A stretch of DNA of 49,457 nt, taken from contig NZ_AYXG01000005.1 in NCBI RefSeq assembly GCF_000564855.1, positions 1 through 49,457 on the forward strand, in the 5' to 3' direction. Source of the stretch: Actinokineospora spheciospongiae (GTDB taxonomy: Bacteria; Actinomycetota; Actinomycetes; Mycobacteriales; Pseudonocardiaceae). This document shows, in pieces, positions 1 through 49,457 of the stretch. Below the pieces are notes generated by a model. It was not told where the DNA came from. It was given only the letters and a program-made list of their open reading frames with translations, and did not search any database. Position numbers and translations under genes: made by a program. Position 1 is the stretch's first letter. Every line of letters starts with the position of its first letter.

Positions 1-78
1 CATCCGGTTGAACACCTGTCCAGCGTCCTGGAGCTTGTCGGCGATTCGACAGCGAGTAGGGCGGCCACGTCGGATTAG
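1..78 (+). CDS. possible 3' end of an unidentified CDS of the integrated element
   Basis: Frame 1 is open from the left edge to a TAG at 76-78 and reads as a plausible acidic/neutral C-terminus (HPVEHLSSVLELVGD...). It is too short to name. It lies inside the integrated element that ends near 1890. The call rests only on residue composition and on a Shine-Dalgarno-like AAGGGAGA starting just after it. Confidence 0.3.
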   Translation, partial: HPVEHLSSVLELVGDSTASRAATSD

Positions 79-93
79 TTCAAGGGAGACGGC

Positions 94-276
94 GTGAACT
101 GGCCGCGGACAGCCGCAAGTGATTTACCTGCCTGCTCACCGCGGCGCCGGAGGAGGCGTGAGCCCAGCGCGACCCCCCGACGACGGCAGCGCCCGCACGC
201 CGGTCGCCCGCGTCTACGCACGTCTCAACGACTCTTCGCGGCCGTGATCGCCGCCCCGCTTGGTGGGGAGGAGTAG
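94..276 (+). CDS. possible small basic protein of the integrated element
   Basis: A GTG-started reading frame of 60 codons follows an AAGGGAGA ribosome-binding-like sequence with 4 nt spacing. The predicted product is very Arg-rich (runs RRRRRR and RRR near residues 18-31) and has no domain I recognise. Small basic ORFs beside a serine integrase are often excisionases (recombination directionality factors), but there is no sequence evidence for that here. The GC-rich DNA could also give such a frame by chance. Confidence 0.22.
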   Translation: MNWPRTAASDLPACSPRRRRRREPSATPRRRQRPHAGRPRLRTSQRLFAAVIAAPLGGEE

Positions 277-292
277 ATCAGGACAAAGAAGA

Positions 293-319
293 GCCCCGCC
301 CGTGCGAGACGGGCGGGGC
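293..319 (-). terminator. hairpin terminator behind the integrase gene
   Basis: A perfect 11-bp stem (GCCCCGCCCGT / ACGGGCGGGGC) with a 5-nt loop lies 19 nt beyond the integrase stop codon. Read on the minus strand it is followed by a T-rich stretch (TCTTCTTTGTCC), which fits an intrinsic terminator for the integrase. Confidence 0.7.
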
Positions 320-337
320 GGGGTGTGTTCGAGCTGA

Positions 338-1867
338 TCAGGAGGCCCAGAAGTACACGCCGGAGGTGGTCAGGTCAACGACGTCCTGGACTGGGGCGGG
401 GTGGCTGATAATTTCGAGCCTGGCGGGGTCGATTCCGTGCCGCCCCCGGACACCCTTCTTGACCGTCACCGCGGAGATCACTCCGCGCAGCAGTGCGGCC
501 TTCCCGTCGTCGTCCGCCCGTTGCCACTCCTCGGCGAAGGTCGTCCCGGTGTTCCTCTGCATGGCACCTCGGGCAGCGGGACGCCTGTGAATCTCCCGGA
601 GTCTCGCTCGCAGCGCTCGCCGCTGAGTCAGGAGGATTGCCTCCTGGTCGTCGTCCGCATCACGGAATCGGGCCACGACAGCGTCGAGAGCGGCCTCCAG
701 TTCGAGCGCCTCGTCATCCTCTTGGTCATCCACGATGATCTCGACCCCTTGGACGTCGCCGACGGCTGAGAGCACGCGCTCTACCAGGTACTCCTCAAGT
801 CTGGCGCGGGAGATCACGACCCCCGGGCACTTCTGGCCGTCCGCGAGTCGGGGCCTCCGTGTGCAAGACCAGACGGGCGGTTTGCCCGGTTGGCTGACCG
901 CGTGGAGGGTCGAAGTGCAGTAGGCGCACGAGACCAGCCCCCGGAGAAGCATGTAGGGCGCGTCCACGGTCTTGGTAGACGGTAGCGAGCGCTTGTCAAG
1001 GGCGCTCTGGAGCCGCGCCCACTCGCTGGGCGACGTCACCACCGCGTCGTGCGGTTGGGTGGGGAGCCCGTCCTTTCCCCGCACGACCTCGCCTCTGTGC
1101 ACCTGCCACCCTCGGAGGATGGGACGACGGAGAAGACGTCGAAGAGCGATGTCGGTCCAGCCTCGGCGGTCAGTCTCGGAGGGTGCCGACCGACGACGCC
1201 CGCCCTTGCCTCCGGGTGCTGGGAGACCGCGCTCGTTGAAGTCGTCCACGATGGCGGAGATCGGCTCGCCCGCGCAGACGCGATCCACGGCCTCCCGGAC
1301 CACGGGTACCCGCTCGGGATCGAGTTCCAGGCGGTAGCCGGGTCCGTCCGGCCGGGGGGCAGCCCGCCAGCCGAAGGCGGCGAGCCCCCCGCGGTGGCGT
1401 CCCTCACGAACCATGTAGGCGACCGCCTCGGTCGTCCGGGCGGAGATCATGGCGGCTTCCATCGCGGCGAACGCTTGAAGAATGGTCGCCACAAATCGGC
1501 CACTCGGAGTGGACAGGTCGAGATTCTCAGCGACCGACACCAGCGCCACGCCGTTCCGGTCAGCCTCCTCGCGGAGGGCCTCCCAGTCGGCGACGTTGCG
1601 CGCGATGCGGTCGAGCTTGGCGAAGATCAAGACGTCCGTCAAACTCCACTGGTCGCGGACTTCACGGAGGCCGGGTCGGCCGAGACGGAGCCCCTTGTCT
1701 GAGCCGGACACGTCGAGGTCGGAGACCACCCCCGTGACCTGCCATCCGTGCGCCGCGGCGTAGGCCCGGCACACCTCCTCTTGACGCGCGGGTGATGTGG
1801 TCGTGTCGGTATCTCCGACGTAGGACGAGAGTCGGACGTAGATTAGAGCGCGGCGCGGGGCTGTCAT
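338..1867 (-). CDS. large serine recombinase (site-specific integrase)
   Basis: This 509-residue protein is a large serine integrase. The N-terminal resolvase/invertase catalytic domain has Y-x-R-x-S with the nucleophile at Ser14, then KLDRIARN. A recombinase domain follows, then a zinc-ribbon (CAYC near LLRGLVSCAYC, with later Cys residues) and a coiled C-terminal part, the usual order and size. The ATG at 1867 is chosen because catalytic-domain homology begins there; the frame is open further upstream only because it runs antisense over a host gene fragment. The ATG overlaps the TGA of the truncated oxidoreductase frame (ATGA) and has no Shine-Dalgarno of its own, so translational coupling to the host gene's 5' part is likely. 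It should join attP to a chromosomal attB and, with a directionality factor, excise the element. Confidence 0.93.
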   Translation of the reverse strand: MTAPRRALIYVRLSSYVGDTDTTTSPARQEEVCRAYAAAHGWQVTGVVSDLDVSGSDKGLRLGRPGLREVRDQWSLTDVLIFAKLDRIARNVADWEALREEADRNGVALVSVAENLDLSTPSGRFVATILQAFAAMEAAMISARTTEAVAYMVREGRHRGGLAAFGWRAAPRPDGPGYRLELDPERVPVVREAVDRVCAGEPISAIVDDFNERGLPAPGGKGGRRRSAPSETDRRGWTDIALRRLLRRPILRGWQVHRGEVVRGKDGLPTQPHDAVVTSPSEWARLQSALDKRSLPSTKTVDAPYMLLRGLVSCAYCTSTLHAVSQPGKPPVWSCTRRPRLADGQKCPGVVISRARLEEYLVERVLSAVGDVQGVEIIVDDQEDDEALELEAALDAVVARFRDADDDQEAILLTQRRALRARLREIHRRPAARGAMQRNTGTTFAEEWQRADDDGKAALLRGVISAVTVKKGVRGRHGIDPARLEIISHPAPVQDVVDLTTSGVYFWAS

Positions 1868-2025
1868 ATAGGCAAAATAACATTTCGGTTGTGCGTGTCC
1901 GCGTAGTTGATGCCCGCGCGCGAGACCTCCACCAGCACCTGGCCCGCGCCCGCGGTGGGGTCGGGGAGGTCGGCGGGGACGAGCACCTCGGGTCCGCCGA
2001 ACTCGGTGATCTGGATGGCGCGCAC
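1864..2025 (-). pseudogene. quinone oxidoreductase, 5' fragment cut by integration
   Basis: From a GTG at 2025, preceded by an excellent AGGAGG Shine-Dalgarno with 5 nt spacing, the frame reads as the N-terminus of an NADPH:quinone reductase / zinc-type alcohol dehydrogenase superfamily protein (RAIQITEFGGPEVLVPADLP, then QVLVEVSRAGINYADTH). A full-length relative has about 320 residues. Here homology stops after about 45 residues and the frame ends at a TGA at 1866-1864, 53 codons in total. The remainder of the gene is expected beyond the other end of the element, left of this window. The fragment keeps the host promoter and start, and its last bases overlap the integrase ATG. Confidence 0.85.
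1870..1900. other. attachment-site junction (attL/attR) of the integrated element
   Basis: The host reading frame of a quinone oxidoreductase runs down the minus strand to codons for YADTH (about 1891-1905). It then changes to an AT-richer sequence (GAAATGTTATTTTGCC on the minus strand) that does not continue the family. The integrase begins immediately beyond. The crossover therefore lies in roughly 1870-1900. The exact core cannot be read without the other end of the element. Confidence 0.7.
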
Positions 2026-2702
2026 GGGTTCCTCCTCGGCTCGACGACTGCCAGGGAACCCTAACCCCGGGTCTCAGCCCTGGCCCGCCCACGGCCAGTC
2101 CGCCGGTCTGTCGTCCTGCCCACCGGCTCCGCCCAGCATGACCAACCCCCTCCGCCCGACCCGCCTGCGCATTCCGGGGCTCAGCCTAGGGCGCCGCACC
2201 CGCGTCGTGATTCCCTTGTGGAGCCCGCAACCGCAGGTGGTGCGGCGGACCCGCGTCAAGCTCACCCTGGGTGACAGGTGTCCCGGTCCGCCTGGGCGCC
2301 CGGTCCACTCGAACAGCCGTTGTGATCACGGCGGGTTGCGCCAACTGCCCCACAGTCCGCCTCGCCATCGGTGAGCGGCGGCGGAAAAGGTTGACCCGGT
2401 CGGGGGGAATGCGGATTCACCCTCACCCCGGGCCGAGTCACCGGAATTACCCGGGTGGGCCGCCGGTCCGTGGGGGATTCACGCACGTCAGCCCGCATTG
2501 GGCTGTTCGGGTGGGTGAGTGAGTTGATCACTCACGTTTGGTGATCGGGTCAGAACGAGAGCTTCTGCACGTTCACCCGTTACGCAGGGACTCTCCACAT
2601 CGACGTATCTGATGCCCACACCTTTGCTCTACTACCAATGAGCAGGTCGGTGTGAGTGCACATACCGACCGTGACCGACGACCTGTACCGGGGTGGCACT
2701 TC
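2026..2702. other. 677-bp intergenic region between divergent genes
   Basis: No convincing gene is present; the open frames here are short and have no recognisable product. The region must contain the promoter of the interrupted quinone oxidoreductase (leftward) and of the S8 protease (rightward). The only distinct structure I see is the pair of overlapping inverted repeats at 2516-2547. Confidence 0.6.
2516..2547. promoter_or_regulatory. overlapping inverted repeats upstream of the S8 protease gene
   Basis: GTGAGTGA (2516-2523) is repeated in inverse as TCACTCAC (2529-2536) with a 5-nt spacer. The overlapping GATCAC (2527-2532) is mirrored by GTGATC (2542-2547). Only one of the two hairpins can form at a time. 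The position, about 155-190 bp before the protease start, suits an operator, but no cognate regulator is encoded nearby. Confidence 0.4.
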
Positions 2703-4400
2703 ATGGCGAGCATGGACCCATACGGCGATCAGCACACCACAGACCTGGGCGGCGGGGAGGCCGACGGGGTCTGCGAGGTGGCCGGTCCCCCGCCAACCGT
2801 CCTCATGCGTCACCGGGCGAGGTTCCTCGACCCGTCCACCGCGCTGCCCGGCCGCGGCCACCGGCGGCCGGATTCCACGGCGTACCGCACCGACACCCTG
2901 CTGGTGCCGCTGCGCCTGGCCCGCGACGCCGCGCTGATCGCCCGGTTCAACGAGGCCATCGCCTCGCTGGGCGCCGAACTGGTGGTGCGCCTGCCGCGCA
3001 CGCCGCGGTGGGCCGCCGCGCTGGAGTCCTTCGACGACGGGTTCGCCGTGCCGGTGCTGGTGCGCTGCCTGGAGGACTCCGACGCCGACGAGAGCCCGGA
3101 CCCGTGGTGCGTGCTGGTGCGGCTGCGCCGCCGGTTCCCCGACGCCGACCTGGAGGGGATCGGCCTGGAGCACCTGGCGCTGGCGGCGTCGGTGCGGATG
3201 GAGGGCGCACCCTTCGGCAGCGGGGTCCCCTTCGGCAGCGGCGTGCCGTTCGGCAGCGGCGTCCCCTTCGGCAGTGGTGTTCCGTTCGGCAGTGGAGTCG
3301 GGGGTGGCGGCGTGGCGTTGGCGACCGGGAACCGCAATCCGGTCCGGGTGTTCCTGCCCGAACCGCGCCGGGTGGCCGACCCGGCCGATCTGGTCGCCGG
3401 GCGGCGGCCGGTGGTGGCGGTGCTCGACACCGGCATCGGCGAGCACCCGTGGCTGACCGTCGGCGACCCCTGCGACGACCCGGTGGTGCAGGTGTCCGTG
3501 GAGTTCCAGGGGCTGCTGGCCGACCTGGAGGCGACCATGGTCGACGCCAGCGGCGCGGTCATGCCGCCGCTGGTGTCCCCGAACGACCAGCGCGACGTGC
3601 TGCAACCGCTGCTGGGCGTCACCGACTCGCACTCCGGGCACGGCACGTTCGTCACCGGCCTGGTGTTCCAGAACTGCCCGGACGCGCGCATCCTGTCGCT
3701 GCGGGTGCTGCACACCGACGGCATCACCACCGACGCGTCGGTGCTGCTGGCGCTGGAGTGGCTGCGCGAGCGGGTCCGCAACGCCCTGGACAACGGGATC
3801 GCCGAGGACCTCGTCGACGTGGTGTCGGTGTCGCTGGGCTTCTACCCGGAGCACGCCGACCGGCAGACCGGGCTGCTGCTGGCCGAGGCGGTGCGCAAGC
3901 TGACCGACCTCGGGGTGGTCGTGGTCGCCGCCGCGGGCAACGACGCGACCACCCGCCCGTTCGTCCCGGCGGCGCTCGCGCTCAACCCGGACGGTTCCAA
4001 CACCGGCAACCCGCTGCTGGTGGCCGTCGGCGCGCTCAACGCCTCCGGCCGCACCGTCGCCGCGTTCTCCAACGAGGGCGACTGGGTCACCCGGTGGGCG
4101 CCGGGCAACGCCGTGGTCAGCACCGTGCCGCTGTGGCAGGGCCCGGAGGGCTCGGGCCTGGGCACCCCGGGCGACGGCACGCCGAACATGACCCGCACCT
4201 CCCCCGACCCCGACGACCTGACCACCGGGTTCGCCGTCTGGGCCGGGACCTCCTTCGCCACCCCGGTGGTGGCCGGGATGCTCGCGGCCAACCTGGCCGT
4301 CGCCAAGGACGCCACCACCGACCAGGACCGCTGCGTCCGGGCGGCCGACGCGCTCGCCGCCACCGACGAGCAGTTGCGGAAGCTGGGCTGGCTGTCCTGA
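2703..4400 (+). CDS. S8 family (subtilisin-like) serine protease, probably intracellular
   Basis: A subtilisin-fold peptidase with an intact triad: Asp in VAVLDTG (residue 242), His in DSHSGHGT (313), oxyanion Asn in AAAGN (413) and Ser in GTSFATP (517), numbered from ATG 2703. The roughly 165 residues before the peptidase domain match no domain I know and end in a flexible linker of five PFGSGV repeats (170-199) and a Gly run. I see no signal peptide, propeptide or membrane segment, so a cytoplasmic location is likely. ATG 2703 has GGGGTGG 6 nt upstream; a GTG at 2652 would add 17 residues. The next gene, 87 bp downstream, encodes a CHAT protease, so the two probably act together; one plausible idea is that CHAT cleaves the linker to activate this enzyme. 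A hairpin separates the two genes. Confidence 0.88.
   Translation: MASMDPYGDQHTTDLGGGEADGVCEVAGPPPTVLMRHRARFLDPSTALPGRGHRRPDSTAYRTDTLLVPLRLARDAALIARFNEAIASLGAELVVRLPRTPRWAAALESFDDGFAVPVLVRCLEDSDADESPDPWCVLVRLRRRFPDADLEGIGLEHLALAASVRMEGAPFGSGVPFGSGVPFGSGVPFGSGVPFGSGVGGGGVALATGNRNPVRVFLPEPRRVADPADLVAGRRPVVAVLDTGIGEHPWLTVGDPCDDPVVQVSVEFQGLLADLEATMVDASGAVMPPLVSPNDQRDVLQPLLGVTDSHSGHGTFVTGLVFQNCPDARILSLRVLHTDGITTDASVLLALEWLRERVRNALDNGIAEDLVDVVSVSLGFYPEHADRQTGLLLAEAVRKLTDLGVVVVAAAGNDATTRPFVPAALALNPDGSNTGNPLLVAVGALNASGRTVAAFSNEGDWVTRWAPGNAVVSTVPLWQGPEGSGLGTPGDGTPNMTRTSPDPDDLTTGFAVWAGTSFATPVVAGMLAANLAVAKDATTDQDRCVRAADALAATDEQLRKLGWLS
3210..3299 (+). repeat. five in-frame 18-bp repeats encoding PFGSGV
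   Basis: Five tandem copies of an 18-bp unit encode PFGSGV x5 between the N-terminal region and the catalytic domain of the S8 protease. Third-position differences between copies (GGC/GGT, CCC/CCG, GTC/GTG) suggest that the peptide, not only the DNA, is maintained. Confidence 0.85.
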
Positions 4401-4411
4401 CCGCCGGTGCC

Positions 4412-4445
4412 GCCCGCGCGGCGGGACTGATCCCGCCGCGCGGGC
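4412..4445 (+). terminator. hairpin between the S8 and CHAT genes
   Basis: A perfect 14-bp stem (GCCCGCGCGGCGGG / CCCGCCGCGCGGGC) with a 6-nt loop begins 12 nt after the protease stop codon. There is no T-run. It would end or attenuate the S8 transcript before the CHAT gene, which appears to have its own -10 box just downstream. Confidence 0.6.
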
Positions 4446-4447
4446 AG

Positions 4448-4491
4448 TACTGTCTACTGCCATGGCCGGTCGTCCCAGGGCAGCGCGGTGA
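4448..4491 (+). promoter_or_regulatory. -10 box and leaderless mini-ORF coupled to the CHAT start
   Basis: TACTGT (4448-4453) fits the TANNNT -10 pattern and lies 8 nt before ATG 4462. That ATG opens a 9-codon frame (MAGRPRAAR) whose TGA (4489-4491) overlaps the GTG start of the CHAT gene as GTGA. If transcription starts at about 4460, the mini-ORF would be read as a leaderless mRNA and would deliver ribosomes to the CHAT start. Confidence 0.4.
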
Positions 4492-7082
4492 GCGCGGGGA
4501 ACGCGCGCACCCTGCGCCGGGCGGGCGCGCTGTGGCGGCGGGCCAGGGTGGCCGTCTACGCCTACGAGTTCGCCAGGGCCCGGTCGCTGTCGGAGCAGGC
4601 GCTCGACGCCCTGGACAACGCCCCGGAGCCCACCGACCAGGACCTGATCCCGATGCGGGTCCGGGTGCTGGTCACCGCCGCCTACGCCGACACCGAGGTC
4701 GGTGAGGTCGAGCGCGGCCTGGGCAGGCTGGACACCGCGGGCGGGCTCGTCGCGGCCATCGCCGACCCGGCCAGCCGCTCGGAGCTGGAGCTGCTGTCCC
4801 GGGAGCAGCGCGGTTTCCGGCTGATCCGGGTCGGCCGCACCGAGGAGGGGCTGCGCACCCTCGACGAGATCGCCGACAAGCTGGAGCGGGAGCTGGCGAC
4901 CGGGGTGGGGGAGCCCAGCGTGCTGGCGATCCTGCACCTCAACCGCAGCCTGGCCTACATCGGGCAGGCGCACACCGCCGCCGCGGTGGCCGAGGTCAAC
5001 CGGTGCATCGAGCTGACCGAACAGTACGAGATGGACCCGACCATCGCGATCAAGGCCAGGCACAACCTCGGCTACGTGGCCTACATGTCCGGGGACATGC
5101 CGACCGCGCTGCGGCTGTTCGAGGAGTCGGCTCGGACGTGCACCGAGCAGGCGCCGACGCTGCTGCCGGTCGTCCGGCTCGACCAGGCCCGCGCGCTGCT
5201 GGCCGCCGGGCTCGCCGAGGAGGCCGCGCGCAGCCTGGACGAGGCGCTGCCGGTGCTGCGCAAGCAGCGCGGCGGGCAGGACGCCGCCGAGGCCGAGGTG
5301 GCCCGGGCGGCGGCGGCGCTGCTCGACGGCGACGCCGCCTTCGCCCACCGCCGGGCCACGTCCGCGCACACCAGCTTCACCAAGCGCGGCAACCGGCGCT
5401 GGGCGGCGATCGCCCGGCTGGCCGCGGTGCGCGCGCAGGCGCAGTCCGCGCTCGACGACCGCGGGCGCACGGTGCGGCGCACCCTGGTCGACACCGCGGT
5501 CCGGCTGGCCGACGACCTGCGCGAGCTGATGCTGGAGGACGAGCGGGCGCTGGCGCTGCTGCTGGCCGCCCGGTTGCAGATCCGCCGCCGGGACCTGGGT
5601 TCCGCGCGCGAACTGCTCGACGCGGTGCCGCCGCCGCGGTCGACGACCCCGATCGACCACCGGATGCTGCTGCGGCTGTGCCGGGCGGAGCTGGCCATCG
5701 CCGCGGGCAGCCCGCGCCGCGCGTTCGCCCAGGCCCGGTCCGGGCTCACCGAGCTGGGCCGGGTGCGCGACAAGATGGGCGGGATGGAGCTGGTGTGCGG
5801 CACCGCCGTGCACGGGCAGGAGCTGGGCGAGCTGGCGGTGCGGCAGGTGCTGCGCAGGCCCCGCCCGGACGCGCGCGGCCTGTTCGGCTGGCTGGAGCGG
5901 ACCCGCGCGCAGGTCTACCGGTACGAGCCGCTGCCGGTGTCGCTGCCGCGGGAGGTGGCGGCGAAGGCGGCCGAGCTGCGCAACGTGCGCCGGGCGGTGC
6001 AGTCGGCCCGGGTGGCGGGGCAACCGGTGGCGCAGTTGGAGAAGCAGACCGCGGCGCTGGAGCGGGAGGTGTCGCGGCAGGGCTGGTCGGCCGGGGCGCT
6101 GGGCAGCCCGCGCCCGGTGGCGGCGCTGGGCGAGGTGGCCGAGGCGCTGGGGCAGCGGGCGCTGGTGTCGTTCGCCAAGCCCGACGGCGCGGTGGTGGCC
6201 GTGGTGGTGACCGCGAACAGCACCAGGATGGTGCGCCTGGGCGACTCGGCCACCGCCGCGGAGTGGGCCGCGCGGCTGCACGCCGACCTCGACGCGCTGG
6301 CCCCGGACACGCTGCCGCCGCCGGTGGTCGAGGTGGTGAAGGCGTCCGCGGCGCGCAGCGCGGGCGCGCTGGACGCGCAGCTCATCCGGCCGCTGCTCGA
6401 CGCGGTCGGCGACCGGGACCTGGTGGTCGTGCCGACCGGGCCGCTGTACGCGGTGCCGTGGGGGAGCCTGCCGTCGCTGCGCGGCCGGTCGGTGGTGGTC
6501 GCCCCGTCGGCGACCGCGTGGCTCTCCGCCGAGCGCGCCGACCCGCCCGGGGGCAGCACGCTGCTGGCCCGCGGCCCCGGCCTCACCGGGCTGGTGGCCG
6601 AGGAGGAGCACCTGCTGGCGGTCTACCCGGGCGCGGTCACCCTCGACGGCGGTCGGGCGACCGTGGCGGAGGTGCTGGCCGCGCTCGACGGCGCCGACCT
6701 GGCGCACCTGGCCGCGCACGGCGAGCACGAGCCGACGAACGCGCTGTTCTCCCGGCTGGAGCTGGCCGACGGCCCGCTGTTCGCCTACGAGGTGGCCCGG
6801 CTGCCGCAGCCGCCCCGGCAGGTGGTGCTGGCCGCCTGCGAGCTGGCGCTGAACTACGTGCGCCCCGGCGACGAGGCGCTGGGCTACGCGGGGGCGCTGC
6901 TGGCGGGCGGGGTGCGCACGGTGGTGGCGGCCACCAGCCGGGTCGGCGACGAGGCGGCGGCGACCGCCATGGCCGACTACCACCGCGGTCTGGCCGAGGG
7001 GGTCACCCCGGCCCGCGCGCTGGCCGCCTCGGTGGCCCGCGACCCCTACCGCAGGCCGTTCATCTGCCTCGGCGCGGGCTGA
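4488..7082 (+). CDS. TPR-containing CHAT-domain (caspase-like) protease
   Basis: An 864-residue protein with a long N-terminal helical array of TPR type (Ala/Leu/Arg-rich helix pairs from about residue 15 to 450) and a C-terminal CHAT domain from about 600. The catalytic dyad is visible: His744 in HLAAHGEH and Cys784 in VVLAACEL. CHAT proteins are clan CD cysteine peptidases related to caspases and separase, and the TPR part normally senses or binds a partner. No signal peptide or membrane helix is seen. GTG 4488 is supported by an AGGG about 8 nt upstream and by overlap with the preceding mini-ORF stop. The adjacent S8 protease is the obvious candidate partner or substrate. Trigger and targets are not evident from sequence. 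Confidence 0.88.
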   Translation: MSAGNARTLRRAGALWRRARVAVYAYEFARARSLSEQALDALDNAPEPTDQDLIPMRVRVLVTAAYADTEVGEVERGLGRLDTAGGLVAAIADPASRSELELLSREQRGFRLIRVGRTEEGLRTLDEIADKLERELATGVGEPSVLAILHLNRSLAYIGQAHTAAAVAEVNRCIELTEQYEMDPTIAIKARHNLGYVAYMSGDMPTALRLFEESARTCTEQAPTLLPVVRLDQARALLAAGLAEEAARSLDEALPVLRKQRGGQDAAEAEVARAAAALLDGDAAFAHRRATSAHTSFTKRGNRRWAAIARLAAVRAQAQSALDDRGRTVRRTLVDTAVRLADDLRELMLEDERALALLLAARLQIRRRDLGSARELLDAVPPPRSTTPIDHRMLLRLCRAELAIAAGSPRRAFAQARSGLTELGRVRDKMGGMELVCGTAVHGQELGELAVRQVLRRPRPDARGLFGWLERTRAQVYRYEPLPVSLPREVAAKAAELRNVRRAVQSARVAGQPVAQLEKQTAALEREVSRQGWSAGALGSPRPVAALGEVAEALGQRALVSFAKPDGAVVAVVVTANSTRMVRLGDSATAAEWAARLHADLDALAPDTLPPPVVEVVKASAARSAGALDAQLIRPLLDAVGDRDLVVVPTGPLYAVPWGSLPSLRGRSVVVAPSATAWLSAERADPPGGSTLLARGPGLTGLVAEEEHLLAVYPGAVTLDGGRATVAEVLAALDGADLAHLAAHGEHEPTNALFSRLELADGPLFAYEVARLPQPPRQVVLAACELALNYVRPGDEALGYAGALLAGGVRTVVAATSRVGDEAAATAMADYHRGLAEGVTPARALAASVARDPYRRPFICLGAG

Positions 7083-7098
7083 GCGCGGCGCCCGCGGC

Positions 7099-7116
7099 CC
7101 GCCTGTGGACAGGCGG
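7099..7116 (+). terminator. short hairpin after the CHAT gene
   Basis: CCGCCTG / CAGGCGG pairs perfectly around a TGGA loop, 17 nt after the CHAT stop codon. It directly abuts the -35 box of the next promoter. The stem is short and there is no T-tract, so termination may be partial. Confidence 0.45.
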
Positions 7117-7146
7117 TGGACAGCCGGTCGCCCGGCTCCCTACGAT
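7117..7146 (+). promoter_or_regulatory. sigma-70-type promoter of the acyl-CoA ligase gene
   Basis: TGGACA (7117-7122) and TACGAT (7141-7146) match the -35 and -10 consensus, with an 18-bp spacer. Transcription would start near 7153 and give a leader of about 64 nt. The leader contains a 7-bp hairpin (GGGCCAC 7163-7169 / GTGGCCC 7176-7182) and a GGAGG Shine-Dalgarno at 7205-7209. Confidence 0.55.
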
Positions 7147-7216
7147 CATCGAACTGTGTTGTGGGCCACACCGACGTGGCCCGCGTCCCGCCCCGAATCC
7201 CCATGGAGGCAGTGCG

Positions 7217-9010
7217 ATGAGCAGCCCTGTCACGCTCTGCGCGGCTTTCCAGGCCACCGCCGAGCGCAACCCCTACCTGGTGGCCCTGCGGACCCCCGGG
7301 GACGCCGTGTCGATCACCTGGCGCGAGTACGGGCGCCGGGTCCGCCGGATCGCCGCGGGCCTGGCCGCCCTCGGGGTGCGCCGCGGCGACGCGGTGGGCC
7401 TGATGCTGACCAACCGCCCGGAGTTCCACCTGATCGACGCCGCCGCGCTGCACCTGGGCGCGGTGCCGTTCTCGGTCTACAACACCAGTTCCGCCGAGCA
7501 GTTGGAGTACGTGTTCTCCAACGCGGGCAACGGGATCGTGCTCACCGAGCGGGCCTTCGTGCCGGTGCTGCGCGCCGCGGGGCCGAGCCTGGACGTCATC
7601 TGCGTGGAGGAGGGCGTCGAGGGCACCACCCCGCTGGCGGAGCTGGAGGCGGGCGGCGCCGAGGACTTCGACTTCGAGGCCGCCTGGCGCGCGGTCGAGC
7701 CGACCGACCTCGCGACGATCATCTACACCTCGGGCACCACCGGCCCGCCCAAGGGCGTCGAGCTGACCCACGCGAACGTCCTGGCGGTGTCCGGGGCGCT
7801 GGACGACGCCTACGACATCACCGCGGGCGACCGGGTGCTGTCGTTCCTGCCCTCGGCGCACATCGCCGACCGGGTCGTGGCGCACTACGCGTCGATGCTC
7901 TACGGCACCCTGGTGACGACGGTGGCCGACGCCAGGCAGCTCGCCGCCGCGCTGCCCGACGCGCGGCCGAACGTGTTCTTCGCCGTGCCCCGGGTGTGGC
8001 AGAAGTTCACCCTGGCCATCGACACCGCGCTGGCCGCGGAACCCAGTGCCGCCAAGCGGAAGCTCGCGCGGTGGGCGATCGGCGTGGGGATCAGGCGCAG
8101 CGCGCTGGTCCGCGCGGGCAAGCCCGTCCCGCCCGCGTTGGCGTTGCAGCACCGGATGGCCGACGCGGTCGTGCTGTCGAAGCTGCGCGAGAAGCTGGGC
8201 CTGGACGAGGCGAAGCTGTGCCTGTCCGGCGCGGCGGCGATCCCCGTGGAGACGCTGGAGTTCTTCTGGGGACTGGGGATCGAGGTCTACGAGATCTGGG
8301 GCATGTCCGAGACGGCCGGGCTGGGCACCTCCACCCGGCCGGGCAAGCTGCGGTTCGGCACCGTGGGCATGGCCGTGCACGGCACCGAGGTGCGCCTGGC
8401 CGCCGACGGCGAGCTGCTGATCCGCGGCGGGTCGGTGATGCGCGGTTACCGCAACGACCCGGTGCGCACCGCCGAGGCGGTCGACGCCGAGGGGTGGGTG
8501 CACACCGGTGACATCGGGGTGGTCGACGGCGACGGGTTCGTCACCATCGTCGACCGCAAGAAGGAGCTGATCATCAGTTCCTCGGGCAAGAACATGTCGC
8601 CGACGAACATCGAGAACGCGGTCAAGGCGGCGAGCCCGCTGATCGGGCAGGTGGTGGCGATCGGCGACGACCGGCCGTACGTCTGCGCGCTGGTCGTGCT
8701 CGACGCCGACGCCGCCGCCGGGCTGGCCGCCAAGCACGGGCTGCCCGCGGACTCGCCCGCCGCCGTGGCCGGGGACGAGCGGGTCCGGGCGCTGGTCGCC
8801 GACGCGGTCCGCGCGGGCAACGCGAAGCTGTCCCGGATCGAGCAGGTCAAGCGCTTCCGCGTCGTGCCGGGCTTCTGGGAGCCGGGCGGCGACGAGCTGA
8901 CCCCGACGCTCAAGCTGCGCCGCAAGCCGATCGCGGAGAAGTACGCGCACGACATCGACGACCTGTACGCGGGCTCGCCGACCGGCGAGACGGTCGACCT
9001 GGGCGGCTGA
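7217..9010 (+). CDS. long-chain fatty-acid--CoA ligase (AMP-forming, FadD15-like)
   Basis: This 597-residue enzyme belongs to the ANL adenylate-forming superfamily. It activates a fatty acid to the acyl-AMP and then to acyl-CoA. The P-loop-like motif YTSGTTGPPKG starts at residue 170. WGMSETAG, the GWVHTGDIG and DRKKELIISSSGKNMSP signatures, and the C-terminal LTPTLKLRRK with Lys566 follow in the usual order. Length and the SGKNMSP motif fit long-chain acyl-CoA synthetases rather than acetyl-CoA synthetase. ATG 7217 has GGAGG 7 nt upstream. It is transcribed alone between its own promoter and the hairpin at 9040-9071. Chain-length preference cannot be judged from sequence. Confidence 0.92.
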   Translation: MSSPVTLCAAFQATAERNPYLVALRTPGDAVSITWREYGRRVRRIAAGLAALGVRRGDAVGLMLTNRPEFHLIDAAALHLGAVPFSVYNTSSAEQLEYVFSNAGNGIVLTERAFVPVLRAAGPSLDVICVEEGVEGTTPLAELEAGGAEDFDFEAAWRAVEPTDLATIIYTSGTTGPPKGVELTHANVLAVSGALDDAYDITAGDRVLSFLPSAHIADRVVAHYASMLYGTLVTTVADARQLAAALPDARPNVFFAVPRVWQKFTLAIDTALAAEPSAAKRKLARWAIGVGIRRSALVRAGKPVPPALALQHRMADAVVLSKLREKLGLDEAKLCLSGAAAIPVETLEFFWGLGIEVYEIWGMSETAGLGTSTRPGKLRFGTVGMAVHGTEVRLAADGELLIRGGSVMRGYRNDPVRTAEAVDAEGWVHTGDIGVVDGDGFVTIVDRKKELIISSSGKNMSPTNIENAVKAASPLIGQVVAIGDDRPYVCALVVLDADAAAGLAAKHGLPADSPAAVAGDERVRALVADAVRAGNAKLSRIEQVKRFRVVPGFWEPGGDELTPTLKLRRKPIAEKYAHDIDDLYAGSPTGETVDLGG

Positions 9011-9039
9011 TTCCCGCTCGGCGGCAACCTCGGTGGGGT

Positions 9040-9071
9040 GACCGGCGTCTTCCTCGGTGGAGACGCCGGTC
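9040..9071 (+). terminator. terminator of the acyl-CoA ligase gene
   Basis: GACCGGCGTCT (9040-9050) and AGACGCCGGTC (9061-9071) form a perfect 11-bp stem with a 10-nt loop. The stem can be extended outward by imperfect GGTGGG/CCCACC pairing. It lies 30 nt beyond the stop codon. Confidence 0.65.
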
Positions 9072-9100
9072 CCACCCGTGCGACCGCCTCTATCCCCCTT

Positions 9101-9120
9101 GTGTATACACTCGGTGTGTA
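9101..9120 (+). promoter_or_regulatory. array of three GTGTA half-sites before the efflux operon
   Basis: GTGTATACAC (9101-9110) is a perfect 10-bp palindrome. A third half-site, GTGTA at 9116-9120, makes a second palindrome TACAC-N5-GTGTA with the middle element. TACACT (9106-9111) can also serve as a -10 box, so a bound repressor would block the promoter. GntR-type (YtrA-like) regulators of ABC transporters use comparable sites, but no such regulator is encoded in this window. Confidence 0.45.
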
Positions 9121-9150
9121 CCGGTTGACATCGACCTCTGGGGGGTACCG

Positions 9151-10149
9151 GTGACCACACGTCCACTGATCCCGCTCTTCGCTTCGCTCGTCTTCTCCGC
9201 CGTGCTGTTCACGGCGGGCTGCTCCACGGCGGACTCCGCCACCCCGGTCCCCGAGCTGGCCGAGCGCGGGACCACGCTCACCTCGGCCAAGCTCGGCAGG
9301 CAGGACATGACCAACAAGGTCAGCCTGACCGGCAAGGTGACCATCAACCCGATCTTCGGCCTGGTCGCGCCCGCCGACGGCGAGATGCGCTACGTCGAGG
9401 TCAAGGACGCCAAGGGCACCCCGACCAAGCCGACCCGCGCGGGCGCGGTGTGGGTGGGCGGCAAGCCGACCAACGTCGACGTGCCCGCGGGGGCGACCTT
9501 CGCGGGCAGGCTGGTCGACGACCGGGCCAAGGTGACCGCCGGGATGCCGGTCGTGTCGGCCAAGTTCGGCGGCTACGGCATCGTCGCCGACATCGACGGC
9601 GCGCAGGCCTACACGCTCTCCGACGGCCTGGCCGCGATCAAGGCGCAGATCAAGAACGGGCCCGGCCCGTTCGACTGCGCCGTGCTGGGCACCATCGCCG
9701 CGCTGCCGCCGGGCACCATCCCCGACCCGCCCGCGCCGCCCGCCGCCCCGCCCGCGCAGTCGAACCCGTCCGGCCCCCCGCAGGCCCCCGTCGCCCCGCC
9801 CGCCGAGCAGCCCAAGGACACCCGCTCGCCGTCGGAGGCCACCGGGATGCGCCTGGTGTGCACCCCGCCCGCGGACGTCAAGCTCATCAACGGCGCCGAG
9901 GCGACCCTGGAGGTCATCACCGCGCGGGCCACCGGCGTGCTGGTCGCCCCCGTGGAGGCGGTGGCGGGCAGGCAGGGCGCGGGCAAGGTCGACGTGCTCG
10001 GCCCCGACGGCGCCCGCCGCACCGTGGACGTGCGACTGGGCCTCACCGACGGCCGCGTGGTCGAGATCCGCGGCGGGCTCACCGGCGACGAGACCCTCGC
10101 GGTCCCCGGCCCGAACCTGCCCGAGGCGCCGCAGAAGCCGGGGAACTGA
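9151..10149 (+). CDS. lipoprotein, periplasmic-adaptor-like subunit of an ABC efflux system
   Basis: A 332-residue exported lipoprotein. The signal peptide ends in a lipobox (LFTAGC) with the lipidated Cys at position 24. The body has a split barrel-sandwich/beta-barrel type arrangement: residues 50-150 (ADGEMRYVEV..., PAGATFAGRLVDDRAKVTAGMPV) and 230-325, separated by a disordered Pro/Ala-rich linker at about 190-230. This resembles HlyD/MacA membrane-fusion proteins as found in Gram-positive MacB-type systems. The GTG start has GGGGGG 5 nt upstream. It is first in an operon with the ATPase (1 nt gap) and the FtsX permease. The transported compound is unknown. Confidence 0.72.
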   Translation: MTTRPLIPLFASLVFSAVLFTAGCSTADSATPVPELAERGTTLTSAKLGRQDMTNKVSLTGKVTINPIFGLVAPADGEMRYVEVKDAKGTPTKPTRAGAVWVGGKPTNVDVPAGATFAGRLVDDRAKVTAGMPVVSAKFGGYGIVADIDGAQAYTLSDGLAAIKAQIKNGPGPFDCAVLGTIAALPPGTIPDPPAPPAAPPAQSNPSGPPQAPVAPPAEQPKDTRSPSEATGMRLVCTPPADVKLINGAEATLEVITARATGVLVAPVEAVAGRQGAGKVDVLGPDGARRTVDVRLGLTDGRVVEIRGGLTGDETLAVPGPNLPEAPQKPGN

Positions 10150-10150
10150 C

Positions 10151-10849
10151 GTGACGCCCCTCATCCAGATCTCCGGCCTCACCAAAACCCTGACCGGACA
10201 GGGGGAACCGCGCCCGATCCTGTCCGGTGTGGACCTGACTGTCCACTCGGGGGACAGCGTGGCGATCCTCGGTCGCTCCGGCTCCGGCAAGAGCACCCTG
10301 CTGAGCCTGATCGGCCTGTTCGACCGCCCCGACGGCGGCCAGTACCTGCTGGGCGGCAAGGACATCACCCGCGTCCCCGAGCGGCGCGCGGCCCGGCTGC
10401 GCAGCGAGGAGTTCGGCTTCGTCTTCCAGCGCTTCTTCCTGCTCAAGCACCTCACCGCCGCGCAGAACGTGGCCATGGCCCTGGTCAACGGCCAGGGCTG
10501 GGCCGCTCGCCGCAACCGGCGGGCGAAGGTCATGGCGGCGCTGGAGCAGGTCGGCATCGCGCACCTGGCCAAGCAGCGCCCACCGCGGATGTCCGGCGGC
10601 GAGCAGCAGCGGGTGGCCATCGCCCGCGCCCTGGTCCGCCAGCCGAAGATCCTGCTCGCCGACGAACCCACCGGCGCCCTCGACACCGAGACCGGCGCGC
10701 TGGTCATCGACGTGCTGCACTCGGCCACCGACCGAGGCTGCGGGCTCATCCTGGTCACCCACGACCACGCGCACGCCAACCGGATGCGGCGCGTCGTGCG
10801 GCTGACCGACGGGGTGCTGCGGCCCGAACCCAGGGGGGTGCTGATCTGA
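10151..10849 (+). CDS. ABC transporter ATP-binding protein (MacB/LolD type)
   Basis: A 232-residue ABC ATPase: Walker A GRSGSGKST at 41-49, Q-loop FVFQ, signature SGGEQQ starting at 148, Walker B ILLADEP with Asp171-Glu172, D-loop GALD and switch His in THDHAH. The size and the signature fit the MacB/FtsE/LolD group, which pairs with FtsX-type permeases and usually exports or extracts substrates mechanically instead of channelling them. The GTG start is 1 nt after the lipoprotein stop. Its stop overlaps the permease start (TGATG), so the three genes are one translationally coupled operon. Confidence 0.93.
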   Translation: MTPLIQISGLTKTLTGQGEPRPILSGVDLTVHSGDSVAILGRSGSGKSTLLSLIGLFDRPDGGQYLLGGKDITRVPERRAARLRSEEFGFVFQRFFLLKHLTAAQNVAMALVNGQGWAARRNRRAKVMAALEQVGIAHLAKQRPPRMSGGEQQRVAIARALVRQPKILLADEPTGALDTETGALVIDVLHSATDRGCGLILVTHDHAHANRMRRVVRLTDGVLRPEPRGVLI

Positions 10850-12168
10850 TGGCGCTCTCCGGGAAGCTGCGCTCCGCGGTCGTCATCGGCGGCCAGGGCA
10901 TCCGCGCGCGCAAGCTGCGCACGTTCCTGTCCATGATCAGCCTGTTCCTCGGCGTGCTCGCGGTGGTGGCGGTGCAGGCCGGGTCCGAGATCGCCAACCG
11001 CGCCCTGCTGGCCGACATCGAGCTGCAGCAGGGCAAGGACGGCAGCGTCAACGTGAGCCTGCCGCAGCACGCCAAGACGGTGGAGATCACCCAGGAGGTG
11101 CTGCGCGGCCACCCCGAGGTCGTCGGCGCCACCGGCACCAAGGCCACGATCGGCGAGCCGGGGGTCATCGCGATCAACCCCGGGCCCGTGCCGTTCAAGT
11201 ACGCCGACCGCTCCCAGGGCGCGTACGAGGTCGTCTGCGAGTCGAACGGCTACTGCGAGCAGCGCAGGGTCGAGAACCCCGCCCCGCCCGGGCAGGCGAT
11301 CGAGCTGCAACTGGTCGGCCTGACCGGTGACATCCGCCAGTTCCGCCCGTTCCAGGTGCGGGCCGGTCAGTGGCTGGACTTCGGCGGCGAGCCGTCGCTG
11401 TCGCCGGGGCTCGTGCTGAACAAGGAGGCCGCCACCGGCTTCGCCCAGAACCGCGTCCCCGCGCAGATGCGCGTCGAGGGCGGCACGGCCGACGCCACCC
11501 CCCGCATCCTCGGTGTCGTCGACGACGGCTCGTCCACGCCCACCGCGTACGTGCGCGCCGACGAACTGTTCACCTGGCTCTCCCCGGGCGCGGCCACCCC
11601 GGACCCGCGCATGGGCGGCGGCGCGTCGATGACCCTGTACATGTGGCCGTCGAGCCAACCGGTGGTCCAGACCCTCACCGCCCGCCTGACCGGGGCGGGG
11701 GCGGACCCGTCGCAGGTCTACAGCAACGCGGTCGACTCCCGCGAGCGGATCGGCTCCGAACTCGACCTGATGCGGTGGATCTTCCTCGGCATGGCCGCGC
11801 TGGTGCTGCTGATCGGCGTCGCGGGCATCCTCAACGTCGGCCTGGCCACGGTCGGGGAGCGCATCGAGGAGTTCGCCCTGCGCCGCGCGGTCGGCACCCC
11901 GAGGCTGCTGCTCGCGGGCATCGTGCTGGCCGAGACCCTGATCATCGGCCTGCTCACCGCCGCGGCGGCCATCGGGGTGGGCGTGGTCGGGCTGCAACTG
12001 GCGGGGAAGGTCCTCGGGTCCCGGACCCAGTTGTTGCAGGACGTGGCGTTCCCCTGGCAGGCGGGCGTGGCCGGGGTCGCCGCCGGTCTGATCGCCGGAA
12101 TCCTGGGCGGGTTGCTCCCGGCCATCCGCGCCGCCCGCATCCCGATCGCCACGGTCATGCGCGCCTGA
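10849..12168 (+). CDS. FtsX-like ABC transporter permease (MacB-type)
   Basis: A 439-residue permease with the MacB/FtsX layout. TM1 lies at about 24-44 (FLSMISLFLGVLAVVAVQAG), a large extracytoplasmic domain spans about 45-305, and three TM helices sit near 310-333, 353-383 and 405-428 with the conserved cytoplasmic EEFALRRAVGTPR segment between TM2 and TM3. Its ATG overlaps the stop of the ATPase gene by 1 nt. Together with the lipoprotein and ATPase it should form a tripartite efflux-like machine acting at the cell surface. A strong hairpin follows. Confidence 0.9.
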   Translation: MALSGKLRSAVVIGGQGIRARKLRTFLSMISLFLGVLAVVAVQAGSEIANRALLADIELQQGKDGSVNVSLPQHAKTVEITQEVLRGHPEVVGATGTKATIGEPGVIAINPGPVPFKYADRSQGAYEVVCESNGYCEQRRVENPAPPGQAIELQLVGLTGDIRQFRPFQVRAGQWLDFGGEPSLSPGLVLNKEAATGFAQNRVPAQMRVEGGTADATPRILGVVDDGSSTPTAYVRADELFTWLSPGAATPDPRMGGGASMTLYMWPSSQPVVQTLTARLTGAGADPSQVYSNAVDSRERIGSELDLMRWIFLGMAALVLLIGVAGILNVGLATVGERIEEFALRRAVGTPRLLLAGIVLAETLIIGLLTAAAAIGVGVVGLQLAGKVLGSRTQLLQDVAFPWQAGVAGVAAGLIAGILGGLLPAIRAARIPIATVMRA

Positions 12169-12172
12169 ACCA

Positions 12173-12218
12173 GGACCCGCCCCGGAACCCGCTTCCACAG
12201 CCGTTCCGGGGCGGGTCC
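12173..12218. terminator. bidirectional terminator between the permease and MFS genes
   Basis: A perfect 15-bp stem (GGACCCGCCCCGGAA / TTCCGGGGCGGGTCC) with a 16-nt loop lies between two convergent genes, 4 nt after the permease stop and about 25 nt beyond the MFS stop. Confidence 0.7.
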
Positions 12219-12243
12219 CAGCGGCCCGCCCACCCCGCGTGGC

Positions 12244-13479
12244 CTACAGCCCCGTGTCAGACCCGGTGGGCTCAGCCCGTTCCCGGTGCTGCTGCTCGAC
12301 GAGCCGTTCCTGACCGGCACGGACCGACCGCGCCGGGGGGAAACCCGTCCGGCGGGCCAGTGCCACGACCACGACACCGACGGTGGCCAGACCCGCGGCG
12401 ACCCAGGGTGTCGCGGCCACCCCCGCGGTGTCGAGCACCGCACCGCCGAGCAGGGAACCCCCCGCCATGCCGATGTTCCACCCGGTGACCCAGATGGAGT
12501 TCGCGGTGTCGGCGGCGTGTGGGGCGGCGCGGACCCCCGCGGTCTGCATGAGGACGGGCACCGCGCCGTGGGTGAGGCCCCACAGCGCCGCGCACCCGAG
12601 CAGCGCGGGCGCCGACGACGCGACCACCCCGAAGCCCGCCAGGCACAGCGCGCACAGGCCCAGCACGGTGAGCGTGGTCAGGCGCGGCGCGCGGTCGGCG
12701 GTCGCCCCCGCGGCCCACACCCCGGCCAGGGACCCGAGGCCGAAGACGAACAGCACCGTCCCCGCCGCGACGCCCCGGCCCGCCACGAACGGCGCGATGT
12801 AGGTGTAGAGCACGTAGAAGCCGAGCACGACCGCCACGGACGCGCCGTTGACCGCGGCCACACCGGGGGTCCGCAGGACCGCGGCCATGCCCGCGCCGCG
12901 GGTGGGCGGGGGTGCCGCGACGGGCGGCAGCACGCGGAGCCCGACCACGGCGAGCACCGCGGCCATCCCGCTGAGCAGGCCGAAGGTCACCCGCCAGCCG
13001 ACGAGGTCGGCCAGCGCGGTGCCCGCCGGGATGCCCAGTGACAGCCCGATCGTCATGCCCGCCAGGGCCGTGGCGATGGCCCGGCCGCTCCGCTGCGGGT
13101 CCAGCCGCGCCGCGTAGCCGGGCACCAGCGCCCAGAGCACCCCCGCCGCGACCCCGGAGAGGACGCGGGCGGCCAGCGACAGCGGGAAGGACCCGGACAC
13201 CGCGGTGACGAGGTTGGTCGCCGCGAACGCGACGAGCAGGGCCACGAGCAGCGCCCGCCGGGGAACCCGCAGGGTCAGCGCCGTCACGGGGATGGCGGTG
13301 ACGGCGGCGGCCAGCGCGTAGCCGGTCACGAACAGCCCGGCGCGGGACTCGCCGATCGCGAGGTCGGCGCTCAGCGCGGGCAGCACGCCCGCGGGCAGCG
13401 CCTCGGTCAGGATCGTCACGAACGAGGCGGCGGAGAGGACCAGCAGACCGGTGCGGGACCGGGGTGGAGGTGGAGTCAT
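12244..13479 (-). CDS. MFS transporter (drug/arabinose-efflux AraJ-like family)
   Basis: A 411-residue major facilitator with about 12 hydrophobic segments and the MFS signature regions GYALAAAVTAIPV and RVLSGVAAGVLWALVPGYAARL. It resembles the DHA1/AraJ-like proton-driven exporters. ATG 13479 is chosen; a TTG at 13494 would add five residues. The gene lies 35 nt downstream of a MerR regulator on the same strand. A dyad between a -35 and a poor -10 box in that gap indicates direct MerR-type control, and the predicted transcript starts only 2-3 nt before the ATG. The substrate is unknown, but MerR-controlled exporters usually respond to the drug they pump. Confidence 0.88.
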   Translation of the reverse strand: MTPPPPRSRTGLLVLSAASFVTILTEALPAGVLPALSADLAIGESRAGLFVTGYALAAAVTAIPVTALTLRVPRRALLVALLVAFAATNLVTAVSGSFPLSLAARVLSGVAAGVLWALVPGYAARLDPQRSGRAIATALAGMTIGLSLGIPAGTALADLVGWRVTFGLLSGMAAVLAVVGLRVLPPVAAPPPTRGAGMAAVLRTPGVAAVNGASVAVVLGFYVLYTYIAPFVAGRGVAAGTVLFVFGLGSLAGVWAAGATADRAPRLTTLTVLGLCALCLAGFGVVASSAPALLGCAALWGLTHGAVPVLMQTAGVRAAPHAADTANSIWVTGWNIGMAGGSLLGGAVLDTAGVAATPWVAAGLATVGVVVVALARRTGFPPARSVRAGQERLVEQQHRERAEPTGSDTGL

Positions 13480-13487
13480 GCCCCGAC

Positions 13488-13518
13488 GGTGCAACCCTCA
13501 CACTCGCGTGAGGGTCAA
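13488..13518 (-). promoter_or_regulatory. MerR-type promoter/operator of the MFS gene
   Basis: On the minus strand TTGACC (13518-13513) and TGCACC (13493-13488) stand as -35 and -10 with a 19-bp spacer, the overlong spacing used by MerR activators. The spacer and the end of the -35 are filled by a perfect dyad, CCCTCAC / GTGAGGG (13495-13501 / 13508-13514). The -35 also contains the stop codon of the merR-like gene. Confidence 0.7.
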
Positions 13519-13895
13519 GCGGGTGTGAGCCGCGTCGCGGCCGCGCGCGCGTCGCGCAGGTAGGCGTCGAGCGCCTCCCGGTTGCGCGTCAGGCACCGGA
13601 TGCGCCGGTCCAACTGCTCCCGCTGCGCGGCCACCTGGTCGATCATCTCCTGGCACGGGACCCGCGGCAGCAACGCGGCCGGGCCGTCGAGGTAGGGCAG
13701 GATGTCGCGGACGATCCGGGTGGGCAACCCGGCTTCGATGAGGCCGCGGATCTGCCGGACCACGTCCTCCGCGCCCGCGCAGTACTCCCGGTAGCCGTTG
13801 TCCCCGCGCGCGGGGCGGATCAGGCCCTCGTCCTCGTAGTGGCGCAACGCGCGGACGCTGACCCCGGTGGCCCGCGCCAACTCACCGATCCGCAT
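13515..13895 (-). CDS. MerR family transcriptional regulator
   Basis: A 126-residue MerR regulator: the winged-helix DNA-binding domain MRIGELARATGVSVRALRHYEDEGLIRPAR at residues 1-31, the second wing YREY, then a dimerising coiled coil (about 80-115). There is no separate ligand-binding domain and no metal-binding Cys set, so it is like the short drug- or stress-sensing MerR proteins. The ATG at 13895 is placed by family homology; upstream in-frame sequence is not protein-like. It is directly followed by the MFS gene and its dyad operator, so it very probably activates that exporter by DNA distortion. Confidence 0.9.
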   Translation of the reverse strand: MRIGELARATGVSVRALRHYEDEGLIRPARGDNGYREYCAGAEDVVRQIRGLIEAGLPTRIVRDILPYLDGPAALLPRVPCQEMIDQVAAQREQLDRRIRCLTRNREALDAYLRDARAAATRLTPA

Positions 13896-14028
13896 GCGAC
13901 CCACCCCCGCCGTCGTGCCCACGCCAGGGCTCCACCGTACTCGCCAGATCCGACAACGAAAGCCGTTCCGGGATGAGCCCCCACCCGCCGTCGGGCTGCC
14001 ACACGCGTGACCGCGTCGTCTCCAGAAG

Positions 14029-14922
14029 TCACGCCTCGGCGGGTTCCCAATCGGAATTGGCGCCGCACAGGACGAGGGCGGGGACCTCGGCATCGATGTC
14101 CCCGCCCAGCCACGCCGCGAACGGCGCCGCCGCCGCGGGTTCCACGGCCAACCGGAACTCGTCCCACAACCGGTCCCGGGCGGCGAGGATCGCGCCGTCG
14201 TCGACGAGCACCGACCGGGCGCCCGCCGCGCGCAGGACGTCGAACGGCAACTCCCCGACCCGGGTGGCCCCCAACGCCGAAGCCGCCACCGAATCGGTGG
14301 GGGAGTCCACCGGCCGCCCCGCCGCCAGCGCGTCGTGCAGGGACCGGCACCGCGTCGGCTCCACCGCGAACACCGGCAACCCGGTCAACGCCGACCCGGC
14401 GGCCAACCCGCCCCCGCCGACGGCCACCACCACCGCGTCCACGTCCGGCGCCTCGGCGACGACCTCGGCCACGCAGGTCCCCTGTCCCGCCACCACCAAC
14501 GGGTGGTCGTAGGCGGGCACGTACAGCGCCCCCGCCGACCCGGCCTCCGCCAGCGCGGCCCGCGCCGCCTCGGCGTACCCGGCGCCGTGGCGCACCAGCT
14601 TGGCCCCCGCCGCCTCGATCCGCGCCGCCTTCGCCGCGGGCACCGCCTCCGGCACGAACACCGTCGCGGGAACGCCGAGCAACCGGGCCGCGGTGGCCAC
14701 CGCCGCACCGTGGTTGCCACCCGAAGCCGTCACCACGTGCGCGGGCAACTCCCCACCGAGCAGGGCGTTGAGCGCACCCCGCAGCTTGAAGGACCCGCTG
14801 AGCTGCAGGTGCTCCAACTTGAACACCACCGGCCGCCCGTCCACCTCCGCCCGCAGCAGCGGCGTCCGCCGGGCGTAGGGGGCGATCCGCCCGGCCGCGG
14901 CGGTCACGTCGGCGTGGTCCAC
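14029..14922 (-). CDS. PLP-dependent threonine/serine dehydratase-like enzyme
   Basis: A 297-residue fold-type II PLP enzyme. The cofactor lysine is Lys46 in SGSFKLRGA; TASGGNHG follows and the phosphate-binding loop VGGGGLAAG is present. Threonine/serine ammonia-lyases and their relatives share this set. No ACT regulatory domain is present, so it is of the short catabolic-like type. The GTG start at 14922 has GAGGAG 4-5 nt upstream. It is transcribed divergently from the methionine-synthase-like gene. A TACAGT -10-like box (14961-14956, minus strand) precedes it. Exact substrate (threonine, serine or another hydroxy-amino acid) is uncertain. Confidence 0.85.
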   Translation of the reverse strand: MDHADVTAAAGRIAPYARRTPLLRAEVDGRPVVFKLEHLQLSGSFKLRGALNALLGGELPAHVVTASGGNHGAAVATAARLLGVPATVFVPEAVPAAKAARIEAAGAKLVRHGAGYAEAARAALAEAGSAGALYVPAYDHPLVVAGQGTCVAEVVAEAPDVDAVVVAVGGGGLAAGSALTGLPVFAVEPTRCRSLHDALAAGRPVDSPTDSVAASALGATRVGELPFDVLRAAGARSVLVDDGAILAARDRLWDEFRLAVEPAAAAPFAAWLGGDIDAEVPALVLCGANSDWEPAEA

Positions 14923-14955
14923 GGGGCTCCTCGGGTCCGATGAGGGGTGGCCCCC

Positions 14956-14961
14956 ACTGTA
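14956..14961 (-). promoter_or_regulatory. possible -10 box of the dehydratase gene
   Basis: TACAGT on the minus strand matches TANNNT and would start transcription about 27 nt before the GTG, leaving room for the GAGGAG ribosome-binding site. No good -35 is visible. Confidence 0.35.
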
Positions 14962-14988
14962 AGCCGACCGATCCACCACACTGCAGCG

Positions 14989-16020
14989 GTGACCACCGCA
15001 CCCTGGGCTCCCGGCTCCGCCACCGGCGTCGGCTCCCTCCCCGGCCAGGACCCGCGCGAGGCCGCCGCCGTGGTCCTCGGCGAACTGCCCGACCTCCCGC
15101 ACCTGCCCGAACTCCCCGGCCGGGGCACGGGCTCCGACACCATCGGCCGCACGGCGGCGCTGCTGGTCGACCTGGCGGTCGAACTCGTCCCCTCCGGCTA
15201 CCGGGTCACCGCCCACCGCGGCATCGACCACCGCCGCGCCGAAGACCACCTCCGCCGCGACCTCGACGCCATCGAGGAGGCGGCCGAGACGACCGGGCCG
15301 AAGCTGCTCAAGCTCCAGTTGGCAGGCCCCTGGACCCTCGCCACCGGCGTCGAACTCCCCCGGGGCCACCGCGTCCTCACCGACCGGGGCGCCCTCCGCG
15401 AGTTCGGCGAATCCCTGGCCGAGGGCCTGACCCGGCACGTCGCCGAGGTCCGCCGCCGCACCGGCGCCGAGGTCGTGGTCCAACTCGACGAACCCAGCCT
15501 CCCCGCCGTCCTGGCGGGCTCCCTGCCCACCCCCTCCGGCTACGGCATGGTCCCCCCGGTCCCCGCCCCGGACGCCCGAGACACCCTCGCCACCCTCGTC
15601 GACGCCGCCAAGTCCGCCACCGGCCACCCGGTGGTCGTCCACTGCTGCGCCCCCCGCCCCCCGGTCGCCCTCCTCCGCTCAGCGGGCGCCGAAGCCCTCT
15701 CCCTCGACGCCACCCTCCTGGCCACCATCCCCGCCACCCTCTCCGACGACATCGGCGAAGCCTGGGACGCGGGGACCACGTTCTTCCTCGGCCTGGTCCC
15801 CAGCACCGACCCGACGTCCCCGGTCACCCTGCGCGGCCTGGCGGACCCGGCCCTCAAACTGGTCGACCGCCTGGGCTTCCCCCGCACCCTGCTCGCGGGT
15901 TCGGCGGTCGTCACCCCCACCTGCGGCCTCGCCGGGGCCACCCACGCCTGGGCCCGCCGGGCGCTGTCGCTGTCGAGGGACCTGGGCAAGGCCTTCGTGG
16001 AACCCCCGGAATCCTGGTAG
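14989..16020 (+). CDS. cobalamin-independent methionine synthase-like protein (MetE C-terminal domain)
   Basis: A 343-residue protein equivalent to only the C-terminal, zinc-bearing barrel of MetE. It starts TTAPWAPGSATGVGSLPG like the actinobacterial family and has the zinc-site motif VHCCAP (His218, Cys219/Cys220) and the later TCGL with Cys312. MetE proper has about 750 residues in two barrels, so methyl transfer from folate by this protein alone is unproven. GTG 14989 is chosen by homology; a GTG at 14947 would add 14 atypical residues. In Mycobacterium a similar gene (Rv3015c) lies next to ligA. Here about 6.6 kb separates the two. Confidence 0.8.
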   Translation: MTTAPWAPGSATGVGSLPGQDPREAAAVVLGELPDLPHLPELPGRGTGSDTIGRTAALLVDLAVELVPSGYRVTAHRGIDHRRAEDHLRRDLDAIEEAAETTGPKLLKLQLAGPWTLATGVELPRGHRVLTDRGALREFGESLAEGLTRHVAEVRRRTGAEVVVQLDEPSLPAVLAGSLPTPSGYGMVPPVPAPDARDTLATLVDAAKSATGHPVVVHCCAPRPPVALLRSAGAEALSLDATLLATIPATLSDDIGEAWDAGTTFFLGLVPSTDPTSPVTLRGLADPALKLVDRLGFPRTLLAGSAVVTPTCGLAGATHAWARRALSLSRDLGKAFVEPPESW

Positions 16021-16063
16021 CCCCACCCACGGCGAACCCGGCGACCACCGCACGGGAGGTTGC

Positions 16064-16085
16064 CGGATCGGCGGTGCCCGATCCG
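16064..16085. terminator. hairpin between convergent metE-like and LysR genes
   Basis: CGGATCG (16064-16070) and CGATCCG (16079-16085) pair perfectly around an 8-nt loop, in an 85-bp gap between convergent genes. The stem is modest and there is no T-run. Confidence 0.45.
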
Positions 16086-16105
16086 TCCACAGCGGTCGAG
16101 CCGCG

Positions 16106-17032
16106 TCAGCGCAGCGGCTCGACCCCCACCGGCAGCGCCCCCGCCGCCACCAGTCCGTCCAGGTGTCCCAGCAGCACCGATCGGAACGCCCGGGCCGCCG
16201 CCGTGGGTGGCACGTCCGTCCGGTGCGCCAGCGCCACCGTCCGCCGGATGCCCGCCCCTGCCAGCGGTGTCGCCCGCAGCCACGGCCGCCCGGGCAGCAC
16301 CAGGCTCGGCACGATCGCCAGCCCCAACCCCGCTTCCACGAACCGCAGCACCGCGTCCATCTCCCCGCCCTCCACCGCGAACAGCGGTTCGAACCCGGCG
16401 GCGCGGCACGCTTGGAGGGTGGTTTCCCGCAGGTCGTAGCCCACGCGGAACATCACCATCGGCCGGTCCCGCAGGTAGTCCAAGGGCACTGACGCGGGCA
16501 GCGGGGCGGCGTCGGCGGCTGAGGCCACCACCAGGTGTTCGCGCAGGATCGGGGTCGACGTCAGCGCCGGGTCGATCCCCTGCGGGGGGACGATCACCAG
16601 GGCGAGGTCCAGTTCCCCGCCGAGCAGGGCCGCCGTCAGGTCGCGGGAGCCGCCTTCCTCGACCACCAGCCGCACCCCCGGGTACGCGTCGTGGAAGGTG
16701 CGCAGGACGTCGGCGAGGACGCCGACGCAGACGCTGGGGGTGGCGCCGAGGCGGATGCGGCCCCGGCGCAGGCCCACCAGTTCCGCGACCTCCAGGCGGG
16801 CGGTGTCCACGTCGGACAGGATGCGCTTGGCGACGGGGAGCAGCGCCTCCCCGGCGGGGGTGAGGGTGACGTTGCCGCGGGCCCGGTTGAACAGGGGGGC
16901 GCCCAGTTCGGCTTCGAGGCTGTGGATCTGCTTGCTCAGTGAGGGCTGTGCCACACGCGCGCGCTCGGCGGCCCGGGTGAAGTGGCGGGTGTCGGCCACT
17001 GCCAGGAAGTATGCGAGCTGCTGCAACGTCAT
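16106..17032 (-). CDS. LysR family transcriptional regulator
   Basis: A 308-residue LysR regulator: an N-terminal winged helix-turn-helix (residues 1-60: [34 protein letters not shown]...) and a two-lobed periplasmic-binding-protein-like effector domain (about 90-300). It is divergent from the sdhCAB operon. Its ATG lies inside a LysR box, and a TAGCCT -10 box ends 6 nt before the ATG. It should therefore be made from a leaderless mRNA, repress itself when bound and control the sdh operon. The effector is unknown; a C4-dicarboxylate or a related metabolite is possible, as the target is succinate dehydrogenase. Confidence 0.9.
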
Positions 17033-17045
17033 AGTCTGAGGCTAT
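17031..17045. promoter_or_regulatory. LysR box between lysR and sdhC
   Basis: ATAG-N7-CTAT (17031-17045) contains the T-N11-A core of LysR-type recognition sites. It overlaps the lysR start codon (17032-17030) and the lysR -10 box TAGCCT (17044-17039, minus strand). It lies about 58 bp before the sdhC ATG, close to the usual -65 recognition position relative to a downstream target start. Confidence 0.65.
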
Positions 17046-17102
17046 CGTGTCCAGCACATTCATGTATTGGACGACTTGTGGGGCCGCTCCTACGTTGGCG
17101 GC

Positions 17103-17828
17103 ATGGCAGTCAGCACCGCGCCGGGAACCCCGGCGCCGCAACGGGTTCGGCGGTCGACCGCGGGGCGGGTGTGGTCGTCGACGGTGGGCAAGAAGGCCGT
17201 CATGGCCGTGTCCGGGGCGATCCTCTTCCTCTACGTCGTCGCGCACATGGTGGGCAACCTCAAGGCGTTCGCGGGGGCCGGGGCGCTCGACGACTACGGG
17301 GTGTTCCTGCGGGAGTTCCTGTCCCCGGTCCTCGGCTACGGCGGGTTCCTGTGGGTGGTGCGGGTCGTTCTCCTGCTCGCCGTGGTGCTGCACATGGTGG
17401 CCGCGGTCCAGCTCGCGCGGCGGGCGCGGAAGGCGCGGCCGGTCTCCTACGCGCACCGGCCGAAGGTGCAGGGGAGCTACGCCGCGCGGACCATGCGGTG
17501 GGGTGGGGTGATCATCGCCCTGTTCGTGGTCTACCACCTGCTCGACCTGACCGCGGGCGTGCTCAACCCGAACGGCGTCGAGGGGGCGATCCACGCCAAC
17601 GTGGTGGCCGACTTCCAGCGCTGGTACGTGGTGCTCGCCTACACCCTGGCCGTGGTGGCGCTGGGGTTCCACCTGCGGCACGGGCTGTTCAGCGCGCTGC
17701 GCAGCCTCGGTGTGGCCAGCGCCCGCCGGGCCGCCGCCGTGCGGGGCACCGCGCTCGGTGTGGCCGTCGTGATCACCGTGGGCTTCCTCGTCGTGCCGTT
17801 CGGCGTCCTCTTCGGAATCGTGAGGTGA
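17103..17828 (+). CDS. sdhC: succinate dehydrogenase/fumarate reductase cytochrome b subunit
   Basis: A 241-residue membrane anchor with about five TM helices. Likely haem-ligand histidines lie in [24 protein letters not shown] and LGFHLRHG, the di-haem, single-polypeptide type found in Wolinella/Bacillus-like enzymes and mycobacterial Sdh1. It passes electrons between the quinone pool and the flavoprotein/iron-sulfur pair. ATG 17103 is preferred; an in-frame TTG at 17067 would add 12 residues. It begins the sdhCAB operon, with sdhA 2 nt downstream, and is probably under the divergent LysR regulator. Confidence 0.9.
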
Positions 17829-17830
17829 CC

Positions 17831-19767
<1,937 letters not shown>

Positions 19768-19771
<4 letters not shown>

Positions 19772-20514
19772 GGTACACGCTGCGGGTCTGGCGCCAGCGC
19801 GGCCCCGAGGAATCGGGCGGGCTGGTCGACTACGACGTCGACGGCATCAGCCCGGACATGTCGTTCCTGGAGATGCTGGACGTCCTCAACGAGCGCTTGG
19901 TCCTCGACGGCGAGGAGCCGGTGGCCTTCGACCACGACTGCCGCGAGGGCATCTGCGGCATGTGCGGCCTGATGATCGACGGCGTCGCCCACGGCCCCGA
20001 GCGCGCCACCACCACCTGCCAGCTCCACATGCGCCACTTCGACCCGGCCGAGCCGATCGTGGTGGAGCCGTGGCGGGCCGCCCCCTTCCCGGTGGTGCGC
20101 GACCTGATGGTGGACCGCTCGGCGCTGGACCGGATCGTGGAGGCGGGCGGCTACATCAGCGCCCCGGCCGGCGCCGCCCCCGACGCGCACGCCGTACCCA
20201 TCCCCAAGGCCGACGCCGACGCCGCGTTCACCGCCGCCGCCTGCATCGGCTGCGGCGCCTGCGTGGCGGCCTGCCCCAACGGGTCGCCGATGCTGTTCAC
20301 CGCCGCCAAGGCCACCCACCTCGGGCTGCTGCCGCAGGGCCAACCGGAACGCTTGTCCCGGGCCGAGGACATGCTCACCGCCCAGGACGACCTCGGCTTC
20401 GGCGGCTGCACCCAGACGGGCGAATGCACCCTGGTCTGCCCCAAGGGAATCCCCCTGGAAACCATCGCCACCCTCAACCACGACGTGCTCACCGCCGCCC
20501 TGCGCGGGCGCTGA
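19768..20514 (+). CDS. sdhB: succinate dehydrogenase/fumarate reductase iron-sulfur subunit
   Basis: A 248-residue subunit with an N-terminal plant-type [2Fe-2S] domain (Cys58, Cys63, Cys66, Cys84 in CREGICGMC...TTTC). The C-terminal ferredoxin domain has ligands [12 protein letters not shown] (159, 162, 165, 169) and [14 protein letters not shown] (214, 220, 224) for the [4Fe-4S] and [3Fe-4S] centres. It wires the flavin to the haem subunit. The GTG start overlaps the sdhA stop (GTGA), so synthesis is coupled. A strong terminator follows. Confidence 0.95.
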
Positions 20515-20531
20515 GGCGCCACCGGCGTGGA

Positions 20532-20564
20532 GAGGCCCCGCCCGGTTGTCCCGGACGGGGCCTC
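20532..20564. terminator. terminator of the sdhCAB operon (bidirectional)
   Basis: GAGGCCCCG-C-CCGG pairs with CCGG-A-CGGGGCCTC (13 pairs with one mismatch) around a TTGTC loop, followed by GCTGTTCTGCTT. It lies between sdhB and the convergent DUF397 gene. Confidence 0.75.
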
Positions 20565-20580
20565 GCTGTTCTGCTTCGGG

Positions 20581-20766
20581 CTACTCAGCGCCCACGCGCT
20601 TGGCAACCGCGAGGAAGGCCGCGAACCCCCCGGCCGGGATTGTCAGGGAGCCACTTTCCCGGCTCTTGGTGTCGCGGATGCCCGTCGCCGTGGCCGTGAC
20701 CCGCAGCTCCACACAAGAGGCCAGGTTGCCGCTTCGGGTGCTCTTGCGCCACTGGTCAGTGTTCAC
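20581..20766 (-). CDS. DUF397 domain-containing protein
   Basis: A 61-residue protein of the DUF397 family common in actinomycetes: WRKSTRSGNLASCVEL at the start, then VRDTK-like IRDTKSRESGSLTIPAGGFAAFLAVAKRV. It overlaps the end of the upstream XRE regulator gene by 11 nt. Such small proteins are typically encoded beside an XRE/DUF5753 regulator (WhiJ-like loci in Streptomyces) and are thought to act as its partner or antagonist in development or toxin-antitoxin-like control. That role is inferred here from the pairing only. Confidence 0.85.
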   Translation of the reverse strand: MNTDQWRKSTRSGNLASCVELRVTATATGIRDTKSRESGSLTIPAGGFAAFLAVAKRVGAE

Positions 20767-21580
20767 TGTCCCTCACCTCTCGGATGAACCGGCGTGATTC
20801 GTCCGCCGGAAGGCATTGCTGTTGGACGTCGAGCCACGCGTCGGAGAAGCGCTTGACGTCGTCCTCATCCTCCACCGTGGAGGTGCCGCCGCCTTGCAAG
20901 TCCATGTGGACTGAATCGGGTTCGTCCGCTTCGGGGAAGCTCAGGATGAGGAGTTGACTGACCATCGTTTCATAGGCCCCGGCCACGAACGGCAGGACCT
21001 GGATCGTGATGTTCTCGGCCTCGGACATGGTGAGCAGGTGGTCCAACTGCTCGCGCCACGCTGCTGTCCCGCCAAGTCGGCGCCGGATGGCCGCCTCGTC
21101 GATCAGGGCGTGGAGTTCGAGCGGGTGGGGTTTCCTGGTCAGCACCGCCTGGCGTTCCCGCCGCTCGGCTGTCGCGCGATCTGCCTCCCAGTGGCTGGGG
21201 GACAGGATTCGGGAGCGTTCGGACAGTGCTGCCACATAGCCCGTGGTTTGCAGCAGGCCGGGGATCAGGACGGTGTCCACTGTCCGTGCGCGTGACGCCT
21301 CGGACTCGTCGGCGCGCAGGCGCGCGTACGCCTTCGGCAAGCTCTCCGCGTCGCTGATCTCGGCGGTGGCCGCCTCGGCGAGGTGGTAGACCTCGATCGC
21401 CTTCTCCCGCTCCGCCCTGTCCATGCCGAGCGCGGTCAGGACGCTGATGAACCGGTGGTAGCTGATGAGGTTGTCGCCGTTGAGCAGGCGGTAGATCGAC
21501 TGTCGCGAGACGCGGGTCTCGGCGGCCAGTGCCGCGATGTCGTCGAGGTACCCGGCCCGTTCGACGTACGGCTCCTGAAC
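20756..21580 (-). CDS. XRE-type helix-turn-helix regulator with DUF5753 (start unresolved)
   Basis: The frame encodes an HTH (AALAAETRVSRQSIYRLLNGDNLISYHRFISVLTALG) and a C-terminal DUF5753 domain (DTVLIPGLLQTTGYVAAL..., ERQAVLTR, LHALIDEAAIRRRLGG, LLTMSEAENITIQVLPF, FRxW-like end), the normal WhiJ-like architecture. No ATG, GTG or TTG lies in a sensible place: the first in-frame ATG (21424) would delete the HTH, and upstream the frame runs antisense through another gene. An ATG at 21594-21592 in the neighbouring frame gives MAGLSF and would join QEPYVERAGYLDD after one inserted base near 21580. A frameshift (natural or a sequencing error) or a non-standard start is therefore likely. It forms a pair with the downstream DUF397 gene. 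Confidence 0.75.
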   Translation of the reverse strand, partial: VQEPYVERAGYLDDIAALAAETRVSRQSIYRLLNGDNLISYHRFISVLTALGMDRAEREKAIEVYHLAEAATAEISDAESLPKAYARLRADESEASRARTVDTVLIPGLLQTTGYVAALSERSRILSPSHWEADRATAERRERQAVLTRKPHPLELHALIDEAAIRRRLGGTAAWREQLDHLLTMSEAENITIQVLPFVAGAYETMVSQLLILSFPEADEPDSVHMDLQGGGTSTVEDEDDVKRFSDAWLDVQQQCLPADESRRFIREVRDSEH

Positions 21581-21592
21581 GAAAGGCCTGCC

Positions 21593-21934
21593 ATGCAGTA
21601 CGGGTACTTCCTGCTGAAGATCGTCGGCTCCGACGGCGCCAAGATCGAGGAGTGGGACCTCCTCGACTTCTCGGAGGTGCCGTTGGACGGACACGACCCG
21701 AACGGCCCGGCCGTGTCGGAGGCCATCGCTTCGCTGTCCCGGTGGGGTGACGAGCGATTGGCGGCGCACTCGGGCTACTACGAGCTGTTCAACATCTGCC
21801 TCGCCTCCCGCGCGGAAGGCGAGGAGGGAGAGGGCTACCCGCACGAGGTGATCGCGGAGGAGTACCGGGTCATGTTGTCCGGCAAGCGCTTGGACACCGC
21901 CGGTGTCCTGGATGTGCGCCCCGGCAAGGGGTGA
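21593..21934 (+). CDS. hypothetical protein, 113 aa
   Basis: A 113-residue acidic protein starting MQYGYFLLKIVGSDGAKIEEWDLLDFSEVPLDGHD, with strong GC third-position bias that supports real coding. I recognise no family. The ATG has AAAGG about 7 nt upstream. The start codon shares the CATG palindrome with a possible ATG of the divergent XRE regulator, so the two genes would begin on the same four bases. It lies 18 nt before the next gene. It has no signal peptide or membrane segment. Confidence 0.65.
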   Translation: MQYGYFLLKIVGSDGAKIEEWDLLDFSEVPLDGHDPNGPAVSEAIASLSRWGDERLAAHSGYYELFNICLASRAEGEEGEGYPHEVIAEEYRVMLSGKRLDTAGVLDVRPGKG

Positions 21935-21952
21935 TCCGGCGATACTGGGCGC

Positions 21953-22597
21953 ATGAAGTGGTTCCGCCGCGCAGCACCCGAGCCCGCCCCGCAGCCGACC
22001 CCGGACCCGGCGGCGGCCGCGGCCCGGTTCTGGGCGGACTGGCACGAGCTACTGCCCGAGATCTCCGCCGCCCTGGGCGACAACGAGCCCAACCGGGTGG
22101 AGAACGCGCTGTGCGAGCTGGTCGCCGCCCTGCACCCGGACCTGCACTTCTCCCTCGACCGGGGGCACCGGTCGATCTACTCGTTCGTGGTGTCCGGCCA
22201 GGAAGACCCGCTGCTGCGCCCCACCACCGACGCGTGGAAGGCCGCCGCGCCGCCGGACACCGCGATCTGGGAGTTCCACGACTCGGTGCCCCCGGTGCCG
22301 GACCCGACCGGGGTGACGGTGAACCTCGGCCCGCACCGGGTCGCGCTCGCCGACATCCGGGTGCACGCCCAGGTCGACCGGGCGGCGGGGCTCGTCGACG
22401 TGGCGGTGCACCACCCGGTGCTGGCCGTGCTCGACCCGGCCGCCCGGGCGGCGATGACCTTCCTGCCGCTGGACGCCACCCTGGGCGAGCGCGTGGCGGG
22501 CGCCCGGCTGCGCCGCGTCGAGGCCGCCGACGTCGAGCCCGAGGACAGCATCGACCTGCTTGAGCTGCGCAGACTCGTCGACACCCTGGACGGCTGA
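21953..22597 (+). CDS. hypothetical protein, 214 aa
   Basis: A 214-residue soluble protein, MKWFRRAAPEPAPQP..., with a short Pro-rich N-terminus and a mixed alpha/beta body (FWADWHELLPEISAALGDNEPNRVENALCELVAALHPDLHFSLDRGHRSIYSFVVSG). The body begins like a group of actinobacterial uncharacterised proteins, but I cannot name the family. GATACT (21941-21946) is 6 nt before the ATG, so the mRNA is probably leaderless. It ends 38 nt before ligA and may be co-transcribed with it, although ligA also has its own -10 box. Confidence 0.75.
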   Translation: MKWFRRAAPEPAPQPTPDPAAAAARFWADWHELLPEISAALGDNEPNRVENALCELVAALHPDLHFSLDRGHRSIYSFVVSGQEDPLLRPTTDAWKAAAPPDTAIWEFHDSVPPVPDPTGVTVNLGPHRVALADIRVHAQVDRAAGLVDVAVHHPVLAVLDPAARAAMTFLPLDATLGERVAGARLRRVEAADVEPEDSIDLLELRRLVDTLDG

Positions 22598-22623
22598 GCA
22601 CGCGGATTGTCGGACCCTGTCGA

Positions 22624-25161
<2,538 letters not shown>

Positions 25162-25299
25162 GCCACCACCCGAGAAAAAACCCCCGAACGGGGTATGTCC
25201 CGACGAGCGCCTTCCCACTACGGCGGGGAGCGCCCACCCGGCTGAGCCGACTCGGCCCGCCGGGCGCAGAGCAGGGCAACAGCACAACCGGAGGAGTTG

Positions 25300-25809
25300 G
25301 TGGTCGAGTTGGGCGACGTGTCCGTCAGACCAGCGCGGGTGGACGAACTGGACCGGGTGGGCGTCCTCACCACCGAGGCCTACCGGGCCGACGGCTACAT
25401 CGACGGTTCCACCACCGGCTACGCCCAACACCTCGCCGACGCCGACTCCCGGATGCGCGCGGCCGAACTGCTGGTCGCGGTGGACGACACCGGCACCCTG
25501 CTGGGCACGGTCACCATCGCCCTCCCCGGCACCCCCTACGCCGAGATCTCCCGCGAGGGCGAACTGGAGTTCCGGATGCTCGCCGTCGGCGTCGAGGCCC
25601 GGGGGCGCGGGGTGGGCGAACAGCTCGTCCGAGCCGTCTTCGCCCGCGCCCGCGAACTCGCCCTGCCCCGGGTGGTCCTGTGCACCTCGTCGCAGATGGC
25701 CACCGCCCACCGCCTCTACGAACGCCTCGGCTTCACCCGCCTGCCCGACCGGGACTGGAGCCCCGGCCCCGAGGTCCGCCTGATCGCCTTCGCCACGGAC
25801 ACGCCCTGA
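25300..25809 (+). CDS. GNAT family N-acetyltransferase
   Basis: A GNAT acetyltransferase of about 169 residues. It starts VSVRPARVDELDRVGVLTTEAY, and the acetyl-CoA binding motif A is FRMLAVGVEARGRGVGEQLVRAVFARA (R/Q-x-x-G-x-G/A type), followed by the motif B segment MATAHRLYERLGFTRLPDRDW. GNATs transfer acetyl from acetyl-CoA to amines of proteins, antibiotics or metabolites. The acceptor here is unknown. GGAGGAG lies just upstream of TTG 25297, GTG 25300 and TTG 25309; GTG 25300 or TTG 25309 are the realistic starts. It follows ligA by 138 bp and is followed by the repeat region. Confidence 0.87.
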   Translation: MVELGDVSVRPARVDELDRVGVLTTEAYRADGYIDGSTTGYAQHLADADSRMRAAELLVAVDDTGTLLGTVTIALPGTPYAEISREGELEFRMLAVGVEARGRGVGEQLVRAVFARARELALPRVVLCTSSQMATAHRLYERLGFTRLPDRDWSPGPEVRLIAFATDTP

Positions 25810-25852
25810 GGCGCCACCGCCCCACTCCGAGGCCACCCGGACCAACGAGGCC

Positions 25853-25994
25853 CCGACCACCCCGAAAACCGCCGCCGCCCAGCCGCCAGCCACCCGAACA
25901 CCGCGGCACAGCCGCCGACCACCCCGAAAACCGCCGCCGCCCAGCCGCCAGCCACCCGAACACCGCGGCACAGCCGCCGACCACCCCCGAAACC
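25853..25994. repeat. 62-bp tandem repeat, two perfect copies and a partial third
   Basis: Units begin at 25853, 25915 and 25977, each opening with CCGACCACCCC. The first two are identical over 62 bp; the third diverges after about 18 bp. The unit is C-rich on the plus strand. Confidence 0.85.
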
Positions 25995-26214
25995 GCTGGC
26001 CCGGCCACCAGCCGCCCGACGCCACCAAGCGCAGCGACAACCAACCACCCGGCAAACCGCCGCCCCGGCTACCAGCCGCCGAACCCCACCGACTCAGCAA
26101 CAACCAGCCAGCCACCCACCCACTCCTACAAGCCGCCGACCCGGCTACCAGCCACGCCGATCCCCACCGGCGCAGCCGCCGACCACCCCAAAACCGCCGG
26201 CCGGCTACGGCCAT

Positions 26215-26361
26215 GCCCGGGTGGGTGGATGTGTTTGGCCGGGGGTGGCGATCATGTGCAAGCCTGCCTGGGCGGTGGGGCATCCCTTCAGCCCCACCCT
26301 GTCACGCTGGGCCACATGATCGCCGTAGGGGCCCCGGCCAAGCACATCCACCCAGCCGGGC
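26215..26361. repeat. 147-bp imperfect inverted repeat (MITE- or REP-like)
   Basis: Left arm 26215-26258 and right arm 26313-26361 are reverse complements over about 44-49 bp with a few mismatches and one small indel (shared blocks GTGGGTGGATGTG, TTGGCCGGGG and GCGATCATGTG). The 54-bp centre holds a further 7-bp hairpin, GGTGGGG / CCCCACC. The whole can fold into one long stem-loop. No transposase is present. Confidence 0.75.
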
Positions 26362-26519
26362 ACCCCACAACAATGACCGGGCTCGGCCAGCCGGGCACCC
26401 CACAACAATGACCGGGCTCGGCCAGCCGGGCACCCCACAACAATGACCGGGCTCGGCCAGCCGGGCACCCCACAACAATGACCGGGCTCGGCCAGCCGGG
26501 CACCCCCAACAATGACCGG
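26355..26519. repeat. 35-bp tandem repeat, four copies plus a truncated fifth
   Basis: Units start at 26355, 26390, 26425, 26460 and 26495. Each runs GCCGGGCACCCCACAACAAT and then a short part with CCGGGCT...AGCCGG self-complementarity. The fifth lacks two bases and ends early. The first unit overlaps the right arm of the inverted repeat. The copies abut with no unique spacers, so this is not a CRISPR array. Confidence 0.85.
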
Positions 26520-26538
26520 CACCGAGGAGCACACAGCC

Positions 26539-27189
26539 TCAGTCCGGCAGGACCACCGCGACGATCCCCGCCAGGTGGGCCAACCGCGCCACCTCGGCGG
26601 CGCGGAACATCGGCCCGCCCGGCCGCCCCACCAGCAGCACCCGGTCCGGCTTCCCCAGCGGCGTGGCCGCCAGTTCGGTCCCCAGCTCCCGCCACGTGTC
26701 CGGCACCCACGGCTCCTCGCCGTCGAGGACCGTGGCCCTGGCCAGCGGCATGAACGGCAGTTCCAGCCGCTCGATGTTCGGTGCGGCCGTGGAGGCGGCC
26801 AGCTTCGCCCCGCCGGAGTCGGTGCCGACCACCAGCGCCCACCCGGCGCGGACGATCTTCGGCACGCCCTCGGTGAAGATCGCCAGCCCGTTCTTGGGTT
26901 CGGCGGCGACGTCCTCGACCAGTTCCAGCTCGCGGTGGGTGTCCAGCACCCCCGCGTACGGGCGCACCGCGTCGACCTCGACGCCCTCGATGGACTCGGC
27001 CGCGGTGATGAGGACGTCGGGGAGTCTGCCGCCGGGGAGTTCGACGACCAGGTCGTCGATGGCGGTCCCGCCGACGCGTTCGACCACGTCCACGCTGAGG
27101 ATGTCGGCCCCGATCGCCCCGAGGGCGGTGGCGACCGCCCCCAGGGTGCCTGGGCTGTCCGGTAGCTGGACCCGGATCAGGAACGACAA
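26539..27189 (-). CDS. ACT-domain protein (Rv3013-like)
   Basis: A 216-residue protein with an N-terminal ACT domain (SFLIRVQLPDSPGTLGAVATALGAIGADILSVDVVERVGG) and a second less clear domain. ACT domains bind amino acids and regulate enzymes. The same gene lies beside ligA and gatC in Mycobacterium (Rv3013), so its position is conserved, but its function is not established. A TTG start at 27189 fits the family N-terminus and has GGGAGGCG 8 nt upstream. It is divergent from gatC and may share that 292-bp control region. Confidence 0.82.
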   Translation of the reverse strand: MSFLIRVQLPDSPGTLGAVATALGAIGADILSVDVVERVGGTAIDDLVVELPGGRLPDVLITAAESIEGVEVDAVRPYAGVLDTHRELELVEDVAAEPKNGLAIFTEGVPKIVRAGWALVVGTDSGGAKLAASTAAPNIERLELPFMPLARATVLDGEEPWVPDTWRELGTELAATPLGKPDRVLLVGRPGGPMFRAAEVARLAHLAGIVAVVLPD

Positions 27190-27481
27190 GGCGAACGCCT
27201 CCCGCTACCCACTCGGTGCGCGGAACCCTGCCGCCCACGCCCTACGCCGATCGCCGATTGTCGCAGACCAGGTCACGCGCGTCCGGGCGGACCGGATCGC
27301 GGTATCAGGGGACCGGTCTAGCACCCCGGCCGCCGGGGAACAACCCGTGCGGGCCTTCCGCGACCCGCGAAATAGACTCCCGTGGTCAGGTCGGGACCTC
27401 TCCCGGCGTGGCGGACCCGAGCAGCGCCGCTGCCCAGACCGAACGCACACCGCAACGCAGACAACCCCGGGGGTTCGTCGA
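27190..27481. other. 292-bp divergent control region of the ACT-protein and gat genes
   Basis: No gene is seen. TAGACT at 27373-27378 is a likely rightward -10 box, the same hexamer as before serA, giving a leader of about 95 nt for gatC. A perfect 6-bp hairpin CCCCGG-CCG-CCGGGG lies at 27324-27338. Confidence 0.4.
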
Positions 27482-27777
27482 GTGCCCAGCATTTCCCGCA
27501 GCGAGGTCGAACACCTCGCCCGACTGGCCCGGTTGGCCGTCACCGAAGAAGAACTCGACCTGTTCGCGGGTCAGCTCGAGAAGATCGTGCAGGCGGTCGC
27601 CAAGGTCGGGCAGGTCGCCGACCAGGACATCCCGCCGATGTCGCACGCCGTCCCGCTGACCAACGTGTTCCGCAGCGACGTGGTCCGCCCCGGGCTGACC
27701 CCGCAGCAGGCGCTCGCCGCGGCCCCCGCCGCCGAGGACGGCCGCTTCCGCGTCCCGCGCATCCTGGGAGAAGAGGC

Positions 27778-27781
<4 letters not shown>
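27482..27781 (+). CDS. gatC: Asp-tRNA(Asn)/Glu-tRNA(Gln) amidotransferase subunit GatC
   Basis: GatC (99 residues) is the small stabilising subunit of the GatCAB amidotransferase, which converts mischarged Glu-tRNA(Gln) or Asp-tRNA(Asn). The family pattern is clear: [70 protein letters not shown]. It starts at GTG 27482. Its stop overlaps the gatA ATG (ATGA), the usual coupling in this operon. Confidence 0.95.
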
Positions 27782-29291
<1,510 letters not shown>

Positions 29292-29292
<1 letters not shown>

Positions 29293-29486
29293 TGGCTGCT
29301 CCGAAGAAGGTCAAGGGCGTGTTCGGCATCGTCGGTTCCGTCGCCGCGGCGTCCAGCGCGATCAACGGGCTCAAGACCGCCCGCGCCGACAACGACAAGC
29401 TCGCGCTGCTCAACGCGCTGGCCGGGGGCATCGCCGCGATCACCGGCGTGCTCATCGCGGTCCGCGCGCTGCGGAGCGGCAAGTGA
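29292..29486 (+). CDS. 64-aa membrane protein inside the gat operon
   Basis: A 64-residue protein, [65 protein letters not shown] basic N-terminus is followed by two hydrophobic stretches (about 9-24 and 38-58) joined by a charged loop, so it is probably a small two-helix membrane protein with both ends rich in Lys/Arg. Its ATG overlaps the gatA stop (TGATG) and its stop overlaps the gatB start (GTGA), so its translation is locked to the amidotransferase subunits. In M. tuberculosis the gatA-gatB gap holds pfkA instead. I do not recognise a family. It could tether or regulate GatCAB, or simply ride in the operon. Confidence 0.8.
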
Positions 29487-30988
29487 CAGCGGTCGTCGAA
29501 CTGATGGACTACGACGAGGTGCTGGAGCGGTTCGACCCGGTCCTGGGCCTCGAGGTCCACGTGGAGCTGTCCACGAAGACCAAGATGTTCTGCGGCTGCC
29601 CCACCACCTTCGGCGGGGAGCCCAACACCCAGGTGTGCCCGGTGTGCCTGGGGATGCCCGGGGCGCTGCCGGTGGTCAACGGGGCGGCGGTGGAGTCGGC
29701 CATCCGGATCGGCCTCGCGCTCAACTGCGAGATCGCCGAGTGGTGCCGCTTCGCGCGGAAGAACTACTTCTACCCGGACATGCCGAAGAACTTCCAGACC
29801 TCGCAGTACGACGAGCCGATCGCCTTCAACGGTTGGCTCGACGTGACCCTCGACGACGGCGAGGTCGTGCGCGTGCAGATCGAGCGCGCGCACATGGAGG
29901 AGGACACCGGCAAGTCGCTGCACGTGGGCGGGGCCACCGGCCGCATCCACGGCGCCGACCACTCGCTGCTGGACTTCAACCGGGCGGGCGTGCCGCTGGT
30001 CGAGATCGTCACCAAGACGATCGAGGGCACCGGCGCCCGGGCGCCGGAGGTGGCCCGCGCCTACGTGCGCACCCTGCGCGAACTGCTCCAGGCGCTCGAC
30101 GTGTCGGACGTGCGGATGGACCAGGGTTCGCTGCGCTGCGACGCGAACGTGTCGCTGATGGCCAAGGGCGCCACCGAGTTCGGCACCCGCACCGAGACCA
30201 AGAACGTCAACTCGCTGCGCAGCGTCGAGCGGGCGGTGCGGCACGAGATGACCCGCCAGGCGGCGATCCTGGTCGAGGGCGGCACCATCCGCCAGGAGAC
30301 CCGGCACTTCGAGGAGGTCTCCGGCACGACCCGCGCGGGCCGGGCGAAGGAGACCTCGGAGGACTACCGGTACTTCCCGGAGCCCGACCTGGTGCCGATC
30401 GCGCCGTCGCGGGAGTGGGTCGAGGAGCTGCGCGGCACCATGCCCGAGCCGCCCGAGGAGCGCCGCAGGCGGGTGCAGGCGGAGTGGTCGCTGTCGGACG
30501 CGGAGCTGCGCGACCTGGTCAACGCCGGGGCGGTCGACCTGGTCGCGGCCACCGTCGCGGCGGGCGCGCCCTCGGGTGAGGCCCGGTCGTGGTGGGTGTC
30601 GTACCTGGCGCAGTCGGCGAACACCCGGGGCGTGGAGCCGGCCGACCTGCCCATCACCCCGGCCCAGGTCGCCAAGGTCATCGCGCTGGTGGCCGACGGG
30701 TCGCTGACCAACAAGCTGGCCCGGTCCGTGGTGGACGGGGTGCTGGCCGGCGAGGGCGAGCCGGAGCAGGTCGTGGAGTCGCGCGGGCTCAAGGTCGTCT
30801 CGGACGACTCGGCGCTGTACGCGGCGGTCGACGAGGCGCTGGCGGCCCAGCCGGACGTCGCGGACAAGATCCGGGACGGGAAGGTCGCCGCCGCCGGTGC
30901 CATCGTCGGCGCGGTGATGAAGGCGACCCGGGGGCAGGCGGACGCGAAGCGGGTCCGTGAGCTGGTCCTGGAGCGCTGCGGGGTCTGA
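29483..30988 (+). CDS. gatB: Asp-tRNA(Asn)/Glu-tRNA(Gln) amidotransferase subunit GatB
   Basis: GatB (501 residues) binds the mischarged tRNA and carries the kinase/transamidase site. Typical blocks are [37 protein letters not shown] (Cys pairs of the zinc site), [32 protein letters not shown] and the [12 protein letters not shown] motif. The C-terminal helical and YqeY-like tail domains follow ([12 protein letters not shown]...). The GTG overlaps the stop of the small membrane protein gene. It is the last gene of the gatC-gatA-x-gatB operon and is followed by a strong terminator. Confidence 0.96.
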
Positions 30989-30999
30989 GCGGTGTGACG

Positions 31000-31036
31000 G
31001 GAAGGGCCGGTCTCCGCACGGGGGACCGGCCCTTCC
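31000..31036. terminator. bidirectional terminator after gatB
   Basis: GGAAGGGCCGGTC pairs with GACCGGCCCTTCC (13 bp) and the stem extends inward by three pairs with one wobble. It lies between gatB and the convergent lipoprotein gene. Confidence 0.8.
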
Positions 31037-31116
31037 GCGCGTCGCGTGCTGCCGACCGCCGAGGTTCCCGGTCGCGGCCTGCGGTCCGGGGTGATCAACC
31101 GTTCCCGGGCCGAGCC

Positions 31117-32313
31117 CTAGTCGACCCCGCCGCCGCCCGCCTGGGGCTGGACGAGGATCGCCACCGCGCGGTCGTCGCTGGAGAGGGGGGTGCCGCCGCG
31201 CTTGTTGACCGTGCCCGCGACCGCCACCTGGTCGGTCATCAGGTCCAGGCCGTCGACGCGGCCGTAGCCCTCGGTGTCGGCGAAGGAGACCGTGGGTTTG
31301 CCGGTGAAGGAGCCGTCCGGGGCCTGGGGGAGGCTTTGCAGGTGGCCCGCGGTGGACATGGCCACCCACAGCAGTTGGGTCGTGGCCGCGCAGCCCGCCA
31401 CGCCGGGGCGGTCGGTCCACTTCCAGGCGGGGGTGCCCAGCGGTTTGCCCGCCTCCACCTGGTAGATCACGTCGGCGGCCGGGGTGCGGTCGGTGACCCA
31501 GGTGCGCGACCCGTCCAGGGAGGCGCAGACGCCGCCGGGGGAGACCAGGCCCGCGGCCAGGACCGGGCTGCCCGGGGTGGGGTTGTCCGCGGCGGGTTTG
31601 CCCTCGCCGGTGAGGCGCAGGACCTTGCCCGCCAGTGAGGCCGGGTCGGCCGCCGCCGTGGGGTTGCCCGCGGTGCCGGTGGCCAGGAGCAGGGCGCCCC
31701 TGTGGTCGTTGGCCAGGGAGCCGCGGTTGCCGGTGGTGCCGCGCGGGATGCCGGTGAGGACCGGTTTGGGGGTGTCGCCGGGGGCGATGCGGACCACGCG
31801 GTTGTCGGTGGGGGTGGTGACGTAGGCGAAGACGAGTTGGTCCTCGGCGTAGGTGGGGGACAGCGCCAGGCCGGTGAGGCCGCCGTCGCCGGTGCCGTCG
31901 ACCGGGACGGTGGCGAAGAGCGCGGGTTCGGTGTCCTTGCGGACCAGCAGGATGCGGCCGGTGGTGCGCTCGCCGACCAGGGCGGTGGGGTTGGTGCCGT
32001 CGCCGGGGAGGGCGGCCACGGCCATCAGCGTGTCCAGGCAGGTGGCCAGCACCGAGTCGTGGAAGTCCTTGCAGCCGTCCGGTGGGGGGACGGAGGTCTG
32101 CGGGCCGCTCGGTGCCCCGCCGCCCTGGCCGCCGCCACCGCCGCCGGAGCCGCCCTCCTGGGGGTCGGGTGCGGCCTGCGGGCTGAGCTGCGGCGCTTCC
32201 GACCAGTTGCCGGGGGCGGGCTGGTCGGTGAAGGAGGCGCACGAGGACAGCAGCAGTGCCGCCGCCGCGGTCGAGGCCGCGAGCACGCGGGACCCGCGCG
32301 GCATACCGGACAT
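31117..32313 (-). CDS. lipoprotein, sorbosone/glucose dehydrogenase-like beta-propeller (LppZ-like)
   Basis: A 398-residue lipoprotein: signal peptide with lipobox LLLSSC (Cys25), then a Gly/Pro-rich linker (about 40-75 with poly-Gly), then a beta-propeller of the PQQ-type glucose/sorbosone dehydrogenase superfamily (GRILLVRKD, TGLALSPTYAEDQLVFAYVT, NDHRGALLLATGTAGNP, PGSPVLAAGLVSPGGVCASLDG). Its position between gatB and the doxX/ilv genes matches lppZ (Rv3006) of M. tuberculosis. Enzyme activity and PQQ use are unproven. ATG 32313 is 8 nt after a TAGGGT -10-like box; GTG 32319 is an alternative. Confidence 0.83.
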   Translation of the reverse strand: MSGMPRGSRVLAASTAAAALLLSSCASFTDQPAPGNWSEAPQLSPQAAPDPQEGGSGGGGGGQGGGAPSGPQTSVPPPDGCKDFHDSVLATCLDTLMAVAALPGDGTNPTALVGERTTGRILLVRKDTEPALFATVPVDGTGDGGLTGLALSPTYAEDQLVFAYVTTPTDNRVVRIAPGDTPKPVLTGIPRGTTGNRGSLANDHRGALLLATGTAGNPTAAADPASLAGKVLRLTGEGKPAADNPTPGSPVLAAGLVSPGGVCASLDGSRTWVTDRTPAADVIYQVEAGKPLGTPAWKWTDRPGVAGCAATTQLLWVAMSTAGHLQSLPQAPDGSFTGKPTVSFADTEGYGRVDGLDLMTDQVAVAGTVNKRGGTPLSSDDRAVAILVQPQAGGGGVD

Positions 32314-32324
32314 GCTCACCGACC

Positions 32325-33257
32325 CTAGGCGGGGGGTCGTGAACCCGGGGTGAGCGCGGCGGGGTCCGCGTCGGCCCTGGCCCGTTCCACCGCCGCCACC
32401 CGCCGCACCAGCATCCCCAGTTCCGCCACGATCACCTCCGGCGCCTCCAGCGGCATGAAGTGGCTGGTCGGCACCACCCTGGTCCGCGCGTGCGGCAGCC
32501 CGGCCACCGACTCCAGGGCCCGCCGGGGGTCGGCGACGACGTCGTACTTCCCGGCCAGCACGGTCACCGGGACGCCGATGCCGGTCAGGTCCCGCTCCGG
32601 CACGTCGGCCAGGGCCAGCGCCAGGGTGACGTACCAGCGCGAGTCGTGGCCGAGGAAGCGGCGCACCGCCTCGGCCACCTCGTCCGCCTCCGCCCCGCCG
32701 GGCAGCATGAAGCCGGTGTGCTGGAGCAGCGTCGCCGTGGCGCGGTTGACCGGCACCCGGTGCAGCACCGCGTCGACCAGCGGGCCCAGCCCCTTGACCG
32801 CGTGCGCGGCCAGCAGCCCCAGGGCGCGCCCGAGCGGCCGGGGGACACCGGCCACCCCGAGCAGCGCGCCGAACATGTCCCCGGGCACCCCCGCGGCGAG
32901 CATCAGCCCGGACACCCGGTCGGGGTACCGCTGGGCCAGCTCCGTGGCCACCATCACACCCATCGACCAGCCCATCACCACGCACCGCCGCACGCCCGCC
33001 GCGTCCAGCACCGCGAGCGCGTCGGCGACGTGGTCGGCGAGGGTGATCCGGCTCTCGTCGGCCGGGCGGTCCGAGCCCATCGTCCCCCGGTGGTACCAGC
33101 TCAGCACCCGCACGCCGGAGTCCGGCAGCAGCAGGGCGGGCCAGGCCTCGGGGATGGTGCCCAGGCCGGGGCACAGCAGCACGACCGGCCCGGTGGAGTC
33201 GGTGTGCCAGCCGCGCACGCGGGTGCCGTCGGCGGAGAGGACGTCGTGTTCGCGCAC
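32325..33257 (-). CDS. alpha/beta hydrolase
   Basis: A 310-residue alpha/beta-hydrolase fold protein. The nucleophile elbow is GWSMG with Ser98, the acid is probably Asp239 in AGKYDVVAD, and the base is His266 in PTSHFMPLEAP; the oxyanion region is CPGLGTIPEAW. A helical cap lies at about 130-200. No signal peptide is present, so it is cytoplasmic. Substrate unknown; esterase or lipase-like activity is the default guess. It starts at GTG 33257 and ends 12 nt before the lppZ-like gene, so the two probably form one transcript. The 2-hydroxyacid dehydrogenase gene is divergent. Confidence 0.87.
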   Translation of the reverse strand: MREHDVLSADGTRVRGWHTDSTGPVVLLCPGLGTIPEAWPALLLPDSGVRVLSWYHRGTMGSDRPADESRITLADHVADALAVLDAAGVRRCVVMGWSMGVMVATELAQRYPDRVSGLMLAAGVPGDMFGALLGVAGVPRPLGRALGLLAAHAVKGLGPLVDAVLHRVPVNRATATLLQHTGFMLPGGAEADEVAEAVRRFLGHDSRWYVTLALALADVPERDLTGIGVPVTVLAGKYDVVADPRRALESVAGLPHARTRVVPTSHFMPLEAPEVIVAELGMLVRRVAAVERARADADPAALTPGSRPPA

Positions 33258-33294
33258 GAGAACCGAGTCTGCCGCACCGGCCGCCGCCCGCGCT

Positions 33295-33300
33295 TAGTGT
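33295..33300 (+). promoter_or_regulatory. -10 box of the leaderless 2-hydroxyacid dehydrogenase gene
   Basis: TAGTGT fits TANNNT and ends 7 nt before GTG 33308. The same hexamer with the same spacing precedes the doxX-like gene at 34359. Confidence 0.55.
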
Positions 33301-33307
33301 GTGTGCT

Positions 33308-34219
33308 GTGACAACCACCGTTCTGGTACCGGACGAGCAGGGACTGGTCACCCTCGGCGCCCTCGACGGCGTCCGGGCGGTCCGCTACGCCGCGGGGGCC
33401 GACCTGCCCCCGGAGGCGGCCGACGCCGAGGTGCTGGTGCCCGACTTCCTCGCCGCCGACCAGGCCGCGCTCGTGGCCGCGCTGCCCAGGCTGAAGCTGG
33501 TGCAGTTGCTCACCACCGGTGCCGACGCCTGGATCGGCAGGCTGCCCGACCACGTGATGCTCTCCACCTGCCGGGGCGCGCACGGCGGCAGCTCCGCCGA
33601 GTGGGTCGTCGGCGCCCTGCTGACCGTCTACCGGGACCTGGTTGGCTTCGCCGACGCGCAGCGCGCCGGGCGGTGGACCACGCACGTCACCGAAACCCTC
33701 CAGGGCAAGCGGGTGCTGGTGGTCGGCGCGGGTGACCTGGGCAGGCAGTTGGAGCGGCGCCTGCTCGCCTTCGACGCCGAGGTCACCCTGGTCGCCACCT
33801 CCGCCAGGCCCGGGGTGCGCGCGCTCGCCGAGCTGCCCGCCCTGCTGCCCGAGCACGACGCGGTGGTGCTGGTCGTTCCGCACACGCCCGCCACCAGGGG
33901 CATGGTCGACGCGGGGTTCCTGGCCCGGATGCCCGACGGCGCGGTGCTGGTGAACGTCGCCCGTGGCCCGGTCGTGGACACCGGCGCCCTGCTGGCCGAG
34001 CTGACCTCCGGGCGGTTGCGCGCCGCGCTGGACGTCACCGACCCCGAGCCGCTGCCCGAGGGCCACCCGCTGTGGTCGGCACCGGGCCTGCTGCTGACCC
34101 CGCACGTGGCGGGGAGCTGCACCGGGCACCGCGAGCGCGCCTACCGGGTCGTCGCGGAGCAGGTCGCCCGGTTCGCGGCGGGCGACAAGCCGCAGAACCT
34201 CGTGCAGGGCGACTACTGA
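33308..34219 (+). CDS. D-isomer-specific 2-hydroxyacid dehydrogenase family protein
   Basis: A 303-residue NAD-dependent oxidoreductase: Rossmann motif GAGDLG (140-145), catalytic Arg219 in NVARGPVVD, Glu247 in DPEPLPEGHPLW and His266 in LTPHVAG. This is the Arg-Glu-His set of the lactate/glycerate/phosphoglycerate dehydrogenase family. It lacks the C-terminal regulatory domains of SerA (encoded at 46109), so it is a distinct enzyme reducing an unidentified 2-ketoacid. GTG 33308 is chosen for the leaderless -10 spacing; GTG 33299 would add three residues. Confidence 0.87.
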   Translation: MTTTVLVPDEQGLVTLGALDGVRAVRYAAGADLPPEAADAEVLVPDFLAADQAALVAALPRLKLVQLLTTGADAWIGRLPDHVMLSTCRGAHGGSSAEWVVGALLTVYRDLVGFADAQRAGRWTTHVTETLQGKRVLVVGAGDLGRQLERRLLAFDAEVTLVATSARPGVRALAELPALLPEHDAVVLVVPHTPATRGMVDAGFLARMPDGAVLVNVARGPVVDTGALLAELTSGRLRAALDVTDPEPLPEGHPLWSAPGLLLTPHVAGSCTGHRERAYRVVAEQVARFAAGDKPQNLVQGDY

Positions 34220-34345
34220 CCGCGTTCTTGTCATCCCGGCCACATCCGCCCCGGTCGGGAAGTCGGCAAAAGGCGAGGTCAGGTCAGGCAGGCGGGAATC
34301 GGCGATCGAGGTCACGCCTGGTGGGCACCGGCCTCCCCCATCGTT

Positions 34346-34351
34346 TAGTGT
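34346..34351 (+). promoter_or_regulatory. -10 box of the leaderless doxX-like gene
   Basis: TAGTGT ends 7 nt before GTG 34359 with no ribosome-binding sequence between. Confidence 0.55.
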
Positions 34352-34358
34352 CCGGCCC

Positions 34359-34997
34359 GTGAGCACCGATGACTTCTACCGGGCCTCGGAGTCGAAGACC
34401 TCCGGACCCGGCTACGACAAGGTCGCCTACGACGACGGGGCCACGGCCGCGTTCAAGGCCCCGCACGACGAGGTCTACCCGGAGGAGCGCAAGCCCGCCC
34501 GGGAGCCGCACGAGTGGCACTTCGGCGCGGACCTCGCGCTGTTCGTGCTGCGGGTGACCCTCGGCGCGCTGATCCTCGCGCACGGCCTGCAGAAGGTGTT
34601 CGGGCTGATGGGCGGCCCCGGCATCGGCGGGTTCGCCGAGTTCCTGGGCACCCAGGGCTTCCAGCAGACGACCCTGCTGGCCTGGGTCACCGGCGGTACC
34701 GAGCTGGGCGCGGGCGCGCTGCTCATCCTGGGCCTGTTCACCCCGGCCGCCGCGGCGGGCGTGCTGGGCGTCATGGCCAACGCGATCTGGATCAAGGTCG
34801 AGCCGCAGGAGTTCGTCGGCGCGGTGGAGCTGGAGGTGCTCTACGCCGCCGCCGCGTTCGCGCTGCTGTTCGCGGGCGCGGGCAAGATCTCCCTCGACCG
34901 CAACACCCCGTGGTTCCGCCGGGCCCCCGCGTTCGGGTTCATCTTCCTGCTCATCGCCGCCGGGCTGTCCGTGGTGACCCTGGTCGTCCTGCGGTAG
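34359..34997 (+). CDS. DoxX family membrane protein
   Basis: A 212-residue membrane protein: a hydrophilic N-terminus of about 50 residues, then four TM helices with the DoxX pattern (LFVLRVTLGALILAHGLQKVFGLMGGPGI, WVTGGTELGAGALLILGLFTPAAAAGV, ELEVLYAAAAFALLFAGAGKISLDR). The mycobacterial neighbour in the same position, Rv3005c, is a DoxX protein reported to join SodA and a sulfurtransferase in an oxidative-stress complex. Whether this homologue does so is unknown. It stands alone between a leaderless promoter and a terminator. Confidence 0.87.
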   Translation: MSTDDFYRASESKTSGPGYDKVAYDDGATAAFKAPHDEVYPEERKPAREPHEWHFGADLALFVLRVTLGALILAHGLQKVFGLMGGPGIGGFAEFLGTQGFQQTTLLAWVTGGTELGAGALLILGLFTPAAAAGVLGVMANAIWIKVEPQEFVGAVELEVLYAAAAFALLFAGAGKISLDRNTPWFRRAPAFGFIFLLIAAGLSVVTLVVLR

Positions 34998-35006
34998 GAG
35001 TGCCGA

Positions 35007-35046
35007 CGAGAAGGGCCGCACCCCCACGGGGGTGCGGCCCTTCTCG
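35007..35046. terminator. very strong bidirectional terminator (doxX / ilvD)
   Basis: A perfect 19-bp inverted repeat opening CGAGAAGGGCCGCACCCCC is separated by only two bases. It lies between convergent doxX and ilvD, 9 nt and 12 nt from the two stop codons. Confidence 0.85.
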
Positions 35047-35058
35047 CGTCTTCGCCGA

Positions 35059-36903
35059 CTACCGCGACGGGTCGCGCACCGCGCCGGTGGAGGCGTCGGT
35101 GGCCATCCGCGCGTAGGCGCGCAGCGCGCTGGTCACCGGGCGGTCCCGGTCGACCGGCTGCCACGGGCGCTCGCTGGCGTCCATCTTGGCCCGGCGCTCG
35201 GCCAGCACCGCGGGCTCCACCAGCAGCTCCAGCAGGCGGGCGTGCACGTCGATGCGGATCTGGTCACCGTCCTCGACCAGGCCGATCGCGCCACCGCCCG
35301 CCGCCTCCGGGGAGACGTGGCCGATGGACAGGCCGGACGTGCCGCCGGAGAAGCGGCCGTCGGTGACCAGCGCGCACTTCTTGCCCAGGCCGGTGCCCTT
35401 GAGGTACGCGGTCGGGTGCAGCATCTCCTGCATCCCCGGCCCGCCCGCCGGGCCCTCGTAGCGGATCACCAGCACCTCACCCGGCTGGACGACCTTGTTG
35501 AGGATGACCGACACGGCCTCCTCCTGGCTCTCCACCACCCGGGCCGGGCCCTGGAAGGTGAACAGCTCCTCGTCGATGCCCGCGGACTTGATCACCGCGC
35601 CGCGCTCGGCCAGGTTGCCGTGCAGCACCGCCAGGCCACCCTCGGCGGTGTGGGCGTGCTCGACGTCGTGCACGCAGCCGTTCACCGCGTCGGTGTCCAG
35701 CGACGACCAGCGGTTCTGCGTGGAGAACGCCTGCGTGGTGCGCACCCCGCCCGGGGCGGCGTGGAACAGCTCGATCGCGGCCTCCGACGGCGACTCGGCG
35801 CGGATGTCCCACGCGCCCAGCCACTCCTCGATCGTGGCGCTGTGCACGGTGTGCACGTCGGTGTTGAGCAGCCCGCCGCGCCACAGCTCGCCCAGGATGG
35901 CGGGGATGCCACCGGCCCGGTGCACGTCCTCCATGTGGTAGTCGGAGTTCGGCGCGACCTTGGACAGGCAGGGCACCCGCCGGGAGATCGCGTCGATGTC
36001 GGCGAGGGTGAAGTCGACCTCGCCCTCCTGCGCCGCGGCGAGGATGTGCAGCACGGTGTTGGTGGACCCGCCCATGGCCATGTCCAGCGCCATCGCGTTC
36101 TCGAACGCCTTGCGGTTGGCGATGGTGCGCGGCAGCGCGGTCTCGTCGTCCTGCTCGTACCACCGCCTGCACAGCTCGACCACGGTCCGGCCCGCCTGCT
36201 CGAACAGGGTGCGGCGGGCGGCGTGGGTGGCCAGCGTGGAGCCGTTGCCCGGCAGGGCCAGGCCCAGCGCCTCGGTGAGGCAGTTCATCGAGTTCGCGGT
36301 GAACATGCCCGAGCAGGACCCGCAGGTCGGGCAGGCCGAGCGCTCGACCAGGTCGAGCGCGGCGTCGTCGACCCCGCTGTTGGCCGAGGCGGAGATGGCG
36401 GTGACCAGGTCCGACGCGGGGTGCGCGACGCCGTCGACGACGACCGCCTTGCCCGCCTCCATCGGCCCGCCGGAGACGAACACCACCGGGACGTTGAGCC
36501 GCATGGCCGCGTTGAGCATCCCCGGGGTGATCTTGTCGCAGTTGGAGATGCACACGATCGCGTCCGCCTGGTGGGCGTTGACCATGTACTCCACCGCGTC
36601 GGCGATGACCTCCCGCGAGGGCAGCGAGTAGAGCATCCCGCTGTGGCCCATGGCGATGCCGTCGTCCACGGCGATGGTGTGGAACTCCCTGGGCACCCCG
36701 CCCGCCGCGCGGACGCCCTCGGCCACGATGTCGCCGAGGTCGCGCAGGTGGACGTGCCCGGGCACGAACTGGGTGTAGGAGTTGGCGATGGCCACGATGG
36801 GCTTGCCGAAGTCGCTGTCGGTCATGCCCGTGGCGCGCCACAGGGACCGGGCTCCGGCGGCGTTGCGGCCGTGGGTGGTGGTGCGGGAGCGCAGCGCTGG
36901 CAC
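35059..36903 (-). CDS. ilvD: dihydroxy-acid dehydratase
   Basis: IlvD (614 residues) dehydrates 2,3-dihydroxy-isovalerate and -methylvalerate, the third common step of valine, leucine and isoleucine synthesis. [27 protein letters not shown] and [19 protein letters not shown] are intact. The QFVPGHVHL segment and the length match the E. coli type, whose cluster is an oxygen-sensitive [4Fe-4S]; the shorter [2Fe-2S] type has a Cys in that segment. The GTG start has GGAGGAG 2-3 nt upstream. It faces away from ilvBNC and is followed by the PH-domain gene upstream on the same strand. Confidence 0.95.
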
Positions 36904-36996
36904 GGCTCCTCCAGATCTCGTCAGTACTCGGGGGGCGGAAAGCGGGGACGGCGGCCGGGTCGGCGGTCGTCGGTGCCGGGAGCGGTACCCGACAGG

Positions 36997-37524
36997 TTAC
37001 TCCGGTCCGGCCGCCCGCTCGCCCCGCGCGGCGCCCGGTTCCGCCGCCCCGACCACGGGGGCGGACTCGTCCACCGGCTCGGCGTCGGGTTCGGGCACGG
37101 GGTCGGCGCCCGGTTCCGGCGCGCGCTCGGTCGGGTCCGGGACGAGGCCGCCGCTGATGAACGACAGGGCGGGCAGGTGCCGCACCCGGACCTGCGGCAG
37201 GGCCACCTCGGTGCCGTCGTCGAGCACCGCGGTCACCCCCGCCTTCCCGGTCAGCCGCAGGCCGCGCAGCAGCCGCCACGGCACCCGGCGCGACCCGGTC
37301 AGGGTGTTGGCGACGAGGCCCTCGGTGTCGGCCACCGTGCGCACCCGCAGCACCCACACGATCAGGGCGACCGGGATCAGGTAGATCCACAGCAGGTACG
37401 GCGCGGCGGCGGCCACCGGTGTGGCGCAGATCGCCAGCAGCAGCGCGGCGAGCACCGCGATGCCGGGCACGCGGAACACGAGACGGGTCGGGACCTGCTG
37501 TTCAGCCACCCCCTGATGGTGCAC
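36997..37524 (-). CDS. PH-domain membrane protein (Cfp6-like)
   Basis: A protein of about 175 residues with two adjacent hydrophobic segments (about 18-40 and 42-60), a bacterial PH-like domain (RTVADTEGLVANTLTGSRRVPWRLLRGLRLTGKAGVTAVLDDGTEVALPQVR) and a disordered acidic Pro/Glu-rich C-terminus. It corresponds in position and domain to Rv3004 (low-molecular-weight antigen 6) next to ilvB in Mycobacterium. Function unknown. GTG 37524 and GTG 37509 are both possible starts. It is divergent from the ilvB leader and 93 bp upstream of ilvD on the same strand. Confidence 0.82.
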   Translation of the reverse strand: MHHQGVAEQQVPTRLVFRVPGIAVLAALLLAICATPVAAAAPYLLWIYLIPVALIVWVLRVRTVADTEGLVANTLTGSRRVPWRLLRGLRLTGKAGVTAVLDDGTEVALPQVRVRHLPALSFISGGLVPDPTERAPEPGADPVPEPDAEPVDESAPVVGAAEPGAARGERAAGPE

Positions 37525-37604
37525 CGGGCGCCCGCGCGCCCCGCGCCCGGGTCCGCGCGCGTCCCAGGACGCGGTCCAACATCCGAGACACGCGTCTCGC
37601 AGAG

Positions 37605-37633
37605 TTGACGCTCTACTGCGAACGAACTAACGT
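37605..37633 (+). promoter_or_regulatory. promoter of the ilvBNC operon
   Basis: TTGACG (37605-37610) and TAACGT (37628-37633) are separated by exactly 17 bp, the best consensus promoter in the window. Transcription should start about 7 nt later, at the GTG of the leader peptide. Confidence 0.8.
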
Positions 37634-37640
37634 CCCCGAC

Positions 37641-37688
37641 GTGCCTGCTCAGTCCATTCTCGTACTTCCGCCGCGCGTTCGCCGCTGA
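37641..37688 (+). CDS. ilvB leader peptide, 15 aa
   Basis: GTG 37641 opens a 15-codon peptide, MPAQSILVLPPRVRR, ending at TGA 37686-37688. Residues 6-9 are Ile-Leu-Val-Leu, exactly the products of the pathway, and this run is typical of actinobacterial ilvB leader peptides. The predicted transcript begins at or just before the GTG, so the peptide would be translated leaderless. Stalling at these codons when branched-chain aminoacyl-tRNAs are scarce should favour read-through of the terminator at 37718-37753. Confidence 0.8.
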   Translation: MPAQSILVLPPRVRR

Positions 37689-37716
37689 CGGAAGCCGACT
37701 CAGCATCGAACGCGCG
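37672..37716 (+). promoter_or_regulatory. 10-bp hairpin overlapping the end of the leader peptide
   Basis: CGCGCGTTCG (37672-37681) pairs perfectly with CGAACGCGCG (37707-37716). Its left arm covers the last sense codons of the leader peptide, so a ribosome there would prevent it from forming. It lies 1 nt before the terminator hairpin and does not overlap it; I could not identify the competing antiterminator. Confidence 0.6.
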
Positions 37717-37717
37717 A

Positions 37718-37753
37718 CCCTCGTGCGACCTTTGAGGTCGACGGGGGTTTTTT
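37718..37753 (+). terminator. attenuator terminator of ilvBNC
   Basis: A stem CCCTCGTGCGACCT / AGGTCGACGGGGG (one bulge, one wobble) with a TTG loop is followed by six T residues (37748-37753). It lies between the leader peptide and ilvB. It is the only hairpin in the window with a classical T-tract. Confidence 0.8.
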
Positions 37754-37832
37754 CGTGCCCAGAGCCGCCCCACCCGACCGACGACCGCCCCCGCACCGCC
37801 CACTGGAACCACGAACCCACGAGGCAGAACCG

Positions 37833-39659
37833 ATGACCAGCGCAACTTCTCGGCCCAGCGCGGCCGCGGCGAACCCCGCCACCGCGCACGCCCCCCGACC
37901 CAAGCCCGCGCCGCCGACCGGCACCCCGGTGCGGGTCACCGGGGCGCAGTCGCTCGTCCGGTCCCTCGAGGCGGTGGGCGCCGAGATCGTGTTCGGCATC
38001 CCCGGCGGCACCATCCTCCCGGCGTACGACCCGCTGCTGGACTCCACCAAGGTCCGGCACGTGCTGGTCCGCCACGAGCAGGGCGCGGGCCACGCGGCCA
38101 CCGGCTACGCCCAGGCCACCGGCAAGGTCGGCGTCTGCATGGCCACCTCCGGCCCCGGCGCGACGAACCTGGTCACCCCGCTGGCCGACGCCAACATGGA
38201 CTCGGTCCCGGTCGTGGCCATCACCGGCCAGCAGACCCGCGCGCTCATCGGCACCGACGCGTTCCAGGAAGCCGACATCTGCGGCATCACCATGCCGGTC
38301 ACCAAGCACAACTTCCTCGTCACCGACCCCGCGGACATCCCGCGCACGATCGCCGAGGCGTTCCACCTGGCCAAGACCGGTCGGCCCGGCCCGGTCCTGG
38401 TGGACATCCCCAAGGACGTCCTGCAGGAGCTGACCTCCTTCTCCTGGCCGCCGGAGCTGCGGCTGCCCGGCTACCGGCCCACCACCCGCCCGCACGGCAA
38501 GCAGGTCCGCGAGGCCGCCAAGCTCATCCGCGCCGCCAAGCGCCCGGTCCTCTACGTCGGCGGCGGCGTCATCAAGGCCGAGGCGTCCCCGGAACTGCTG
38601 GAGCTGGCCGAGCTGACCGGCATCCCGGTCGTCACCACGCTGATGGCCCGCGGCGCGTTCCCCGACTCGCACCGGCAGAACCTGGGCATGCCCGGCATGC
38701 ACGGCACCGTCCCCGCCGTCGGCGCCATGCAGTCCTCCGACCTGCTGATCGCCCTCGGCGCCCGCTTCGACGACCGGGTCACCGGCGCGCTGGACAGCTT
38801 CGCCCCGCACGCGCAGGTCGTGCACGCCGACATCGACCCGGCCGAGATCTCCAAGAACCGCCGCGCCGACGTGCCGATCGTGGGCGACTGCAAGGAGATC
38901 ATCACCGAGCTGATCGCCGCGGTGCAGGCCGAGGCCGAGCCCGCCCAGGACCTGGCGCCGTGGTGGGCCACCATCGACGAGTGGCGCCGCACGTTCCCGC
39001 TGGGCTACGAGTGGCCCGAGGACGGCACCCTGTCCCCGCAGTACGTCATCGAGCGCATCGGCGCCATCGCCGGACCCGACGCCGTCTACACCGCGGGCGT
39101 GGGCCAGCACCAGATGTGGGCCGCCCAGCACATCCGCTACGAGAACCCGCGCACCTGGCTCAACTCCGGCGGCCTGGGCACCATGGGCTACTCGGTGCCC
39201 GCCGCCATGGGCGCCAAGTTCGGCCGCCCGGACGCGGTGGTGTGGGCCATCGACGGCGACGGCTGCTTCCAGATGACCAACCAGGAGCTGGCCACCTGCG
39301 CCATCGAGGGCGCCCCGATCAAGGTGGCCGTCATCAACAACGGCAACCTGGGCATGGTCCGGCAGTGGCAGAACCTGTTCTACTCGGAGCGCTACTCCCA
39401 GACCGACCTGGGCACGCACAAGCACCGCATCCCCGACTTCACCCTCCTCGCCGAGGCCCTGGGCTGCGCCGGGCTGCGCTGCGAGACCAAGGAGGACGTC
39501 GACTCGGTCATCCAGCGGGCCATGGAGATCAACGACCGCCCGGTCGTGATCGACTTCGTGGTCGGCAAGGACGCCCAGGTGTGGCCGATGGTCGCCTCCG
39601 GCACCGGCAACTCCGAGATCATGGCGGCCCGGGGCATCCGCCCCCTGTTCGACGAGTGA
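37833..39659 (+). CDS. ilvB: acetolactate synthase large subunit
   Basis: IlvB (608 residues) condenses two pyruvates, or pyruvate with 2-ketobutyrate, using ThDP, FAD and Mg2+. Key features: the ThDP-activating Glu82 in VRHEQGAGH, the FAD/domain blocks [21 protein letters not shown] and [11 protein letters not shown], and the ThDP motif GDG (475-477) to NN in [14 protein letters not shown]. About 30 Ala/Pro-rich residues precede the catalytic core. ATG 37833 has GAGG about 8 nt upstream. It is the first structural gene of ilvBNC and is controlled by the leader-peptide attenuator. A 139-bp gap to ilvN is longer than usual. Confidence 0.96.
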
Positions 39660-39680
39660 GCGAGCGGAGAGCTGTGTTGA

Positions 39681-41366
<1,686 letters not shown>

Positions 41367-41381
41367 GCGGTTCTCGACGGG

Positions 41382-41417
41382 GGAGGGGTCCGCGGCGGTG
41401 GCGCCGCGGACCCCTCC
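41382..41417. terminator. bidirectional terminator after ilvC
   Basis: GGAGGGGTCCGCGGC (41382-41396) and GCCGCGGACCCCTCC (41403-41417) form a perfect 15-bp stem with a 6-nt loop between convergent genes. Confidence 0.85.
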
Positions 41418-41427
41418 GCTGTCCCGG

Positions 41428-42144
41428 TCAGAAGTCGGGGTGCGTCCGCAGGGTGATCAGGGCCTCCGGGGCCAGCTCCGGCTCGAAGGACCAGCCGGGG
41501 AACCCGCCCCAGGCGATCGACTCGCGCAGGTACTCCACCAGGGTGATCCCCGGCCGCCCCGCCACCCCGTGCAGCTCGACGTCGGCGTGCAGGGACGGCA
41601 GCCGCACGTCGTGCGTGCCGCCGCTGAGGTTCGCCTTGCGCAGCTCGTCCGGGGCCAGCGGGAAGGTCAGGTCGTCGCCCTGGTCGAGCTGCTCAAGCTC
41701 GTAGGCCAGGTGGTAGGCGTTGCCCAGGCACAGCGGGTCGGGGAAGTCCGGCCCCGGCGGCACCGTCGTCGGCGCGGGCTCCTGGTGGTGGGTGAGGAAC
41801 AGCAGGTCGCAGTCCCCGGCGAACCACACCTCCCCCACGTGCCGCAGGCACGCCTCCAGCGACAGCGGCAACCCGCCCACCCGCTCCACCAGCGAGTCGA
41901 CCAGCGCGTTGTCCGAATCCGTGGGCGGCTGGTGCGGCCGCACCATACGATCGGAGGACACCCAGCCGAGTTCCGGCAGGGCGGCCGCGAGCCGGGACAC
42001 GTGCTGCGAAACCCGCACCATCGTCTCCTCCGCCACGGCGGCGGCGTCCTCCAGCAGGTCGTCCGGCACCGGACCGAGCGCCCGCAGCTCAGCCCACACG
42101 GTGACGTGCTCGCCGCGCAGATATCGCCCGTAGTAGGAGGTCAC
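41428..42144 (-). CDS. hypothetical protein, 238 aa
   Basis: A 238-residue soluble protein, VTSYYGRYLRGEHVTVWAELRALGPVPDDLLEDAAAVAEETMVRVSQHVSRLAAALPELGW..., with an N-terminal helical half and a C-terminal half ending ESIAWGGFPGWSFEPELAPEALITLRTHPDF. This pattern recurs in actinomycete proteins without an assigned function that I know of. GTG 42144 is 7 nt after a TAGCGT -10 box (leaderless). It is convergent with ilvC and divergent from the DUF397 gene. No membrane or signal sequence. Confidence 0.75.
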   Translation of the reverse strand: MTSYYGRYLRGEHVTVWAELRALGPVPDDLLEDAAAVAEETMVRVSQHVSRLAAALPELGWVSSDRMVRPHQPPTDSDNALVDSLVERVGGLPLSLEACLRHVGEVWFAGDCDLLFLTHHQEPAPTTVPPGPDFPDPLCLGNAYHLAYELEQLDQGDDLTFPLAPDELRKANLSGGTHDVRLPSLHADVELHGVAGRPGITLVEYLRESIAWGGFPGWSFEPELAPEALITLRTHPDF

Positions 42145-42151
42145 CCGTCGT

Positions 42152-42157
42152 ACGCTA
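42152..42157 (-). promoter_or_regulatory. -10 box of the leaderless 238-aa protein gene
   Basis: On the minus strand TAGCGT (42157-42152) ends 7 nt before GTG 42144, the same arrangement as at 33295 and 34346. Confidence 0.5.
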
Positions 42158-42261
42158 CTGAGCGCAACCGCACACCCCCGCCAACGACACGTCCCCACCC
42201 GGGTGACGGCCAACCGCGAACGGTATACCTGACCCCCGACACAGAGCTTGAGGAGACGGTG

Positions 42262-42537
42262 ATGGACAGCGCCCCGATCTACGACGACAAGGCCGAGGTC
42301 CGCGGCAGGCTGGACCTGACCAAGGCCGACTGGCAGCGAGCCGCCGAACCCGACGCCGACCCCGACGGCGAGTACGTCGAGATCGCCTTCGTCCCGCACA
42401 CGGACGGCAAGACCTACATCGCCATGCGCAACTCGAAGTTCACCGGCCCGGACGACACGGTCCTGGTGTTCACCGAGTCGGAGTGGGACGCCTTCGTGGC
42501 GGGCGCCAAGGCGGGGGAGTTCGACGAGCCCTGGTGA
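42262..42537 (+). CDS. DUF397-like small protein, 91 aa
   Basis: A 91-residue acidic protein whose C-terminal half (YIAMRNSKFTGPDDTVLVFTESEWDAFVAGAKAGEFDEPW) has the DUF397 pattern. No XRE regulator is adjacent, unlike the DUF397 gene at 20581. ATG 42262 has GAGGAGA 5 nt upstream. TATACC at 42224-42229 is a possible -10 box. Its role is unknown; by analogy it may interact with a WhiJ-like regulator encoded elsewhere. The repeat-protein gene begins 33 nt downstream. Confidence 0.75.
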   Translation: MDSAPIYDDKAEVRGRLDLTKADWQRAAEPDADPDGEYVEIAFVPHTDGKTYIAMRNSKFTGPDDTVLVFTESEWDAFVAGAKAGEFDEPW

Positions 42538-42570
42538 GCACCGGGGGAGCAGGTTTGGGGGAACTGGCAG

Positions 42571-45500
42571 GTGGGGACTGAACGCCCGGTGTGGCTGACA
42601 CCCGAGGAAGTGGCCGCGAGCGGGCCGGAGCACGCCCGGGAGCCGTCAGCCGCACCCGGTCCGGCACCCGCGACGCCCTCCGGTTCGGAGCTCGGGTCGT
42701 CCCCCGGGTCGGCGACGGTCTCCGGGCACCTGCCGATCCCACCGCACACCACGGCCTCGGCACCCGACCCCGCCGCGACCGCCGCCGCGGACCCCCGTGC
42801 CGCTGCGGTTGCGCGCCCGGCTGCGGATTCCGGCGCCGCTGCGGTCGCGGGCCTGACCTCGGATTCCGGCGCGGTCCCGGCCGCTGCGGAAAGCCGGGCT
42901 CAGGAGTCCGCCGCAGCGGCCGCCGTCGAGGGCGAGGTGGTGGGTTCCGGTGCTGCTCCCGCCGTTGCCGGGGGCCCGGCCGCGGGCGCCACTCCGGCCG
43001 CCACCGGGAGCCCGGCAGATCCCGGCGTGCCCGCGACCGCGGGTTCGACCCCCACCCCGACCGCGGGTGCGAACCCCGGCACCGCTCCGGCCTGCCCCCC
43101 TGAAGCAGCCCCGGAGCCGAGCGCGGCGAGGCTTCCGCTGCCGAGCGCGGCGCCCGCCGCGGGAACCGGCGCCGGGCAGGCCGACGCGTCGGCGCCGGCG
43201 CGTTGCCCGCTCGAAGCCGGCTCGCCTGGTGTGGCATCTGTTGCGGGGGCTGGTGCCGGGTCAGGTGGGGCGCGGGTGGTGGCATCTCGTTCGTTCGACG
43301 CCGATTCACCCGGCGCGTTCGCCGTGCCGCAGGGTGCCGATGGGTTCGCCGGTGCCGGGACCGTCGTGGCGTCCGTCGTCGTGCCGATGCCGGGCGAGGC
43401 GATCACCGTGGCCGCGATGGCGGCGGATCAGCGGCCGGACTCCGGCTCCCCCGCGCCTCCCGTTCCGGTCGCGGAGCCGGTGGGCGCGGGTCTCCAGCTT
43501 GCCCCGGTCGCGGTTGCGACATCCGGGGAACCGGCCGCCCCACCGCTCACCCAGGGACCGCGAATGCCGTCGACCCCGAGACCCGGACCACCCGGCGAGG
43601 CACCACTCACCCCCGCCGAACCGTTCGGACCACCACTGGACGAGTCCCCACCCGCCGCGTCCACCGAGCAGCCGGACCGCCCCGCCGACGCCCCCGACCC
43701 GCGTCCCGGCACCGAGCCGAGCGTCGCATCACCGGCCTCCACCCCGCCCTCGGACGCCGTCAGCCCATCCGAACCCCCGAGGCCCGCAGCGGCATCAGTG
43801 TGGACGTTGCCGGAAGACCTCCCCGCGAAGCCTCCCGCCGATCCCCCCGCACCCAGGCCCGTCCGCACAGACCCGTCCTTCTCAGGGGAACTCCTCCTCC
43901 CCGCACCGGACCGCCACCGTCCGCAACAGCACCAGCCCGGAACCCCTGTGCCACAGGGCTTCCCCACGCAGCCCGGTACCACCGCGCCCCCGCCCCGCGC
44001 GCAGCAGAATCCACCGCACCACAACCCCGGATGGCAAAACCCGCACCAGCCCCCCGGTTCGCAAAACCTCCCGCAGCAGCCCCAGGCACAGCAGAACCCG
44101 TCGCAACAGCCCCCCGCGCAACGAACCGGCCCCCACCACAACCCGGACCGCCGCGACCCCGTCCACCCCGGCCCCGGTCCGCGACAACGCCAAGGCGAAC
44201 AGCCCCCCGCCCCACCGGGCTTCCCGCCCGACCCCGGCTCGCCCCGGCAGAACCCGGGCCCGCACAGCGCCGGGCAGCGGAGCCAGGAGAGGCAGAACCC
44301 GCCGCGCCGAAACCCCGGCAACCCCGGCCCGGGCAACCCCAACCCGGCGCAGCCCGCCCCGCCGTGGCCCAACCCCGGCAGGCCGACCCCCGCGGAGCAG
44401 GACCGCGCGCACCGGGGCCTGCCCCCGCAGGACCCCCGGCAGCACCCCGGTCAACCGGGTGCTTCGCCGCGGAACCCAGACCGGGTGAACCCGGCGCACC
44501 AGGTGCCGCCCGGGCGGCAGGATTCCCCGAACCACCGCCCCGAACAGCGGAACCCCGCCCAGCAGAGCGCGGGCAACCAGCCCCCTGGCAACCAGCCCCC
44601 GCCCCGGCCGGAACCCCAGCAGCAGTCCGGCCAACGGCCCACCCCCGGAAGGCCCACCGGCCCCCACCCGACCCCGCCGCAGCCCGGCCGAACCGCGCAG
44701 CACCAACCCCCACCGCAATCCACCGGCACCGCCCGCTCACCCCAGCCCCCGCCTCAGCCCAGCGGAGCCGTGCAGCCACCCCAACCGGGCGGGACCACGC
44801 AACAGCCCGCACCCCGGTCCAGCAGGGCTGCGCAGGCGCAACAGCCCGCACCCCAGCCAGGTGGGGCCGTGCCTGCGCACCAATCCCCGCCGCAGTCGGG
44901 TGGGTTCGCGCAGCCGCAGCAGTCTGCGTCCCAGTCCGGTGGGGGTGCCCAGGCGCACCAGTCCGCGCCCCAGTCGGGTGGGGCTGTGCCGACGCAGCAG
45001 TCTCCGCTGCAGTCGGGTGGGTTGGTGCAGCCTCAGCAGTCCGTATCCCAGTCCAGTGGGATTGCGCAACCGCAGCAGCTCGCGCCTCAGTCGGATAGGG
45101 GCACTTCTGCGCAGCAATCCCCGCCGCAGTCGGGTGGGTTCGTGCAGCCGCAGCAGTCCGTATCCCCGTCCGGTGGGGGTGCCCGGGCGCACCAGTCCGC
45201 GCCCCAGTCGGGTGGGGCTGTGCCTGCGCAGCAGTCTCCGCTGCAGTCGGGTGGGTTGGTGCAGCCTCAGCAGTCTGCGTCCCAGTCTGGTGGGGGTGCC
45301 CAGGCGCATCAGCCCGCGCCCCAGTCGGGTGGGGCTGTGCCTGCGCAGCAGTCCCCGTCGCAGTCGGGTGGGTTCGCGCAGCCGCAGCAGTCCGCCCCCC
45401 GGTCCAGTGGCGGCGCCCAGCCGCAGCAGTCCGCGCCCCAGCCGGGTGGGGGCGCCCAAGCGCATCAGCCCGCACCCCAGTCGGGTGGGGCCGTGTCCGC

Positions 45501-45999
45501 GCGTCAATCCCCGCTTCAGCCGGGCGGGGTCGCGCAGCCGCAGCAGTCCGCACCGCAGCCCAGCGGCACCGCGCAGCGGCCCCGACCCGGCAGGCCCGCG
45601 CAGCAGCACCCCCCGCGACCCGGCGGTTCCGCGCAACCGACCGGCGCGCAGCGCACCCCACCCAACCCCGCCCAGTCGCGCCCCGCCCCGCCCCAACCGT
45701 CCCGCCCGGCTCCGCGCCCGGCCCCGCCGCCCCGCGCCCTCCCGCCCCCCGCCGTCATCTCCACCCTCCCGCCGCCACCCCCGGTGACCTCCTTCGGCCC
45801 CGGCGGCTTCGGCCCGGCGGGTTCCGGTGCGGGCGTCACCGGCACGACCCCCGTCCCGCTCCGGCAGGACGCGGCGGAGGCCGATCCGGGTCCGGCGGTG
45901 GAGACGCGCCGGAGCAGGCCCGCGTACCTGGTGGAGGGCGATGACGACGAGATGTTCGGCAACGCCGACTTCACCGCGCCGCCCGTCATCGGGGAATGA
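42571..45999 (+). CDS. 1142-aa disordered Pro/Gln/Ser/Gly-rich repeat protein
   Basis: The frame runs uninterrupted for 1142 codons. The N-terminus (GTERPVWLTPEEVAASGPEHAREP) and the C-terminus (ETRRSRPAYLVEGDDDEMFGNADFTAPPVIGE) look like short ordered motifs; everything between is low complexity. Residues about 20-300 are Ala/Pro/Gly-rich, 300-740 Pro/Gln/Asn-rich (PQQPQAQQNPSQQ type), 744-1003 are twenty 13-residue repeats, then a Pro-rich stretch. No signal peptide or membrane helix is visible, so it would be cytoplasmic and mostly disordered. GTG 42571 has GGGGGAA upstream. It lies between the ilv operon and serA, but a link to amino-acid synthesis is not evident. Function unknown; a phase-separating scaffold or surface-associated role is speculation. 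Confidence 0.75.
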   Translation: MGTERPVWLTPEEVAASGPEHAREPSAAPGPAPATPSGSELGSSPGSATVSGHLPIPPHTTASAPDPAATAAADPRAAAVARPAADSGAAAVAGLTSDSGAVPAAAESRAQESAAAAAVEGEVVGSGAAPAVAGGPAAGATPAATGSPADPGVPATAGSTPTPTAGANPGTAPACPPEAAPEPSAARLPLPSAAPAAGTGAGQADASAPARCPLEAGSPGVASVAGAGAGSGGARVVASRSFDADSPGAFAVPQGADGFAGAGTVVASVVVPMPGEAITVAAMAADQRPDSGSPAPPVPVAEPVGAGLQLAPVAVATSGEPAAPPLTQGPRMPSTPRPGPPGEAPLTPAEPFGPPLDESPPAASTEQPDRPADAPDPRPGTEPSVASPASTPPSDAVSPSEPPRPAAASVWTLPEDLPAKPPADPPAPRPVRTDPSFSGELLLPAPDRHRPQQHQPGTPVPQGFPTQPGTTAPPPRAQQNPPHHNPGWQNPHQPPGSQNLPQQPQAQQNPSQQPPAQRTGPHHNPDRRDPVHPGPGPRQRQGEQPPAPPGFPPDPGSPRQNPGPHSAGQRSQERQNPPRRNPGNPGPGNPNPAQPAPPWPNPGRPTPAEQDRAHRGLPPQDPRQHPGQPGASPRNPDRVNPAHQVPPGRQDSPNHRPEQRNPAQQSAGNQPPGNQPPPRPEPQQQSGQRPTPGRPTGPHPTPPQPGRTAQHQPPPQSTGTARSPQPPPQPSGAVQPPQPGGTTQQPAPRSSRAAQAQQPAPQPGGAVPAHQSPPQSGGFAQPQQSASQSGGGAQAHQSAPQSGGAVPTQQSPLQSGGLVQPQQSVSQSSGIAQPQQLAPQSDRGTSAQQSPPQSGGFVQPQQSVSPSGGGARAHQSAPQSGGAVPAQQSPLQSGGLVQPQQSASQSGGGAQAHQPAPQSGGAVPAQQSPSQSGGFAQPQQSAPRSSGGAQPQQSAPQPGGGAQAHQPAPQSGGAVSARQSPLQPGGVAQPQQSAPQPSGTAQRPRPGRPAQQHPPRPGGSAQPTGAQRTPPNPAQSRPAPPQPSRPAPRPAPPPRALPPPAVISTLPPPPPVTSFGPGGFGPAGSGAGVTGTTPVPLRQDAAEADPGPAVETRRSRPAYLVEGDDDEMFGNADFTAPPVIGE
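44800..45579 (+). repeat. twenty 39-bp tandem repeats (13-aa unit) in the repeat protein
   Basis: Twenty contiguous 39-bp units encode variants of QQSxxQSGGxxQP. Units also alternate in a 117-bp (three-unit) higher-order pattern: a QP-ended unit, a GGGAQA unit and an HQ-starting GGAVPA unit. Long identical DNA blocks recur 234 bp apart (six units, for example near 45001 and 45235), which indicates recent duplication. Length is a multiple of 3, so copy-number change would keep the frame. Confidence 0.9.
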
Positions 46000-46045
46000 C
46001 GTGTCTCGTGGCTCACCCTGCGGTGGAACGGTTCAGTGACCGGCC

Positions 46046-46075
46046 TAGACTCCCTGTGGTTACAGAGTGGTAACC
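46046..46075 (+). promoter_or_regulatory. -10 box and palindromic operator upstream of serA
   Basis: TAGACT (46046-46051) is a probable -10 box. It is followed at about +1 to +20 by GGTTAC-N6-GTAACC (46058-46063 / 46070-46075), a perfect 6-bp inverted repeat; GTGGTTAC and GTGGTAAC also form a direct repeat. A protein bound there would block transcription. The leader to the serA GTG is about 50 nt. Confidence 0.5.
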
Positions 46076-46108
46076 GCACCCAAAAATGCTGTCAGCACAG
46101 GAGCCCGC

Positions 46109-47704
46109 GTGACAACTACGAGCCGCCCCGTCGTCCTCATCGCCGAGAAGCTCGCGCCGTCCGTGCTGGACGTCTTCGGCGACGAGTTCGAGGTCCGCCA
46201 CGTCGACGGCACTGACCGCCCCGCCCTCCTCGAGGCCGTGGCCTCCGCCGACGCGCTGCTCGTGCGCTCCGCGACCCAGGTCGACGCCGAGGTGCTCAAG
46301 GCCAGTGACACCCTGAAGGTCGTCGCCCGCGCGGGTGTCGGCCTGGACAACGTCGAGGTGCCCGCCGCCACCGATCGCGGTGTGCTGGTGGTGAACGCGC
46401 CGACGTCGAACATCGTCTCCGCCGCCGAGCACGCGGTGGCGCTGCTGCTGGCCACCGCCCGGCAGATCCCGGCCGCGCACCAGACCCTGCAGGAGGGTCA
46501 GTGGAAGCGCAGCTCGTTCTCCGGGGTCGAGGTGTCCGGCAAGACCGTGGGCGTCGTCGGCCTGGGCAAGATCGGGCAGTTGTTCGCGCAGCGCCTCGCC
46601 GCGTTCGGCACCACCCTGATCGCCTACGACCCGTACGCCTCGCCCGCGCGCGCCGCCCAGCTCGGCATTGAGCTGGTGGAGCTGGACGACCTGCTGGCCA
46701 GGGCGGACTTCATCTCCGTGCACCTGCCCAAGACCCCGGAGACCAAGGGGCTGATCAGCGCCGAGAAGCTCGCGCTGACCAAGAAGGGCGTCATCATCGT
46801 CAACGCCGCGCGCGGCGGCCTCATCGACGAGCAGGCGCTGGCCGACGCGGTGCGTTCCGGCCAGGTCGGCGGCGCAGGCATCGACGTCTACACCAAGGAG
46901 CCCACCACCGAGTCGCCGCTGTTCGGCGTCCCGGGCGTCGTGGTGACCCCGCACCTGGGTGCCTCCACCGCCGAGGCGCAGGACCGGGCGGGCACCGACG
47001 TGGCCCACTCGGTGCGGCTGGCGCTGCGCGGCGACTTCGTCCCGGACGCGGTCAACGTGGCCGGTGGCGTCGTCGGCGAGGAGGTGCGCCCGTACCTGTC
47101 GCTGACGCAGAAGCTGGGCACCGTGCTGACCGCGCTGGGCAGCAAGGCCCCCACCGCGATCACCGTGCTGGTGCGCGGCGAGCTGTCCTCCGAGGACGTG
47201 TCGGTGCTGTCGCTGGCCGCGCTGCGCGGGGTGTTCACCGGGATCGTCGAGGACCAGGTGACGTTCGTGAACGCCCTGCAGATCGCCGAGGCCCGGGGCG
47301 TGGCCGTGGAGGTCGCCACCGAGACCGAGAGCGCCAACCACCGCAGCGTGGTGACCCTGCGCGGCGCGTACGCCGACGGGTCGGTGGTGACCGTCAGCGG
47401 CACCCTGTCCGGCCTGGACCAGGTGCAGAAGCTCGTGGAGGTGCACGGCCGCGCGTTCGACCTGCGCGCCGAGGGCGACGTGCTGCTGCTGGAGTACGCC
47501 GAGCGCCCGGGCGTGATGGGCGCGGTCGGCACCCTGCTGGGCGAGTCCGGCATCAACATCGACGCCGCGCAGATCAGCCAGACCGCGCAGGGCTCCGACG
47601 CCGTCATGCTGCTGCGGGTGGACCGCGCGGTCGACCCGTCGGTGCTGGAGTCGATCGGCGCCTCGGTCGGGGCGAGCATCGTGCGGGCCATCGACTTCGG
47701 CTGA
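46109..47704 (+). CDS. serA: D-3-phosphoglycerate dehydrogenase
   Basis: SerA (531 residues) oxidises 3-phosphoglycerate, the first step of serine synthesis. It is the long, type I form: catalytic/NAD domains with GLGKIG (from about 151), Arg235 in NAARGGLID, Glu in TKEPTTESPLF and His in VTPHLGAST; then the intervening ASB domain (about 320-450) and a C-terminal ACT domain (LLLEYAERPGVMGAVGTLLGESGINIDAAQISQ) for serine feedback. GTG 46109 has AGGAG 7 nt upstream. It has its own promoter/operator and a strong terminator. It is distinct from the short 2-hydroxyacid dehydrogenase at 33308. Confidence 0.96.
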   Translation: MTTTSRPVVLIAEKLAPSVLDVFGDEFEVRHVDGTDRPALLEAVASADALLVRSATQVDAEVLKASDTLKVVARAGVGLDNVEVPAATDRGVLVVNAPTSNIVSAAEHAVALLLATARQIPAAHQTLQEGQWKRSSFSGVEVSGKTVGVVGLGKIGQLFAQRLAAFGTTLIAYDPYASPARAAQLGIELVELDDLLARADFISVHLPKTPETKGLISAEKLALTKKGVIIVNAARGGLIDEQALADAVRSGQVGGAGIDVYTKEPTTESPLFGVPGVVVTPHLGASTAEAQDRAGTDVAHSVRLALRGDFVPDAVNVAGGVVGEEVRPYLSLTQKLGTVLTALGSKAPTAITVLVRGELSSEDVSVLSLAALRGVFTGIVEDQVTFVNALQIAEARGVAVEVATETESANHRSVVTLRGAYADGSVVTVSGTLSGLDQVQKLVEVHGRAFDLRAEGDVLLLEYAERPGVMGAVGTLLGESGINIDAAQISQTAQGSDAVMLLRVDRAVDPSVLESIGASVGASIVRAIDFG

Positions 47705-47749
47705 GTCGACCGCTCCACCCGTCCACGGGTTGGGACGCGGCGGAATTGC

Positions 47750-47798
47750 CGAACGGTGCCCGGATCGGTTGGTTGACAACCCTTCCGGGCACCGTTCG
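47750..47798. terminator. long composite hairpin after serA
   Basis: CGAACGGTGCCCGGA (47750-47764) pairs perfectly with TCCGGGCACCGTTCG (47784-47798). Its loop forms a second stem, GGTTG / CAACC. It lies 45 nt beyond the serA stop. The TTGACA at 47773-47778 falls inside the loop and has no good -10 at normal spacing, so I do not treat it as a promoter. Confidence 0.75.
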
Positions 47799-47935
47799 TG
47801 TCATATATCGGCCCAGAAGACATCTCGAAACCACCCGAACAGGTGGCGCGATGCGGCATCCGGGCGGCTTCCCGGTAGCCTTCGTTCGACTACCAGGCCC
47901 TGACAGTTCGGGCCGATACCCCGGGAGGTGTGTGC

Positions 47936-48973
47936 ATGCGGCTCGCGGTGATCCCAGGTGACGGGATCGGGCCGGAAGTGATCGCCGAGGCACTGAAGGT
48001 GCTGGGCGAGGTCATACCGACCGCCGAGATCACCCGCTACGACCTGGGCGCGGCGAGGTGGCACGCGACTGGTGAGCTGCTGCCGGAGTCCGTTCTCGGT
48101 GAGCTGCGGGACCACGACGCCATCCTGCTCGGTGCGGTGGGGGACCCGTCGGTCCCCAGCGGCATCCTGGAGCGCGGGCTGCTGCTGCGGCTGCGCTTCG
48201 AGCTCGACCACCACGTCAACCTCCGCCCGGCCCGGCTGTACCCGGGGGTGAAGAGCCCGATCGCCGACCCCGGCGAGATCGACATGATCGTCGTCCGGGA
48301 GGGCACCGAGGGCCTGTACGCGGGCAACGGCGGCCTGCTCCGCAAGGACACCCCGCACGAGATCGCCACCGAGGTCAGCGTCAACACCTCCTTCGGCGTC
48401 GAGCGCGTCGTCCGCGACGCGTTCACCCGCGCGGCGGCCCGCCCCCGCAAGCACCTGACCCTTGTCCACAAGACCAACGTGCTCACGCACGCGGGTTCGC
48501 TGTGGTCGCGCGTGGTGGAGGAGGTGTCGTTGCAGCACCCGGACGTCACCGTCGCCTACCAGCACGTGGACGCCACCACCATCCACATGGTCACCGACCC
48601 CGGCCGCTTCGACGTGATCGTCACCGACAACCTGTTCGGCGACATCCTCACCGACCTCGCGGCCGCCGTCACCGGCGGCATCGGCCTCGCGGCCAGCGGC
48701 AACCTCGACATCACCCGCCGCAACCCGAGCATGTTCGAGCCGGTCCACGGCAGCGCCCCGGACATCGCGGGCCAGGGCATCGCCGACCCCACGGCGGCCG
48801 TCCTGTCCGTCGCCCTGCTCCTCGACCACCTCGGCGAGCACGAGTCGGCCCGCCGCATCGAGGCGTCGGTCGCCTTCGACCTCGCCACCCGCGACCACAA
48901 CTCCCCCGGCGGCACCTTCGCCATCGGGGACCGCCTCGCGGCCCTGGTGTCCTCGAACGTCCGCACCGGCTGA
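47936..48973 (+). CDS. leuB: 3-isopropylmalate dehydrogenase
   Basis: LeuB (345 residues) oxidatively decarboxylates 3-isopropylmalate in leucine synthesis. It has the isocitrate/isopropylmalate dehydrogenase pattern: [14 protein letters not shown] at the start, the substrate arginines around [41 protein letters not shown] and the [25 protein letters not shown] signature, with [15 protein letters not shown] near the end. ATG 47936 has GGGAGG 7 nt upstream. About 137 bp of leader follow the serA hairpin, with a GGTAG...CTACC dyad near 47873-47893 but no leader peptide rich in leucine that I can see. Confidence 0.96.
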
Positions 48974-48992
48974 CCCGGCCACCGCACCACCC

Positions 48993-49027
48993 GCGAAGGC
49001 CCGCTCCCACCCGGAGCGGGCCTTCGC
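48993..49027 (+). terminator. terminator of leuB
   Basis: GCGAAGGCCCGCTC and GAGCGGGCCTTCGC form a perfect 14-bp stem with a 7-nt loop, 19 nt after the leuB stop codon. Confidence 0.85.
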
Positions 49028-49237
49028 CGCTTCCCGGGCTCGACCCGGCGAAAGCGCTTGCCCCGCCCATCGCGGACGGCGTGTGCGCCGAGTGCGGAAG
49101 CGCCGGATCACCCCGGCTGAGCGCGAGCGGGGCAGCGGCGTGCCAGGGCTAGCGTCAGCCCGAGCGCCCGCTCGGAGCGGGCAGGACCGAGCCGCCGGCC
49201 CGGCGCCCGGCGCGGCCCAAGGCGCGGTGGGTCGAGC

Positions 49238-49342
49238 GGCCTGCCGCGCGCAGCACAGCGCTGGATCACCGCCGCACGCAGCCAGGAACCTCGGCGGCCG
49301 GACCGGCCTGCCGCGCGCAGCACTGCGGTGGGTCACCGCCGC
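49238..49342. repeat. degenerate 38-bp direct repeat
   Basis: Two copies (49238-49275 and 49305-49342), 67 bp apart, start GGCCTGCCGCGCGCAGCAC and end TCACCGCCGC, with about four mismatches between them. No associated gene is seen. Confidence 0.6.
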
Positions 49343-49457
49343 CCGTCTCCGAAGCGTCCACGTCGGCGCGAGCAGGCGGCCGGATGCAAGCAGGGCGGTG
49401 GAACGCTGGATCGGGTGGTTGTTCTTGGTTGGGGGAGAAGACCCTCTGCCAAGCTGG

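Follow-up and report, generated by a model that had tools for sequence, protein, structure and literature searches.

A predicted leaderless integrase promoter in the attL site of a prophage-like element inserted in an oxidoreductase gene of Actinokineospora spheciospongiae

Introduction

The skin element is a prophage-like insertion that splits the sigK gene and restores it on excision. In the KplE1 prophage, the promoter of the integrase gene overlaps attL and the integrase IntS is described as regulating its own expression negatively, an arrangement that the same source infers to be common for integrases associated with tRNA genes (Panis et al., 2010, PMC2951348). Vectors derived from phiC31 are described as carrying attP inside the int promoter region and as expressing int after integration (PMC11784100), and the attP site of phiJoe is given as ending 18 bp before int (PMC5311408). 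In searches of an open-access library, we found no description of leaderless serine integrases and nothing relevant on a quinone oxidoreductase gene as attB.

Here we analyzed a 49,457 nt stretch of Actinokineospora spheciospongiae DNA (NCBI RefSeq assembly GCF_000564855.1, contig NZ_AYXG01000005.1), hereafter referred to as the window. An earlier note on this DNA proposed that a serine-integrase element had entered a quinone-oxidoreductase gene and that the supply of integrase depends on expression of the host gene only while the element is integrated, which would constitute a possible integration-state switch. We conclude that the locus is the attL site of a prophage-like element inserted by its serine integrase and, judging from the sequence, consider it probable that the integrase gene has a leaderless promoter of its own.

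Results

The integrase gene and the truncated oxidoreductase gene, hereafter the stub, are both encoded on the minus strand, and their coordinates, the GTG start codon, the AGGAGG site and the overlap of the stub stop codon with the integrase start codon were confirmed as described in the earlier note (Table 1). The 53 aa product of the stub has no Pfam match, and its top NCBIfam match is the PIG3-family quinone oxidoreductase (E 5.6e-10, 38.7 bits), with a score far under the curated cut-off of the family because the stub is short. The orthologues of the stub gene at loci L006 and L007 are intact, and the intact orthologues in two congeners, G002 and G003, share 81–83% identity with the stub over its first 47 residues. 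Past codon 46 the stub no longer matches quinone oxidoreductases and the seven codons up to the stop are foreign, close to the entry after about codon 45 that had been suggested. The insertion has left the host GTG and its strong Shine-Dalgarno (SD) sequence in place.

The missing 3′ part of the oxidoreductase gene, expected at the other att end, was found outside the window, on contig C99 of this genome (G000), and is 87% identical to the G002 orthologue. As the second best match in this genome reaches only 45%, no second intact orthologue was seen. Two congeners were compared for an empty site, G002 (locus L051) and G003 (locus L052), and in both of them the window sequence from 1888 and the C99 sequence up to 42834 are adjacent with a 6-bp overlap. 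This overlap, CACAAC, is the core common to attL and attR and falls within the region of about 1870–1900 in which a short repeat had been anticipated. From the reconstruction of the att sites, the crossover dinucleotide is probably the AA at 1889–1890. The symmetry of the reconstructed attP around this AA is weak (9/20, shuffle p 0.05), and 9 of 187 centres were equal or better. When the flanks were rejoined in silico, they formed a single intact oxidoreductase reading frame. Since the flanks are contiguous in the congeners and the rejoined gene is intact, the locus in the window represents attL and C99 carries attR. A full-length oxidoreductase gene would be regained if the element excised exactly, as had been supposed.

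Table 1. Coordinates of the features at the integrase locus, at the other end of the element and in relatives; positions without a prefix refer to the window
Feature	Position	Strand	Remarks
Large serine integrase gene	338..1867	-	509 aa; stop codon 338-340 included
Integrase start codon ATG	1865-1867	-	ATGA at 1864-1867
5′ stub of quinone-oxidoreductase gene	1864..2025	-	46 host codons and 7 foreign codons, then TGA
Stub stop codon TGA	1864-1866	-	overlaps integrase ATG
Stub start codon GTG	2023-2025	-	
Shine-Dalgarno sequence AGGAGG of host gene	2031..2036	-	5 nt before GTG
Extended -10-like element TGTTATTTT	1874..1882	-	hexamer 1874-1879; in att arm
Core common to attL/attR, CACAAC	1888..1893	-	overlap of both flanks in L051 and L052
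Best -35-like hexamer of integrated form, CGGACA	1896..1901	-	4/6, spacer 16; in host DNA; weak
Element DNA, int-side end	1..1887	.	reaches contig end at 1 (G000:C5:1)
Element DNA, other end	G000:C99:42835-54259		11.4 kb, to contig end 54259
Missing 3′ part of oxidoreductase gene	G000:C99:42016-42828	-	
Two adjacent hairpins	L047:4829-4960	-	between first element gene and attR core
Oxidoreductase gene copies of the arrays	L048 2600-2750, 3230-3350, 5930-6101, 13040-13197, 18779-19750		
Oxidoreductase gene copies of the arrays	L049 4897-5025, 9050-9190, 13301-14272		
Oxidoreductase gene copy of the arrays	L050 13770-13925		

The part of C99 that belongs to the element is phage-like and encodes two regulators, the first of them XRE/ImmA-IrrE, as well as a primase-polymerase. 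The sole sign of structural genes is a small protein that weakly matches a head scaffold. Two adjacent stable hairpins of 14 and 6 pairs are located next to the attR core; on the int-sense strand their z score is −2.07, and 12 of 200 shuffled sequences fold equally well. These hairpins possibly serve as an insulator at the element edge and might, in the circle, keep transcription from reading through into int.

In the order-level relatives G095 and G086, the 5′ part of the oxidoreductase gene was also observed in several copies, which break off at the same codons (ADTH..) or close to them, and an intact copy stands at one end of the arrays. The arrays look like the product of repeated insertion at the same target by elements bringing their own 5′ end. 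The present integrase type was rejected as their cause, as it has no meaningful match there, and no recombinase of its kind was found at the arrays. On the plus strand of the window, a subtilase gene (2652–4397; Peptidase_S8; match to a PADLOC subtilase model at E 5.6e-12) that encodes consecutive PFGSGV repeats adjoins a gene for a CHAT-domain protein (4488–7079), and this stretch is kept in G002 and G003.

The integrase contains the Resolvase, Recombinase and Zn_ribbon_recom domains, all three above the Pfam cut-offs, and the locus is laid out as is usual for large serine integrases, attP adjoining int, the core being short (6 bp) and attB lying in a host gene. The frame offers two possible starts, ATG 1867 and a GTG located 225 nt further upstream; a longer ORF from the latter (GTG 2092) was rejected, as the homologues begin near ATG 1867. 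Neither an SD nor an SD-like string precedes this ATG, in agreement with the earlier note. In the int-side att arm, the hexamer TATTTT of an extended −10-like element ends 6 nt (1868–1873) before the start codon (TGT-TATTTT-GCCTAT-ATG, i.e. TGTTATTTT-GCCTAT-ATG), which is the spacing expected of a leaderless transcript. Both sequence features of a leaderless gene, a −10 hexamer 6–7 nt before the start and the absence of SD, are thus found here. In the earlier note, an integrase-proximal promoter within 1868–1900 was named as evidence against its proposal, and the −10-like element is predicted to be such a promoter.

The best −35-like hexamer in the circle is GCGACT (3/6, spacer 17). A scan for consensus sigma-70 promoters and for terminators gave nothing in window 1700–2400 or in L047 4700–5300. 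By eye, a GC-rich inverted repeat (CCCGCCCGT...ACGGGCGGG) is seen just 3′ of the integrase stop codon at about 295–318 of the window, and it is a possible terminator.

Integrase homologues were present in 26 of 297 genomes in the family search (E 1e-30 or better) and in 6 of 394 genomes in the class search (E 1e-50), the own genome being included in both counts, and share 29–43% identity with the query. No close relative was confirmed among 5 matched viral-contig stretches and 100 matched genome-contig stretches, so that conservation of the exact att arm was not comparable and distant homologues were used instead. From 141 loci in genomes and viral contigs (L055–L195, some fetched twice from the same place), 37 were excluded for want of a match at E 1e-20 reaching model position 7, leaving 104 usable N-termini, and a further 16 were excluded as near-duplicates (>85% alike) or for having <60 nt upstream, leaving 88 distinct loci. 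As the start we took the nearest ATG/GTG that lies 4 to 40 codons upstream of the codon for the conserved R in the RLS motif.

Of the 88 loci, 37 (26/51 genome loci and 11/37 viral contigs) have a TAnnnT whose first base is at −13 or −12, and the other 51 lack it there. Any other single offset between −60 and −6 has the motif in 0–2 loci. Internal ATG/GTG codons examined as a control have the motif at −13/−12 in 8 of 1449 cases (Fisher 3.8e-42 versus 37/88). An SD-like string is present in 26 of the 88 loci, and both SD and motif can occur in one locus. The same motif was found when the starts annotated by the depositors were used, in 12 of 19 phage integrases or 12 of 21 counting phiC31 and phiBT1; 18 of these phages were hand-picked for diversity among 975 and 506 matching records, and phiJoe was added. 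At other annotated CDS of the same phage records, it precedes 1 of 78 (Fisher 8.5e-10 versus 12/19; one of 79 whole CDS was removed for insufficient upstream sequence). The 37 motif loci have no conserved −35, as every column in the region 40 to 12 nt ahead of the hexamer stays at or below 0.24 bit. Taken by itself, a serine-integrase prophage residing in a coding gene is ordinary; less ordinary is that a −10-like element recurs directly ahead of the integrase start codon, in the att arm or next to it.

At L060, L061 and L075, related integrases lie behind a stub reading ALDAG(I/V)TTFD(T/S)A(E/D) just upstream of the start. We take this to be an aldo/keto reductase motif, and another conserved enzyme gene would then be the target of these integrases.

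The inferred crossover is located 22–23 nt before the integrase ATG. At L061, host homology with empty-site relatives stops about 24 nt before the int start, and the corresponding distances are about 35 nt at L177 (several relatives 9 nt earlier), 38–39 nt at L085 and 45 nt at L185, these match ends being accurate to a few nt at best. In the phiJoe record, the annotated core is 43–44 nt before int, and the best scripted pseudo-palindrome centre agrees. The −10 lies between the crossover and int in all six mapped cases and so stays with int when the element integrates. Two of the six (the present element and L061) exchange the usual −35 position, three (L085, L185 and phiJoe) keep it and one (L177) is borderline. 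Here the crossover separates the −10 from the usual −35 position, so that the upstream promoter half alone would be swapped by integration. The best −35 match scored above that of shuffled sequences in 12 phage attP cases (3.33 versus 2.79, sd 0.24) and 11 viral contigs (3.18 versus 2.68, sd 0.25) but not in 26 genome loci assumed to be integrated (2.81 versus 2.70, sd 0.16). As a comparison between the two states, this evidence is weak and mixed.

Discussion

The extended −10 in the int-side att arm would direct a transcript whose first base is at or next to the ATG, and with such a 5′ end the integrase would need no ribosome site. Because the crossover lies upstream of both the −10 and the start codon, int would keep its core promoter in both the integrated and the circular forms, and integration would replace only the upstream part, namely a −35 region that is weak and whatever transcription enters from outside. 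The integrase may limit its own supply, since on binding attL or attP it would cover the −10 of its gene. The overlap of the stub with int at ATGA is most likely an accident of frame and, should transcription from the host promoter extend into int, may add some coupled translation.

In the model of the earlier note, int in the lysogen would depend on the oxidoreductase promoter for its transcription and on coupling at ATGA alone for its translation, and in the circle it would follow a different sequence, so that the integration state would act as a switch. The strong host SD and the lack of any SD before int are in line with this model, the overlap of a stop codon with the start of a second gene devoid of SD is what translational coupling looks like locally, and a long host-started mRNA offers no other evident route to integrase translation. 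However, the stub stop meets the ATG in one of three frames, so that this detail alone is near chance. An ATGA overlap with an upstream same-strand ORF (at least 40 aa and ending between −30 and +60) is found in just 4 of the 37 motif loci (L055, which is the present locus, L059, L062 and L068) and 10 of the 88 overall, a frequency that we estimate to be near frame chance, and coupling is thus not conserved in related loci. In the rejoined circle, moreover, a phage-side ORF of 46 codons that starts with GTG and has no evident SD shares the frame of the stub and also ends at its TGA, so that coupling is no mark of the integrated state. Given also the −10-like element that precedes the int ATG in both states and recurs among related integrases, exclusive supply through the host gene is very improbable. 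What stands of the proposal is that host transcription could supply a second, coupled route in the lysogen and that the upstream promoter half is exchanged; the −10 is present in integrated and circular forms alike.

A weaker switch is conceivable because the −35 region and the upstream context are exchanged. The two routes might then operate together, a basal leaderless promoter in either state being joined in the lysogen by host-driven coupled translation. The position of the crossover in the present element and L061 and the −35 scores of the phage attP cases are consistent with this combination, but the scores of the genome loci do not exceed those of shuffled sequences, the present element scores higher in the integrated form than in the circle, and the −35 position is unexchanged or borderline in four of the six mapped cases. 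We therefore regard the combined model as rather unlikely. It is improbable that the whole layout is a dead remnant without present function, for the integrase, the regulator and the primase-polymerase all have intact ORFs and neither att half is disrupted; such decay is suggested by the identified contigs holding only the two ends of the element, with the single weak head-scaffold match for structural genes.

The leaderless promoter of int, which we prefer, could be extended to a general but tentative proposal that we would not yet count on. Many actinobacterial serine integrases may be leaderless, with a core promoter that doubles as the int-side att half and is covered at its −10 by the integrase itself, and in those with a crossover between −10 and −35, as here, recombination would also exchange the upstream half. 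A single att site would then serve for recombination, as operator and as promoter, forming a homeostat without a separate regulator. If this is true, the att half-site is under two selections, for integrase binding and for RNA polymerase, and engineered att variants may alter int expression unnoticed. It would also allow integrase start codons to be called more accurately and give a simple reason for int staying expressible after integration. The leaderless-integrase rule is testable in existing phage and lysogen RNA-seq.

Like the skin element, the present element splits a coding gene that exact excision would restore, although, unlike sigK, the oxidoreductase has to our knowledge no developmental role or programmed excision. 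As in phiC31, attP is close upstream of int, but phiC31 and phiBT1 have no TAnnnT at −13/−12, unlike the present integrase. The phiJoe integrase, with TAGGTT at −13, resembles the present one in the placement of the −10, while its core is about twice as far from int and its −35 position is not exchanged. A parallel in layout is KplE1, whose int promoter overlaps attL as is predicted here from the positions of the −10 and the core. KplE1 IntS is a tyrosine recombinase encoded at a tRNA gene, whereas the present integrase has serine recombinase domains, its element is inserted in a protein-coding gene, and its start is of the leaderless type.

Follow-up and report, generated by a model that had tools for sequence, protein, structure and literature searches.

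The window, a stretch of 49,457 nucleotides from Actinokineospora spheciospongiae that begins at the first base of its contig (C5), carries near its left edge a large serine integrase gene on the minus strand (338..1867, ATG start, 509 aa). The product has the three domains that mark large serine integrases (Pfam Resolvase, Recombinase and Zn_ribbon_recom, a zinc ribbon), and its closest relatives, among those listed, are 67% identical. Next to it on the same strand, we identified by sequence and by alignment with a relative the 5' stub of a quinone oxidoreductase gene (1864..2025). The stub frame opens with a GTG at 2025, runs for 53 sense codons, 46 from the host gene and 7 read from the inserted DNA, and ends in a TGA (1866-1864) that overlaps the integrase ATG (1867-1865) as ATGA; it is preceded by its own ribosome site, AGGAGG (2031..2036, minus strand). 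Thus, the retained host GTG and AGGAGG and the stop/start overlap are as the original prediction described them. The stub is 79% identical to an intact relative across the relative's residues 1-48, and its host-derived codons are 1-46, close to the predicted insertion after about codon 45. The integrase-side end of the inserted element (1..1893) runs off the contig, and the host side (1894..2700), made up of the stub and the stretch upstream of it, is syntenic with two other genomes of the genus, G004 and G012 (blastn to L010/L023 and L011/L024). At 3208-3300, within a divergent neighbouring frame (2693-4705), we also noted a run of ~18-base repeats that are almost identical to one another (TTCGGCAGCGG core).

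Since contig C5 begins where the window does, the other end of the element cannot lie within it. A DNA search across the genus (16 genomes, including that of the window) gave some match in 14 genomes; in G004 and G012 the stub and its upstream stretch adjoin each other, and an intact oxidoreductase gene, which had been expected in relatives, was read in both (L010 and L011). With the intact protein from a relative as query, we found the 3' part of the oxidoreductase gene in the window's own genome on contig C99 (80% identity, residues 12-317 as aligned), with the host-shared part starting at the core at about residue 45; the remaining matches in that genome were at most 46% identical (27 matches listed). 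The frame adjoining this 3' part, presumably mnmA, has the same neighbour in G004. The word CACAAC is common to both ends (attL, 1893-1888 of the window, that is 1888..1893 on the minus strand; attR, L049 2319-2314), and it encodes the last two host codons of the stub, H45 and N46; the crossover falls within or near it. When the two flanks are joined, the frame is that of L010 and L011. The two ends and common core that characterize serine integrase insertions are both present, the predicted second attachment end with its 3' remnant and short core has been located, and a full-length oxidoreductase frame would be regained on excision, as had been proposed. No word of 21 bases or more is common to the final 3000 bases of C99 and the initial 2000 bases of C5, so that the middle of the element was not recovered, and attP and attB showed no clear centre when scanned for symmetry. 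We conclude that the insertion into a quinone oxidoreductase gene is real and ordinary. On the far side, the 3' remnant frame is open into the element (L049:1498-2430, 310 codons from a GTG); this frame may yield an N-terminally replaced enzyme, or it may be open by chance.

The content of the C99 side points to a phage-like element. We compared 20 frames from this side with PHROGs (E 0.01) and obtained matches for six. Two of these are to regulators, one is to a DNA polymerase/primase, one to a minor tail protein and one, a weak match, to a head-scaffolding protein; the sixth is marginal. HTH and M78 domains are present in one regulator on this side. A search of a plasmid collection returned 58 records, none with 80% query coverage.

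We examined the sequence immediately upstream of the integrase start, for which the original prediction had stated that there is no ribosome site. Indeed, none of five SD-like tetramers tested occurs in the 20 bases preceding the ATG, which are common to attL and attP. The further reading, in which the integrase lacks any start signal of its own and so depends upon expression of the host gene, was not supported. TATTTT (1879-1874, that is 1874..1879 on the minus strand), a candidate -10 box of the form TANNNT and the proposed leaderless promoter, lies six bases ahead of the ATG on the integrase-proximal side of the attachment site, and comparison with relatives (below) supports it; the prediction itself had named an integrase-proximal promoter within 1868-1900 as evidence against it, and the box sits in that stretch. 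A generic sigma-70 scan of 1700-2700 found no promoter, and the -10 consensus is a short one. TANNNT is a known mark of leaderless actinobacterial genes (PMC3160421, PMC3898074). Such genes are in any case common in Actinobacteria, with an average of 19.2% (PMC3160421) and, among genes for which a primary TSS was assigned, 26% (PMC3898074). The window integrase, with TANNNT six bases ahead of its start and no SD, has the arrangement of such a gene. The box lies 9-14 bases from the core, and the box together with the start codon spans 9 to 23 bases from it.

The same arrangement recurs among related integrases. Relatives were drawn from proteins, genomes and viral contigs (92 proteins listed of 7995 scored candidates), and 66 loci entered the count, which left out three Clostridium loci (L088-L090), 37 viral contigs whose matches were distant or partial (L095-L131) and repeats (L132, L139-L145). 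Sixteen of the 66 were dropped, 11 without a start motif, two redundant and three without usable upstream DNA; by eye, one of the dropped loci (L059) has such a box and another (L135) has an SD. The 50 starts that were kept, with start codons set by a fixed rule or from the annotation, include the window integrase itself and some recombinases that are only ~28-31% identical, and they are not independent, as some rows are related (for example L053/L054 and L084/L147). We found TANNNT at a spacer of 6-7 in 27 of these 50 starts and at a spacer of 5-8 in 31 (one at 5, 13 at 6, 14 at 7 and three at 8), compared to 13 matches at the other 50 offsets (0 to 53) pooled. Mononucleotide shuffles gave a mean of 0.8 and a maximum of 5 of 50 at spacer 6-7 (2000 rounds). 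Among the 31 boxed starts, 27 have no SD match of at least 4 letters, and in the other four the box is accompanied by an SD-like match (4 or 5 letters); the 19 starts with no box at spacer 5-8 comprise 10 with an SD match and nine with neither.

Similar results were obtained with phage integrases. From 975 phage records with a match, we hand-picked 20 actinophage loci for diversity, several of them related mycobacteriophages. At the annotated start, the box is present at spacer 6-8 in 11 of the 20 integrases, compared to three of 16 other annotated genes in the same loci. If alternative in-frame starts are allowed, the box is found in all 20 (shuffles: mean 1.7, maximum 8), with nine of the 20 requiring the alternative start. 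Integrases of five hand-picked Firmicutes phages have no box (0/5), and all have an SD tetramer (5/5). In L173, L175, L177 and L180, the annotated integrase start lies 21-66 bases upstream of an in-frame start with a TANNNT box, and these four annotated starts may be wrong.

We considered that the integrase might have no signals of its own, with the oxidoreductase promoter driving its transcription and ATGA coupling to the stub its translation, such that its supply depends upon the host gene. The co-oriented stub, with its good SD, its start codon and a TGA overlapping the ATG, fits this arrangement, as does an integrase ATG with no SD; the TATTTT at leaderless distance does not. If such coupling were general, the overlap would be conserved among relatives. 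We compared the host fragments that adjoin related integrases. Because GC3 frame scoring is unreliable on short stubs, these fragments were named by Pfam or by eye; those of L054, L083, L085, L086, L087, L093, L154 and L160 were named by eye and are presumed identities. Pfam identified the integrase-adjacent fragment in eight of nine antisense candidates (the exception, L083, we take by eye to be CpaF) and in 10 of 11 sense candidates (the exception is L055; L084 falls under the Pfam cut-off). In the 18 co-oriented stubs, several of them named by eye and one (L157) a nearly whole yebC gene, the host stop overlaps the integrase start by one base into the start codon in only three. The remaining host-frame stops lie upstream of the start in 12 of 18 (by 8 to 65 bases) or past it in three (by 38, 341 and 545). 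Moreover, an A follows the start codon in 26 of the 50 related starts, so about two overlaps would be expected from frame alone in 18 stubs, by our estimate. Thus, the ATGA overlap is at about chance level and is not conserved among relatives, and the conserved stop/start overlap that marks translationally coupled pairs is absent here.

Orientation provides a second line of evidence. The box is also present beside five of nine antisense host fragments (L146, L147, L162, L057 and L083), and it is missing beside the other four (L134, L062, L133 and L061, in the last two of which the gene may be whole); by profile positions, it is the 5' part of the host gene that is missing in L147, L162, L057 and L062. 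Furthermore, two integrases that are 81% identical (L084 and L147) adjoin opposite halves of ssb in opposite orientations, which also argues against dependence upon the host gene. Host-coupled translation as the main mode was therefore rejected, on the box, the antisense cases, the ssb pair and the unconserved overlap, and we consider dependence upon the oxidoreductase gene at the window locus to be quite improbable. The recurrence of the box, the antisense cases, the ssb pair and the near-chance overlap together make it likely that the box is the integrase's own promoter element, and a leaderless start accounts for the missing ribosome site better than dependence upon the host gene does.

The opposite ssb-half insertions lie upstream of the integrase starts (L084 ~2990-3012 and L147 ~1460-1500), and the pattern would fit a crossover dinucleotide that is palindromic there or has changed. 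In L053, L062 and L162, we also noted aldo/keto reductase genes interrupted close to profile position 40, beside different integrases and in either orientation.

The box is found beside 14 of 18 co-oriented stubs, compared to five of nine antisense fragments, which would fit some role for orientation. One form of this idea is that both inputs operate, with a leaderless promoter providing basal expression in both states and host read-through contributing a share when the element is integrated in this orientation. The co-orientation and the stub SD at the window locus, the integrase's own box and the excess of sense stubs over antisense fragments among assigned loci all agree with such a contribution, while the varying orientation among relatives does not favor it. 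This combination, which overlaps with our preferred explanation and departs from it only in the weight given to read-through, is one that we consider possible but less likely than not.

The -10 box and the -35 position fall on either side of the core, and this placement raises the alternative that the crossover splits the promoter, with a -35 half that differs between attP and attL such that recombination alters promoter strength. We found little to indicate this. The mean best -35 match was 2.7 compared to 2.5 in shuffles for 31 host or contig loci, and 2.9 compared to 2.6 for 20 phage loci, in both sets near the shuffled mean. There is a slight excess of -35-like hexamers with at least four of six matches (7/31 host or contig loci, with 11% by shuffling; 5/20 phage loci, with 13%), which fits this alternative. 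In the window element, attL offers CGGACA at spacer 16 (4 of 6) and attP at best 3 of 6, with no clear difference. We conclude that neither set of loci has more than a weak -35 signal, if any. The split -35 was therefore not supported, as the mean best match is near that of shuffles and attL and attP are similar, and we regard a promoter divided by the crossover as unlikely. The -10 box is on the integrase side of the core, so that it is kept with the integrase whether the element is integrated or excised. Thus, the integration-state switch raised by the original prediction is possible, but it is not supported.

We consider it probable, as judged from sequence comparison, that a temperate-phage-like element is inserted at codons 45-46 and that its integrase is transcribed from its own leaderless promoter in the attachment-site arm. 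According to this explanation, the large serine integrase would insert the element into the oxidoreductase codons 45-46, and the TATTTT box (1879-1874) would place the transcription start on or beside the A of the ATG. A transcript that starts at the ATG would make an SD site unnecessary. We infer both this transcription start and the leaderless translation from the box and its recurrence in relatives; the ends, the core and the restored frame were read directly. The box and start codon would lie within the probable integrase-side arm of attP and attL, as judged from an inferred arm length, and so would accompany the integrase gene whether integrated or excised, with the sequence beyond the crossover being exchanged. 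The stub and the ATGA overlap would then be by-products of the crossover position, although host read-through may add expression in the integrated state. Moreover, integrase bound to its own site would be expected to hinder its own transcription.

The recurring leaderless start beside the crossover is, to us, the interesting part of this analysis. We propose, at roughly even odds, that many large serine integrases of Actinobacteria have an attachment site that doubles as their leaderless promoter, such that the attP arm with its -10 box ends at the start codon and each integration brings new host DNA upstream of the same box. Integrase bound there would mask the promoter and the start codon together and thereby silence itself. 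If this is true, self-control of the integrase follows from a single shared arm of ~25 bases, the short actinophage attP pieces used in genome engineering may bring promoter activity with them, and the annotated starts of several integrases need revision. It would also caution against inferring coupling to a host gene from a missing Shine-Dalgarno in a high-GC genome.

In the open-licence literature searched, we found no description of a leaderless start beside a serine integrase crossover or attP, and three known systems provide points of comparison. Leaderless actinobacterial genes have TANNNT ~12 bases before the start codon, with no -35 motif found in a M. tuberculosis study, and they are described as a genome-wide class, in passages that concern neither integrases nor attachment sites (PMC3898074, PMC3160421). 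Our element shares several features with Bxb1, in which a large serine integrase gene (gp35) has its start codon abutted by attP. With the Bxb1 attP letters and length taken as given and located in the phage record, a TANNNT box at spacer 8 lies inside attP, attP ends one base before the ATG, and 24 bases separate the core GT from the ATG. In contrast, the two integrases are only 30.9% identical over 73% of the query, and the Bxb1 target is groEL1 rather than an oxidoreductase gene (PMC8092301). The window element differs from the KplE1 prophage in that its integrase is of the serine type and has a leaderless layout, its target gene encodes a protein, and its self-repression is a prediction. 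The KplE1 intS gene encodes a tyrosine integrase. It is tRNA-associated, with both -35 and -10 boxes marked, its promoter overlaps attL and its product represses its own gene, and such overlap between integrase promoter and attachment site is reported as widely encountered (PMC2951348).
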